This document shows, in pieces, positions 1 to 64,000 of a stretch of 64,000 nucleotides of DNA. Numbering within the stretch: position 1 is the first letter of the stretch; every line of letters starts with the position of its first letter. The notes beneath the pieces are model-generated. The model worked only from the letters and a program-made list of their open reading frames with translations, ran no database searches and was not told the origin of the DNA. Origin of the DNA: Plasmodiophora brassicae (lineage: Eukaryota; Endomyxa; Phytomyxea; Plasmodiophorida; Plasmodiophoridae); contig JASFAU010000001.1 of NCBI GenBank assembly GCA_039704465.1, positions 1,550,001 through 1,614,000 on the forward strand. Reading direction: 5' to 3'. The position numbers and the translations under genes are program-made.

Positions 1-257
1 CACTAACGGCTGTCATCGGCAGCGATTATCTCAAAGGACTGGGATTCTATTTCGTCCTGCAGCCTGCATTGTTCGGGACGGTCGTCATGCTGCTCTGTGC
101 GCTCCTGATCAACAATCTGCACCCGGTCAGGCGGTTCCCTCGAAGCTGGTTCAACGTCCATGCCTATCAGCCATCGCAAGAACGCTGTGACGACGTTGCC
201 AACGATTCTGCCGAGTTGCAAGATAGTCGTTCCTATTCAGATTTCATGCCCGGTTAA
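1..257 (+). CDS. HPP-family membrane protein, C-terminal part only
   Basis: The frame is open from the left edge to a TAA at 255-257. It reads as the end of an HPP-family (PF04982-type) integral membrane protein: a last hydrophobic segment (FVLQPALFGTVVMLL), then INNLHPVRRFPRSWF, which matches the family's usual ending of a transmembrane helix followed by an N-N-x-x-x-R-R-[YF]-P-x-x-W motif. About 35 polar residues follow. The N-terminal helices and the name-giving HPP motif lie outside the window. The family is found in bacteria, fungi, plants and protists, and some members have been linked to nitrite or other small-molecule transport. No substrate can be assigned here. The family call rests on one conserved end. 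Confidence 0.6.
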   Translation, partial: LTAVIGSDYLKGLGFYFVLQPALFGTVVMLLCALLINNLHPVRRFPRSWFNVHAYQPSQERCDDVANDSAELQDSRSYSDFMPG

Positions 258-411
258 TGTGCCGTACTGTCTGATGACGTGTTTGCTCGGGAGACGGGTC
301 TAGGTAGTACTGAGACAGCATCCGGCAAGGTCGCGGGCGCGCTCCGCCTGATTCCTTCGTGGATGACCGTTGCCGGATGCCCGACTTCGTCACTAACGGA
401 TCGTTTCGTAT

Positions 412-1545
412 TTATTTCCATAGGTGCCTCAGTGTACGCCGAGGGGCGCCGTGTACGTATCGGCCAGTGATCCAATCGTGCTCGCGAATTTGGTCGATTG
501 TCGGCCTTCTGTCGGCAGCATGTGTCAGAATCCAATCGACCAGGTGCCTGGCCTGGTCTGAGACGTGGTCAGGCAGAGGGGGATAGTCGCCCGTTCGGGC
601 GCATGCGACCGACGCAAACGGTTCGTGTGCAGCCAGCATGATGTACAGGACGCAGCCCAAGCTCCAGACATCGGACAGATCCCCCCGGTAGTCCTGCCCA
701 CTGTACTTCTCAGGGGCATTGTAGGTATCTGTTCCATACGGCGATGTCGTCCAAAGGTGCCCCGGGCGAAATCCGCCCTCAGCGTGGCCGAAATCAGAAA
801 GCAGGACGTGCGTCCGATCGCACGTGAGGAGCACGTTCTCGGGCTTGATGTCGTGGTGGACGATTCCAGCTCGATGACATATTTCGACGGCATCCAGCAG
901 TTGGATGAACAGAGACCGGGCATGATCTTCGGCCAGAGGACGTCCATGCGCGGCAACAAGGTCGAACAGGTCGCCTTCGGCCTCCTCCATAACGATGTAC
1001 GAGAGCGCGGGCATGTCGACGAAGTCGTGCACATTGACGATATTGCAGTGACGGTCGACTATACAGTGCAGGGCGAACTCCAGGTACAGGTCAGGAGTGG
1101 TCTGGTCCTTTCGTACGACTTTGATGGCGACTCGCGTGCCGGAGTGAAGATTAATTGCTTGGTAGATACGTCCGAATCCTCCATTCCCAAGCAGGCCGGT
1201 GATCTGGTACCTGTCGCGCAGCAGCAGATATCGTAGATAGACCTCCCACTTGTCACCCTGCTCCCGGTCGTCCCCTTCTACGTCCGGTACAACTGACAGA
1301 TCCGCTACAGCGATGCTGCTGGGCATCTCATCCGCTCTGGCGAAACCTTCGCTCCCGATATGGTGGTCAGATACATGCCTTTTGACGCCGCTAGCAGAGT
1401 CCGCCAGGCGGCGTCCTTGAACACCGTTCCAAACGTCAATCCAGTGCCGTTCATCGACGGTTCCCGTCGTGCAGTTCCTGTCGGCCGTGACGGTTGCTGA
1501 AGCTACCGCCATCAGGCTGGCCAGCATGCCTGCGTACAGCATCAT
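412..1545 (-). CDS. Secreted or lumenal Ser/Thr protein kinase 1
   Basis: A 377-residue intronless protein. The first 20 residues (MMLYAGMLASLMAVASATVT) form a good signal peptide. A polar linker of about 90 residues follows, then a complete kinase domain (about 112-360). The glycine loop is GNGGFG, the ATP lysine is K142 (VAIK), the catalytic loop is HHDIKPEN (Asp232), DFG is at 251-253, and an SDVWSLGC helix and a late arginine are present. All catalytic residues are there, but the usual HRD arginine is His. The fold is CAMK/SNF1-like. No transmembrane helix follows the signal peptide, so the product is predicted to be secreted or to sit in the secretory pathway. A paralogue lies 0.7 kb upstream on the same strand, which suggests tandem duplication. 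Role unknown; an effector role is only inference. Confidence 0.8.
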   Translation of the reverse strand: MMLYAGMLASLMAVASATVTADRNCTTGTVDERHWIDVWNGVQGRRLADSASGVKRHVSDHHIGSEGFARADEMPSSIAVADLSVVPDVEGDDREQGDKWEVYLRYLLLRDRYQITGLLGNGGFGRIYQAINLHSGTRVAIKVVRKDQTTPDLYLEFALHCIVDRHCNIVNVHDFVDMPALSYIVMEEAEGDLFDLVAAHGRPLAEDHARSLFIQLLDAVEICHRAGIVHHDIKPENVLLTCDRTHVLLSDFGHAEGGFRPGHLWTTSPYGTDTYNAPEKYSGQDYRGDLSDVWSLGCVLYIMLAAHEPFASVACARTGDYPPLPDHVSDQARHLVDWILTHAADRRPTIDQIREHDWITGRYVHGAPRRTLRHLWK

Positions 1546-2280
1546 GCTGCCGAAGTATCAATGTTAAGCGCGGCCAGCACCGGCGGAAGGAACCCTTCAG
1601 CTCGACGTCTGCCTTTTGCCCCTTGCTGCAGCTGCGAAGCAACTTGCAGACTCGAGCCAAATATAGACCGGGTCGGAACTGCGCGGTACCTACTCCACCA
1701 CATTGCGGAGAAGGAGGCTGCGAACCTGCGTATGGCGGAACATAGAATAGTCTGAGCTTGATAAATGGGATATGGAATGTCCACCTGTTGGTCTAGAATC
1801 CATCGCCGGTCAGTCCTGCTCGTCGGCAACGCCCCCCAAACGAATCGTTTTCCACGATCTGTCGCAAATCCATAACGTATTGCGCCAAACGGAACCTACC
1901 CATTACTGGGACATACCTAGAACGGCTCCGATGCCCCGGTCGGGTCACTCCAACGGACCGGTGACTCGTTTCATGCATGCAGGTGACTCTTTCATGCTTA
2001 CAGGACGGGAGTCTAACTGGGTCTACATAGGAAGACGCTCCAGTCGACTGGACTTGTGCGTTGAGCCGACTCGACATTGGCGCTGTTTTCGCGAGTCTGG
2101 AATGTCATGCGAGCACGAAGCCACGGGAAACCCGTAGAAGACAGGAAACATTTGCATAGCGTCTATGCGGATTGTTTTGTCGCGCTCGATAGTGCTATCG
2201 TTGTCGTCGTCGTCGTCGTCGTCGTCAGTGATATAGGTGATAGACAATCCATCTTTATACAGTGTGTTGCATTGCCAACA
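1546..2280. other. Intergenic region between the two kinase genes
   Basis: No convincing coding exon was found on either strand. It holds the presumed promoter of kinase 1, which starts at 1545 and runs leftward, and the 3' flank of kinase 2. A short perfect GTC triplet run lies near 2198-2227. Short open frames here lack family similarity and codon bias. Confidence 0.5.
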
Positions 2281-3630
2281 TCAGTGCCCGATGACACGAT
2301 GCGCAGACGAAGATTGAGCGTCTGACGCGCGTGTGTCCGACGCCGACTTCACCAGTACGGGGTCGTGTTCCACATACGACATGCGGCGCTTCCTTGTGTA
2401 CCGGGGAGCATCAACAGCAGCACGGCCCGTGGTCCAGACATGCCCACGAATATCGTCGATCGTCGGTCTGTTAGCCGCAACAGGTTGCAGGATCCAATCG
2501 ATCAAGTCCTTGGCCTGACCCGACACATGGTCGGGCAGCGGGTAATAGTTGCCGGCACGAATGGCTGCGTCGTCGCCGACTCTGAACGGCTGGTGCCCGG
2601 ACAGCATGACGAACAGGACGCAGCCCAGGCTCCACACGTCGGACGGAGGGCCCCAGTACAGCTTCTCGTTGATCTTCTCAGGAGGCATATACGTTCGCGT
2701 TCCGGACGTTGACGTCAGAATCTCCAGTGCTGGGTTGTCATCACACGGGCAGCCAGCTAGGCCGAAATCGGAGAGAAGGACACGGGTGCGATCACAGGCT
2801 AGAAGCACGTTCTGCGGCTTGATGTCGTGATGCACGATTTTCGCCTCGTGACACGCGTCGACAGCATCGACCAGCTGGACGAACAGCGATCGGGCCTCTT
2901 CTTCGTCCAGGGCGCCGCATTCCTTTACATGGTCGAAAAGGTCGCTGTCGGCTACATCCATGACGATGCACGAGACCAGGCCACCTAGCATGTCGAAGGC
3001 TTCGTGCACGGTGAGGACGTTGCGATGATGATGAACCTTGCGCTGCAGGTCGTACTCCTGGTTCTGGCCGAGATCGTCAGGGTCACTAAACGCGAACTTG
3101 ATGGCGACTCGTTTGCCAGATCGACGGTCGGTAGCTTCGTAGACGCGTCCAAACGACCCATGTCCGAGTAGGCCAGTGAACTGGTACTTGTCTTGAAGCG
3201 CGACCTGTAGGTTCTCCACCAAGTCCTCCATATCCACAGCCGACTCATCCTCACTCTCTTGAACACTGTCGTCCCCGCTGCTGGGTGCTGTCGGGCTGGA
3301 TTCTTCCCCCCACCTGGGGTATCGCCGCAACGGGATGGGCGGAAGCGCGTTGACAGACCCGTCGTCGTCCAGATCGGCGTAGTTTAGTCTTTCGGTGGGC
3401 CTGCTGCTCTGCTCGGGGCTCCTCGACCCTTCATCCTCGCTGACGGAGTCTGCCCAGCTCCCAGCGATCCCAGCGACGTCGGGTTCAGGCCAGCGTGATC
3501 GTTCGATGTCTTCGACAGAGTCAACCCAGTCGGCCCATATCCATCCGCATGCCGTAGCGTTCGGAGCACTGCGGCAGAGCGGGGCCCACGCCGCAACCGC
3601 CAACAGGCCTGCCAGTAGGAACGTCGCCAT
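2281..3630 (-). CDS. Secreted or lumenal Ser/Thr protein kinase 2
   Basis: Paralogue of the kinase at 412-1545. The frame is open from an ATG at 3666, but the second ATG (3630) is preferred because it begins directly with a signal peptide (MATFLLAGLLAVAAWAPLCRS). Residue numbers below count from the upstream ATG. An acidic, Ser/Glu-rich linker (about 40-155) precedes the kinase domain (about 160-430). The glycine loop is GHGSFG, the ATP lysine is Lys190, the catalytic loop is HHDIKPQN with Asp281, and DFG is at 300-302. HHD again replaces HRD, so this is a family trait and not a sequencing error. The C-terminal 40 residues are basic and Ser-rich. It has no intron, unlike nearly all conserved genes in this window. 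Confidence 0.8.
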   Translation of the reverse strand: MATFLLAGLLAVAAWAPLCRSAPNATACGWIWADWVDSVEDIERSRWPEPDVAGIAGSWADSVSEDEGSRSPEQSSRPTERLNYADLDDDGSVNALPPIPLRRYPRWGEESSPTAPSSGDDSVQESEDESAVDMEDLVENLQVALQDKYQFTGLLGHGSFGRVYEATDRRSGKRVAIKFAFSDPDDLGQNQEYDLQRKVHHHRNVLTVHEAFDMLGGLVSCIVMDVADSDLFDHVKECGALDEEEARSLFVQLVDAVDACHEAKIVHHDIKPQNVLLACDRTRVLLSDFGLAGCPCDDNPALEILTSTSGTRTYMPPEKINEKLYWGPPSDVWSLGCVLFVMLSGHQPFRVGDDAAIRAGNYYPLPDHVSGQAKDLIDWILQPVAANRPTIDDIRGHVWTTGRAAVDAPRYTRKRRMSYVEHDPVLVKSASDTRASDAQSSSAHRVIGH

Positions 3631-3859
3631 CGGGGGGTGCAGTGCGCTGCAGCGCGTCGTTGGCAAAATGACGACGACCGGGCGCTCGGGTCGGCAAGCG
3701 TTTTGCTGTTTGGGCTAGCTGCCGAACGTACGTTGCTGCCGATCCACTGTCCACAGCGACCGGTCCAGAAATAGATTTTGCTTCGCAGAGCTGCTCACAT
3801 CATGGACCGGAAAGAACGTTCCCAGACTAGCAGGACTATATTTGAACAGAGGCAAGTGT

Positions 3860-6800
3860 TCAGGACGGAGCCGAGTCGTATGACGCAATGCCGAGCAGGA
3901 ACTGGAGCTTTTGTTCGGAGGGCATGTGATTGGACCCGATGCCATCTTCTTGTGACGCGAGAACGGCCAGCGAGGCGCTGTCATTGCCGCCCCGGTCAAA
4001 CTGTGACTCGTGGCGCCTGTGCGCCAGCATACGTTCCTCGATGGTGCCCTGTAGATACAGCACCTCGCAGGACACATCGCGCGTCTGCCCGATCCTGTGG
4101 CATCTGTTCAGGGCCTGCGCCTCGAGACCAGCAATGTCGAACGGCTCCAGGAGAATGACGTGCGACGCCGCCGTCAGCGTCAAACCGGCGGCGGCCATGC
4201 CAGCGTGAAGCAGTAGCACCAGGCACTCCTCGTCGACGGAAAACCTTCGAACGGCGGCGTACAAGTCGGCATGCGAATCACCACGTACGATGGTTACGTG
4301 GTCAACGTTCTCCTCTGCCAGAACGCATGACAGATGGCATACCGCAAGCACGTGCTGGGTGAACACAACGGTCTTCGCCTTGCCATTCCTGCGAAGTAAC
4401 TCCAGCAGACGCGTGACCTTGGGTGACCTGTGCGACCTGCTCGACTGCTGTGGCTTTGCCGCCGCAGGCACCCCAGACGCGTGCGCGAACTGGACCAGGA
4501 CCTTGCGCGTAATGGCGGGAAACCTGGGATCCCGGATCGCCACGAGCTCGTGGCTGTCGTGTACGCGAATACTGTCCAGCTCCTCCATTGTGATCACCGA
4601 CGAAAACCGGGGTTGCGAGTCCTCGTTGCATCGTTCGCCGCCGCCGACCGCCGGTTTCGGGAGAGGTTCCTCTTGAACGGCTTTGCAGTCGGCCTCTGTT
4701 TTATCGGGCGTGTCGTCGGGCCCGGGTGCCTCGACGCGAACGCGAATGAGCTCCGAGGCGCAGAACGGTTGGCGACACAGCATGCACGCGGTTCGCTTCT
4801 CGGTGTCCAGCGGGTTCCGCTCCTGGACGAAGACTGGTGCCGCCTGCACCCAGGTGCAGATGCAGTCGGCACACGCCAAGTGCACGCACCTGGTGAACGT
4901 CGGCTGTTGAACGGGCTGATAGCAGATCGAGCACGGCGGCGCTTTCCCTTCCATGATCTCGGCCAGGCTCGCGAACCCGCTCTGCTCCACGACGGCGTCG
5001 GCAGGCTCGGCAGCCAGACCGGCCTGGGTCGCCCAGAGCAACTTCTGCACGTAGGGCAGCAGGCAGTCCAGCTGTCCGATCGTGCTGCCGATTTCCGCCG
5101 TCAGTTCTCGCACGTGATCGGCGAGATCGAGGAGCAGGCCTCGACGTATTGGGGCGTCGCGCGGGGCCCCTGGCACGAGCCAGACACGGAACGCACCCGT
5201 ACCACTGTCGTCGGAGAGACGATGCTCGTCGTCCTCCAGGACGACGCCACCGGGCCCAAACAGCCAGAGGCGAGAGACGTGCGCGGAATGGCCGGTTGCC
5301 GATTTCAGCATCGGCACCAGCCGCCGTTTGATCCTCCCAACAGTTTCCCCCGCCGGCGATACTGCCAGCGGCACCTCGACGTCCTTGTAGGTGAACCGCA
5401 AACGAACCGCTGACGCGTCATCATCGTCTGGATGGGCCTGTTTGAGAGGGCGCCCATCCGCGTAGGCATGAACGGCATCGCCAAGCTCCGCCAGCAGCAC
5501 ATCCCGATCTCGTGCGCGGCCCGCTTCAACAGCTTGGACCAGCTCGGCGTGTCTCGCCACGATAAAATCAGCAACAGCATCATCGTCATCGCGAACGGCG
5601 CCTGACGCGAGGATACGCCCTTCCCATATTCGGTCGCCTTGCCGATGACGCCAGCCCACAGGCGCCGCGTCCTTGTAGGCGCGAACGACGGCTCGGTAAT
5701 CCGCTTCGGCGCCCGAATTGTCGCCCACTGCCATCTCAGCGTCCACCAAATCGCGAACGAGTTTCAGTTGCGCCTGTGCTTTGCCCGAAAGGGATAGTGA
5801 TTCATCTGGCGACGTCAGGGCGCACCGAGCCTCGTAGAAACCACTGGTAATGCCTTCCAGTGCCAGGCGCCATCGGCAACGCGCACGAGCAGATCGGGCA
5901 CGCCTCTCGGCCAGCTGCAGGGAGCGTCGACGGCCGATGGCTTCGCAGGCCTTGTCGAGGATAGTTCGGACGGCGTACCGTCGCCCCGTGTTGTAATTGC
6001 CTTGACGATCGGATGCGTCGCGAACGAGATCGGCGTCGCGATCGGTACGGGCCCGAGTTCGCATCAGGACGCGCATAGCCTGCTCGGCTGACATGACGAC
6101 AATGTCGTCCACGCGAACGAATGGGCCTCCCACGTCCACGTTGATGTCGTCGCCGTCGTGGTGGCCCGCATAGGTCAACCGTCGTAGGTACTGGTCGACC
6201 TGGTTCAAGCGATGATGGCATCCGCTGCCCCCATTAACGAGCGCGGGCGCAATGCAGATGGACTTGGCGAGGCCCAGCATCGACTTGTCTTGTCGAAGTC
6301 GTCCCCGACGCATGAGCTCGAAGATGTCGGCGGCAAGGCGCTCAACGAACTTCACGACGAAGACGTGCGCGTTGGACGTGTCATCGATCGAGACCGGTAC
6401 ATAGGTTTTGGTCGCAGGCGGTAAAGAGATCAGCGCCCGGCCGGACAGCGTCGTCTGCGATTTGCTGTGTCGGATCATGATCCCGTCGAGAAGAGTATGC
6501 AGCAACTTCAAAGCGTCGGGCTCACGCTGCGCCCAGGGCCGGCCAATGCGAGCACCCCAGAACCCGTCGTCGTTATCGTTCAGGCAGAACGGCATAACGG
6601 CCAAGAAGTTCAGCTCGCCGTTCAGGTCGTTGATACTTGAAAAGAGAGGCGTCCCCGATACCATCCAGCGCAGATCGCATTGCAGAGATCGACACGCCAC
6701 CGCCAGCTCAGTCGTCGACGACCGAATCTCTTGCATCTCGTCAAGGACGATGCGCTTCCAGGCGATTTTCTGCAGGCATGCATCGTCGAGCAACGTCTTG

Positions 6801-8249
6801 TACGTCGTGATGACGATATCGGCGGCAGACGCGAGAGCGGCTGACCGATTAGCGACGTGTCTGGCTTGACCGATGCACGATGAGCCCGGTGGGCATTCGC
6901 GTTTCCCGTCGACCGTGCATCGGCCGTGGATCCTTTCGCTATGGACGAAAACCGAGAGCACCCCCGGCTGAACGTACTTGATGATTTCGGTTTCCCACTG
7001 GCTGACTAGAGGAGCGGGCACGACAATCAACGTCGCCTGGGACTTGTACAAGCGTGCCCCAGGGTAATTCCTGGCAACGGATGCGCCCCTGCCCTTGAGC
7101 TTGCTCCACAGGATCAGCGCGACGACCTCAAGAGTCTTCCCCAAACCCCTACAGTAATAGTTCATTACGGAGATGCCCCAACATATCACAACGCCACACG
7201 TACATCTCTTCGCAGAGCAACCCGCCGCGAACCACAGCAGGTGCCTCGAGACGCAGCTCGCCAGTTGACGGCATGTAGTAGAACGTATCGGCATCGGCGT
7301 CGCCTCCACTGACATCGGACCATCGGCGCTTCTCCCAGAACATGGAGTTCAGCCCGCGCGGAATCGTTTCTCTGTCCTGCATCCATCGCAGGGTCTGCAG
7401 TTGATAATCCATCATCTGCATGTCCAGCCCTGGGGGCTGTTCGGTCATCGCATAACCTTGGTCCTCATGCGCGGCCAGCAACGCTGGCAACGTGAACGGG
7501 TCCGTCGTGGAAGTCGTCGATTTAAAGCAAGCATCATAGGTGGGCCACTTATGCAACGGGTCGACGACGAACGTTGCAGGAGCGGTCAGAGCCTCCATCA
7601 CGGTCTTGAGCGGGTCAAACGCGATCAGATAGAACACGAGACGTGTGAAATAGACGTGGAACTCGTATTCCGATTCGGCTCCGTCGACCCGGTTAATCAG
7701 GACGCGAATCAGGGGCGCGTTGTAGACGTCGCGCTCAGGCGTCGTCAGACTGCACAGGCACCACAGCAAATGCCTGCCTCGGGCATCGTCGTCATCGCCA
7801 GCGTACGTCGCTCGAATGGCGCCCTTGTCGACGGCGTCCAGCAACTTTGCCACGGTCAGGACACGTTTTCCTCCAGATCCGACATCACCGTCGGCATTCC
7901 AGCGAATCGTCCCCGAGCGAAGGCGGCGCTTGCTGGCCCGAACCGTTGCGTACAGGGACAGGACGTCACTAGACGGTGTGATCCTCATACGCAGCGACCC
8001 GGCAAGTCGCCCAACGAGCGCGTCCGGGTCGAGATGCGCCGCCCGCTCGCCGAACGCCGAACTGGCGAACGGCATCTCCGGCAACGCAATCGCCTCGTTC
8101 GTCTGCATGTCGATCGTCGTGGGCACCGGCTCGATCCGGCCCTCGTCCACACGTAACTTCTTCGCGCGACCGCGCCCCGTCTTGGCCGGCGCCGCCCCTG
8201 CTGCATCGTCCGTACGACGACGACGGCGCTTGCCGCCTGGCGCTGCCAT
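3860..8249 (-). CDS. SNF2-family helicase with RING finger (SHPRH/Rad5-like)
   Basis: Two exons, 8249-7204 and 7148-3860, joined across a 55-nt intron (GTACG...TGTAG) that splits the Walker A region. The product is about 1444 residues. Order: basic N-terminus (KRRRRR); SNF2 ATPase N-lobe with LLCEEMGLGKT (about 343-354), VVPAPLVSQW, DIVITTY, a DEMQ box in place of DEAH/DEAQ, and a WMVSGTP motif; a long insertion with a ubiquitin-like stretch (about 930-1010); a C3HC4-type RING finger (CSIC...CVHLAC...CMLC, about 1088-1140); and helicase C-lobe ending in LNRCHRIGQTRDV. A RING placed between the lobes is the arrangement of SHPRH and Rad5/HLTF proteins, E3 ligases of DNA-damage tolerance. Nuclear action on chromatin or stalled forks is inferred from family. 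Confidence 0.85.
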
Positions 8250-8723
8250 GTTCGACGACGTACGATGCGTACTACTTTAAGCGCCCGCCAGTGCCAGTCA
8301 ACCGGCAGTCCGGCACGGCCCAACTCCGCGGATTCGCCGCCGCCCGCACGCGCAACTCTGCCACTGCGGGGGCGAATATGTACCTACCTACCTTCAGCAG
8401 ATCGGTGAACATCCTGTCCGGGAGCCGTCGCCGCAATCCCGATCAGGGCACGCAGCGCCTGACCACTCAGTGCCCGTTCAGTACAGCGATGATGCGTGTA
8501 CGGGGCCGCTGCTGGTCGGTCGCCGGGCGAAGGCGCACGGTCAACCTTGTTCGGCACTGTACGGGCAGGACGCGCTGGACAGGGACGCTGGTGCTCGTTC
8601 ACACCAATGTACAGACAGCGGAATTTCTACCCGTGGTTGAGCGCTGGATGACGGATAGCAGTGGGGTAGCATGGAGGGCCTCCTATACGCGGCGTGACGG
8701 CATAAGTGGGTGCGCACCCGTCA
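8250..8723. promoter_or_regulatory. Divergent intergenic region between helicase and coaE-like gene
   Basis: The two start codons (8249 leftward, 8724 rightward) face away from each other, so these 474 bp must hold both promoters. No TATA box, RNA gene or repeat was recognised. Frames open through here show no family similarity. Confidence 0.4.
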
Positions 8724-9728
8724 ATGTTGTCGTGGGCCGGGTCGGCCGTGCTGGCGGCCATCGCAGCAGCGGCCAGTGTCGCGCTGCGTCGTTACATGGG
8801 GCTCGTCGTTGTCGGCGTTACGGGTGGCATTGCCTGGTACGACCGCGCGTCGGCATATTGTCGATGGCTGGGCGCCTGACAGGTGTCAAGCGGCAAGTCG
8901 ACATTCTGCAGGGAGCTCGCCAAGGGCGGCGCCGCTGTGATCGATCTGGACGATATCGCTCATGAGCTACAACTTCCTGTATGCGCACGTGACAACGATG
9001 CATATCATCTGGCTCATTGTTGCCGTTTGCCAGGGCACCGATGTGTGGACACGCATACTGAGAGTGTTCGCTGGATCGGACCCCGATAAGCGAATGGCGC
9101 TGCTTGATCCCGACACAGGAGCAATACATCGTCCGGCGCTGGCCACGATCGTGTTTAACGATCCCGACAAACTTCGCCAGCTGAGCGCGATGATGCGCGT
9201 GCCGGTTCTCAAGAAACTCCTCAAACGTATCGCATCCTGCTTCCTGCTCCAGGGTCACAGCGTCGTTTTCATCGAGGCTCCACTGCTGTTCGAATCGGGT
9301 ATCGTGAACCGAATGGAACGCTGCCTGGCCATCTCGCTGACGGCTGACGGCCAGGGCTCTTCCGAATCTGCGACTATGTTGTTGCTGTGGATTGCGACGA
9401 GGCGGACCAGATTCGGTACGTGTGCCAGCGCGGGCAGTGTACCGAGGCGGAGGCAAAGCAGAAGATCGCGTCGCAGATGCCCCCGTCCGAGAAGGTTCGA
9501 CGGGCCGACGTGGTCGTTCGCAACCAGACGTCCATCGACGCGCTGCGTCGTGAAGCACGAAGTCTGACCATTCCAGCGTGGAGCGCCATCGTTCCAACAA
9601 GAGCGTCAGTTGCGGTCGGGCTGGCAACGTTTACCGCTCTACTTGCGTCGTTTGTTATCGGCGATGCCTTCGTCAGCGCCCAGTTGGTGCTCCTGCGTTC
9701 GCTGAAGTTAATCGACGGTGGGCAATGA
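8724..9728 (+). CDS. Dephospho-CoA kinase, membrane-tethered
   Basis: Four exons (8724-8836, 8891-8978, 9034-9298, 9355-9728; introns 54, 55 and 56 nt) sum to 840 nt and 279 residues. The enzyme phosphorylates the 3'-OH of dephospho-CoA with ATP, the last step of CoA synthesis. The P-loop GVTGGIACGKST (about 31-42) is rebuilt only by splicing out the first intron at a CAAG acceptor. The CoaE signatures follow: DLDDIAHEL, the loop GTDVWTRILRVF, EAPLLFESGLF (again formed by splicing) and VVAVDCDEADQ. An alanine-rich hydrophobic stretch lies before the P-loop (3-20) and a second hydrophobic segment near the C-terminus (about 235-265). These suggest membrane or organelle anchoring, as in DCAKD-type eukaryotic enzymes. 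Confidence 0.88.
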
Positions 9729-9765
9729 ACGTTCGACACGTGACTCCGCCCCACCTCTATACCTG

Positions 9766-11029
9766 TCAGAACTTGCAGATGCCTGGCCTGAAGGCATCGA
9801 CGAGTCGGAACACGCGGTCCTCACGTAGGCTGCTGCTGAGGACCGCCTGCAGAGGGCTCTGCTCCCGCGCGTACTTGAGCATGACGGGCCAGCTGATCGT
9901 CGGATCTCTGACGATGCACGAGATATCGTCTTGGTCCGCTCCGGCGCCGACGACGATTCGCGACCCGTCCGCTGACATGGCGCCTGCCATGCGTGGCGCC
10001 ACCGTCGTAACGGGGTCACAGGTGTTGCCGTCCTGCACGATTCTGCAAAGTTCGCGCCCCTGCCTACAATCCCATACAGTAGGCGGCCCGCGTATCGGGA
10101 CGGTCACCGCTTTGGTGGCCGTTGCATTCGCGCCCATTGCCATCACGGGAAACCTGCTATCGCCGGCCATGTCGCGAAGCGCTCGCCTGGACCGCGAATC
10201 GTAAACTCGAACGCGACCGTTCGTTCCAGCGCCAATTACGATCGACCCATCCGCAGAGCACGCCAGCGCCAGAAATGACGACGACGACGACGGATCGTTT
10301 CTATCGGCACTATCTGGTTCGAGCATGATCCGCGAGCGTCCCCCTCCTCTCACGTCGCACATGGTGACGGCCCCTGTCGCCGTTGCTGAGACTATGAGGT
10401 TGCCGTTACCAGACATGGCCACAGCCTGGACGGCGCTGTCGTGTCGGAAGTGTTGCACGCTTCTGAGCGATGACCCAACGTCGAACGCTGACGCCAGGCC
10501 GTTCTCCGCTCCGAGTGCCAGACAGGAACCATCGAGTGACAGTGCAACCTGTCCAGCGTTCGGTGCCGGTCCACTCGTCAGCAAGGACTGCATGGTTTAC
10601 CTTGTAGATGTGCGATTGAAGGTCGACGTTGGTGAGCGGAGTCAGATCCGGTTGCAACGGTGATCTCTTCCAGACTCGCAGGTGACCACCTCGGGCACCG
10701 GCGATGAGCGACCCTGACGCGTCTGTGGAGACCGCTGCCGCCCAAGCGCTCTGAGAAGCGGTCTGATGCTTGGAGAAGCGCAAGGTGGTCGTAGGGTCGG
10801 TGACAGGGTCGTCGCCCAAGTCCCATACGCGAACGCAACCGTCAACGCCACCGGATACGAGCACCTGCCCTGTCTCCGATAGCGCCAGGCTCAGCACTCG
10901 AGCGCCCGCGTTACTGAAACGATGCTCAGTTCCCATGCCAAGCCAAGATATGATCGAGTACTGTATCGACGAGATATCGTCGCACCGTTGGCAGACGTTT
11001 CCCGAGCGTGGCGCGTTGAGAGCGTACAC
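9766..11029 (-). CDS. WD40-repeat beta-propeller protein
   Basis: Two exons (11029-10601 and 10548-9766) joined across a 52-nt intron (GTAAAC...GACAG) give 403 residues. At least six degenerate WD40 repeats can be read, for example VLVSGGVDGCVRVWDL, SGSLIAGARGGHLRVWK, GSIVIGAGTNGRVRVYDSR and TVWDCRQGRELCR. This would fill one seven-bladed propeller with no added domain. WD40 proteins are scaffolds, and nothing in the sequence points to a partner. The first 45 residues are not WD40-like, so the true start could be a nearer ATG or an upstream exon. The 3' end lies 37 bp from the tail-to-tail coaE-like gene. Confidence 0.65.
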
Positions 11030-11137
11030 ATGGCACAGCCGGGAATGGGTCGTGCTGACTGTGACTGATGCAGTAGAGGGTCAGTGCCCAGCGGGACCTG
11101 TTCACCTTCGTTGTGGCGCCAGACGCGCCAGGCGAGT

Positions 11138-12909
11138 ATGTCGTTCCGCGAGCTACGAAGTGGGTGCTCGTGGATGCGCGCCCTAATTGTACAGACGCTG
11201 ATCACGCGCTGTAGACTTCACCGAGACGATGAAATCCCTGGGGTACCACCGCCTGATCTCGATGGACAACTTCCGCACGCCCAACTTCGAGCTAGTTGCC
11301 GACATCTTGTTCTGGTTCGCCAGCAGGTGAGAAACGGGTCTCGGTAGACCGGCAGCGTCATTGCCGTTAACCCTGCGAGCATAGGTTCGATCCGACGAAT
11401 GACCTGTCGGATGATATCAGCACGGAAATCGCTCGTGTCGATTTCCTCAAGTCTGCCGCCCGCCTCCTGTTCGCCAAGGCCAACGTCAAGCTGAACATTA
11501 GAAAGTTGTACCAGGCCGACGGGTACGCCGTTCAGGAGCTGCTCAAAGTGTCGTCATTGCTGTTCAAGGCCACATCGCTCCCGAAGGTTCGCCTGTCCCA
11601 GACGCAAACGTTGACGGGCGCTGCGCCTTCTGAATACGTCGAACGCAGAGTGATGTCGAAGGGTCCATTCCGCAACCGCAGACAGACCTGAAGGACGCTC
11701 GCGCCATGGCGGCCGCCATCATCGACAGTGGCAGCAAGCTCTACACCCTTCTGGGCAATGAGCCCAACCTGAAGGTCACACCGTCACCATGCCGTTGCTA
11801 GCCTGCGCGTCTGAAACCACAGGCAGACGGCGCGGGACAGGACCATGAAGTTTATCGACGAGATGAGTCATAACCTTGAAAGTGACAACCCTCAGGTATG
11901 CAGGCAACCGGTTGCTGACGTCCCGCGAATTGACGCGTTGGTCTGTGTGGCAGTTTGAGATCGATAAGACGATGCGAATGCAGATCAACGCGCTTGCCGA
12001 CCAGGCAGTAACGCTAACTTCGAATTGCAGGACGCTCGAATCGGATCGGGCGTCGATCCAGACGAAGATCGAACGGAAACAGGTCGAGCTGGACCGAGCA
12101 GTAAAGCGGCTGAAGAGTATGAAGAAAGTCAAGTACGATGGTGCATGCATCGAACCGGCAGGGCGCACCACCTGACCGATTCGCTGTGCAGGCCGGCCTT
12201 CATGGCCGAGTACGCACAGCTGGAGGCCGAACTCAAATCGGTCTACGCCGTCTACATGGACAGGTTTGTCAACCTGAATTACCTCGAATCCGAGATGCAG
12301 CAAGTCCAGTTTGCCGAACAAGAGCTCAAACTCGTACGGGGATCGTGGCCCAGGGGCCTGCTTCCCCACTGACACGTGGCCAATGGTGTGTCAGGAGTCC
12401 GATCGCGAGCTTCGTAAGATGCGTCGTCACCTACGCGACGAAGAACTTCGCATCCTTCGTGGAGAGCAGCAGGTCGACGAGAACCACATCGACGATCCAG
12501 TGGAATCCGACGCCGGGGTACCCGTTGTCGCTGCCGTTTGCCAGTGGACGCTCATCCTGATCCCACGCTTGTAGTCGTCCGAGGAAGAAGAGCCTATCGC
12601 GAAGCCAGGCAATGCATTCCGTATGGCACGACCTCGGGCAGCCGACCCTCGCGGGCGGAACAAGGACCTGCATTCGGGAGCGGTCGTGGGGTCGATGATC
12701 GGCGGCGATTCGTCCGACGAAACTGAGGAGTCCGACTTCACTGCCGACGAGGAGCAGGTGCTTCGTCCAATGAGATAGCACCATTACCGTCATTGAGACT
12801 TGGTTAGGAGCTGAACGACGAAGACGACGAATCGATGTCGCAGCTGGACCAGGAGGAAGACGAAGAGGAGGACGACGACGATAACAACAAGGAGGACACT
12901 GATTTCTAA
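11138..12909 (+). CDS. CLUAP1: IFT38 / CLUAP1, intraflagellar transport complex B subunit
   Basis: Ten exons: 11138-11159, 11215-11326, 11385-11586, 11649-11774, 11827-11895, 11954-12132, 12192-12333, 12395-12517, 12575-12757 and 12808-12909. They sum to 1260 nt and 419 residues, close to human CLUAP1 (413). The N-terminus MSFRELRNFTETM, then [16 protein letters not shown] and [15 protein letters not shown], are family hallmarks of the calponin-homology-like domain. A long coiled coil follows (about 150-300), then a very acidic tail (DEDDES...EEDDDD). IFT38 is a core IFT-B protein that binds IFT20, IFT57 and IFT80 and is needed to build cilia. Its presence shows that the organism makes flagella, consistent with zoospores. 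Nine introns of 50-62 nt. Confidence 0.95.
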
Positions 12910-12947
12910 ACGAGTTTTACGTTCAGGCCAGGTGTGATCGTCGTGTA

Positions 12948-13289
12948 TTAGGCCCAGGCGGCGGCAATAACCGCTAGTAGAGCGGGTATGACAATGGAGG
13001 CCCTGCCGACGCCGCTGTAGTAGTTAGGCGGGACGGTCCCGCGCATGTTGTTGGCGTTCGGGTACGAGTATCCGCCGGCCGTGTTGTAATTATTATTGTT
13101 GGTGGCGGTCGGGTAGGTGCCACCCGTATTATACGTCGGGTAGGTGCCGCCCGTGTTATACGTCGGGTAGGTGCCGCCCGTGTTGTAGGTCGGGTAGGTG
13201 CCGCCCGTATTGTACGGCGGGTACTGGGCGACAGCAGCGACCGCGAAGACAGCCATTAGTGCAACGATGAAGGCGGTGTCGGCTTGCAT
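12948..13289 (-). CDS. Small secreted Tyr/Thr/Gly-repeat protein with hydrophobic tail
   Basis: About 113 residues. The ATG at 13289 is chosen because it starts a clean signal peptide (MQADTAFIVALMAVFAVAAVAQ); an in-frame ATG at 13337 would bury it. The mature part has four tandem nine-residue units (TYPTYNTGG), an Asn-rich stretch, and a C-terminal hydrophobic tail (IVIPALLAVIAAAWA). This resembles a GPI-attachment signal, so the protein is probably surface-displayed. The tail is nearly the same as that of the small protein at 16080-16271. No known domain. Confidence 0.65.
   Translation of the reverse strand: MQADTAFIVALMAVFAVAAVAQYPPYNTGGTYPTYNTGGTYPTYNTGGTYPTYNTGGTYPTATNNNNYNTAGGYSYPNANNMRGTVPPNYYSGVGRASIVIPALLAVIAAAWA
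13111..13222. repeat. 27-bp tandem repeat, about four copies
   Basis: The coding repeat of the small secreted protein. Units of 27 bp of the type GTAGGTGCCGCCCGT follow each other with only a few, mostly silent, differences between copies. Such minisatellites change copy number easily and could vary between strains. Confidence 0.7.
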
Positions 13290-13340
13290 AGATAGGGGTT
13301 GGAAGGAGGTTGACTGGTAGCTGAACCCGACGAACAACGA

Positions 13341-14210
13341 TTACCGTATGACGCAACGTGGAAGGTGGGAGCCAGCGACTGAGTCAACGGGTGACGCCGC
13401 TTCAGGCCGCCAGTGACTCATCGATGATGGGCGCGCGCGGGGGACCAGGTTTCCCAGTGGAGCAACAGCGCGATGCCTTTCGTCCAACTCGGCCGTCGTA
13501 TCCCAATCCCGGACGAACACCGCGTATTCGGCGTCGTTCGCCGCCTGCATCCGCGCCAACGCGTTCAACGACGCCGACATCGTCGTCTCTGCCGCCCGGA
13601 TCTCGTCCCGCTTCTCCACGATTTGATCCTGCATCCGGGCCACATCCTGTCGCGGGGTTAGCTGCCAAACGCTCTATTAGGGCGCACACTCATATATTAC
13701 CGCTGGTCGCCTGCTCGTGCAGCGCCCGGTTGCCGGTGCGAAGCTCGTTGGCGGCACGCTGCGTGCATTGCCCAGCGACGCTTCGTCGCCGACGAGGTTG
13801 GCATCGCTGGGTCGCCGTCGACGAACGGGCGGCGCTGTTCGATCTGTTCGCGGACGGCCGCAATGTCGTCGTTGATCTCGGCGAGAATGGCGCGAGGCGG
13901 CGATCCCCTGCTGGCCGCGCAAGCGCAAGTGCAGGGATAGTTGCTCGCGCGGCCGGCCGGTCAGCACCTGGACGTGGCGTTGCGTGACCTCGATGTCGTA
14001 TCGGTGTAAGGATGTCTCGTTCTCCATTTCGGAGAGGACGCGCGAATGCAGGCGCCGCCGCATGACGGATTTGATGGGCGCCGTCGAGTGCGTCCGATTC
14101 ACATGGGCGAGGTCGAAGACGGCGCGATATAGAGCTTCCAGCTGGCCGTTGGCTTCATCAAGGAACGTCTCGGCGCGCGCCCTGGAACTATTTGCTGCTG
14201 GTGTCGACAT
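13341..14210 (-). pseudogene. Coiled-coil protein gene, frame broken or not resolved
   Basis: From an ATG at 14210 the frame gives a helical N-terminus (FLDEANGQLEALYRAVFDL, then SEMENETSLHRYDIEVTQRHVQ). Coiled-coil-like text then jumps between frames: AILAEINDDIAAVREQIEQ, then DANLVGDEASLGNA, then QRAANELRTGNRALHEQ, and finally MQDQIVEKRDEIRAAETTM with ARMQAANDAEYAVFVRDWD near 13500-13640. One GT...AG intron (about 13635-13690) is plausible, but the other jumps are one- or two-base offsets without splice sites. This means either small deletions in the genome or base errors in the assembly. No family was recognised. Confidence 0.4.
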
Positions 14211-14256
14211 CTACCCGGCAGATCGCGCGCGTGGCTGACCATTATTAATACATAAT

Positions 14257-14389
14257 AAGTTCGCGATCCGCATGCCATCAATAAGCAGCCGACGGATTCG
14301 TATCTGCCGCTGAAGGCTCGCGACTTTCCATGTGCCTCTCATCCGGAGTTATACCAGAAGCTGGACCGGGACGATTTCATATGACTTCG
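14257..14389. repeat. Inverted repeat, left arm (133 bp)
   Basis: This is the imperfect reverse complement of 14463-14595; both arms are 133 bp with a 73-bp spacer. On the plus strand this arm reads VRDPHAINKQPTDSYLPLK and continues FPC-SHPELYQKL to a TGA. Most differences from the other arm are in third codon positions, so both copies look protein-coding or recently so. Confidence 0.75.
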
Positions 14390-14462
14390 CGAAGAATGCA
14401 CCACACACAATACGCTATTGAGCGGATTGATACTGGCTTGGACAGCGTCAGTTAACAATCGG

Positions 14463-14595
14463 CGAAGTCGTATGCAATCGTCCCGGCCCAGCTTCTGGTA
14501 TAATTCCGGGTGAGAGACACAAGGGAACTGGGACGCCTTCAGCGGCAGATACGAATCTGTCGGCTGCTTATTGATGGCATCCGGATCGCGAACTT
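14463..14595. repeat. Inverted repeat, right arm (133 bp)
   Basis: Partner of 14257-14389. On the minus strand it reads VRDPDAINKQPTDSYLPLK...FPCVSHPELYQKLGRDD. It lies directly downstream of the unknown minus-strand gene ending at 14603 and may be the next exon of that gene; the junction was not resolved. The two arms could pair into a hairpin in RNA. Confidence 0.75.
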
Positions 14596-14602
14596 CTTTC
14601 AG

Positions 14603-15472
14603 TTAAGCAATGACGGGAACGCCGTCAACGACCTGCCACGTAATTCGATGGATTTCTCTGGCATCCATATGCCACGGCTGGTTGACAGTGTACGATGTCC
14701 TTTTCAGCTTGACCGGGCCGACCTCCACTTGCTTCGCCTTTCGGTCCTCTTGGAACAGCGCCGAATAGAATTTCGCTTTCAGATAGGTGCCGACATACAG
14801 GTCGTCGTCGTGGTCGTCAGTCTCGTCATATTTGATGTTCTCTTGGTGCCCCGACAGCGGCAACGAAATCAGATCGTGGCGATGGTTGTGCATAACGAAG
14901 CGGTCGTTGTGGTCATGAGGGCGGCTGTTGTCGTACAGGCCGACGTCATCTTGGTTCTCTTCTAGAATGAACGCACGTAAAAGAGGAGTGACTCTGATGC
15001 TGTAGACGCCCATCCAGTGACAGTTCTGTACAGACTGCTTCAGCTGAAATTCAACCATGTTATCGTCATTCAAAGCTGCGTACGCCTCTTGAAGTATGCG
15101 CAGCTGCTGTGCCCAGGGAACTTCACCATCCCAGATACCTGCTACCAGAATCAGACAATCGATTTTCAGCGCAGGTGGATGCATATCGCGACCTTCTCGC
15201 CCTTGCGTTGGGTTGATTGTCGCGAAACAGTCTCCGACAAACTTCGATTGGACATCACCATGGGCTTGTAGCGGCTTCAGGTCATGAGGGATCCAGTCAT
15301 CGCGCGCAGAGCTCTTAGACGCGCGGCAACGTACTGGACTAGGATATCGACCAGGCTGCGCAAATGTCCTCAGCTGCTCGGGCACTCGACGAACCTGCAA
15401 CAGCCGTGGCTGGACGTCTCTCGCGCCCTGAGATGTCGGCGTCAATGCGAATCCCGAAACTCCTTGCTCCAC
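14603..15472 (-). CDS. Uncharacterised protein, probably a fragment of a spliced gene
   Basis: Open for 289 codons. The first 60 residues are poor in sense and the real start is probably internal or in another exon. From about residue 60 the text looks like real protein: DWIPHDLKPLQAHGDVQSKF, IDCLILVAGIWDGEVPWAQQ, LNDDNMVEFQLKQSVQNCHWMG and a His/Asp-rich segment (RPHDHNDRFVMHNHRHD). No transmembrane helix or known motif was seen. The frame stops at 14603. Just beyond lies the right arm of the inverted repeat, which continues in a protein-like way, so the gene may extend there by an intron. No function proposed. Confidence 0.4.
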   Translation of the reverse strand: MEQGVSGFALTPTSQGARDVQPRLLQVRRVPEQLRTFAQPGRYPSPVRCRASKSSARDDWIPHDLKPLQAHGDVQSKFVGDCFATINPTQGREGRDMHPPALKIDCLILVAGIWDGEVPWAQQLRILQEAYAALNDDNMVEFQLKQSVQNCHWMGVYSIRVTPLLRAFILEENQDDVGLYDNSRPHDHNDRFVMHNHRHDLISLPLSGHQENIKYDETDDHDDDLYVGTYLKAKFYSALFQEDRKAKQVEVGPVKLKRTSYTVNQPWHMDAREIHRITWQVVDGVPVIA

Positions 15473-16079
15473 GAAATGCCGACTGACTGGACGACCGCCA
15501 ATGCCGCCAGGAGCAGTACGGCCCGGATCCGGCTTGCCTCCATTGTTCAGAAGGTTCGATACCCGCCTCTGTCTTCAGTGTCTCGAAATCTGTCTGCAAT
15601 GGCGCTGCCGCCGATTTCCCGCCGCCTGACACTGACAGTGCGCCACGCACCTCCCGGCCGTGGCGGCGCGCGCGACGTGGCGTGTCCCTGCCGCCTGACA
15701 GTGCGCCACGGGGCGTATCCCTGTCGCCTGACAGTGCGCCACGCACTTCCCCGCCGTGGCGGCGCGCGCCACGGGGCGTGTTCTGGCTGCAGTTTGCGAA
15801 CGGAAAACTCCGGCACCCCAACTGGAACTCCGTCCGCTGGCCGGGCTCTCACGCACGTTGGCATTCCGTATGTATGTAGGTAGGTAAGTCACCTGTGACT
15901 TCGGACAGCACTCGATCGAGTTGACTTCGGATTCCCCGTGGTTACAGTGTGTTTCCCGCCGTCCGAGGAAGCCAAGTGACCATGTGGTGAGGTCCACGAA
16001 GAGGAGCAGACGGCAGACGCGCCTATCTTCGTACATGACGGGCGGGGCAGTTTGTCGGTAGGTCACGTGTATTGGCGAA
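15473..16079. other. Intergenic, with GC-rich short tandem repeats
   Basis: No gene could be supported. Around 15600-15790 a GC-rich block repeats units of the type CGCCTGACAGTGCGCCACG and CCGTGGCGGCGCGCGC at least three times, with internal self-complementarity. Open frames through it in several phases are repeat artefacts. Confidence 0.45.
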
Positions 16080-16271
16080 CTATGCGACGATGGCGGCAAT
16101 GACAGCCAGCAGGGCGGGCGTGACCAGGGCGATCTGCTCGACACCGTTGCCCTTTGTGGACGGCGCTGGCGCCTCGTAATTGTCCACGCCATTGTAGTTG
16201 CCCTGAGCGGCGGCGGTGGCGGCGGCCATCAGCACGGCCATCAGTACAGCGACGACGAAGACAGCTTTCAT
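16080..16271 (-). CDS. Very small secreted protein with hydrophobic (GPI-like) tail
   Basis: Sixty-three residues: signal peptide MKAVFVVAVLMAVLMAAATAAA, about 25 polar residues (with NYNGVDNYEAPAPSTKGNG) and a hydrophobic C-terminus (IALVTPALLAVIAAIVA). With both termini hydrophobic, the mature chain would be only about 25 residues, displayed on the membrane by a GPI anchor if the tail is processed. The C-terminal PALLAVIAA block is shared with the repeat protein at 12948-13289, so the two are related. Not similar to any family I know. Confidence 0.6.
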   Translation of the reverse strand: MKAVFVVAVLMAVLMAAATAAAQGNYNGVDNYEAPAPSTKGNGVEQIALVTPALLAVIAAIVA

Positions 16272-16635
16272 AGGTATAGGTGGTCGCAGGCGACGATTCG
16301 ATTAAGGTCTGGATTGTCATTGGGCCAACGCTGGCTTGCTACTGGGCCGCTTGAGTCAACTCGGTATGGAGACACGTTGATATGAGTCAACAGCGCTGCC
16401 TCTGCTGCCCGTTGTGACGCGAGCGTGGACTGTAGGCAGATTTGGGGCCCCTATTTGGGGCCCAATTCCCTATGCCCCATCATAACACCTGTGACTGCCT
16501 CACTAGGTCCCTCGCGCGTTGACTAGTAAATAAAACGCTAGTCGTCCGGGTACGGGTCGAATGAGATAAGGTTTCGTCACCACTGCTGTCACAGTAGTCC
16601 CAACGCCAGCGGTCGACACACCACATCCGGCCCGA
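16272..16635. promoter_or_regulatory. Divergent intergenic region
   Basis: Lies between the small secreted gene (leftward) and the Cys/His-Gly repeat gene (rightward), so it must carry both promoters. A short GGGGCCC repeat is seen at 16444-16462. No TATA box is placed with confidence. Confidence 0.35.
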
Positions 16636-16949
16636 ATGGACGACATCGCGGGCGGCAATCGCGACGACGGCGAGAGCGGCCCGCAGATCGGGACGGCGCC
16701 CGGCTCCGCGTTCATCCCCACGCAGCTCGGCAAGCGCCGCCTGTCTGCCTCGTCTGCCGACGACGACGGCGCGCACGACAGCCCGCCATCGTCCCGGATA
16801 TCCCCAGGCGATGTCGCACGCGTGATCGCATCGTTGTCAGCGTCGGGCACCACCACCACCAGCACCGCGTTCCGGTCGCCGGCGGACGCCGACCCGCAGG
16901 ACCAGGACCAGCAGCAGCAGGCGCGGAGGCCCATGTGCCAGCACGGGCG

Positions 16950-17117
16950 AATCGGGACACTGGTGCGACCTCGAGTCCGCAGAGTGCCTTAGATCAGCAA
17001 TCATAGGGCGCCTCCCACATATACCGCGCAACACTGCCGTACGGCGTCCGTGGCGCACCAATCATACATTCTGCTATCTGGCCTTGTCTGGTCTTGTCCG
17101 TGTCCTGCGTGCTAATT
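16950..17117 (+). repeat. 5' LTR (168 bp)
   Basis: Begins AATCGGGACAC and ends GTGCTAATT. I could find no difference from the 3' LTR by eye. The ends are AAT...ATT and not the usual TG...CA. The boundary is fixed by the GGGCG duplication and by the polypurine tract before the 3' copy; a one- or two-base shift at the right end with a shorter duplication is also possible. Confidence 0.88.
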
Positions 17118-17138
17118 GGTTTTGGGCCCATCCCAAGC

Positions 17139-17215
17139 CTTACCCCTGTCCCTGTCCCCGTCCCTGTCCCCGTCCCTGTCCCTGTCCCTGCCCCAGTTCC
17201 CGTGTCCCGTGTCCC
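17139..17215 (+). repeat. CCCTGT-type hexamer repeat
   Basis: About a dozen degenerate six-base units (CCCTGT or CCCCGT) in the untranslated leader between the 5' LTR and gag. They make several frames open artificially upstream of the true gag start. Confidence 0.75.
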
Positions 17216-17308
17216 AGCCCGTGTCGCGATCCAGTTCGCGTTGTGACCGCCGCGCCCCACGCTCGGTTTGTACCCGTCCCTGTCCCCCTGCTCCCGCCGC
17301 CCGCCATA

Positions 17309-18255
17309 ATGGCGGAGGACTGGAACCAGCTCGTCACAAACCTGAACTCTCAGATCCAGCACTTGCAACAGCAACAACAGCAACAGCAGCAGCTTCTACA
17401 GCAACAGCACGATCAACTGCTACAACAGCAACAACTACTGCAGCAGCAACCAATCCCACAGCAGCACGGTGGCGCCCGCGAACCAAAAGTCAAGCTACGC
17501 CGGCCTATAACGGCAGCCTGTCGGAGCTTCGGGGTTTCCTTAACCAGGTCAAACTGGTCATTACCCAGCAGCCCAACACATACGCGACCGACGCTCAGAA
17601 GGTTGCATTGGTGGGCCAGCTGTTGGGTGGCGACGCCCTAAAGTGGTTTAACCCACTGTTCGAGAGGAATGACGACCTGATGAAGGACTTCAGCGCCTTC
17701 GTCTCCGCAATCAAGAGCAGATTCGGGGACCCGAACCTCGCAGAGACCGCGGCCCGCAAGCTCCAGCACCTGCGTCAGGGTCGAGGCACCGTCGCCCGCT
17801 TCGCCACAGAATTCCAGAACTTGGCGGCGGACGCGGGGTTCAACGACTCAGCCTGCCGACACATGTTCCGCGCAGCCCTGTCTCGGGACGTACAGTTCCT
17901 CCTGCTGTCCTTGCCTGTCGCGAAAACACTCGACGAGCTCGTCCAGCAGGCGATTCGCTGCGACAACCGTCTCTCCGAGCACAGATCGAACACCATGGTC
18001 CCAGCAGCACCAGCTGTTCCTGCCGTCGTCTCCGCATCAGCTGCCCCTCCCGTTGCCGCAACACCCCCGGCCGCCGCGATCGGGCCGGTTCCCATGATCA
18101 TCGACGCTGTGACCGGTGGCCCCCGCGCCTCGCTGACTGCCGAAGAGAAAGACCGCCGACGCCGTGAGGGCCTGTGCCTATACTGTGGAATGCCTGGCCA
18201 TATCGCGTCGACCTGTCCTGTGCGTCCACAGGGAAACGTCCCTCGACGTGGCTGA
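17309..18255 (+). CDS. gag: Retrotransposon Gag
   Basis: Starts at ATG 17309 (MAEDWNQLV), continues through a Gln-rich coiled coil (runs of CAG/CAA), and needs a one-base frame change near 17505 to join the body (YNGSLSELRGFLNQV). The body (FVSAIKSRFGDP, LRQGRGTVARFATEFQNLAA, FRAALSRDVQFLL) has the Retrotrans_gag pattern of Ty3/gypsy elements, not the UBN2-type Gag of copia elements. It ends with one CCHC zinc knuckle (CLYCGMPGHIASTC) that binds the RNA. The protein forms the virus-like particle. The upstream frame through the hexamer repeats is not taken as coding. Confidence 0.75.
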
Positions 18256-18750
18256 TGACCCGGTCGGTCGCCACGTCTCTCGCGAATACACAACGCGTTC
18301 CCCTCCAAAACTCCGACCGATTCCCACATGAAGTAATGATCTCTGCGTCCACCATTCCTCCAGAGCGCCCCGACCTTGTCCTAAGCATTGATGTGTCCCT
18401 GCTGCTCGACAACGGCAGGACTGTGCAGACGAAGGCACTCATCGACTCTGGAGCAACGAACGACTTCATTCACCGCGATCTCGTCCACTTGCACAATGTA
18501 CCTCGTTGAGAAACCTGCACCAGTTGACTTGGAGGTAATTGACGGGCGACGGCTGCCGAAAGTGTCAATGGAAACCGTCCCAGTTAGCCTCCGCATCGGC
18601 AACCACTCCTACTCGATCGTGCTGAACGTGATTGACTCCCCGCGATTCCCAGTCATACTCGGCATGACCTGGCTCACCAAACACAACCCGAGCATCAACT
18701 GGGCACACAGGACAATCGAGTTCCTCCGCACGCCCGACAACGAGTCAAGC
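18256..18750 (+). CDS. Retrotransposon aspartic protease (retropepsin)
   Basis: Read in the -1 frame relative to Gag: the active-site motif is KALIDSGATNDFIHRDL (D-S-G-A) at about 18432-18485. A second frame change near 18495 brings in the flap and C-terminal half, ending in FPVILGMTWLTKHNPSINW. The [VI]-[IL]-G-x-x-W-L-x-x-H-N-P-x-I-x-W signature is typical of Ty3/gypsy proteases. Copia proteases have W-x-x-D-S-G-[AS]-x-x-H instead. The protease would cleave the Gag-Pol polyprotein. The frame break may be a two-base deletion in a CT-rich tract. Confidence 0.7.
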
Positions 18751-21700
18751 GAATCCTCGACTCCAACCTCCGAAGGCACCATCACAACACTAACCCTGCA
18801 CGATGTCGACACAACACCCGAACGACCCGAATCCACTTCAGTCCCAGGAGCCTCGCCAACCGAACAGACACCGCCACCAGCAAACGCCAAGCGACGCCGC
18901 AAGTGGAAGCCCGAGATCCACGCCGATAACGACAAGGTACCTTACGCCGTTCCGCTTCCCGGGGATTGGAACCAAGCCCAGAGTCTCAAGCGGTGGCACC
19001 ACCGCCTCGGCCACCGTAACCTGCGTGACGTCATCCTGATGGCAAATCATGACCTTACCGAGTCCATGGAGATCCTGGCACAGAAGGTTGACAGGTTCTG
19101 CGAAGGGTGCGCTATCGCGAAAGCCAAGGAACGTCCTTTCCCCTCGGAGTCCAAAGAAAAACAGTGGAACGTGCTCGAGAGAATCGACGTCGACGAATGC
19201 GGACCGCTTCCCGTCGCCTCACTCAAAGGGGAGCGATACTTTATCACGTTCACGGAATTTGCAACCAGGATGAAATTTACCTTCCTGTTGCACCACAAGA
19301 ACCAGGCGCTGACCAAGTTCAAGGAGCTCAAGACTCGAATTGAGAATCGCCTGGAGAAATCCATTAAGATCCTCTTCGGCGACAACGATGGGGTATTCAT
19401 CAACAACGAGTTCAAGGCGTTCTTGCAGGACAACGGGATCGAGTGGAGATCAACGGTGGAGTATTCCTCCAAGCAGAACGGTGTCTCCGAACGGGGACAC
19501 CTGACGCTTATGGACTCCGGTCGCGCAATGCTCGTACACGCAAGGCTCCCCAAGCAGTTCTGGGGACCCGCAATTCTGACTGCCAGCCACGTCCATAATC
19601 TCTGCCCCCACCCACGCGATCCCTCGACCACGCCCCATGAAATGCTGTCGCGCTCGAAACCTGATATCCGCTATCTTAGAACGTTCGGGTGCGACGCATA
19701 TGGCTACGTCCCGTCCAGCCAGAGAACGAAGCTGGACCCACGCGCCGTGAAAGGCATCTTCATCGGGTATGCAGACCACCAGAAAGGGTACGTCCTCTAT
19801 CACCCTTCGTCCGGCCTGATCAAGGTGTACCGCAGCGTGACGTTCAGCGAAGACAGCTTCGGCGGCCGCAGTGCGGACGACGCCCTCGCCGATCCCGAGG
19901 AACCTGAGTCTGGATACGACAGCGACTACGTTCCCTCCGGTGACGAACCCGCTGTCGAGGGGGCGCAGTCCGCCGCAGGCCCCAGTGAGGATCCGCGACC
20001 TCCCACCGAACGAGCCCGGCGTCTCTCCCGCAAGCCAGACCGTTTAGGAGATCCCGTCCACCACGCCTGGATCGCGTCCCTGCAACCTACCAACGACGAT
20101 CCTATTCACCACATGTGGATAGGTTCCACACATCAATGCGACGACGACGATGACGCCGCGCTCAATGCAGATGACCCCGACACTCCAAACACATATGAAG
20201 ACGCCATGGCAAGTCCCGAGGCAGAGTTCTGGACTAAGGCGATGGCCGATGAATTGAAGAGCCTGAAACAGCACAAGACATGGGAAGCTGTGGAGCGACT
20301 ACCCGTCGGGGCACGCCCCATCGGATGCCGCTGGGTCTACAAGCGCAAGATCACCAAGTCAAGTCAGATCCCGCCGGACACCACCTGGGTTCTCCGCCAT
20401 GACCCCGACGGTGTCACCTCCTACCGGTACAAGGCTCGACTATGCATACTCGGCTACAGACAGCGCCAGGGGATCGACTACACGAACACCTATGCGCCAT
20501 CGTCCGGAGCGACATCCTCCGTCTAGTACTAGCCATGTCCGTCCAAGACAAGGAGATCATCGCCGAGCAGATGGATGTGATGACCGCATTCCTCAACGCC
20601 CATCTCACCGAAGAGATCTACATGGACTCCCCGAAAGGGATGAAGGCCAGAACCCGTTTCGTCAAGCTCCTACGATCGATCTATGGCCTGAAACAGGCCC
20701 CAAGAGAATGGTTCAAGGTCATCGACGCCTTCCTCGTTAACGAATGCGGGTTCCAACGAGCCAAGTCCGCATCGTGCTTGTACTTCAAACGTGGTCCAAC
20801 TGGACGGCTCGTCATTGTTGGGGTCTACGTCGATGATATTCCCATCGTCGGACATCCCGAACTCGTACAGGAAACCAAGTCAGCCCTCTCGAAGAGATTC
20901 AAGATGTCGGACATGGGAGAGCTTCAATCAGTCATTGGCTTCGACGTCGATAGACAAGGTGGATCGGTGTTCCTGTCGCAGGAACGCTACACGAAAACTA
21001 TCGACACCTACGGCATGGCCGAATCGCGCCCCGTCTCGACACCGGCAGATGCGAACTTGAAGTTATCCACATCACTGTGCCCGCAGAACCAGGCCGATCG
21101 CGAACTTGCCGCCTTAGAAGGCCAGCGCATCAACTATCGAGCAGCGGTAGGTCACCTAATGTGGCTGCTGCACACCCGGCCAGACATCGCCTATGCGGTG
21201 AACGAGGTCTCCCGATACGTGCAAGACCCAGGGCCAGCGCACTTCGTCGCGCTGAAGCGAGTCTTCAGGTACCTCAACGGCACTCGCAACTACGGCCTCC
21301 TGTTCGAAGGAGGTGGGGAAACGGCCACACCGCTCCTGGTCGGCTACTCCGATTCTGATTGGGGTGGAGACCTCGACACACGACGATCGACTTCGGGGTG
21401 CGTGTTCCTTCTGAATGGCTGCCCGGTTTCATTTCGCTCTAAGAAGCAGACCACGGTCGCGTTATCGTCGTGCGAGGCGGAGACGGTGGCGTCAACACTC
21501 GCGGCAACAGAAGGCGTCTGGTTGCGCAATGTGCTGGACGAACTAGGTTTTCCACAAGCTCAGCCTACACCTCTACACGTAGACAATCAGGGGCGATCGC
21601 GTTCGCCAACAGCGAAATCAACCACAGCAAGATGAAACATCTCGCGCTCAAGGACCACTTCGTCAGAGAACTGGTGGCATCCAACCAGATCAAGGTGCAC

Positions 21701-21892
21701 TACGTCCGCTCGTGCGAGAACCTCGCCGACATCTTCACGAAACCGCTCGGAAAGCACAAGTTCGTAGAATTCCGTGCGGCCCTCAAGTGCGTACCGCATC
21801 CCCACATGAACTTGGACTCTCAGGTCGAGGGGGGGAATCGGGACACTGGTGCGACCTCGAGTCCGCAGAGTGCCTTAGATCAGCAATCATAG
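18751..21892 (+). CDS. pol: Retrotransposon integrase, reverse transcriptase and RNase H (copia type)
   Basis: After a Pro/Ser linker the copia-type order follows. GAG-pre-integrase zinc module: WHHRLGHRNL...CEGCAIAKAKERPF (about 18990-19135). Integrase core with D (RIDVDECG), D (FGDNDG) and E (NGVSERGH). Ty1/copia RVT_2 reverse transcriptase with GCRWVYKRK, DVMTAFLNA and YVDD (20829-20840). RNase H with SDSDWGGD, STSGCVF and LSSCEAE. One-base frame breaks occur at about 20500 (before RSDILRLVLA) and 21590 (in a G run, before IAFANSEIN). Integrase before RT is the defining gene order of Ty1/copia. If the breaks are real, this copy cannot make full Pol. Confidence 0.85.
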
Positions 21893-22003
21893 GGCGCCTC
21901 CCACATATACCGCGCAACACTGCCGTACGGCGTCCGTGGCGCACCAATCATACATTCTGCTATCTGGCCTTGTCTGGTCTTGTCCGTGTCCTGCGTGCTA
22001 ATT
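21836..22003 (+). repeat. 3' LTR (168 bp)
   Basis: Second copy of the LTR, base-for-base the same as 16950-17117 as far as I can read. It is preceded by the G-rich polypurine tract used for plus-strand priming and followed by the second GGGCG target copy. Confidence 0.88.
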
Positions 22004-22572
22004 GGGCGGCGCCCGTACTTCTGCAAGGAGTGCCCGGGGCGGGGCATCTGCGAGCACGGCAAGCGCAGGCACTCGTGCAAGAGGTGCGCGTCGGCGACCT
22101 GCGCGCACGGCGTGCCGTGCACGGCCTGTCCGGAGTGCCGCCGGGGGTTCTCCATCTGCCCCCACGGGCGCGTCAAGACGCAGTGCCGCGACTGCGGCGG
22201 CACGTCGATCTGCGTGCACGGCAGGTCGGCGGCGTCCGGCGCTCGTCGCCTGATGGCACTCAGCAGCGCTGATGACGTCCTTGCAGGCAACGGGCCGGGT
22301 GCCGGGATTGTGGCGGGTCGTCGATCTGTCACCACGGGAAGCAGAAATCCAAGTGCAAGGACTGCGGCGGGTCGTCGATCTGCGTCCACGGCCGCCAACG
22401 GCATACGTGCCGGGTGTGCAACCCGTCCGCCTACTGCCAGCACGACCGCAAGCGCGCGTTCTGCAAGGAGTGTGGCGGGATCGCCATCTGTGTCCACGTG
22501 AAGAACAAGTACCGTTGCGTCCAGTGCCGGGCGGCACGCCTGGCGGCCGCCACCGGCGGCACCGTGCAATGA

Positions 22573-22901
22573 GACCGGCCCCGTTGCGCAAACGACTCCG
22601 TCCTTGACAGTAAAGGCATTCTCGCGTGCATTTATCTCTCGTGCTGGGCGAGGTGCTCTAGTGGAACCCCGGCGACCGCCCTGGGCGGGGTGCGACCTGT
22701 GGCTGTGGCGCGTCACACAGTCACAGGGCGGGTCGGCACGCAGGTAATGGGCGCCTCCGTCCGCACCCGTGACCCTTAAGTTGACATCAGCGATGAGTCA
22801 ACGGCCTACAGCGTGAACAGGGCGCGTCCACTGTATAAGTTTCCCTCGATTATCGACAGCGACGGTGCGTGTCGTCGACTGCACTTCACATCCCAATACC
22901 A
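22573..22901. promoter_or_regulatory. Intergenic region with TATA-like box
   Basis: No coding exon is seen. A TATAAG sequence at about 22835-22840 lies some 65 bp before the chosen start of the vWD-like gene and could be its TATA element. Confidence 0.35.
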
Positions 22902-25142
22902 ATGCAGGCCCGACTATATCAGTTCATATGCGTCGTACTGGCGGGTACGACCGTCCAGTCCGCGTGCCAGTGCACCATGTCGGGCGACAACCATATCGTG
23001 ATGTGCGACGGGCAGACACGGTACGACTGGCAGGGCGAGGGCCTGTACCAGATGTTCATATCCAATGACATCCACGCCGAATGCGCCACGTCGGCCGTGT
23101 TCCCCAACAACGCGACCAGTATCCAGGTGGCGTCCATCGACTGGTGCCGTGTCAGGATCACGCGTGGATCGTGCGACCTCGTCGTCCAGACCGACCTGGA
23201 CGCCGATGGGCTCAACGTGAACGGCGCCCTGCTAGACAAGGACGCCATCCAGGCGTTCAACGACAACCACGGCGACGAGGGCGTGCGCCTGCGAGTCGAC
23301 CGCGACAACGCCATCTCGATCAAGGTGTCGTCGTCGTCGGGCGACGTGACGCTCGTCCTCGGCAAGTTCCTGTTCGGCGTGTCGGCGCCCGCCCTGACAC
23401 AGTGCTCGGGCATGTGCGGGTCCTGCTCCAACCAGTCGGGGACGCCGCCACCGGCCCCCGGCGTCCTCGCGCAGCGGTATCACACGACGAGCGTCGTCAC
23501 GTCGTCGAACCTGTGCCGCGTCGGGTCGGTCAACGCGACGTTGCCCAACGTGTTCATCCCCGACTTCAACGCGCCGAACGACACGCTGGTGCCGAGCGGG
23601 TCGGTGGCGTTCGAATCCGAGAAGGTCATGCGTCGGGTGGTGCACCAGTGCCTGTGCGGGCAGGACGAGCGGCGCATGCAGACCGACAAGGCGTTCGGCG
23701 CCAGCGTCGAGGCCTGCGTCTTCGACAAGGCGATCGGGGCCGGCGCCGAACACATCGCCAAGTCCAACCTGGACATGTACGCCGCCCTGCACAACGTCCC
23801 GCTGAACACGACGGGCATCCTCGACGAAGTCGTCATGAAGCCGCTCGCCGCCCTGGGCGCCAACGAAGGCTGCACGTACGAGTTCGACCTTCGCGGTACC
23901 GGCCCAATGGCGTCGTCGTCCCGGTTCAAGGCGCGCGGGCAGCGGTACCACGCGTCGGGCGTCGAGACGTCGGCGGCCCTGTTCGGCAAGGTGGTGGCGG
24001 CCGAGAAGATGAAGGTCAAGTTCGAGCTGGAGGTCCCCGTTGTCGTCATTCAACCCATGCAGCGGCAAACGCAGCGTCATCAGCAAGGCGATCTGGACGG
24101 CGGCGACGACCGCGACGAGGCAGACGGCGGGCAACGGTCTGTGATCCCCATCGCGCAGACCAGCGCGTCGAGTAGCGCCCAAACTTCGACGTCGCCGGCT
24201 CCTCCTTCGTCGTCGACGAACGCGACCAGTTCGTCGCTGGCCCCTAGAGCGGCAGCGAACGTGTCGGTGCCGACGCCAGCGCCGACGACGGCCAAACCGA
24301 CGGTCAAGCAGATCCAGATTGTCACGATGATGAGGGAACGCAGCGTGCCACAGGCCGCGTTGCCGACAGCAACGGCGCCTCCGACCATGTCGCCAATGGA
24401 GCAACAGGCGGTGCGGGCGTCGCTGTCGCAAGCAGTGGCAGGTCTGTCGCCGTCGTCGGGTCCTGCACCGGTGCCTGTTCCGGTCGGTCCTGCTGTGGCG
24501 GCTGCGGTCCCCGCTATGGCAGCGGCGCCGGTGACGATGCCGATGATGATGGGGGCCACCATGCCGGCGGTCGTCCAGCAGGCGCCGGAGCCGTTCGAAA
24601 TGGAGATGCGGATCACGCCCGACCAGCAACGACGTCTGCAGCAGGAGCAGGCCACCCAGCTGCAGGCGCTGCAGCAGAAGCAGAGGCAGGACCGGCAGCG
24701 CCTGCTTGGGCAGCAGGCCCTGCAGCGCCAAGCGCTCAGCCGCCCCGTCAGCGTCGAGGTGCAGGCGGCCGCAACCGCACCCGCTGCCCTGCTCGCCGTC
24801 CCGGTCGCCGGCGCCGCCATCAACGCTGGAGTGACGATGGGCGGAGGCGGATCCGGCGCGTTCGCCATGCCGAGAGGTGGCGTGCAGATGATGCAAAGTG
24901 GCGCCATGCAGGCGATGCAGAGCGGGGGCGCTGGTGCCAGCGCGGCCCAGACGACAGCGCCAGGCGTGCCCACATCGCAGGCGACGTCGGCGCCTGCTAC
25001 TGTCGCGAATACGACGTCGGCGCCGGCGACGGCGGCGGCGTCCACGAGGCCGACGTACGCTCCCGTAACGAGTCCAGCGCCGAGCACCGGGCCCAGAAGT
25101 GGAGCAGGGACTGGCTCCGGCTCCGGCAACCCGACGTTATAA
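22902..25142 (+). CDS. Secreted vWD-like protein with long Ala/Gln/Pro-rich tail
   Basis: The frame is open from an ATG at 22869. The start at 22902 is preferred because it opens with a signal peptide (MQARLYQFICVVLAGTTVQS); this gives about 746 residues without an intron. Residues about 20-185 resemble a von Willebrand type D domain: CQCTMSGDNHIVMCDGQ, then LYQMF, and CSGMCGSCS at the end. A second Cys-containing globular part follows (about 190-380, with VHQCLCGQDERRM). The last 350 residues are low-complexity Ser/Thr/Ala/Pro with a Gln-rich helix (QQRRLQQEQATQLQALQQ). It is probably an adhesive or wall-associated extracellular protein. The vWD call is by eye. Codon use matches the neighbours. 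An antisense frame of over 500 codons is a GC-bias shadow. Confidence 0.7.
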   Translation: MQARLYQFICVVLAGTTVQSACQCTMSGDNHIVMCDGQTRYDWQGEGLYQMFISNDIHAECATSAVFPNNATSIQVASIDWCRVRITRGSCDLVVQTDLDADGLNVNGALLDKDAIQAFNDNHGDEGVRLRVDRDNAISIKVSSSSGDVTLVLGKFLFGVSAPALTQCSGMCGSCSNQSGTPPPAPGVLAQRYHTTSVVTSSNLCRVGSVNATLPNVFIPDFNAPNDTLVPSGSVAFESEKVMRRVVHQCLCGQDERRMQTDKAFGASVEACVFDKAIGAGAEHIAKSNLDMYAALHNVPLNTTGILDEVVMKPLAALGANEGCTYEFDLRGTGPMASSSRFKARGQRYHASGVETSAALFGKVVAAEKMKVKFELEVPVVVIQPMQRQTQRHQQGDLDGGDDRDEADGGQRSVIPIAQTSASSSAQTSTSPAPPSSSTNATSSSLAPRAAANVSVPTPAPTTAKPTVKQIQIVTMMRERSVPQAALPTATAPPTMSPMEQQAVRASLSQAVAGLSPSSGPAPVPVPVGPAVAAAVPAMAAAPVTMPMMMGATMPAVVQQAPEPFEMEMRITPDQQRRLQQEQATQLQALQQKQRQDRQRLLGQQALQRQALSRPVSVEVQAAATAPAALLAVPVAGAAINAGVTMGGGGSGAFAMPRGGVQMMQSGAMQAMQSGGAGASAAQTTAPGVPTSQATSAPATVANTTSAPATAAASTRPTYAPVTSPAPSTGPRSGAGTGSGSGNPTL

Positions 25143-25164
25143 ACCAATCCGTCGAATTGTTGCT

Positions 25165-25192
25165 CGTCGTCGTCGTCGTCGTCGTCGTCGTC
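25165..25192. repeat. GTC triplet run
   Basis: About nine GTC units in the short gap between two genes. A similar run occurs near 2198-2227. Simple microsatellite, with no further meaning seen. Confidence 0.7.
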
Positions 25193-25309
25193 ATTGACTG
25201 TCGTGTAACGCGGCTGAGATATTTATCAGGGACGAGTGGCACTGACGGGAGGCGAGCACGGGCCAGGAAGGAGACCCCAGCGCGTCGGACCCGTTCATTG
25301 GTCGAAACG

Positions 25310-27500
25310 ATGCGGGCGGTCGTTGGCGCGGCGTTAATGGCGGGCCTGGTCGTGCTCAGTGTCGCGGCGGCGAGCAATGACAGCGTGTGCACGATGCCGT
25401 CAAGGCCAGATGGGCGCTGCGGGTCCACGTTCCACAACGCGTCGTGCCTGGTCGGCCAGTGCTGCTCATCGGTCCAGCAACGCTCTCGCAACGCTGGCAA
25501 CCCGAATCTGATTCCGCTTGTGGACAGAACGGGTTCTGTGGCTCCTCGTCGCGATATTGCAACTCGAACCAGCTGTGCCCCCGGGTTCTCCCGAGCGCCC
25601 TGTTCCGGCGCTCCGAGCCGCTGGCTCGAATGATCCTGACAGGGCTGGATCGCCTCTCGCAATTCGTCGCCGCCCTGTCTCGTCACGCGGAGGAGGCTCC
25701 TAGCAGTGGCCGGGTCGACGTTAACGCGTCCCACGTAGCACGAACAACGATGATGCCGCGATACATGAACGCGACGGATCCCAGCTCTCCCGACAATGTC
25801 TCCATCGATCTGGTTGAGAACACAAACGAAACGGCACCCTCCGCCTCTACTGGACGTGACGGGCAACGCGACCATGATCGACCGTTGACGGAGCGGCCGC
25901 GAACAACGACGTCTCCTCCCCGACCAGAACCATCTCAGGATGACGGTCTACCCGCAGTGAAGTGCCCAGGCCCCGTTCGACAGGATGGGCGATGTGGCCC
26001 CGGTTTCGGGTACGCGTCCTGCGCTGCGGGTCTCTGCTGTTCCGTCGTAAGCGTGCCCGATGCCGGTGTCTCGTCACGGCCGCTGACATCCGACGTGTAC
26101 GTAGAACGGATGGTGTGGAGACACGCCCAGCCATTGCAACGCGCTGTCGCCCTGCGATCTTCCCGTTCTGGGCGAAACCGAATCGGCAACGTGCCCGGCG
26201 GACCCCCGTCCGGATGGCCGATGTGGACCATTGTTCGGCGGTGCACGATGCAAAGTCCCATTGTGCTGCTCACAGGTACGCGCCCTGTGCTATCTGATCG
26301 CAGTGCCACAGTCGGTAACGGTCATACGTGCACAACAAACAGCATGGGTGGTGTGGTGTCACATCCGACCATTGCAACGACAAGTCGTTGTGCCCCCATG
26401 AGGAAACCTCGTCGACGGTACGTCCTCCTGCGCATTCCAACGCGTATGCGATGCCTCATGATGTGGGACCTCGTGCAGGACAGTCGGACCCATCCGAGTG
26501 CACCAGTCCGAGCGTTCAACTGGTGTGGTCGCCGGAAGCAGATTGTTCTTACGGTACGCTGAGCAGCAGCCAAAGTCGGTGCTCAATCATCGTTACTGAC
26601 GTGTGCACGCCTAGTTCGACGATGGGCCAGGTATACAGGGTCGTACGGGTCGTCACAATCTGTACGATGGTAATTGTTCCTCCAGTAACGAATCCGGTCA
26701 CCACGAGCATCCTGCTGAAGGATCTCCGCCAACTGAACATTCGGGCTTCGTTCTTTCTGGCACCGGCGGCGGCAGGACGCGCGCTCGACAAGCAGCAATG
26801 CCGTCTGCTTCAAGAGATGCTTCGTGATGGCCATGCAGTCCACTGCCGTACGACGTCCCCCTTGCGTTCCTCGGCGAACCTCCAACTGACCCGGGGCGTC
26901 ATCACAGACTCGTTCACACACCGAAGCTTCCTGAGCATGTCTCCGGACGCTATCAAGGACGAGATATCGCAATGGGAGTCCTGGTACGAGCAATGCGGTG
27001 GGCTCCCATTCCCGGGCCAGTGGCTTTTCCGACCGCCGTTCGGCGAACTGGACCGCGCCAGAACCGATTTCCTCAACACGCTCGACTATACCGTCGTCAC
27101 GTACGCGTCGTGTGCGGACGGTCTCTGCTTGCACGCGCCTGAACGCATGACAGGTGGAATGTCGACTCCCTGGATTGGAGCGGAGGTGACGCTGCCACCG
27201 TGTTCAACCGGACGATCGCATCGTTCGACTCCACGATCCCTGCCGGGTCATCCGCCATCCTTCTGCATCACGACGCACATTACACGCCCGCAGGAACCCG
27301 GGGGATTCTCGATATGTACGTCTGGATGTCGTCACCGCGTCGAACCAGTACTGATGGCCTGCACGTACAGGTACGCCCAGTACTTCCGCGAACGAGATTA
27401 CGAGTTCGTCACGATCGACCATTGCTTGGAGGCGTGCGCCAGTGACGGATCGTGTACGCTCGCCGACAACTGGCCCGGCGTGTACGACGACACGCTGTAG
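25310..27500 (+). CDS. Chitin deacetylase with three CBM18 chitin-binding modules
   Basis: Ten exons: 25310-25471, 25528-26046, 26105-26275, 26343-26417, 26479-26553, 26615-26630, 26686-26847, 26908-27109, 27154-27315 and 27371-27500. They sum to 1674 nt and 557 residues. Signal peptide (MRAVVGAALMAGLVVLSVAAA); three CBM18/hevein modules, each completed only by splicing (GQCCSSNGFCG, GLCCSVNGWCG, PLCCSQHGWCG); a Thr/Pro-rich linker between modules 1 and 2; then a NodB polysaccharide deacetylase domain with FDDGP (335-339, metal-binding Asp), HSFTH (about 394-398) and RPPFGE. The enzyme removes acetyl groups from chitin, giving chitosan. It would act in the cell wall or spore wall, or mask chitin from a host. 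Each CBM18 has an intron at the same place, as expected from module duplication. Confidence 0.93.
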
Positions 27501-27629
27501 CCGCTGTCTCCCACCGATACGCACAGGCCCCCTGGGTCGAGCGGATCCCGACTCGCGTCGCTTTTATTTCACAGTTGGAGTACACATTTGGAAGTTGATC
27601 ACATAGCTGATGGGCGGGCTGGCCACGCT

Positions 27630-28031
27630 TCAGTACATGTAGCCGTAGGGCGCCCCATAGAACCCGCCGCCGGCGAAGTTGTTCGACAACGCGAGGCCGC
27701 CGCCGGCGAAGTTGTTCGACAACGCGAGGCCGCCGCCGCCAAAGTAGTTGGATGAGAAGCTGGTCGACGATTGGGCGTCGAAGCCGGTCCCGAACGACGA
27801 CTGGTACCCGTACCCGAACGGGGACGCATAGCCTGACATGTAGGCGTTCGACGGGTACGCGGCCATGCCGCCGTACGGGTAGACGCCGGCACCGGTGGGG
27901 GCAAAGGGTGCCCCGTACCCTCCATAGAACGGTACGGGCGCAGCGGCGCCGCCCCAGTATGGCGACCACGCCTGTCCCGTGCTGACGATGGCCAGCAGTA
28001 CAGCGAACGCGATGCAGACCTTGGACGGCAT
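27630..28031 (-). CDS. Secreted Gly/Tyr/Ala-rich protein
   Basis: 133 residues from the ATG at 28031, which starts a signal peptide (MPSKVCIAFAVLLAIVSTGQAW). The mature part is rich in Gly, Tyr, Phe, Pro and Ser (YGGYGAPF, YGYQSSFGTGF) and contains a direct repeat GGGLALSNNFA, twice in a row. There are no cysteines after the signal peptide and no C-terminal hydrophobic tail. The composition resembles structural wall or adhesive proteins. An in-frame ATG at 28145 would add 38 unsupported residues. Function unknown. Confidence 0.6.
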   Translation of the reverse strand: MPSKVCIAFAVLLAIVSTGQAWSPYWGGAAAPVPFYGGYGAPFAPTGAGVYPYGGMAAYPSNAYMSGYASPFGYGYQSSFGTGFDAQSSTSFSSNYFGGGGLALSNNFAGGGLALSNNFAGGGFYGAPYGYMY

Positions 28032-28141
28032 GTTTATACAATGAAGGGATCGGGACGCGGGACACGACGAGGTGCTCGGCTTCGGCCGAACTATTTGTGG
28101 GCCGGCGGCGCCGTTCCGTCCAGAACAACCGTCCGAGGGCC

Positions 28142-28872
28142 TCATGTGGGCCGGCGGGCACCGCCACGCCGCTTATGCTTTGTCGCGGGAGGCTTTGCCG
28201 ATGATCGAGCCCTTAACGCGTCCTCGAGCTCCCTGATCCGGGAGCGTGACCTGGTCGCCTCGCTCTCCATTGCGGCCACATGGGTCGACATCAGCGACAC
28301 TTGGTCTCGTAACGAGGCGCACTGCTCGCCCGCCTGCCGGACCGTTTGCATCAGGTCTTCGCGCTCCTCCTCCCATTTCATCTGGGCCTGAAGACATCAA
28401 TGAGACGACCGTCTTCGGCGTGTTCCTTGAGCGGCCATACGCTGACCAACGACGAACGTTGCTTCTCAAGCTGCTTGACGAGTTCCACGAGCTTCCTCGA
28501 CTTGTCGCGTTCAACGGTGATATCCTCGTGGAGCTTATCGGAACGAGCGAGCTTTGCTTTGGCAAGGGCAACAACGGACTCGAGTTCCTGGTTGCGTTTC
28601 TGGGTCCGCTCCCAGTCGCGGGACATGCCGGCGAGTCTCTCCTGAGAATTACGACGCTCGTCCTCGAACTGTTGCTTCAGATCGCGCACCATGGCCTCGG
28701 CTTGTGCGCGTTCACGTCGCAACTGGTTCAGTTCGGCCTCGTTGGCGGCGATGCCTTCCAGCCGGTTCGCCAGCGCCGCGCTGTGTTCGTTCATGTCCCG
28801 AACAGCCTGCGTCACCAGCTTCCCCGCCTGTCCCGTGGTGTCGTCGCCTCTACGTATCGTTAGAGGTCGCAT
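28142..28872 (-). CDS. Coiled-coil protein
   Basis: Two exons (28872-28441 and 28387-28142) flanking a 53-nt intron (GTATGG...TTCAG) sum to 678 nt and 225 residues. Almost the whole chain is predicted helix with heptads, for example ANRLEGIAANEAELNQLRRE, RNSQERLAGMSRDWERTQ and RKLVELVKQLEKQR. A basic tail ends it (TKHKRRGGARRPT). No family was recognised. It could be a cytoskeletal or centrosomal component, but that is only a guess from composition. Confidence 0.6.
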
Positions 28873-29884
28873 GGCAACGTTCTAGCTCTGTGCACTCCAG
28901 GCCGCCTTGTACCTTCGCATTGCGAGCAGCGCCGACAGTGCCCGACAAACCAATACATAACGAGCGGATGTGGGGCTACTGTCGACGACATCGTCGGTGC
29001 CCACAGCCATTTGTCGTCCACGTAGCAACCCACTTGCAACGTAACATCAGGCATGGGCCCGCTGTTGACTTTTATGTCCCAGCGGCATGGATAGCCTGCT
29101 GTCAACCTACTATCGCGACACAGAAAGTGTGGTCATCGCGACCCCGATAAGCACGTTAAATACATAATAACGAGTTCTACGCATCATCCCGTCGTTTGGG
29201 AGAACGACAAGACCAATTAAGTGCCAACACCGTGCCGACGACAACGTTTCCAGCGACCGACGACTCGGACTGGCGAGCGTTAGCCAGTGAGACCCCACTT
29301 CACAACGGTACGTAGCGTCCAAACCGGATACGACCTTGCGGTGACCCGGTGCTGACGAGTACGTTTCATGATGCTCCGCCCGACTAGGAACGCCTCCTTC
29401 GGGTGTTCGCGTCGCGAAGAGCCTGTTCGGCATCAGTATGAGGGCCCGGCCGAACCATCGCCATGTATCGCGGCCCACAAAACCGGAGGACATGTTAGTC
29501 CTGACGAACGCGTTCCTGGCGCCGTCACCAGTTCTTGAGGATGCGTCGTCAGCATTTGGTACAGTCATCTTGGGCCTCCAGAGCCGGGGCCTCGATTCAC
29601 GACCTACTGTCGCCTGCGAGGCTCGGCAATGCGAGCGTGTCAGGCGGCAGTTGCCGTTCGTGTCCCGAATCTTTTTTAAGAACCAACTTCTACGGCAAAA
29701 ACAGCTGCATCCACCTGATGAAATTGCGAGCACGGCTCCCCCGTACGGACTGCGAGGCGGACAACCCTGTCAACTTCGAGGTGATGGCTCGGCATCGTGC
29801 TCAGCGTCCGAGGCGCAACCGCCCACGCCTGGTTTCTGGTATGCTTCCGCGTCGCTCGTTTGAAACGTAGCAGCGTCTCAGAGC
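28873..29884. other. Intergenic, no supported gene
   Basis: About 1 kb. A 207-codon minus-strand frame (29110-29733) and shorter plus-strand frames exist, but their composition is irregular and no motif or splice pattern supports them. The left part may be the promoter of the coiled-coil gene at 28872. Confidence 0.4.
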
Positions 29885-30862
29885 GCCTTATTGTAGCTTT
29901 TACGCTCACGGCTGCTCAAGAAGATCTGGTTGCGCGACGCGTTGCTGAAGAGATCGAGAAGCTCGAGCTGCAGGTCAACGAGGAAGACCGAAGAAAGGTC
30001 TTTGGTAACAGGGTGCTTGCCGAGAGGTCAGAAGCGTCCTACTATGTTCATTATCGCGGTCTCAAGTACTTCTGTGCCCTGATCGGCGACTACAAGTCGC
30101 TGATTCTGCTCGGTGACCGCATACCCAAGTACGCCCCGTCCATGTTAGCTCGTACGATTGTACGCTACATGGACTGGAAGACCGGCGAAGAAGGGATCTG
30201 CACTGCTTGACGTTAATGGCACCCCAGCTGTCGACGTTGACGGTAACGCGGTCATATGCGACGGGCAGTGGAAGAATCCGGGCACGCTTGTCCAGTTTCT
30301 CGTCGCCGTTTCGAACGCACACAAGGCCGCGGGCATGGACGGCGTTGCTTATGCACCAATGTGTCGATCTGTACGAAACGAGGGGGTCGGTCAGCGGCTG
30401 CCGCCTGCCGCCATCGTGCTGGACAGCCTGTTGTTGAACCAGTACGGAAACGTGAGATTCAGTCAGGACGTTATGGACGCATTCGCCGGGTTGAGCAAGG
30501 TCATCCTGCGTGGATACGTCCCCCACGGCGACTCGATGGTGTCCCGAAAGGAATTCATGGACCTTAGGAGCGTTTTGATGGGCACAGGCAGGATCAAAGA
30601 CATTCGTCTATGGACGAGGATTCTGTTTTCGGTTCGGCTGTTCCTTCGATCGGATGAAACCGTCAAGTGAAGAGTCGGCGATTTCGACGAACAGCTGACA
30701 GTTGTTGATGAAGGCGTCGTCAAGCAGCTGGCGGTAACCATCAAGGGCAAGCGGGATACCGACCCAGTCGTTCTTCCGAGACGAAGAGGTTCCTCAGTTC
30801 TGTTTCCTGCGACACTTGCTGGCATGGGTCAGCTTGTCGAGAACCGGACCCAACGTCCTGAC
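29885..30862 (+). pseudogene. Recombinase-like mobile-element gene, frame broken (copy 1)
   Basis: Protein-like text in changing frames: a helical start (DLVARRVAEEIEKLELQV), then YYVHYRGLKYFCALIGDYKS, KYAPSMLARTIVRYMDWK, VDVDGNAV-CDGQWKNP, NVRFSQDVMDAFAGLSK, ILFSVRLFLRSDETVK, VVKQLAVTIKGKRDTDP and EVPQFCFLRHLLAWVSL. The order of a helical DNA-binding part, a FLRSDE-type motif and a K-G-K-x-D...R-H-L-L region resembles multi-copy tyrosine-recombinase-like (Crypton-type) proteins of protists and fungi; this is a weak recollection of family style. Stop codons and one-base shifts (for example near 30198) make it non-functional. A second, inverted copy of part of it lies directly downstream. Confidence 0.45.
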
Positions 30863-31273
30863 TGAATCTCACGTTTCCGCACTGGTTCAACACAGGCCGT
30901 CCAGCACGATGGCGGCAGCCGCTGACCGACCCCCTCGTTTCGTACAGATCGACACATTGGTGCATAAGCAACGCCGTCCATGCCTTGTGTGCTTTCGAAA
31001 CGGCGGTCAGAAACTGGACAAGCGTGCCGCCCGGATTCTTCCACTGCCTGTCGCATACGACCGCGTTACCGTCAACGTCGACAGCTGGTGTGCCATTAAC
31101 TTCAAGCAGTGCAGGTCCTTCTTCGCCGGTCTTCCAGTCCATGTAGCGTACAATCGTACGAGCTAACATGGACGGGGCGTACTTGGGTATGCGGTCACCG
31201 AGCAGAATCAGCGACTTGTAGTCGCCGATCAGGGCACAGAAGTACTTGAGACCGCGATAATGAACATAGTAGG
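30853..31273 (-). pseudogene. Recombinase-like gene fragment, inverted copy (copy 2)
   Basis: A near-identical reverse-complement copy of 30034-30470, differing by scattered substitutions and small indels. In the shared part this copy has the better frame around EEGPALLEVNGTPAVDVDG, where copy 1 is shifted, but lacks a few codons further on. It starts where copy 1's downstream half ends, making a head-to-head fold-back of about 430 bp arms with a 380-bp spacer. Confidence 0.55.
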
Positions 31274-32144
31274 AATTATCCCATTGCTCCAGGCAGAGCC
31301 GGCAGCTGGTGTTGCGCATCCACGAGAGGAGTCATCAATCCGTTGGCTGGACAGATCAGGAGCGCAGATGATGCCAGCGTGAGTACCTGATCGCTGGAGT
31401 CAGTGTCCCAGTTCGTGGCAGGATTCGGCTCCGCATCAGTCATGTCCACCTGTGCCTGGTGGAGTGGTGGTTCGGTATTTACCGCGCAGTCCGTGATACC
31501 TCCACAATGGATCTCGTGGCCTTTCGCGTGGCCGGCGGTGCCGACATCGACGGGCGCCTCGTGTTCCGTCTTCGGGGTGGCGCAGCAGGTGAAGTTTTCA
31601 CAGTATGGTTGGCGTTTCCGCATCTCACGTTCGGGCCAGGTGGTGGCCTGGTCGGATTGAGAGGTGTTGAAGTGGACACTGTCGACAGGCATTTCGTCCA
31701 CCTGTCACCGATTGAGAGCGATTTCCGAGCGGATACGGCTGCCGATACGCCAGGACGCGGGGCGTTAATCTGTGAAAATGTGGATGACCAGATGAGGCTG
31801 TCAGTCGTGCTTTCGTCTGTTGACAAGGAACGGATCGGCGTTATTGCGGACCTTATTGAGGGTGAAGAGGTGCTTTCTGCCGTTGAACATTGTAAGAAGG
31901 ATCGACGACGCCGACCGAAATCGCCTATAACATTTACTCACATGTTCGTATGGGCTGCGCGACTGTTCATGCACTCTTCTGATTGACGTGATCTAGGTCA
32001 GTTGACGGCGACAGTAAGGCCGACGCAAACAAGCAACAACCTGTAGACGATCGTGGCCAGGAAGAGACCGACGGTCCAGGAGAAGATCGTGTCTTTGACG
32101 ACCGAGTGGAGGATGCTGCCGAGCATCATCGTGTTGATGCTAAC
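31274..32144. other. Intergenic or unresolved 5' part of the SYF2 gene
   Basis: A plus-strand frame of 175 codons (31459-31986, with VDTVDRHFVHLSPIES and VVLSSVDKERIGVIADLIEG) looks partly protein-like but has no family match. The SYF2 frame is open back to about 31992, so an upstream first exon of that gene could lie here. Confidence 0.35.
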
Positions 32145-33022
32145 ATGGAGGAGGAAAGGAAGGAACCACCTGCCAATAATATCGAGAAGTCGGATAGGCA
32201 GAAGCGCCTGTTCGAATTACGATTGCAGCTTAATCAAGTACGATGGCGCTTAGTGCATTGTTTGGTTGTGTCGTAACTGTCGAGTCAGGCTCGTGCTCTG
32301 AATAAGAAGCAAAGCGAGGAAGAGCGTGAAAGGCTGTCCGAATCGAAGGCCGAACAGAAGAAACGTCTTGCGAAACAGGAACGCGAAGCTAAAGCGAGGG
32401 CGAAAGCCGAACGGGTACGAGTACTATGTCGTATGCTCGGTGTCGCTAATGTGCTGTCGCTGCTCCAGGATCCTGACGCTGAATTGCTTCATCAAACTGC
32501 TGAGAAATGCCAGGAATCTTACGAGCGCAAGCACAATAAGAAGCCTGCCGCCTTTGGTTGGGATGGTATGATTGTTACTGAGCGCATGCCTAGTGCGCGT
32601 ACCAATCTCGTGATTATCTTTGCCGGATAGTGTTCAACCAAGACGCCCTGTTCCGGTCATACGAACGTCGCACCAAAAGTATCCCTCGACAGATTGACGA
32701 AAGTAAGGATGCTGTTGATGAGTTCGACCCTCTCAGCTACGGCCATGGTGCTAAGCCCAGTCCCGTATGGTTGCCCAGCGTCTATGCGAAGCGACATCTG
32801 ACGATGCGTTGTAACTCTTAGGCTAACGTTGACGCCATGGTGAACGAGCTGAACGAAACCGTTGAGCGACGGTCCAAGTTCAGTCGCCGCCGACAGTTCT
32901 ACGAAGACGAGACAGTCAGCTATATCAACGAGCGCAACCGCGTCTTCAACAAGAAGGTCGCCAGGTTCTTCGACCCGTATACGCAAGAGCTCAAAGCGAG
33001 TCTCGAACGTGGGACAGGATGA
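32145..33022 (+). CDS. SYF2: SYF2, spliceosome (NTC) component
   Basis: Five exons (32145-32237, 32289-32414, 32469-32565, 32631-32764, 32822-33022) sum to 651 nt and 216 residues. Recognised from the SYF2 core: LFELRLQLNQ...ALNKK, FGWDVFNQDALFRSYERR (formed by splicing), YGHGAKPSPANVDAMVNEL, and the C-terminus KFSRRRQFYEDETVSYINER...FNKKVARFFDPYTQELK. SYF2 is a nuclear NineTeen-Complex-associated factor of the activated spliceosome, fitting for this intron-dense genome. The ATG at 32145 is the first in frame with good context, but the frame is open about 50 codons further upstream and an extra 5' exon is possible. Confidence 0.88.
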
Positions 33023-34049
33023 TGTCACCGATGCATGCGTGCCCTACAGTATTTATCCCTACACCTTTATCCACTTGATATCGATACGTGTAGTACTGCT
33101 GTCTCTGATCATTTCTGGGGGCCGCTTGACCCCCGTTCGCTTGCGTAGTCGTCGCATTGCAAGACCAATGCTTAATTGCGCATCGATTGAATAGGCATCG
33201 CTGTAATTGTTTTCGGCGCACGCTTGAGGGCGACCCACCAGTCTACGACACATATCCAGCCAAAGCAACGTCAAGTTTCGACATGCATGACCGCCTGTGG
33301 TCCTGCGAGCGCTTGTGATCCGCAGACAGGCTGAACGCGCTCGAGTCGAAATGATGCACTTCGTTATGGTTGTCGCGCGATGCGACCGTGATCGATTCCG
33401 CCCACTTCATTCGCCGATACACCTTCTTGGCGGCGGCGATCGCGTCGCCTGCCCAGATCCCATTATCAAACTCGCTGTACTCTTCTGCCAGCCTAATCAG
33501 TTGGGTGATCCACGAACAGGAACGGACGAATGCGAACCTGGAAGGACACCATCCACGGCGACGAGGACCCATTTGGACTGGGACCCGGCGCCCCTCGTTT
33601 GACGGCGACGCTGCGCCTTGCTACGCGGCATGGTCGCGATACCCGGGTCAGGTCGACGCCCGAATCATCCGACGACGCCCAGACAACGATCGCAATCAGG
33701 GGCTGGCAACCTCCATGCAAATTAGTGCGGACGGGCGAGGGCGGCCCGGGCCGGGACCCGGGTTGAGGCAGCGTTTCTGCGCGCCCGGGTTCAGGCGACC
33801 CTCCGCTCGGTCGGACGACGCTACGGCTGTGGAGTACGAAATGACCCCTGACAGACCGTAGTAACTGTCCTACCGGCCATCCAATACTCTGAACGTAAAT
33901 ACGTCCAAGTCGTGAAGCATTCCTGGGCCGTCTGGAGTGTTGGTGGGCGCCAATCGCCGGCTGCTGTGGATCAGCCCGTGGCCCGCGCGAGAGTTGCGTC
34001 GCGGACGGCGGACCATCGCATTGGGCCCGGGGGCTGTCAACCTTGAGGC
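33023..34049. other. Intergenic, no firm gene
   Basis: A minus-strand frame of 109 codons (33243-33572) includes a helical stretch (LIRLAEEYSEFDNGIWAGD, then AAAKKVYRRMKW) that could be an exon of an unrecognised gene. No splice partners or family were found. The right half should hold the gamma-tubulin promoter. Confidence 0.35.
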
Positions 34050-35919
34050 ATGCCGCGCGAGATCATCACGCTGCAAGTCGGCCAGTGTGGCAACCAGAGT
34101 ATGCATGCCGCCCCTAATCGTAACGCGTGCTGTTATGATGATGGACTGACCGTTGCTGGGCAGTTGGCAGCGAATTCTGGAAACAGCTCTGCGCCGAGCA
34201 TGGCATACGAAGGTCATCTGGACGTGCTTCATGGATGTCGGTAGACGTCTGACCTGTGAGTAACAGCGACGGTATTATCGAGAACTTCGCGAGCGAGGGC
34301 GCCGGTGATCGCAAGGACGTGTTCTTCTATCAGGCTGATGACGAACAGTATATTCCGAGGGCCATCCTGATCGACATGGAGCCGCGTGTTATCAATGCGA
34401 TCAAAGCGTCACCTTACGCGAACCTGTACAACCCTGAGAACATCTACGTGTGGAAAGACGGAGGTGGGCTTCTGCGGCCGAAGTGTGTGCTATGCGCGCG
34501 TCTGATCCACTGCAGGTGGTGCTGGTAACATTTGGGCGAAGGGGTACGCTGTCGGTGAACAAGTTGCCGAAGAGATCGTCGATATGATTGATCGCGAAGC
34601 TGACGGTTCCGACTCGCTCGAAGGATTCGTGCTGTGCCATTCCATTGCCGGCGGAACGGGATCTGGAATGGGATCTTATCTGCTGGAGACCCTGAACGAT
34701 CGGTACCCAAAGAAGCTGATTCAAACGTATTCGGTGTTTCCCAATCAGCATGAGTCATCGGATGTGGTTGTCCAGCCGTACAATTCCGTTTTGACTCTGA
34801 AGCGCTTGACAGGTACAGTGTGCATGCATTGGCAGCCCTTTTCGTAGCGTTCTTAAGCGGAATGTGCCATAGTCAATGCGGATGCGGTCGTTGTCTTGGA
34901 TAATACCGCCCTAAACCGAATTGCCGTTGATCGCCTTCATATCGAGAACCCGACGTTTGCGCAGACGAATTCGCTAGTGTCTACTGTTATGGCCGCCTCA
35001 ACGACCACTCTCCGGTACCCTGGCTACATGAACAACGATCTGATCGGGTTGATCGCCTCGCTCATTCCTACCCCTCGATGTCACTTCCTGATGACGGGTC
35101 CGTTATCTATTGATGCGGGAGAAGCGGATGGGATCTTACTGGTACATTCATAGGCTATACGCCGCTCACACTTCCGTCAGCTCATAGTGCCGTCCGAAAG
35201 ACGTCCGTCGTCGATGTCATGCGCCGCCTGCTTCAGTCCAAGAACATTATGGTTTCCTGCAACACGCGAAAGTATGTTGTTCACCGCGTTGCAGCGGGCA
35301 CCCGCTGAGTGCCACGTTTGCCTAGGGGCGCTTATATTTCAATTTTGAATATCATTCAAGGCGATGTCGACCCTACACAGGTTCACAAAAGCCTGCAGCG
35401 TATTCGAGAACGAAAGTTGGCGAGCTTTATTCCCTGGGGACCAGCCTCCATACAGGTAACAACCACGTCGCAATACGTATTACGGTTTCGTTCAATATGG
35501 GATCGCGTTAATTAGGTCGCCCTCAGCAAGAAGAGTCCTTACGTTCAAACGGCTCACCGGGTCAACGGTCTCATGATCGCAAATCACACCTCCATCCATC
35601 ATCTGTTTGTCAAGGCGTTGAGACAGTACGATATGCTGCGTAAGCGCGGTGCTTTCCTGGACCAGTACAAGAAGGTCGGTGACGGCATGCATGTGGGCTC
35701 GGGGTCCAGCCTGACATCTCTGCTATGTAGGAGAGCATGTTTGCAGATGGACTTGATGAGCTCGACAATGCTCGAGACATTGTTCACGATCTCACTGAGG
35801 AGTACAAGGCCTGTGAGCGCCCTGACTACGCTGAATGGACACCAGGAGCTCCAAAGGCCTCTGCGGATGCGACGGCACGGGACCAGGACGGTGATACCCG
35901 GGTACCACAGCGCCGCTGA
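34050..35919 (+). CDS. TUBG: Gamma-tubulin
   Basis: Nine exons (34050-34098, 34164-34212, 34261-34463, 34516-34812, 34873-35097, 35154-35271, 35326-35455, 35516-35674, 35731-35919) sum to 1419 nt and 472 residues. The start [22 protein letters not shown] is typical of gamma-tubulin, as are [19 protein letters not shown], the GTP-binding loop [36 protein letters not shown] and [17 protein letters not shown]. Gamma-tubulin forms the ring complex that nucleates microtubules at the centrosome or basal body. The last 30 residues (after PDYAEW) are longer than usual. All eight introns are 48-65 nt. Confidence 0.97.
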
Positions 35920-36045
35920 ATAAACGACCTGCGTTTGAGTGTACATTACTTGGCTATGAAGATGTATTGACGACAGGAGAACCGCCACGGGAGTGTTTCA
36001 GACCAAGGTAGACCATTCAACGGAGACAATGAGCGTGTTAAGCAC

Positions 36046-36950
36046 CTATCGCGGGGCAGACGCGATTGGTCCCATTACGACCTTGTCCTTCTCTTGGCGG
36101 TACTGCATCGACTTCTCCCACCAAGATGAATGCAGCCTACGACAAGCACATTAATGCAAGGCATCATGGAAACACTCGGAACGTCACCTGAAACCAAACA
36201 CTCGAGGGATGTACGGCTCGGTGACAGGTTCCGGGCGCAGCTCTGGGTACACAAGGTAGAACAGGTGGGCAAACGACGTTCCAAAGTATGCTCCATCAAC
36301 GTCTGGCGACACGGTCAATGCCAGAATAGTGGACGATTGGCGACATCTACCATACTCTCTGCACGGTGGGAGCGTGGACTGTAGATGTCGTTACACTTCG
36401 CACAGTAGAGCTTAACGGGAGCCTTGTCAGGAGTGTCATACAATCCAATTGGTAACAATGGTTGGCCCGAGCACGCAACTCGCGGGCATCTTCCGAACTG
36501 GTACGCTTTGTACTTTTCAAGCATGGCGGCCAAGCCGCGACTAGTCAGAATATAGCGGGCATGGATAAGGCCATACAGGTTCTCAGCCTATATCATCTCT
36601 GTCAGAACAGAACACCGCGACATGATACTGCTGCGAACATCTACCTCACTCTCAATCATCTCCTGTTGCTCCTCAGTGAGGTTCTCATCGTCGTAGTCAA
36701 CGTCGAGTATAATGTCAAGTGCAAATTCGTAATACGGTATCTGAGAACTTAGGCCCATCAAATTGAACCCGTCGTGGATGTAGTCGTCGTCGACTTGGCA
36801 GAAGAATTCGTTGCCCTTCAGGCTACAGAAGTACGAGACCCACGCGTACTCTTCCTCTTCCTCCTCCTCCTCCGGCTCGCTGGAGTCAACCTGGTTCTTC
36901 TCCTGGCCGATATGCGCCATGCCGACCATCGGCCGCCCTATCCCGCGCAT
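36046..36950 (-). CDS. CSNK2B: Casein kinase 2 regulatory subunit beta
   Basis: Four exons (36950-36645, 36587-36356, 36302-36188, 36136-36046) sum to 744 nt and 247 residues. An acidic N-terminal stretch precedes the CK2 beta core: [56 protein letters not shown], the four-Cys zinc finger (CPRVAC...CAKC) and [20 protein letters not shown]. The C-terminus [14 protein letters not shown] replaces the animal tail. CK2 beta dimerises by its zinc finger and regulates the CK2 holoenzyme. The ATG at 36950 is chosen as a normal-length start; the frame is open to 37034. Confidence 0.95.
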
Positions 36951-37189
36951 GGCCACCTTGCGCGTCTGTCGACAAGGCAACGGCCGTTTCGGAATTGGCT
37001 TGGCCGCTGCGCACTCCGCGAACAAAACGATCAAGGGACGCCCCGAACATGCTCGTTTCTCTCATTGTCAACGCGGCCCACCTATTGGCACCAGGGGCCA
37101 TCCGCGCAAGGTGGACACCGCACGCGTTGTTCCGGCACACTGATATAAAATATCGATGTATTCTGTACACTGGCGAAACTTTGACGTCG

Positions 37190-39967
37190 TCACTTTCGCG
37201 TTGCCAAAAATCTCGAGTTGAGAAGATGGATGAGCAGGTTGACGTTGAGAACCATGTTGGGGACATTAACTGTGGCTTGGTTGTTCGATTGCATGTCCAA
37301 AAGTTCCTCCAAATCAAACAAGATCGGGGACATTGGTGCTCTGAGGCAGACAGGTTAGCGCGGCACAAAACCCGAGCTCTGAGATCAGGTCACACACCTT
37401 GTCTTGTTGTAATGCGCAGTGACGAGAAACTGGTTTGGGTTCTGCGTCGCTGTGAACGTAAACGATGTCTTCTTTAAAATAGCTTTCCGAACGTCCGGGT
37501 CGACTGCAACAATAACGCCGCTGGCTTCCAGTTCGCTTTGCGAAATCTTGAAGCGAGCTGGTTTCTCCTTCTTCGGGGACGGCGCGGAGCATTTCGCAGT
37601 CGCGTGGCCCAAACGCACGTTGTCCAGGTACTGCAAACGGATGAATAAACGGAGGGCAAACAGACACAGAACTGAACATACCACGCGGTACAATTCGAGT
37701 CGGGACTGGAGATACTCATGGTGGTTTCGTATCGTCGACGATACTTTGGCGACAAGCGTGTGCCGTTTTCGACCTGTCTCCAGTTGGCCATTCCGATGCT
37801 GTAGCGATTCCAGTACATTGGCAGCAAAGGCCTGTCGCAGAGGTCAGGTCACTGACAGACAAACCGGTGGAGACAAATTCCTCACATCGAATGGGTCACC
37901 AAAGTCGCCACTTGAAGGCAACAGCTGCATGCGCTGGAGCATCGTCAGCGCCTCCTCCAGAGAGGTTATGAGCTCCACGAAGTCGGGATCGTACGGAACC
38001 ATCTTCACAGAGGCCGTTAGTGATGTCGTAGACGGTCAGCATGTATACAGACGTACCTTGGCACGTTGCAAGCAATTCCTCAGGCTTCCCGCATGCAGCA
38101 GCTGGGGCGGGCTTCTTCTAACAAACTGAAGAAGAATGTGGGAAGCATCCTGGTATAACGGATGGCATTCAGAGTCGTCAGTATCATCCCCATCACCAGC
38201 AGGAACAACAGTGGACGGGACGCGGTCTCGGGACAGCGAGGACGAAACAGAATCGACCGAATATTCACTGACTGACGGGTGCAGCTCAAGCCCCACCGAG
38301 TGGTTATCGGCGCTCTTCAACTGTTTGGGCGCGGGCCCGAGTTGCGAGATCTGTCGTCGCAAGACAGGGTACTTGTCTGTACAGAGAGTATCGATATGCT
38401 TCTGGAGCAACGCATGTAGAGTAAACAGCTGGTTGAACGAGATCTGGATTTGAGTTGAGCGTGTCGCCGTCCGCTCAAGCCATTTGTCAAGGGCAAGCGC
38501 TGTGGACAGATCCTCGACGTCGACCAGCCGATCAAAGTAGTTATCGAGGATCTCTCGGGAATCCCGAATGAAACCTGATACGATACGCCCGCGTTTTAGC
38601 AAGCGAAGATTTCGGTCCATAGCGAGCGACTTACAGTTGCATCCTGTCATATATGGCTCTTTCTCACCGAACTCAAGGCCATTGGACAAGTTCTGAAGAA
38701 GCTTGGCAATGAGAATCAAATTCCTTCGATTCTTCTTCGACAGCTTGCCACGCACGAAGTCCAGGGCGTCCGGGGCAACGATGACAGGGTTGAAGAATCG
38801 CAGATAGATATATCCGCCAATCATCGAGCCCACTTTCTTCCTGTCGGCGTTCGGGAAGAACTCGACAGCAAGGTCGCGAAGCTTCTTACTAATCCAACGC
38901 ATGCCGTACGGGACATGATCGACGTTGTCACAGATCCGATGAAGGATATCAGCCGCCAATGCGATCAGTCGGCGCCTTCGGGGCTCAATAACCTCGACGA
39001 CCTCCGGAAGAAGGGCGCACTCTTCGCTTGAAAGTTCTCTTGGCCCCTGGAAGACTTGCCCGGTGTTCGTCTCGTGCTGCACGATAAGATCCTTGTACAC
39101 AGCCAGGGGATTCAGCTCCAGGTCCAACGTCGACTCAGAAGTGATCTTCCTCAGCGGTTCCGCCAGAATGTCTGACAGGATCGATAGGCCCATGCCGCGT
39201 CGTGAATACGCAGAGAGCATATTAGTGACAGCAGTGTTGGCACGGAGGAGAGAACCCATATCTTGTGCCTGTCGAAAGTGTCAGACATATGGCCGACAAC
39301 AACAACGTAGGAGACCAACCGCAGCAAACTCAGCGCGCAGGACATGACCAAAGAGCGACAGGAGCAGCCGCTCGTCACGCGTATCGTACTGGTCGCCGTA
39401 GAAGTCGAAGACAACGGTCTGGACGAACTGCTGCACTTCGGATCCGGTGACCAAACGCGCGAGAATCGCAAAGTGGACAGGATCATTCTGGAGCGTATAC
39501 AGAACGTTCTCGTACGCGGTACGAAGTTTTGGATCCAACAGGCCAGCTGGCTTGCGGTCCGACATTTGCACCGACGAAATGACGTCCTGCAGCGTGATGC
39601 GGTTCCGGACAAGCAGCTTGATCTTTTCGTCAATGGAGTCGAGCTCTCGCTCTAAGATGAAATTGGATTTGGAGTGCGCGACAATGTCAGCCCGCATCGA
39701 TCGCATTTCGTCGTGCAGCCGCTGGAGTTCCGCGTCGATCTCCGGATCCAGCGACCTCAACAGTTGGAGCGTTTGGGCGATGTGCGGCGCAGGACGCCCT
39801 GGCGGTTTGCCGTCCACGGTCGGCGGCGCCACATCACCAGCGTTGCCCGCCGATGGGTTGTTCTCCGAAATGGGCGGGCTGGGCGGCCGCTGTACTCTAG
39901 ACATCCTGGCGAATATCGGCGGCGGTGGTCGCGCCAGATTGCTCTGAGGGTTCCTCATGCCGCGCAT
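37190..39967 (-). CDS. RasGAP-domain protein of the IQGAP/DGAP type, without CH or IQ motifs
   Basis: Six exons (39967-39320, 39268-38057, 38002-37886, 37831-37685, 37630-37398, 37340-37190) sum to 2508 nt and 835 residues. Pro-rich N-terminus; coiled coil (about 85-135); RasGAP domain (about 150-480) with LLRANTAVT (arginine at about 225), SRRGMGLSIL and YLRFFNPVIVAPDAL (about 371); then a RasGAP_C domain (about 640-835) with ARFKISQSELEASGVI and the end VLNVNLLIHLLNSRFL. The length and domain set match Dictyostelium DGAP1/GAPA-type proteins, which act in cortical actin and cytokinesis. Unlike animal IQGAPs, an arginine sits at the finger position, so GAP activity is possible. Confidence 0.9.
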
Positions 39968-41766
<1,799 letters not shown>

Positions 41767-41895
41767 CCGGATTCGATTGATGTCCGAATAAATTGCTTCG
41801 TACGTGCTGCTGATCGAAGCTGGGAACGCAACGAATAGTTTATATCCGGTCGACAGAGTATTGTCTGGCCGGTGAATTCGTCAAGGCATATGCGA

Positions 41896-42102
41896 TCACC
41901 ACATTGGAGTGCAGGCACATTGCGCTGCCTGTTTCTCGACCCAGGCGTTGTCGCGGTCGTGCAGCGGGTCACCCGTCGCCTTGACGTACGCCACGATCCT
42001 GGCCGCTGCCGCCTCTGCCGTGACCGCCTCCCTCAGCGCAACCACGTCCATGCGCATGCGCTTCAGCGCCACTTCCGTCTTCACAAGGGCGTCGTCACCC
42101 AT
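41896..42102 (-). CDS. Possible G-protein gamma subunit
   Basis: 68 residues from the ATG at 42102 (open to 42183). A helical start (VALKRMRMDVVALREAV) is followed by AARIVAYVKATGDPLHDRDNAWVEK and a Cys-rich end (CACTPMW). Length, helix, the central D-P-L, the N-x-W and terminal cysteines follow the G-gamma pattern (S-x-A-x-x-L-x-x-Y...DP...NP[FW]...CaaX). A proper CaaX box is missing: one residue too many follows the cysteine, unless a small exon replaces the last codons. A G-alpha gene lies at 53208-54723. The call is tentative because these proteins are short and divergent. Confidence 0.4.
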   Translation of the reverse strand: MGDDALVKTEVALKRMRMDVVALREAVTAEAAAARIVAYVKATGDPLHDRDNAWVEKQAAQCACTPMW

Positions 42103-42374
42103 CTGGACTTCAGCCCCAGAGCCCCGCCTCCCAATCTGGCTCGCACCGGATCCCGTCGGACGCTGCGAGTGCGTGCCACACACGTTGATATTCGTTACAC
42201 GACGCAGGGGCCCTGGGGATGGCAGCTCGAACGGCGATCGTGGACAACCTCATAGCTGGGCCGTATGTTTCGCAGCGCGGATGACGTGGCGCGGATCCCC
42301 TTGACCTGCTGTGGACCACCTCGATTACGTCGTACCTACTGTACGTCCAGCGCGATCTGGCCACTGTCGGAAAA

Positions 42375-43581
42375 ATGCGCCTTGCTGAGAGGCGTCACCG
42401 GGGTTCTCGAGCCCGTCGCCTCCTGCAGGACCGTTGCCTGCTGCTGTGGCGACGATCGAAACGTGTAGCCTGGCAGCCACGACCGTGCCCCGCGGCCGTC
42501 TCCATTGCCGTCGGGGTCAATGACGTTGCCGCGGTCGGCCTGACGGACCATTCGATTGCGGTGCTGGATGTGGCCGATAGCCTCCGCCTTCGTCATCGCC
42601 TGCTGGGTCATACCAGGACGCCGTGGTCGCTCTGTTTCCACAACGACCACTGTCTTGCCAGCGGGGACCTCGCTGGTGAATGCCGCCTGTGGTCGGTCCT
42701 TGATGGCGCGTGCACGGCCGTCGTCGACTTTTCCGAATGCGGGTCCATTCGGAGCCTCCTCGACCTGAACGGCCGCTTCTGCATGGCCCAGTCCCGACGT
42801 ATTTCACTTGCCAGCATCACCACTCTGCCATGCCCGGTCGGAGTCCTCTTCGAAGCCCCTCTGCGATCTATCGTTGCCGCGGTTGCCTGCGGCCCCATCG
42901 TTGTTGTCGCCATGGAGGGTTCGCAGGGCACGGCCTCCCTGGAATTCATGAGGTACGACGAAGCGGCGTGCACGTTGACGGATACCCGGGCACGACTGCG
43001 ACACGTCATCGTCTACACGAGCGCGAGCCTCGCTGTCCGCGGTGACGTTCTGGCGTGCTGCCGGAAGGATCCCACTGGGCCGACGCTGGCAATCGTGTCC
43101 GTACGACATGGCGACGACTCATTCGGGCAGGTCCTTGCATCGTGCCCGGTCATGGAGGTAGGCGCATTCCGCCGTGTTCGCGTCGTTTACGTCACGTTCG
43201 GATCCTGGGTGCTAGGCGGAATTCTCGACGTGTATTCGGTTTACGTTATCGGGCGATTACGTCATTGTTGGGTTTGGCGTCAGCAGTCGTCGCATGGTGC
43301 GGGAGCGCCTAAGGGCAATCAGGGACGGCGACGTTGTCGACGATAACCGGTACGTCGTACGAGGGGTCTACTCTGCCAGCGATCTTCGTAAGGTAGGCCC
43401 TCCCTGTTCATGCGCCGTGCGTCCTACACGTCCGTGCGCGTTCTGACCTGGTACCCGGCAGGTCGGATCCATGCGGGGGGACGTCTCGGATGGCATCAAT
43501 ACGATTGCATTCAGCAGTACCGGCCAGCCTGCAATTCTGCAGGCCACGGTGATGGCGGGCGTTCAAGCGTTCATTGTCTAG
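42375..43581 (+). CDS. WD40 protein, AMBRA1-like
   Basis: Coding is clear from about 42500: AAVGLTDHSIAVLDVAD, then LLGHTRTPWSLCFHNDHCLASGD and GECRLWSVLDG. This matches the first blades of AMBRA1-type proteins (G-H-x-R-T-P-W-x-x-x-F-H). Two introns are well supported, 43158-43215 and 43393-43461. They join CPVME to FSTCIRFTLSGDYVIVGFG and SASDLRK to GINTIAFSSTGQPAI, which are the last blades; the stop is at 43579-43581. The middle is divergent. The N-terminus is not fixed: an earlier ATG at 42265 in another frame and a small upstream intron are possible. AMBRA1 is a substrate receptor of CUL4-DDB1 and an autophagy regulator; that role here is inferred only. Confidence 0.55.
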
Positions 43582-43678
43582 TACTGTACATCGTGCCGAC
43601 AATGCTGTCAAAGCTGGCCTTCATTGCGATGTGTGTTTGCGTACGGAAGAGTTTGCACTTGATCGGCTTTCGGCATGC

Positions 43679-44425
43679 CTAGCAGATAGCAATGAACAGG
43701 GCCGCCCCAATCGCCAGGATGGAGACGATGGCGCCTCGTTCCGCGTGGCCTGTCGCCGCAGTCGAGCCTTTGCGGTTCCTGAAGGTGAACCTGGACGTCG
43801 ATCCCCTCCGGGCGTTCCCCCCGGATGACGACGATCCGAGCGTCTGGGAGTCCCACCCGTTGCTCTGATCGTCGCAGTCATCAGCGCTTTGCCGTTGACG
43901 CTGCATACCAGGTGGGCCGTCCGGGCAATCAGCCCCGTTCATGCCACCTAACGGAGCCTGGGCCTGACCGAACGCGCTCGACGCTGCCCCAGGGGGGCAG
44001 TCCAAGCCTGTGCCTTGCATGCCTTGCTGTGACATGGTCGGGGCCGGTCCCTGCTGGGCGAAATTGTTCACCAACGGCTGCGGTGCCGGTGCACCTGGCG
44101 GGCAGTCCTGCGCTCCCTGTTGGCCGAACGGGCGCCCAAACGAACCTTGCTGGGAACCAGGGCCTGGGCGCTGCTGGGTCGTTGCACTGTACGCGACCTG
44201 GCTGCCTTGCTGCATTTGCTGTTGCTGTTGAGGCCACTGGTTCCCATTGCCGGGTTGCTGGCCGCCGCCGTAAAATTGCTGTTGCTGTTGTTGTCCTCCG
44301 AATTGTTGCTGTTGGGCGCCGAACTGAGACATGGCGCCGCCCTGGCCGGAATAGGACCCGGGCTGGCCAGCGACGACGCCACAGGCAATGCCGAGGGCGA
44401 GGACGAGCAGAGTTTGGGAGTTCAT
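43679..44425 (-). CDS. Secreted Gln/Gly-rich protein with three DCPPGA-like motifs
   Basis: 248 residues, no intron. Signal peptide MNSQTLLVLALGIACGVVAG; Gln-rich stretch (about 35-95, QQQQFGGQQQQQQFYGGG); three short Cys motifs spaced about 45 residues apart (DCPPGAP, DCPPGAA, DCPDGPPG); a Ser/Asn/Arg segment; and a hydrophobic C-terminus (GAIVSILAIGAALFIAIC). The tail could be a GPI signal or a membrane anchor. Probably a cell-surface or wall protein. No family was recognised. Confidence 0.65.
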   Translation of the reverse strand: MNSQTLLVLALGIACGVVAGQPGSYSGQGGAMSQFGAQQQQFGGQQQQQQFYGGGQQPGNGNQWPQQQQQMQQGSQVAYSATTQQRPGPGSQQGSFGRPFGQQGAQDCPPGAPAPQPLVNNFAQQGPAPTMSQQGMQGTGLDCPPGAASSAFGQAQAPLGGMNGADCPDGPPGMQRQRQSADDCDDQSNGWDSQTLGSSSSGGNARRGSTSRFTFRNRKGSTAATGHAERGAIVSILAIGAALFIAIC

Positions 44426-44656
44426 GGTCGAGAAGCTGTGTTTGAATTGTGCCGGAAGGCAGATGGCCGCATCGGAACGTCAAACGGTTGGCGGTGACTC
44501 ATGCCCTGCCGTGACACAGTGTCGTCAAACACCACCGGGACTGGGACGGCGCCTGGCACGCTGCCGGTTCCTCTGTACCATTGTCGACGGGGGCATCGGA
44601 GCGAACCTGCGGTGGGGCATATCGACGGAAACCTGAACGTGCACGTGCGACATCGT

Positions 44657-46165
44657 TCATTGGGATATACGAACGCCAGCAGTCACGATAGGCGCTATTC
44701 GGGCTTGCGGCGCTCGTGCTCGTGATGGTGGCCCTCGTGCTCGTGATGGTTGTGCCAGCATGACGCGACAGTAACTGGTGAGGGCACGGGACGTTCCAGC
44801 TCCTGACCAGAAGACGACCCAGCCAACCCTTGTGTACAGGAACGAGGTCGCGCCAATAGCGACGAAACAAACGAAGGTGATCATCGACAGCGACAGGCAC
44901 AGCGTCCAGCGGTTCAGGCGCCGCAGGAAGTGGACCATGTCATTCGGCGGGGACACGTCCATGCTGATGGTATTAACGGTACGCCAGGCATGCTTCTGGA
45001 ATTTCAGCGCCTGCACGAGGAACTGGATACCGACGGCCAGCTGCATGACCATGATCAGCGCTGTTGTGAGCTGGTTGATGTACAGAATCTGGACGTGGAG
45101 TGCCGTGCATAACGACGTCCCCGTGTCAAGGACGACGGGAAGGACACCAAGCGCCACCTTCGCGAACGAGTGCTTGTCGAGGAACTCGCCGAACCATGAA
45201 TCGCGTCCGCACCCAGGCGTCTCTTTGATGATGGTCGTCCAGAGGAGCGCGCTGAGGACGTCGCAGGCGAACCCCCACCCGGACAGGGCGGTGATGAAGA
45301 ATTCCGTCATCTCATACGGGAGGACGGCGTTGCTCTGCCACCCTCCGATGCCGATGACGGCGCACATGATAGGCGTCGTCATCAGTTCGATCATGAGGAT
45401 CAGGTGGACAATGGAAAGCTGGCTCCGAATGAAGCTCAAATAACGCGTTCGCGTCCGCATAGTGGGCATCGGGAACCGTTTGAAGAACTCAGCATTGATG
45501 ATCTTCAGGTGCCTATGAAGGAACAAGCAGGCGAACGCGAAGGCGGCCCCGAAGACGGTCGTTGGTATCCAACGCATCGGGACTTGGACGTACCATCGGA
45601 AGTAGAAGCCGTCCCAGTTGCTGACATCCGGCTGTACGCTGACGATGATCCGGCTCCGTTGCCCAGTGTCAACCATGTAATCGATCAGCGAGATGGCAGG
45701 TCGAGCTGGCTGTTCCACCGCAACGAAGAGCATGTTGTTGCCAGCGGCGTCTGGCTGGTATGGGTTGCTGGAGTAGTAGTTGAACGGAACGGAAACGTCG
45801 TATCCGTTCGGCCAGACGCCGATCCAGGCTACGACCCCCTTCTCCTGCAGGTGTCTGTACATCAACGACGCAGGGCATCGTACGACGCCGTTCGAGGGTA
45901 TCTGGAACACGATGCGGCCTCGAGCGTCGTCTGGGATGCTGTCCGATTCGGGGCTGCAGAACGAATCGCCATTCACGACCATCAGTTCGGACGTGACGTT
46001 GACGACGACTGGGTCGGTGCCCTGTGGGCCGAGGTACTTGTTGTAGGGGACGCTACGCATGCGAAGCCCAGCAAACGGGGAATCGGCCGGCTCGACAATG
46101 ACCATCGCCGAGTCGCCCATCCGCAGCACGTTCAGGATGAGGATGATGACGCCCAGTTTCGGCAT
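44657..46165 (-). CDS. Seven-transmembrane protein with signal peptide and ectodomain
   Basis: 502 residues without introns. Signal peptide (MPKLGVIILILNVLRMGDSA), then an ectodomain of about 190 residues with two cysteines and a PA-domain-like segment (GRIVFQIPSNGVVRCPA, KGVVAWIGVWPNG). It ends before the first membrane helix (TTVFGAAFAFACLFLH). Seven hydrophobic segments can be counted (about 210-450), the last two WTLCLSLSMITFVCFVAIG and VGWVVFWSGAG. A short basic cytoplasmic tail follows. The topology is that of a receptor of the GPCR type, but no conserved GPCR motif was found. A G-alpha gene lies 7 kb away. The role as a receptor is inference. Confidence 0.65.
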   Translation of the reverse strand: MPKLGVIILILNVLRMGDSAMVIVEPADSPFAGLRMRSVPYNKYLGPQGTDPVVVNVTSELMVVNGDSFCSPESDSIPDDARGRIVFQIPSNGVVRCPASLMYRHLQEKGVVAWIGVWPNGYDVSVPFNYYSSNPYQPDAAGNNMLFVAVEQPARPAISLIDYMVDTGQRSRIIVSVQPDVSNWDGFYFRWYVQVPMRWIPTTVFGAAFAFACLFLHRHLKIINAEFFKRFPMPTMRTRTRYLSFIRSQLSIVHLILMIELMTTPIMCAVIGIGGWQSNAVLPYEMTEFFITALSGWGFACDVLSALLWTTIIKETPGCGRDSWFGEFLDKHSFAKVALGVLPVVLDTGTSLCTALHVQILYINQLTTALIMVMQLAVGIQFLVQALKFQKHAWRTVNTISMDVSPPNDMVHFLRRLNRWTLCLSLSMITFVCFVAIGATSFLYTRVGWVVFWSGAGTSRALTSYCRVMLAQPSRARGPPSRARAPQARIAPIVTAGVRISQ

Positions 46166-46198
46166 AGCCGCTGAATGCTCGAGTACTGTGGTTCGACC

Positions 46199-47608
46199 TC
46201 AAGGTACCGCGATTAGCAAAGTTGCATGACCGATGGACCTGTGGTTCCAGGTGGCACCAGATGACGGATGCGGTCTGCGGGAACGGCACCGTCCCCTCGC
46301 CACACCAGGCGAATCCGGATACATTAACAGCGGGTGTTTAGTGGATGCCAACCGGGAACTCACTTGAAGAAACGCACGGGCGACGGCCGGCATGACGTAA
46401 CTTGTGCAGGCCCTACAGATCTTGCCAGTCGCTCGGCAGCGTCCACAGAGGCGGCTTCGTTTGCCACTCATGATCCAGTCCAGGACGTCGCTCTGCTGCG
46501 CCCACACCGGTTCGACAATCGGGAGCATCCGTGGGCCCAGCGCCTCCAGGAACGCATCGATGGACTCGAACGGCACCAGGGTACTGTCCTCAACGGGCTC
46601 TGCCGACACGACTGTGTTCCGCAGCGTGTCGGTCGACGCCGGATCGGGCTCGTAGCCGTCAAACAGAACCCAGTACGTCTTGCGCATGGCGAACTCGGTC
46701 AGCGGCTTGGTGACGGCATGGCGGCCCCGGAACCGGTCTAACATCACGCCCAGCATCTGCGTTTCGAGTCGGCGGATGCTAAGGTGCATCCGCATCAGGA
46801 CCATGCCGCCGGGGCGCACATGCCTCAGCGCCAGTTCCATCTGGGCCAGGTGCAGGTGGTCCTTCAGGTCGGCGTGCTCGCTCTCGTCCGACTGGTTGGA
46901 CCCACTGATCGTGATACCGACAATGGCAAGGTCGAAGCCGCCGACGGGAACAACGTCGGCCCTGAACCCGTTCTTCGCCACCGCCAGAATATCGTCCTGA
47001 ATGGCAACAAACCGCCCAGACGACTCCAGCGTCGCAGGAAACACGTTGCCACCGGCTTCCGGTGCCAGCGACACGCCCACGCCTCTGACGCGATCATCAA
47101 CGTCCAGCAGCAACGCTGTCATTCCGCCAGGGGCAAATCCCATATCAAGGAAGGTGAAGGATCCCTTGGACGCGACAGCCTTCGCTGCACGGCCGACGTA
47201 CCCAACGCCTACGTCGATGTCGGCAGCATAGCGAAGGAACCGGTTGAACAACGGGGCGACGTTCTGCTGGCACGAATCCCATCGCGCGGCGCCTCGGTCG
47301 TTCGACGACGCGGGCGGCCTGCGGAAGCAATTCTGCACTTCCGGGTTGGTTTCCGCTCGCCGACGCGTCTTGCACCATCGACGGAATACTGTGCTGCGCG
47401 AGCTGAACCAGACCGCGATGGCCACCGTCTCGGGCGAATCCAGGTACGCGTGCTGCGGGCATCGTCGGGCGTTGCCCAGGATCCATTCCGCGCAGCGTGG
47501 CCCGCATTGAGCGGGAATAGCAGCGTCATCGTCACTGATGGAAGCGATGACTTCCTCTGGCTGCTGCTCCTGCGGTGCTTGCCGACGGTGCGGCGGCACG
47601 TACGCCAT
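46199..47608 (-). CDS. FtsJ-like Rossmann methyltransferase
   Basis: The frame is open from 47779; the ATG at 47608 (MAYVPPHRRQ) is chosen as the first with normal protein text, giving about 469 residues. A SAM-binding motif I is seen as FTFLDMGFAPGGMTALLLD, close to the D-x-x-x-A-P-G-G-[FM] of FtsJ/RrmJ enzymes. Then FVAIQDDILAV, FDLAIVGITISGSNQ and RHVRPGGMVLMRMHLS, the motif VI-like strand. The N-terminus has Cys/His residues (CGPRCAEWILGNARRCPQHA). A C-terminal C-x2-C...C-x2-C cluster (LCGRCRATGKICRAC) may bind zinc. The last 60 codons after a perfect GTGAGT could be intron plus a missed exon. Substrate unknown. Confidence 0.55.
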   Translation of the reverse strand: MAYVPPHRRQAPQEQQPEEVIASISDDDAAIPAQCGPRCAEWILGNARRCPQHAYLDSPETVAIAVWFSSRSTVFRRWCKTRRRAETNPEVQNCFRRPPASSNDRGAARWDSCQQNVAPLFNRFLRYAADIDVGVGYVGRAAKAVASKGSFTFLDMGFAPGGMTALLLDVDDRVRGVGVSLAPEAGGNVFPATLESSGRFVAIQDDILAVAKNGFRADVVPVGGFDLAIVGITISGSNQSDESEHADLKDHLHLAQMELALRHVRPGGMVLMRMHLSIRRLETQMLGVMLDRFRGRHAVTKPLTEFAMRKTYWVLFDGYEPDPASTDTLRNTVVSAEPVEDSTLVPFESIDAFLEALGPRMLPIVEPVWAQQSDVLDWIMSGKRSRLCGRCRATGKICRACTSYVMPAVARAFLQVSSRLASTKHPLLMYPDSPGVARGRCRSRRPHPSSGATWNHRSIGHATLLIAVP

Positions 47609-47694
47609 CGGGCCCACCGGGGCGACAAACACGCAATTACGCACTGCGTGGAGTGCGATGCAGCTCCACTGTGTACGAAACGTGGTGCGGATTT

Positions 47695-48264
47695 CTATTG
47701 ATAGTCCTTGAGAGCCTGCTGCAGCTGCTGGAACTCGTTCTTCAGGGCGTCCATGTTGATTCGACTGGCGATCCGCCATTGCCTGTATTGCTCAAGGGCG
47801 GAGCGCGCTGAGCATAGTTCGGATTCGAGCTGCCGGACGCGGTCCTCCAGGCTGCCGTACGCCTTGTCGTCTCGGGCGTCTTCCCTCGCGTTGCTGATGG
47901 TCATGAGCGCCGCCGTGGCCCGCTTCAGGTTGTGCTCCAGGTGGCGGTTTTCCGTCATGGTTCGTTCGATGGAGCGGACGCATAGTTCCTGACGACCTCT
48001 GACAACGAATGCCAACTCGTCCTGGATGTTCGTTCCGGGGACGATGCCTTCCGAGGCGTCAACCGGAACGAGACGGTAGATGACCACGTCGTTCTGCTCG
48101 ACGTGCATCTGCTGGGCGCACGCCTGTTGTACTTCGCATGCTTTACTAGCCGTGTCCACCACCAGATCAGTGGACAGCAACAAGTGGATCGGGATTCGGT
48201 GGCCTGCGGCACTGCCGCTTGGAACACCTGCTTCGTTGACGCCTTCGCCTGCCCTGGACGTCAT
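47695..48264 (-). CDS. Uncharacterised protein with C-terminal coiled coil
   Basis: 189 residues. The N-terminal half is beta-rich (IHLLLSTDLVVDTA, VEQNDVVIYRLVPVD) and could be a small ubiquitin-like or PB1-like fold. The second half is a clear coiled coil (RTMTENRHLEHNLKRATAAL, LEDRVRQLESELCSAR, ALKNEFQQLQQAL). It lies upstream of the FtsJ-like gene on the same strand, with 86 bp between stop and chosen start. No family was recognised. Confidence 0.5.
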   Translation of the reverse strand: MTSRAGEGVNEAGVPSGSAAGHRIPIHLLLSTDLVVDTASKACEVQQACAQQMHVEQNDVVIYRLVPVDASEGIVPGTNIQDELAFVVRGRQELCVRSIERTMTENRHLEHNLKRATAALMTISNAREDARDDKAYGSLEDRVRQLESELCSARSALEQYRQWRIASRINMDALKNEFQQLQQALKDYQ

Positions 48265-48526
48265 CTTCCTTGTCGTACTGTACAGACGCTGTCAGTGCCA
48301 CAGCCCGTCTGTTGCAGACTCTGTCCCTGCAGGTGCACGCTACAGAAGGGTTGCGCTCTCATCGGCTACGCTGGCCTGGACCTCGCATCCTAGGCGCACC
48401 AGCAGGATCGATAGACGGATTCTTGCTCATTCACGTTGTCACTGGCACTGACTGCTTCAAGTCCCATGCGCGTTCAGTGATCATACGATTCGGTGGACGG
48501 CGAGCCCGCCCGATATGGGGTGTGCC

Positions 48527-49108
48527 ATGTCGTCCGACATTGATCGTCTCGAACGCGCCCTTGAGCATCAGAACGACCAGTTACTACTTATGGCTCAAGG
48601 TTGCTACTGGCAGGCTCTCGGCGGAGCGCATAGAGTACATGACATAGGCGGAATGTGTAATGAACAGAACGAGGCTCTCCTCGAGGAGATTCGCGGTATG
48701 CTGGCCGACAGGCGAGCGGAACCCGGGACACTTTCACAATCGCAGGTACGCGACAGGGCCTGCCAAATCATCAAATACCAATCCGGGCATTCCAGGTCGC
48801 GTCTATTGTTTCCGATGTGACTTCGGCACTACGAGTTCTTCTCCACCAGGCGAGTTACACGGGACACCGCATCGAAATGCTTAGTGCTGATGTACCCGTC
48901 GCCAGGAGTACGTCTCCAGGTCGCAAGAGGCGGCCGACCTGTTGGCCGAAATTCGGTCAGCGTCGGCACCGGCCGTAAAGGCGTCTGAGAACACCATGTC
49001 TCAGCCCGTTGCCCGCGCCGACCTTCGTGATCTGAAGCTACGCATCGTACGCGAACGAGCGGCACGCAAAGCCACGCCGACCCATGGACAAACACGCCCG
49101 CCCGTCTG
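48527..49108 (+). CDS. Small helical protein, gene structure tentative
   Basis: Starts MSSDIDRLERALEHQNDQLLLM. A likely 48-nt intron (48600-48647) leads to NEQNEALLEEIRGMLADRR and LSQSQ. After a second, longer non-coding stretch (from about 48748) coding seems to resume with EYVSRSQEAADLLAEIRS near 48910 and runs through LRDLKLRIVRERAAR to a TGA at 49106-49108. The parts are all amphipathic helix. The middle junctions do not fit the usual 50-60 nt intron size cleanly, so an exon is probably missed. Function unknown. Confidence 0.4.
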
Positions 49109-49825
49109 ATGATCTACAGCAAACACGAACAGCCATGGCGGAACAGGATGCGCTCCCAAGTCTTTACAATGTACGCTAATTAACAATTGGATGGATTGGA
49201 GTGAGATGGCTGGCGATACGTTCTGGAAGCAGCGCCTCAGTCCCGCAGACAGGTATACAAGAGGCTCTACGGTACCGTTATGATTCAGCAGCAGTAGGAG
49301 TTACAGATGACTGAACGCCGACACGATCGAGATGAAGCGTCACGACAATGATCCCTGCAGGCACACAATCACATCAAGCCAGGACGGCGAAGTATATCGT
49401 CCAATGGGTCCGTACGCTGTTCCTGCGGAGGCGCCCCAGCGCTCGTCCTGTTGCCGGTGAGGTGCGCGTACGACCCGGCGCGCCGCCGACTCGACAAATG
49501 CTGCGGTATTCGCTGCAGACGGCACTGCCCGGCGTCGTTGTGGACAGCCATCGCGATTCCACCCGCTTCGGTAATCGTTCCCCGCAACGCGCGCGCCGCG
49601 GCTCCAATTTGCGCGACGGCGTTGCCCCGACAGAACGGGGAACAGGCCAAACTCGGCGCTGGCGGGGCAGCCTACAGCGCGACACCTACTACGTATACCT
49701 GCGCAATCAGTCACATACGGTGACGATGAAGACGACGCGGACCATGCGAGGTGAGAAGGCAGGGAGACGACAATTAATACATTGACAATATACATTGGCA
49801 ACGCCGTGTCTAGGACCGTCATCGA
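49109..49825. other. Intergenic, no supported gene
   Basis: GC-rich in the middle, which keeps several minus-strand frames open (49340-49822). None shows consistent protein text or family similarity. The left part has a short plus-strand ATG (49206, MAGDTFWKQRLSPADR) that could begin an unresolved exon. Confidence 0.35.
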
Positions 49826-52800
49826 CTATGTCGGCACCTTACGGGACAGCGGGATCACATGGCGCAACGGGCACTCGCCCTGGAACGTCGCAATCGAATC
49901 GATCGAGCGACCGTCGTACGCGGGCGAGTTGCGTCCCAGGATATGGGTCGACAGTTTGGCACGCGTCGCGGTTCCGACCAGCTTGGTGAGTAGGGAGACC
50001 AGATCACGGCGCTTGATACGGTCCGCCGTGTCGACTTCACGATCGATCCGGTCGAAAACGTACGTCTGGGCAACGATTTCTGCCCACAGGCGGTCGTGCG
50101 TCGCAGACAGGCTGAAGTCTTGTGCCTCTATGTCCATGACAAACCCTTCGATGTGGTTGTCCAGCGACTCGGGCGTCATCGACGATATTGCGGGCATCAG
50201 TTCGTCGCGAATCCAGTCATCAACGGCCGATTCGCATTCCATGGCGGAATACTTCGCAGACACAACCTCGATGGTAAGGCCAAGAACGCCATCAGTGTTA
50301 ATGTGGTCCATGGTAACAGTGTAGCCGAGCTGCGCTCGCGTTCGAAGCGCGTCAAAGCACATCTCGCTTGCGATCCGCTGGAGAAGCTTCAGGCGGGTTC
50401 TGTCAGGGACGGTGTCGACTCCGAGCTGATAGTACGACACATGAGCAGAGTTGTCTTCATGCTCGTTGAATGACGACTGGGCACGGCAGGAGCACGATCC
50501 TTTCGGCAGCAGTAAAACCGACAGAGCCGTCTGCGGGATGTCTTCGTCTCGAGTACGACCACCAGGGGCATTCCAAGCTGCTTGCAAATCGTTCGCGAAC
50601 GTATCAGCATCAGCGGCGCTAACGTTGCCGTGGATAAACCCTTCGATGAACGTTGACGATCGCAGGCGTCGCAAGACCTCGGCTACGTCAGAGAGCTGAA
50701 TGCGGTCCAGTGCTTCTCGAAGCTCCTCAATCGAGTACTTTGGCACCTGAAGCACGCGTAGGCGTTCATAGGTGACTTGTTCAGCGGGTGCGAAATATGC
50801 CGACGCCCAGCCGACTTGCAGGCGTTCCTTCACCAACGCGAACCTGTCAGCAGTGAACTGCGCTTGCAACAGCGACTGGGGCGACTGAAACAGAATGTGC
50901 TGCGTGAACTCGAACAGACGATCCGTGAAGCCATCCGCCTGGAACTCCATGCACCGACGAGTCTCACGAATCGACATGGACAGTTCGGCAACCTCTCCTT
51001 GGTACAGGTACTCCATTAGGGAATCCTCCAGCAGGAGTGCAATCAAACGCGATGAAACAGCCGCCACAGGAGAATCGTAGACGGACGCGCTGTAGAAACG
51101 CAGTGAGATATAGGCACGCGGCGTCTGATGGCGTTGTTCGAGGAAGTGCCACATGCGAAGGTTGCCCCGTTCCAAGATAACCTGAGGATACGTCGGGTCA
51201 GATGGCCCTCGCGGAACAAGTGTGAAACTCTTCGGGATAAGGGGAGAGCGCTTGGGAAGAGTCAGAGCTGGATCCACCGCTAGGGAAAGATCGTCCATGA
51301 AATCTGACGCAAGACGGGATTCGCGGTACTTTGTCCCAAACCAGGGTTCAGTCTGGAACGTTTCACTGTCGTCGGATGGTCCAACAAGGATAACGAGACA
51401 GTTCTGGATATTCAGCTTGGCACCGACAGCTATCATCCGATCAGGAGAAAACGTTTGCCATACGATAGGACCGCGAAGGATGTCGCCCCATGGGTATGTC
51501 TGCATGGCAATCGCGACAGATTCCGCCGTTTCCACGGGATCCTTCTGCTCAGCCCACTCGAACGATGCACAACTCATCGAACGGTACTGCTCCCAAAGAT
51601 CCGATTGAGGGCCGGCATCAACGACCAGTTTGATGTAGGCCATGATCGTCTTAAGCACCGACTGCCATCGCTCAAATCCGGCCTTTGACAAGACAACACT
51701 GATCGTGAACAGAGAGTACAGGTTGTTCTCGTAGGTCTGCTCATGGCCAACGCCAGCTGACAAGCTGGAAGCAAGGCCGCGATCGCGAAGGACAGAGATT
51801 GCCGAACCATGGCCTTCGTCGCCGATCACTTCACCCCAGTAGGCAGCTGGTACTGAAGCGTAGTGCTGGACCAGTGACGGCAGCGGGAACACGAGCTCTA
51901 TCGAATACGTTTCCTTGACGGGAACGACTTCGAAGAAGTTCGACTGAGTGACGTCGAACGGCCCCAACTCGAGCAACGCCGGATGATACGCCGTCTGCGG
52001 CGTCGAGTTTGGAATGGCATTCAGCGATGCGCAGATTCCACGCTCAGCCTCATCGAGGTCTTCGGTCACGACGACCAGGTTCATACGGGACGCTGAATAA
52101 TGGGTCGTATGAAATTCCCGCAAGGCCTGAGCAATCTCAACGTCGCTTGCACCGCCGAGCGACTGTTCATTGCCCCAGCCGAACTTTTGCAATGGATGCT
52201 CGGGCCGCGCCGCATGGCACATCACCTGGACAACCCGATGCTCGTCGACTTGCAGACCTTCCTGGAATTCCGCATCAACCGCCTGAACACAGTACAAAGG
52301 TTATATGCCGGTGGATCGTTGCGCGCCGGCACACGACGAACCTGACGCTCGCGAGCGATCGCATCGGGTGACAGCAGCGGATCGATAAAGAAATCGGCAA
52401 ATCGGTCCAGCGATTCGACCAAGTATTCAGGGTGCTGCAAACGAAATTAGACGTGCAAACGGAACGTCGCGGCTTATAGAGTACAATTTCGTAGAAGTAG
52501 AGCGTCGTCTCTTCGCTGGTGTGCGCGTTGGAATATCCGCCGTGCTCAGACAGGAACGACTCCCATTCATTCTCGCCTGGGTATTTCGTCGTCCCCAAGA
52601 AAAGCCTGTTGAAATTTGTCAGACCATGGGCACATACTCAACGCGCGGTGCTGTCAATGGACATGTGCTCAAGAAGATGTGCCAGCCCGGGGAGGTTATC
52701 GGGATCGCGAAAATGCCCAACCGAAACGGCCAGAGCCACGGCGGACGGCCTCCTGACGTCGTCGCCCCCGTCGGAACTCGAATCATCGTCGCCCCCATCG

Positions 52801-52955
52801 GAACTCGAATCATCGCCGCAGTCGTCGCCTCGCGGCTCGTGCTGTACCAGGGTGACCCGCAGCCCGTTCGGCAGCGTCATCCGCCGATACACACGCCCAT
52901 CGTGCGCCGACTGCACCAGCGCATCCGTCGGCCGCGTGAAACAGTCGACCGGCAT
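49826..52955 (-). CDS. M16 zinc metalloprotease, insulysin (insulin-degrading enzyme) type
   Basis: Four exons (52955-52663, 52605-52485, 52434-52342, 52282-49826) sum to 2964 nt and 987 residues, near the roughly 1000 usual for insulysins. The inverted zinc motif HLLEH (about 93-97, in GLAHLLEHM) is followed, after a 57-nt intron, by LFLGTTKYPGENEWESFL and GGYSNAHTSEETTLYFYEI. Then come LDRFADFFIDPL and AVDAEFQEGLQVDE with the distal zinc glutamate region. The C-terminal half contains further M16 domains (LGYTVTMDHINTDGVLGL). The enzyme degrades short peptides in a closed chamber. An Asp/Ser tandem repeat (GDDSSSDGG units) interrupts the N-terminal strand region. The start at 52955 is preferred over 53153. 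Confidence 0.92.
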
Positions 52956-53207
52956 CAGACTGAAAAGACTTTGACTGTGCAAGTTCGGCCCTGATCGGAG
53001 AACGACTCGGTGTCCATTTGCTGTTTTTGCGGACGGAGTTCCCGAGACAGCCACTGCCACGGGCCTGCCACTTCTGCGGAGGCGCCCATGGATCCCGAGC
53101 ACGTCCTCTGCTGACCTGATCGTACAAGTATTCGCCGGGACCAACTGAACCAAACGGTTCGTCGTAGATTAACGGTAGGATTCCATGGGATATTCCATGC
53201 AATCGTT

Positions 53208-54723
53208 TCAGCCGGCCAGTCCTGAGTCTTTTAGTGTGAGGTCGAGTATGATCTTCTGGACGCTGCTGAAGACTTTGAGGATGTTTTGCCTGTCGATCGC
53301 TGTTGTGAAATGCACGTGGATCTGTTTCTTGGGCAGGCCTATAGCCGTGAAGACTCGTTTGGCCGTTTCGCGGTACGTGTCTTCTAGGAACTTCGACGCC
53401 GATTCGAATGACCCGTCGCCGCTGTACTGCGGGACGAAGTTCCCAAACGGTGTGGTCTTCAGTTTCTCGGTGAAAAGATCTGATATCCCAGTACGCTTAC
53501 TAACAAAGTTTAAGTCGTTATGGTACACCACGGTTACCTGTCTTGTTGAAGAACACGACAAAACCGGCCCGTTTCAGCGCGGGTGTCGCGCAGAGCTCCT
53601 CGAACACTTCCAGGGACTCATACAGCCGGCTAGTCTTGTTATCCTCCTGTAGCGTCCTGTCGTAGTCGCTAATTGCCGTTACGTACATAATCGCTGTCTT
53701 CCACTTAGCGATGTGCTTTTGTTTTAAACCTGCCAGAACGCTTACCAGTGGCGTTATCGAACACTGATATCCACTTTCTCCGTTCGCTTCGCTGACCACC
53801 AACGTCCACCGCCCGCATCACTTTTGGTAACAGTGTCAGTCTAAAGGCAATTCATAGCTGTACGGCCCGCTGACTTAGTCCCTCGATGTTGATCTTCTGG
53901 TCCTGGATACCCGCTGTCCGTATTCGAAGGTTGACAAGGTCGTTATCGTTGGGCATCCAAGAAGGACTTGCAATTGTGGCAATCTTATTGAAGAAATACT
54001 CGGCCTGTAAGGTTTTGGTCAGAACACAGGACTCCTGCCTCTAACTCAGCTGGTCCCTACGTGATCGCCCATGTGGAACAGAGCCCGCTTGCTATACACC
54101 TTTCAGCAGAGTTAGTGTTGTGGACGAACTGTTACCAGATGACCGGCTACGAACCTTCCTGATGGTTTCATCCGTCCATAATCGGTAAATGTACGATGCG
54201 ACCTCTTCGGTAAGGGTGTTCGGGATCTCCCGTTCGATCATCCACTGGGTAACTTTGTAGATGACCGTCTCAACCGACGGCGAAAAGACGAGCTTCTCCG
54301 GGAACGCTTCCAGGATTGCCGCGTTCTGCGTCGCCATCGCCAATCGAATAATATCGTTGATTACCATGCGGTCGACAGCCGTCTTGAACGTTAGCAATTC
54401 ATCGGCCGTCCATGGACTCCCGTGGCACATTCGAAGCTGCTTAAAGAATGTACTCTGACGCACGATCCCCATGTCATGCCAACGAGGAATGCGCCCAGCA
54501 CCACTAGCAAATCTGTACCTTGCCACTCTCTCCGACTCCTACCAAGGAACTGACGTAAGACGTAAAAGCAACAATGGACGCGGCTGAGTGACAAACCCAA
54601 GAATAGGACCACAGGGAGCCGGGCGGTTGCTGCTTTATCAATTGCCAGCTGTTTAGAGATGGCGGCGCTCGTGGCCGACATCTCGTCGAGCACAGCGACG
54701 CGATCAGATTTACAGCATGACAT
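53208..54723 (-). CDS. Heterotrimeric G-protein alpha subunit
   Basis: Eight exons (54723-54597, 54538-54519, 54454-54155, 54099-54061, 54004-53875, 53820-53746, 53693-53538, 53479-53208) sum to 1119 nt and 372 residues. All G motifs are present: P-loop GVGESGKST (about 43-51, mostly from a 20-nt exon), switch I LRIRTAG (Arg189 at the ADP-ribosylation position), [12 protein letters not shown] (Gln215), FFNKTD (NKxD, 280-283) and HFTTAID in place of TCAT. The N-terminus MSCCKSD could be palmitoylated but lacks the Gly2 needed for myristoylation. It should couple a 7TM receptor to effectors at the plasma membrane. Confidence 0.95.
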
Positions 54724-55431
54724 TGCAACAGGGCATGGTGCAGGTCTAAACGCTCATCAATATGCGTTGACACGGATGAGAACACGCAGGGGCCGCAAGG
54801 AGGAGGAGACTAGTCGCCGGGACTCGCTGCCGCCTCGCCAACAACTAACCAACTGTGTGACTGGCACCCGAAGTCGTTACATCCCTCCCATGTGACCATC
54901 CTGATATAAAGAGCCAGACGCTCTCCCCGCATCACGTCATGCGTATGATGATGTTTCCTGATCCACAACACTTCCGCGTCCATCAGCCATTCTCCTGGAT
55001 AAGAAGGTCCCAAGGTGTTTTAATTCCCATGTCAGCTTCCCCCGTAAACATGTACAAACACGAACGCTGCGTAGTCACTTGAGTGAGCGTTTGAGAGCAC
55101 GCGGGGGCATTAGACGTTGACGTGACATTTGACGAGGAGTATTGCTTCGTAACCGTGTGCACGCAGTCTCCCAGGACGTGAACGAATCGACAAGATGCAC
55201 GTCGTGCATGGCCAGCCGCACACAAGTGGCAACGCGTGGCGCGCCCTGTGCAGTGCAGCATGCAAACAGAGTGCCAGGTGACTGCGACTCCAATCACCCG
55301 CTTCCTTGTCGGTTGGTATGAGCATGGCAGCAGCGCGGCGGCCGTCGGACGATGTCCCAGAGGGGGACATGTTCAGAGCGCCAGTTGCCGACCAGCACCG
55401 GGGTAGGCAATATGGCGTACCTTCCTGAGCG
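54724..55431. promoter_or_regulatory. Divergent intergenic region
   Basis: Between G-alpha (leftward) and the CEP76-like gene (rightward). No gene is supported. It must hold the G-alpha promoter, and may hold a further 5' exon of the C2-domain gene. Confidence 0.35.
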
Positions 55432-58400
55432 ATGACGCTCTGGACCGATATCGCGTACGTAGACCAGCCTGGAGCCGTCGAAATAGCCGAAGCTGAGCAG
55501 CGAAAGCCGCGAGACTTTCGGTTCCGAATAACGAAGGTCACGGGAACCTTCGAATCATCGATCCAGAACCCGTTCATTCGGTTTGAGATCGGCGGCATTG
55601 TCAGCCCGTTTGAAACCCAGTAGGGAAGCCCTCATGCCAGACTGCTGGTTGACTCAATCGGGGTTGCAGGGATCTGACAACGAAGAAGGTCAAGGTCAAG
55701 CGCAAGGATGAGGAATCCGGGGGGATGGTTGACGACGTCAAGGAGGAGCGTGTGTTCAAGGTCGCTGAGAACCTGATCGGCAAACGATACGTGCACTACA
55801 CCGCCTGCATGCAGAACGTGAAGCAGAAGGTTGAGACATCGTTCCCGTGTGATTTCGGCAACGAATGGCACGGCGTCTACGCCGACCTTAAATCGCAGCA
55901 GATTCGCATCGAGGTGTGGAACAGAAGGGTCTGGGGCGGCAACGACCTCATCGGCAAATACAAGGGCGTCCTCGTCGACATCGCCAATGGCATCGTCGAC
56001 CAGACTGTCGAAATTGAATCTCCGGGCACCCCGAAGGAGACCGTTGCCACGGTCCGGTTCAAGTGCGAATTCCAGGTGGCGCTCCTGCTCGGTCTGCGAG
56101 CTGCGTTCTGATACGTAACGAGCAGGAAATATTCGACTTTACGATCGATGTTCGTGACTGGGAGATCCAGCGCAGGGTGCCCGTTGCAGTCGACCTATCC
56201 GGCAAGTTGAAACCGCACCGAACGTTCAAGCGGACGCCAGTCCTGAAATTCTCGGCGCCACGAGCGCCGTTTCGCGACAAATTGCAACTCGCCGCTCGGA
56301 AGGTTGCCTCGCTGCTGTACTATCACCCGTTCAACGGGCACATCCCGGCTCTGGTAATGTAATGGCATTCCAGGCGCAATCGTCAGCATTTGATTCGTTG
56401 AATGACAGGCGACCCCGCTGTCATTTTGGCTTCCGTATCGGGAACTTCCGTTGCTTGCCGAAATTTCGAAATCGTGGGAGAATACGAAGACAGTGTCAGT
56501 GCTGAAACGATGATGCTAATGGCGACGCCGAACCAGTTGACATGGCGTACTGTAGGTGTTTTATTAGCGCATTGAACAAAGACGCGCCACCTAACGGCAA
56601 GGTCCAAGAGGAAAGCGGCTGCCTATCGGTTGCAGAGCCGCAACCGGTCCCGAAGGCGATGCTATCCACCAGGCTAGTTTTCACATCAATGTCTGCGCTG
56701 TTGCGCCGCCTAAACGCGACAACCTGTCAGCGCCCTGCACTACAACGGAACGCGGACGGATTTGGAGAACGAGTACTTGCAGGTAGACCTCAACGAGGAG
56801 AACTGTGGGCATAAACCACTTCGTGGACGATGCGCACTGCAGGGCATTCTCGATTACGGCTACCTCTCCGTTCAACTCAGTAGGTCCTGTCTGGTATATG
56901 GCAGAAAAGGCGATAATAACGGTTTGTAGGCAACGGGCGCGATGAGTTTGCCGCAGCGGGCGAAATCACATTCCGCCCTCCTGGGCCCATGTACCGGCAA
57001 GCGGGGAACCTAGGTCTATCGAAGCATATCGATATCCCCGATTATTGCACGCTGATAGCCGCTACAGAGTACGCGTCGGCTGACGCGGTGAACATGGTCG
57101 TAACCGTTGCACGGGCGCGCCAGCTCGAAAGCCTTGTTGGATACCAGGTAAATGCTATCTGATTTTCGTCAGTCACACGCGCATGCTGACAGATACCAGG
57201 AATACCTAAATCCCAGCGTGACCGTTGAGTGGAACAACCAGCAGAAACAAACGCGGACAGTGACGGCCACGTCGGAACCGTACTGGAACGAGCAGTGCTG
57301 GTTCCGGACGGACATCGACAAGGACAATGGGACGCCGTTGCCCACTGAACTCTTCAAGACGAGTCTGTCGGTCCAGTGCTGGGATAACGAATCGTTCAGC
57401 CGGAGTCCGCTTGGCTACGCCGAGATCGACTTCTTGACCGTCTTTCGAGAGAGGAAAATCGCTGTACGCCTTACAACGCCAGCTGTTGCTCGATGCGCGG
57501 GGTCTGACTATTGACGGCGGTCTCGTCAGGCTGGAAAGGGCAATAGACTCGTGTTTAAGAAGGCGCTCGAGCTGAACATTTCGGATGACTACGGGAAGAT
57601 CAATGTTAGCCCAACGCTGGAGATTGAAGTGCACTTTGTCCCAGGTCGCTATACGTTTGTGCAGTGAACCACGGTTACCGTGTCGCTCATATGTGTGTCC
57701 AGAATTGAAAATGTCTCGCCTGGAATTCACCGATTTCAACAAGTTGAGGGCGGAGGCCCAAGCGGTCGCTGAGGCCAAAGCCCTGGCGGACGAGGAGTAC
57801 AATCGAGCGCTGACGGCCTGGGCCGAATTGCAGAAGAAGATTGAATCGGTACGTGACGCCGCCGTCTATGATGCTGCTATAGACCCATCCTGACGACTCC
57901 AAGATCCCAGCTGGTGACGGGTTCGCGATGAACTGCCCACCGAAACGGTATTTCCACGTTCAAGGCATCGATGAGCAGACCGGGTCTGTGTTCTGGCTGC
58001 CGCGGTTCCTCGGCGAGTTGCACCCGCCTGCAGGCCTGCTGTCAGACGAGGACCTCTTGCACTTCGTCAGCTCACTGGAGTTTCAGCACCGGGTTTGTTT
58101 TTGGGATTGCCTTCGTGAACGTTTGATGATGACTCACTGGCTCCTGGGATAGTCGTGCGGGAAATCGTCAAAGAAGGACAATATGAAACCGCCAATGCTG
58201 ACCTGGAGCGACCCATTCTACTTCCTGGAGAAACGTAAAGGGACCGTCCGCGACCATGCCATACTACTGTGCAATTTCTTGCTGGCGCGTATGCACGACG
58301 CCTACGTCTGCATTGGATCCATTCGGCAGCCGAATCACGAGCTCACCGAACACGTTGGGTGATCCAGGCACGCAGCACCCGAATCGGCTCTAATAGTTAG

Positions 58401-59959
58401 TTATAGGTTTGGGTTATGACGAGGGAGCTCGAAAAGTCGAAGATCGACGAATCGCTTCCGCCCAAGAGTACAATCAAGTTCTGGGAGACGACGACGGGAA
58501 CCGTCTACACCCTGGACTCAGGAAAGGTCCTGCGGTGAGGAGTGCTGTCGACCCCTTTGGCCCTTCCCGTGTGATGACCCGTTTCTCATAGGTTCAACGA
58601 GCGCAAGAATGACGATGGCAAATGGGCTTTACCAGCGACCCGTACCGAACTAGTTAGTGTAGGGCTCATTCACTTCTGCGAACCTTGCTGATCGGAATTC
58701 CAACAGGACCCAAAGAAGGCAGCACAGCAGATCGAGGGTGCCGGCGAACGCTCATCGGACCTTCCGCCTGGAAGCCCCCGACGCAAGTCTCAGCGCCACG
58801 TAGACTTGAAGAAGAACGAGCAGGGGTTCGGTTCCGATCTGCTCGGCATTGGCATCGCGGAACCATCACCGACGTCTTCATCGGCCTGTGCTGAAGCATT
58901 CTCAGTTTTAACGGAACTGGAAGAGGCCCGCAAACGCTTCGAAGTCGAAAAGATCAGCGAGCAAACGGAACGGTTTGGATTCGTGTTCCTGCAATCTTAC
59001 GCACGACGTATTCAACAGCGTCTACATAGATTGGCGCCTTTGCGAATTCCGGAATTCGAAGGTCATCCGACCCTACCGTACGTCTGCCTAGACGTCGTCT
59101 TCAACAATGTCAGGCTGTACGCCAATGTGCAATCCGCTAATCCACAGGTACGTTGACCGCTGCCTGTAACAACGTCACCGTAACAGTGGCACCCCAGCTG
59201 ATCACGTACAATTTCAATACGGAGCATGATCGATGGTTTGAGTTCCCGTTCCACATAACCACCACCAAGGAGGCCGTGGTCGGGCCGTTCTACAACAAGA
59301 AGCCACTGCGCCCCAAGGCCTCCAGCTATGAAGTCAAACAGGCAACATTTGACATCGCACGGACAGTCGAAGGTTGGCGTATCCACCAAGTGCAACGCGA
59401 TGCTAATGCTTCGCAGTGGCCTGCTCTCAGTTCCGGGAATTCAGCGGCGACCCGGATGCTGCCGAGACTCGCTTCTTCACCGCGGGCGCCTTGCCAACCC
59501 TGGACTACCGGATGGACATCGAGGAGAAGTACACGTACGACCGTCGCGCTTCGATGCGTCCCAGTAGACCGGTGTGAACCACTGTGCCTGACGTCTCGCT
59601 AACACGTTGCCGTAGTCAGCGACGAGCCACCGCACACGGCACAACGGACGTCCAAGTTAAGCGACTGGCACGATGCTCTACAGCGACAGTTACCTCCCGG
59701 GTTCCGGTACACAGAGAAGGTGCTCGCGTTCAAGCACGCCGACGGGTCCCGCATTGCCGACACCGTCGTCCGGCATTGCAAGGAGGACATCCTGCAGATC
59801 CGGGACGCGAAATTGCCCCAGTTCGCGATTCGCGTCAAGATCGAGGAAATGCCCTGCAGCGTCTGCCCCGTTCGCGTCCTGCTCGCCGCCGTCTACAAGG
59901 CCGGGCCCGACGACGACCCGGACTGGAAACTCCAGGCCAACCTCCGCGCCAAACAATAA
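55432..59959 (+). CDS. CEP76/CC2D2A-family protein (C2 domains plus transglutaminase-like domain)
   Basis: A long spliced gene; not every junction was resolved. Clear parts: C2-like text at 55480-56353 (RITKVTGTFESSIQNPFIRF; VYADLKSQQIRIEVWN; introns about 55600-55685 and 56076-56125). A second C2 at 57100-57470 (NPSVTVEWNNQQKQTRTVT, YWNEQCWF, LSVQCWDNESFSR). A helical link (57709-57890). CPPKRYFHVQGIDEQTG, then FLEKRKGTVRDHAILLCNF with DAYVCIGS and FWETTTGTVYTL (57928-58520), which is the inactive transglutaminase-like core of CEP76/CC2D2A. The C-terminus is VVRHCKEDILQIRD...FAIRVKIEEMP...VRVLLAAVYK, like the end of CEP76. These proteins act at centrioles and the ciliary transition zone. Two adjacent genes remain possible. 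Confidence 0.65.
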
Positions 59960-60203
59960 TAACTGAGCAGCAGCCATTCACCAGACCGGTACAAAGTGGA
60001 CATCGCAGTTATGACTCAGGAGCGATGCACCGCTGCACGCGAGCCGCGTCTCTCCTGTGCGTCAGTCGCAGGTGACGCGAACTTCGAATGCCACAGGTGC
60101 AACCACCATCCGCGATGTGACTGGATGCTGATTTTGGTTTGCAACCCGGAGCAACTCGTGCTCGTGTGACACTCGCTGGGGTTCGAGTGGCGGCGCGTCG
60201 ACG

Positions 60204-63200
60204 ATGGAGAACCAGATCGGGGCCAAGGCGGAACGCCCCGCGGCTGGAGGAGAGGATTTCAGCGACAAGGCCCTGAAGACGCTGTCGCTGGATGAGCTCG
60301 TCAAACGAACCCGTACCAGTGTCAATACGTCCGACCTGGACGTCAGCTCTGGTCTGAAACCGGAGGAGGCTGAGGAGCGCCTCCGGAACGATGGCAAGAA
60401 TTGCATGACGCCGAAGCCTCCGGTGCCCCTGTGGAAACGATTCGGCAAGCATTTACTTGACCCGATGCTTGTCCTTCTCGACTTTGCTGGAGTTTTGTCC
60501 ATTGCAACGGCTCTGAGCACACCCGGAGACACGACAGACCTATACCTCGGCATTCTGCTATTCATACTTGTGGTGTGCACAGCAGGGCTATCATTCTTCC
60601 AGGAAGGACAGGTCTGATCTCACCAACCGTATCGATCTTGTGCATCGATAGCCTAATGCATGCCCAGGCGGAGAGTGCCATGCAGGGGTTCCAGAAGATG
60701 ATGCCTCAGAACGCATGCGTTCGGAGGGGGGGCGTGCAAACGACCATCAACGCTGTCGATCTTGTTCGCGGCGACATTGTCATATTGTCGACAGGTGCGC
60801 GGTCAACGTTGACAGAGGATTGCGAGAGATTTGTGACATTCTAGATACCCGTAGGCGACCGCGTTCCAGCCGACGTTGCCCTGTTAACCGCCCGAGGTCT
60901 GCGCATTGATATGAGTTCGATGACGGGTGAATCCCTGCCCGTCAAGATGTGCTCAATTCTCGAACCACCCGCGGCGGTACGCATGCCCCACACGGGTTCA
61001 ATGGTGTCGTCGCTGAAGCCGTGCTGCCACCTATATAGGGTGAATCTATCGCTCTTAGCGGATCGCAGGTCATGGCTGGCAATGGAACCGGTATTGTCGT
61101 GCGAACCGGCGACAGATGTACAATCGGGCAAATCGCATCCCTTGCGAATCAGGCCTCGACGACTGAATCGACCCTACGACGTAATGTGGAGCATTTCGTG
61201 AAGCTGATCGCGGCCCTCGCTATTGTCATGGCTGCCGCCATGTTTATCGTCACGATCATTCAGCAAGGGACCAAGAATATCCTGCAGCGAATTGTATCGA
61301 GCTTCATTGTTGTACTCGTTGCCAACGTTCCCGAGGTAACAGCGCCCTCGCATTTCCAAGGCCGACGTCTAATCGCTGCCACAAAGGGACTACCTGCTGC
61401 TGTATCCGGATGTCTTGCTGTTGCCGCGAGGCGCATGGCTGCAAAGAACGTGCTTGTGAAGCGACTCGAAGTTCTGGATACCCTGGGGGCCGTTACCGTA
61501 AGCCGCGTCGTTCACCAGAGTTGCTTCGCGTTTCACCGTATTCTTGTCCAAAGACAATTTGCACGGACAAGACGGGAACCTTGACTCAGAACCACATGGC
61601 GGTGGCGTGCCTCTTCTACGAAGGGGAAGTTCAACCTGCTGATAGTCTGTCTCATCCGCGTCACCTCAAGGAGCTGAAGTCTGCTGAACAACTCCATGGG
61701 CTGTTCGACATCTGCTTCTCGAACGACCCACTTCATTGTACAATTGTTTTCTCGGCGCTGTGCAACCAAGCTACGGCAACAGACTTCGTCCAAATCGTGG
61801 GCGTCGATTGGGGCCCTGCGTCTGGGTAATGCAACATGCTGACGCTGTTGTTGTTCGTCCCAGGAAGAGGCACCTGCAGAGACAAAGTTAACCGCTGCTC
61901 GGACGCAAGATGTCCGAATCGATATGGTCAAGAGGGCAGGGTCGGGACGAACAGGAAAGGCTCCCGATGCTGAGCGCCACGGCTCCTTAGTACGGATCCG
62001 CGTGATCTGGGCTGGCGTACTCACAGCACGTAATGCCGGATGCGTTCCTTCAGGTGCTAGGCATGGCAGAGAGCAGCGATAATGTGGCCAGGTTCAAATC
62101 ATCACCGGTCCTTATTGACGACGTTACGATTAAGCGAGTCCGCACCATGCCGATCGGAAAGCAAGACTTCACCAACATCAACCGGGGCGAGGCTCCTGTT
62201 CCGACGCGTGGCAAAGCTGATGCGTTGCGGAAGCAGACCCGCGTCCCGCGAGAGCGTGACGTGGTGGCCGGAAATGCGTCCGACGTTGCAATGTTCTGCT
62301 TCGCTGAGCGCTACGTCGACGTCATGGAGCTTCGGCAAGAAATCAAAACCATATTCATGGTCCCGTTCAGCTCCGAACGCAAATGGATGGCAACCATCCA
62401 TGGCGTTCCTGCCGCTGATCGCACAAACCGCACGTCTAAACACCTGTTAATCGTAAAGGGGGCCCTGGAACGAATGTAGGGCCGTTTGTCTGCTCCCTAG
62501 TGGTCGTTTCTGAAGCTTCCATCCTATGCAGATTGCCCAAGTGCAAACTGGTCCTGAAGAAAGGCGCCGTCGTACCACTGACTCCAGATGCGATCGCCGA
62601 GGTCGAATCAGCATGCGGGGACTTTGCCCGGCGTGGTGAACGTGTTCTCGTCATGGCCATGGCCACGCTGCCCGCCCAGCCAGACTCGTTCTCGTACACG
62701 TTCGAGGAAGATGAAGCGGGAAACATCAAGTCCAACTTTACAATCGACAACCTGACCCTGATTTCCTGTCTGGCCCTTCACGACCCGCCGAAGGTTGATA
62801 GTAGTGACGTCCTTCCTGTACGTGCTAACCGATGTGTTGCTGCGCAGGTCGGCGTAGCCGACGCCGTTCTCAAGTGTCAACGAGCAGGTATACGCGTGAT
62901 CATGATTACCGGAGACCATCCGGCGACAGCCGAAGCCATTGCTCGGCATGTCAACATTATCAAGCATTACCACACTCGCGAAGAGATCGCCGCCATGAAC
63001 CTGGACGGGCAATCCGGCGACGTGGAGCTGGCGGGCGCAGCTGTCGTAACGGGAGCGGAGATGGAGTCGATGACCGATCAGCAATGGGACGAGCTGCTCT
63101 CTATGCATGAGATCGTGTTCGCGCGCACGTCGCCCATGAACAAGCTCGAAATCGTCACTCGCCTTCAGGCCAAGGGTGAAATCTGTGCCATGACAGGAGG

Positions 63201-64000
63201 GATGCATTCCGTCGGGTGTCGGCTCCACAGCCCTGCTGACTCTGATTTCTTAGATGGCGTCAATGACTCCCCTGCGCTTCGTCGAGCCGATATCGGAATC
63301 GCCATGGGTCTACGTGGCCACGACGTAGCACGTGACGCCGCCGACGTTGTCTTGGTCGACGACGATTTCTGCACTATCGTGAACGGTATCGAAGAGGGTA
63401 TCAGTGGTGCGACCGTTGCGAACCCGGTGGAACACTGAGCCTTCCACTCCAGGCCGACTCATCTTTGACAACCTCAGAAAGATCATCGCGTACACCTTGA
63501 CACATCTGGTAGCAGAAGTCGCCGCCATCGCAATCACGTTGCTCGCGGGGTTGCCGCCCGGCTTGAATTCCTTCATGATCCTGTCCATTGATCTGGGCAC
63601 CGAGGTTCTGCTTCCATTGCACGCTTCGTTTTACGTACGGGACCATTAACTGACATCCGCCCTGACCTACAGGTCTGTCCTTCTCTGTCACTCAGTTACG
63701 AGACTGCGGAAGACGCCATCATGCAACGACCACCGCGAGACGACAAAGTTGATAGACTCGTATCCATACCGTTGTTCCTGTACATGTATGTGTGGGCGGG
63801 AATCCCAGTCGCAATGCTCTCCATTGGGGCATACCTGCTGGTCTTTCAGTCTCACGGCGTATGTCCGATGTGGGCATGGTTCATTCAGCGGGCACTAACG
63901 TTCAGCTGCAATGCAGATTCCGTTGTCGGAACTGGTGCACACCAGCTATTTCCAGCCAGGATGTGGCCCATTGCTGATCGGATCGACAGTCTTTTCGGAA
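60204..64000 (+). CDS. Na+/K+-type P-ATPase (P-type IIC), 3' end outside the window
   Basis: ATG at 60204; many exons with introns such as 60612-60667, 60795-60854, 60977-61038, 61336-61386, 61498-61553 and 63605-63672. The family landmarks are in order: cytosolic start, two membrane helices (MLVLLDFAGVLSIATAL, LGILLFILVVCTAGL), DRVPADV, MTGESLPVK, PEGLPAAV made by splicing, the phosphorylation site ICTDKTGTLTQN, VKGALERI, LHDPPK, VIMITGDHPATA, ARTSPMNKLEIV, GDGVNDSPALRRADIGIAMG, and IDLGTE-VCPSLSLSYETAE. The last resembles the IDLGTDMVPAISLAYE of Na,K-ATPase alpha, so subfamily IIC is favoured over H+ or Ca2+ pumps. One intron before GDGVND seems to start with GG. The segment 61785-62030 is poorly conserved and its introns are uncertain. 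Confidence 0.88.

What the first reader, a model, noticed from the sequence alone, without database searches (positions are those of the whole stretch)
17309..21835. Chimeric LTR retrotransposon: gypsy-type Gag and protease joined to copia-type integrase, RT and RNase H
Seen: Gag has the Retrotrans_gag-like body (LRQGRGTVARFATEFQNLAA) plus a CCHC knuckle. The protease reads ALIDSGATNDFI and VILGMTWLTKHNPSINW. After a Pro/Ser linker the element switches to WHHRLGHRN, integrase DDE, RVT_2 with YVDD, and RNase H, with integrase before RT. Known: the Gag and protease signatures belong to Ty3/gypsy, while integrase-before-RT and RVT_2 define Ty1/copia. Inference: a recombination placed the seam in the linker around 18750-18960 and created a mosaic element that then spread. 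Both halves sit between one identical LTR pair, so this is one element and not two nested ones.
Basis: partly seen in the sequence, partly recalled or inferred. Interest (0 to 1): 0.8.

Follow-up and report, generated by a model that had tools for sequence, protein, structure and literature searches.

The report
Retrotransposon with two parent lineages
A family of jumping genes in a soil-borne plant parasite is built from the shell and protease of one great class of retrotransposon and the enzymes of the other, showing that these two ancient classes can exchange working parts.

Summary
The window copy is a complete insertion (identical LTRs 16950-17117 and 21836-22003, TSD GGGCG) with a Ty3/gypsy-type gag and protease followed by Ty1/copia pre-integrase, integrase, RVT_2 and RNase H. 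Its own frames are broken in gag, protease, RT and RNase H. Seven LTR-paired copies, this one included, share the seam. The host is Plasmodiophora brassicae or nearly so. Proteins from unnamed other contigs have the same protease-integrase seam, so it is no assembly artefact. Nine chimeric proteases score 90-140 bits against a gypsy-only profile, under 10 against a copia-only one; the gag model is nearest the PEG10 capsid. By RT-RNase H ten chimeric sequences form one copia clade (97/79) whose sister, in the same genome, has a copia protease. Both halves show purifying selection. Three copies carry another subfamily's gag-protease on this subfamily's backbone, with switch points 17450/17453 and 18932/18938; the second lies in the linker of the old seam. 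Best reading: gag-protease is an exchangeable cassette, swapped probably by template switching. One or several gypsy donors is open. New variant of a known kind.

The parts
16945..16949 (.). target site duplication GGGCG, left
   Evidence: 5-bp duplications also flank the other 6 LTR-paired copies (read from the flanks printed)
16950..17117 (+). 5' LTR, 168 bp, ends AATC...AATT
   Evidence: identical to 21836-22003
17118..17132 (+). candidate primer binding site GGTTTTGGGCCCATC, complementary in 14 of 15 bases to the anticodon arm of tRNA-Met(CAT)
   Evidence: tRNA genes in L052, L053, L054; an old relic copy on C3 matches 15 of 15
17309..18255 (+). gag, gypsy type: Gln-rich N end, capsid (Retrotrans_gag, DUF4939, Ty3_capsid), CCHC knuckle 18175-18216; frame changes about 17461-17500
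18231..18277 (+). candidate -1 frameshift signal: G GGA AAC in the gag frame, 7-base spacer, 8-bp hairpin 18245-18277
18435..18732 (+). protease, gypsy type (RVP_2); frame changes about 18502
18733..18978 (+). linker holding the gypsy/copia seam; the recent cassette swap seen in L021, L022 and L024 ends at 18932/18938
18979..19122 (+). pre-integrase domain (gag_pre-integrs), copia type
19189..19860 (+). integrase core (rve, under cut-off) and SH3_retrovirus domain, copia type
20179..21134 (+). reverse transcriptase RVT_2, copia type, YVDD 20826-20837; frame changes about 20499
21135..21838 (+). RNase H, copia type; frame changes about 21590
21827..21835 (+). polypurine tract next to the 3' LTR
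21836..22003 (+). 3' LTR, 168 bp
22004..22008 (.). target site duplication GGGCG, right

Best explanation
This is one member of a clade of LTR retrotransposons with a Ty1/copia backbone (integrase, RT, RNase H; perhaps also LTR and primer site) in which the gag-protease part was replaced by one from a Ty3/gypsy element. Shown: the two-parent make-up, the shared seam, several recent complete insertions, selection on both halves, and a second, recent exchange of the same cassette between subfamilies. Inferred: RNAs of two elements were packaged in one particle and reverse transcriptase switched template in the 5' leader or gag N end and again in the protease-integrase linker. Also inferred: pol is made by -1 frameshifting at 18231, priming is from a piece of tRNA-Met as reported for Drosophila copia and yeast Ty5, the capsid assembles like Ty3/PEG10, and a copia integrase inserts the DNA.
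Against: The protease trees do not show one origin: the chimeric rows are not a clade there, though one clade is not rejected (p-AU 0.172). The clade's RT support, 97/79, is just under the starred level and the bootstrap had not settled. The copia tree is not rooted by gypsy. L031's gag matches no family, so only its protease speaks. No whole element from another organism could be read. Gag alone is weaker evidence: capsids of both classes are alike at profile level (hhalign 95.7%); L027, a resident copia element with a copia protease, also matches Retrotrans_gag weakly (21.8 bits as a protein; 28 bits, over the cut-off); and PF03732 is listed beside copia families in plant proteins P0081, P0091 and P0110. 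The resident copia elements looked at lack the tRNA-Met primer string, so its copia origin rests on literature alone. Expression, frameshifting and priming are untested.
Confidence: 0.88

Rival explanations
1. Nested or adjacent insertion: a gypsy fragment lies inside or beside a copia element and the two were read as one.
For: This genome does nest elements: a gypsy stretch with its own 143-bp LTRs lies between copia parts in L037.
Against: Seven copies at different sites have the same seam between one LTR pair and a TSD; protease and integrase share one open frame of 1307 aa in L019 and of 412-1126 aa in P0001, P0002, P0062, P0083 and P0101.
Confidence: 0.02
2. The mixed make-up is ancestral: early copia elements had a gypsy-like gag and protease, and other copia lineages changed.
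For: The copia RT tree is a weakly resolved comb, rooted only at the midpoint.
Against: Among proteins listed with RVT_2, only P0001 and P0062 carry a retroviral-type protease family; many others list the copia one (PF22936). The sister L031 has the copia type. The chimeric proteases are 38% identical at profile level to living gypsy ones, which looks too close for so old a split.
Confidence: 0.05
3. Several separate swaps rather than one: gypsy gag-protease entered this copia clade more than once from related donors.
For: Chimeric proteases are not one clade in either tree; the cassette is demonstrably exchangeable.
Against: One clade is not rejected (p-AU 0.172); by RT the chimeras are one clade.
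Confidence: 0.3
4. Fast divergence or convergence made a copia gag and protease look like gypsy ones.
For: Gag capsids of both classes share a fold, and a resident copia gag also matches Retrotrans_gag weakly.
Against: Protease score gap of about 90-130 bits in each of nine; gag Pfam scores and a PEG10 match at 36% identity.
Confidence: 0.01

Closest known systems
Ty1/copia (Pseudoviridae) elements
   Same: integrase before RT, pre-integrase domain, SH3_retrovirus domain, RVT_2, RNase H; candidate primer site at a tRNA-Met anticodon arm, as reported for Drosophila copia (half-tRNA) and Ty5 (passage and reference title in PMC5371799)
   Different: gag and protease are not copia-type; gag and pol lie in two frames with a -1 step; LTR ends are AATC...AATT
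Ty3/gypsy (Metaviridae) elements, PEG10-like gag
   Same: Retrotrans_gag/DUF4939/Ty3_capsid gag, RVP_2 protease, capsid model nearest PEG10
   Different: no RVT_1 match, and integrase lies before RT
Gmr1-like gypsy elements with copia-type domain order (recalled, no call)
   Same: mixed features of the two classes
   Different: there, as I recall, only the order changed; here domains come from both classes
Domain captures such as a chromodomain in CoDi-I copia elements and an added RNase H in oomycete and plant gypsy elements (passages in PMC5348765)
   Same: modular evolution of LTR elements
   Different: single added domains, not a gag-protease cassette from the other superfamily
Plant Ty1/copia lineages suspected of ancient recombination (passage in PMC6317226)
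   Same: recombination between elements inferred from domain trees
   Different: within copia; that survey says it removed elements with signs of chimerical origin as likely wrong predictions

Membership tests
Ty1/copia | integrase upstream of reverse transcriptase | tested here: met
Ty1/copia | RVT_2 reverse transcriptase | tested here: met
   4.8e-40 in the window, 2.1e-58 in L019
Ty1/copia | gag_pre-integrs and SH3_retrovirus domains | tested here: met
   window 31.7 bits (cut-off 28.4) and 90.1 bits; in L019 gag_pre-integrs is 27.7 bits, just under
Ty1/copia | copia-type protease (Pol_BBD) | tested here: not met
   no PF22936 match at E up to 1 (window) or 0.5 (L019); at most 9.9 bits to a copia-only profile
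Ty1/copia | copia-type gag (PF14223) | tested here: not met
   no match in the window gag at E up to 1 or the L019 gag at 0.5
Ty3/gypsy | Retrotrans_gag/Ty3_capsid gag | tested here: met
Ty3/gypsy | RVP_2-type protease | tested here: met
Ty3/gypsy | RVT_1 reverse transcriptase | tested here: not met
   no PF00078 match in these frames; none of the 150 places listed (of 203 candidates) lies inside a copy's LTR pair
Ty3/gypsy | integrase downstream of RT and RNase H | tested here: not met
LTR retrotransposon | LTR pair, target duplication, primer site, polypurine tract | tested here: met
   the primer site by complementarity only
LTR retrotransposon | LTR ends TG...CA | tested here: not met
   AATC...AATT, ends fixed by the TSDs
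LTR retrotransposon | transposition | not tested
   only inferred from TSDs and identical LTRs

The most novel reading that the evidence does not exclude
Gag-protease is a replaceable cassette in a copia lineage met in several sources: it was taken from a gypsy element across the superfamily border, and is still being exchanged between subfamilies at nearly the same linker. The linker would then be a standing recombination point, and copia RT would be copying RNAs inside gypsy-type particles.
Probability: 0.55. Interest if true: 0.82.

Novelty: new variant of a known kind. Interest (0 to 1): 0.7.

Why it matters
Ty1/copia and Ty3/gypsy are treated as separate superfamilies whose domains travel together. 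A copia clade that lives with a gypsy capsid and protease suggests that a gypsy particle can package and mature a copia polymerase and integrase, and that RNAs of both classes have shared a particle. It warns that filing elements by gag or protease profiles alone can misfile them, and that pipelines which discard chimeric-looking elements as errors (as one plant survey says it did, passage in PMC6317226) may lose real ones. The sister element with a copia protease in the same genome and the recent exchange between subfamilies make the event open to direct study.

Tried and rejected
Nested insertion, convergence and ancestral make-up are set out as rivals. A first reading that the C3:1290082 match was the primer tRNA gene was wrong: ARAGORN found no tRNA there, and the sequence is an old relic of the element (gag pieces beside it). 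tRNA-Met genes were then found at 3 of 4 other places (L055 gave none). The hairpin after the slippery site is not unusual by energy (z -1.28, -1.14, -1.28), and its covariation is one pair, reached by 355 of 500 shuffles among 3 distinct rows. L024 lacks the heptamer in the form sought. IMG/VR gave no relative (64 pattern matches, none confirmed). The fold searches used the gag model only; the protease was not folded.

Rows left out; five resident copia proteases (L027, L029, L032, L035, L036) were missed by the motif rule and entered later only as profile members (five, three); P0035 and the N-truncated P0061 were not entered; 20 copia proteins were chosen by hand from the search hits; all 81 rows given were kept, but P0033, P0034 and P0100-P0118 were not given. 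Searches scored only the 7992, 7995 and 7997 candidates sharing most words.

Papers: searches (two returned none). Passages were read in PMC6823432, PMC2774666, PMC6317226, PMC5371799, PMC5348765, PMC6238403 and PMC12477816; the rest were seen as listings. None of what I saw described a gypsy gag-protease in a copia element; only open-licence PMC papers are held.
Full report
What is there. The window lies at C1:1550001-1614000 of a 25,344,181-base genome in 21 contigs. A frame of locus L028 in this genome equals Plasmodiophora brassicae protein PBRA_009203 in 418 of 420 residues. The published e3 assembly has 20 nuclear contigs and one mitochondrial contig (start of abstract seen, passages). 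The host is therefore P. brassicae or nearly so.

Anatomy. The element runs from 16950 to 22003: two identical 168-bp LTRs, TSD GGGCG, a candidate primer site at 17118, gag from the ATG at 17309, protease 18435-18732, a linker, then pre-integrase, integrase, SH3_retrovirus, RVT_2 and RNase H, and a polypurine tract before the 3' LTR. Set against the other copies, the window copy changes frame in gag, protease, RT and RNase H, so it probably cannot make its own proteins. The LTR ends, fixed by the TSDs, are AATC and AATT rather than TG and CA.

Other copies. Seven copies, the window's included, have an LTR pair and a 5-bp TSD: the window, L019 (C6), L020 (C14), L021 (C15), L022 (C1), L023 and L024 (C17). 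All seven have gag, protease, integrase, RT and RNase H matches in that order. L019 has unbroken gag (319 aa) and pol (1307 aa) frames; the others have frame changes in one part or another. In the stretches fetched, L030 holds RT and RNase H only, L026 gag only, and L028 is a distant member with gypsy protease and copia integrase and RT. The window's LTR finds 15 places: 13 full-length at 99-100%, one at 91% on C16 and one partial on C13.

Copia side. In the RT-RNase H tree of 81 rows the ten chimeric rows form one clade (97/79), and the element at C17:330147 (L031) joins it at 100/100 (the bootstrap had not settled). L031 has a copia-type protease: 43.9 bits with itself left out, against 0.7 for gypsy. 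Its gag frame matches no Pfam family at E up to 0.5. The resident copia frames scanned that hold the protease region match Pol_BBD: L027, L029, L032 and L036 over the cut-off, L035 just under it (25.5 of 27 bits), L031 weakly (E 0.013).

Outside this genome. Proteins with the seam are P0001 (53% identical to L019), P0002 (47%), P0061, P0062, P0083 and P0101; P0061 starts within the protease. P0063, in the RT clade, has only the copia part. P0101 carries the gag knuckle, gypsy protease and copia pre-integrase in one frame on a 48.7-kb contig. These sources bear no organism names.

Selection. Between copies L019 and L020, dN/dS is 0.16 in gag, 0.16 in protease, 0.07 in integrase, 0.10 in RT and 0.10 in RNase H; L019/L021 gag gives 0.17, L019/L024 RT 0.09, and L019/L024 protease 0.33 on few changes (dS 0.043). 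Both halves have been kept working, which argues that they work together.

A second exchange. Piece by piece, L021, L022 and L024 are 98-100% identical to the window, L020 and L023 over the LTR and from integrase to RNase H, but only about 77-86% over most of gag and protease, where from about 0.8 kb on they are 90-100% identical to L019. Of 527-529 informative sites in the first 2.7 kb, the L019-like block runs from 17453 to 18932 in window coordinates, with 301 of 322-324 sites inside agreeing with L019 and 198-199 of 205 sites outside agreeing with the window type; 0 of 20000 permutations reach this in each copy. The three copies are 98-100% alike, so this is probably one event, and its direction is not known. 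Its right end lies in the same linker as the old gypsy/copia seam (18733-18978).

How it probably works. Gag ends in an overlap with pol where G GGA AAC stands in the gag frame, followed after 7 bases by an 8-bp hairpin; 7 of 8 copies looked at have it, and one stem pair reads A-U, G-U or G-C in three types. The line printed by my script about the phase was mislabelled; the phase shown (2) is the one that puts GGA and AAC in frame. This is consistent with -1 frameshifting, though fold energy and covariation are not significant. The base string just after the 5' LTR is complementary in 14 of 15 positions to the anticodon arm of this genome's tRNA-Met(CAT) genes, and an old relic matches in 15 of 15. 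A review passage says that Drosophila copia uses a half-tRNA and cites the paper on Ty5 priming from the initiator anticodon stem-loop (PMC5371799). Against a simple reading, the five resident copia elements and one gypsy element whose LTR edges were printed do not show this string. So that LTR and primer site belong to the copia side, which would make the gypsy part an internal cassette, is likely but rests on the literature. Template switching within a shared particle explains both the old and the recent exchange; that step is inferred.

Limits. The protease trees leave open whether one or several gypsy donors were involved. The ten resident gypsy proteases form a clade (100/96) next to eight of nine chimeras, with weak support for the join (81/71), so the donor may have been of a resident type; but the gag search finds gypsy places only by the C-terminal part with the knuckle, at about 34-50% identity (that these are gypsy places is read from nearby RVP_2 matches). 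Retrotrans_gag alone is not proof: L027, a resident copia element with a copia protease, also matches it weakly, and plant proteins P0081, P0091 and P0110 list it beside copia families. The claim that such an element is not in print rests on the ten searches named and on open-licence papers only.

Noticed in passing
16950-17117, 21836-22003: LTR ends are AATC...AATT, fixed by 5-bp TSDs in 7 copies, not the usual TG...CA.
   Followed up: partly
about 21590; also L021, L022, L024, L030: A frame change in RNase H is shared by 5 of 8 copies, at a run of five equal bases. Either broken copies were spread in trans by a working one, or it is a repeated assembly error.
   Followed up: partly
L039-L048: All ten resident gypsy proteases fetched have DCG where DSG or DTG is usual.
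   Followed up: no
L027:1742-5977: A resident copia element with a copia protease whose gag weakly matches Retrotrans_gag and PNMA; its near twin L029 shows no such match.
   Followed up: no
L037:3829-6803: A gypsy stretch with identical 143-bp LTRs and one 931-aa frame with knuckle and protease but no RT match lies between copia parts.
   Followed up: partly
L031:1058-5827: The sister copia element has one in-frame stop between gag and pol and no LTR pair that could be found.
   Followed up: partly
G000:C3:1289398-1290102: Old rearranged relic of the family whose primer site matches tRNA-Met in 15 of 15 bases.
   Followed up: yes
G000:C1:1548344-1548724, just left of the window: An RVT_2 fragment about 1.3 kb outside the window's left end.
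   Followed up: no
22869-25142: A 757-aa open frame with a low-complexity tail right of the element; not examined.
   Followed up: no
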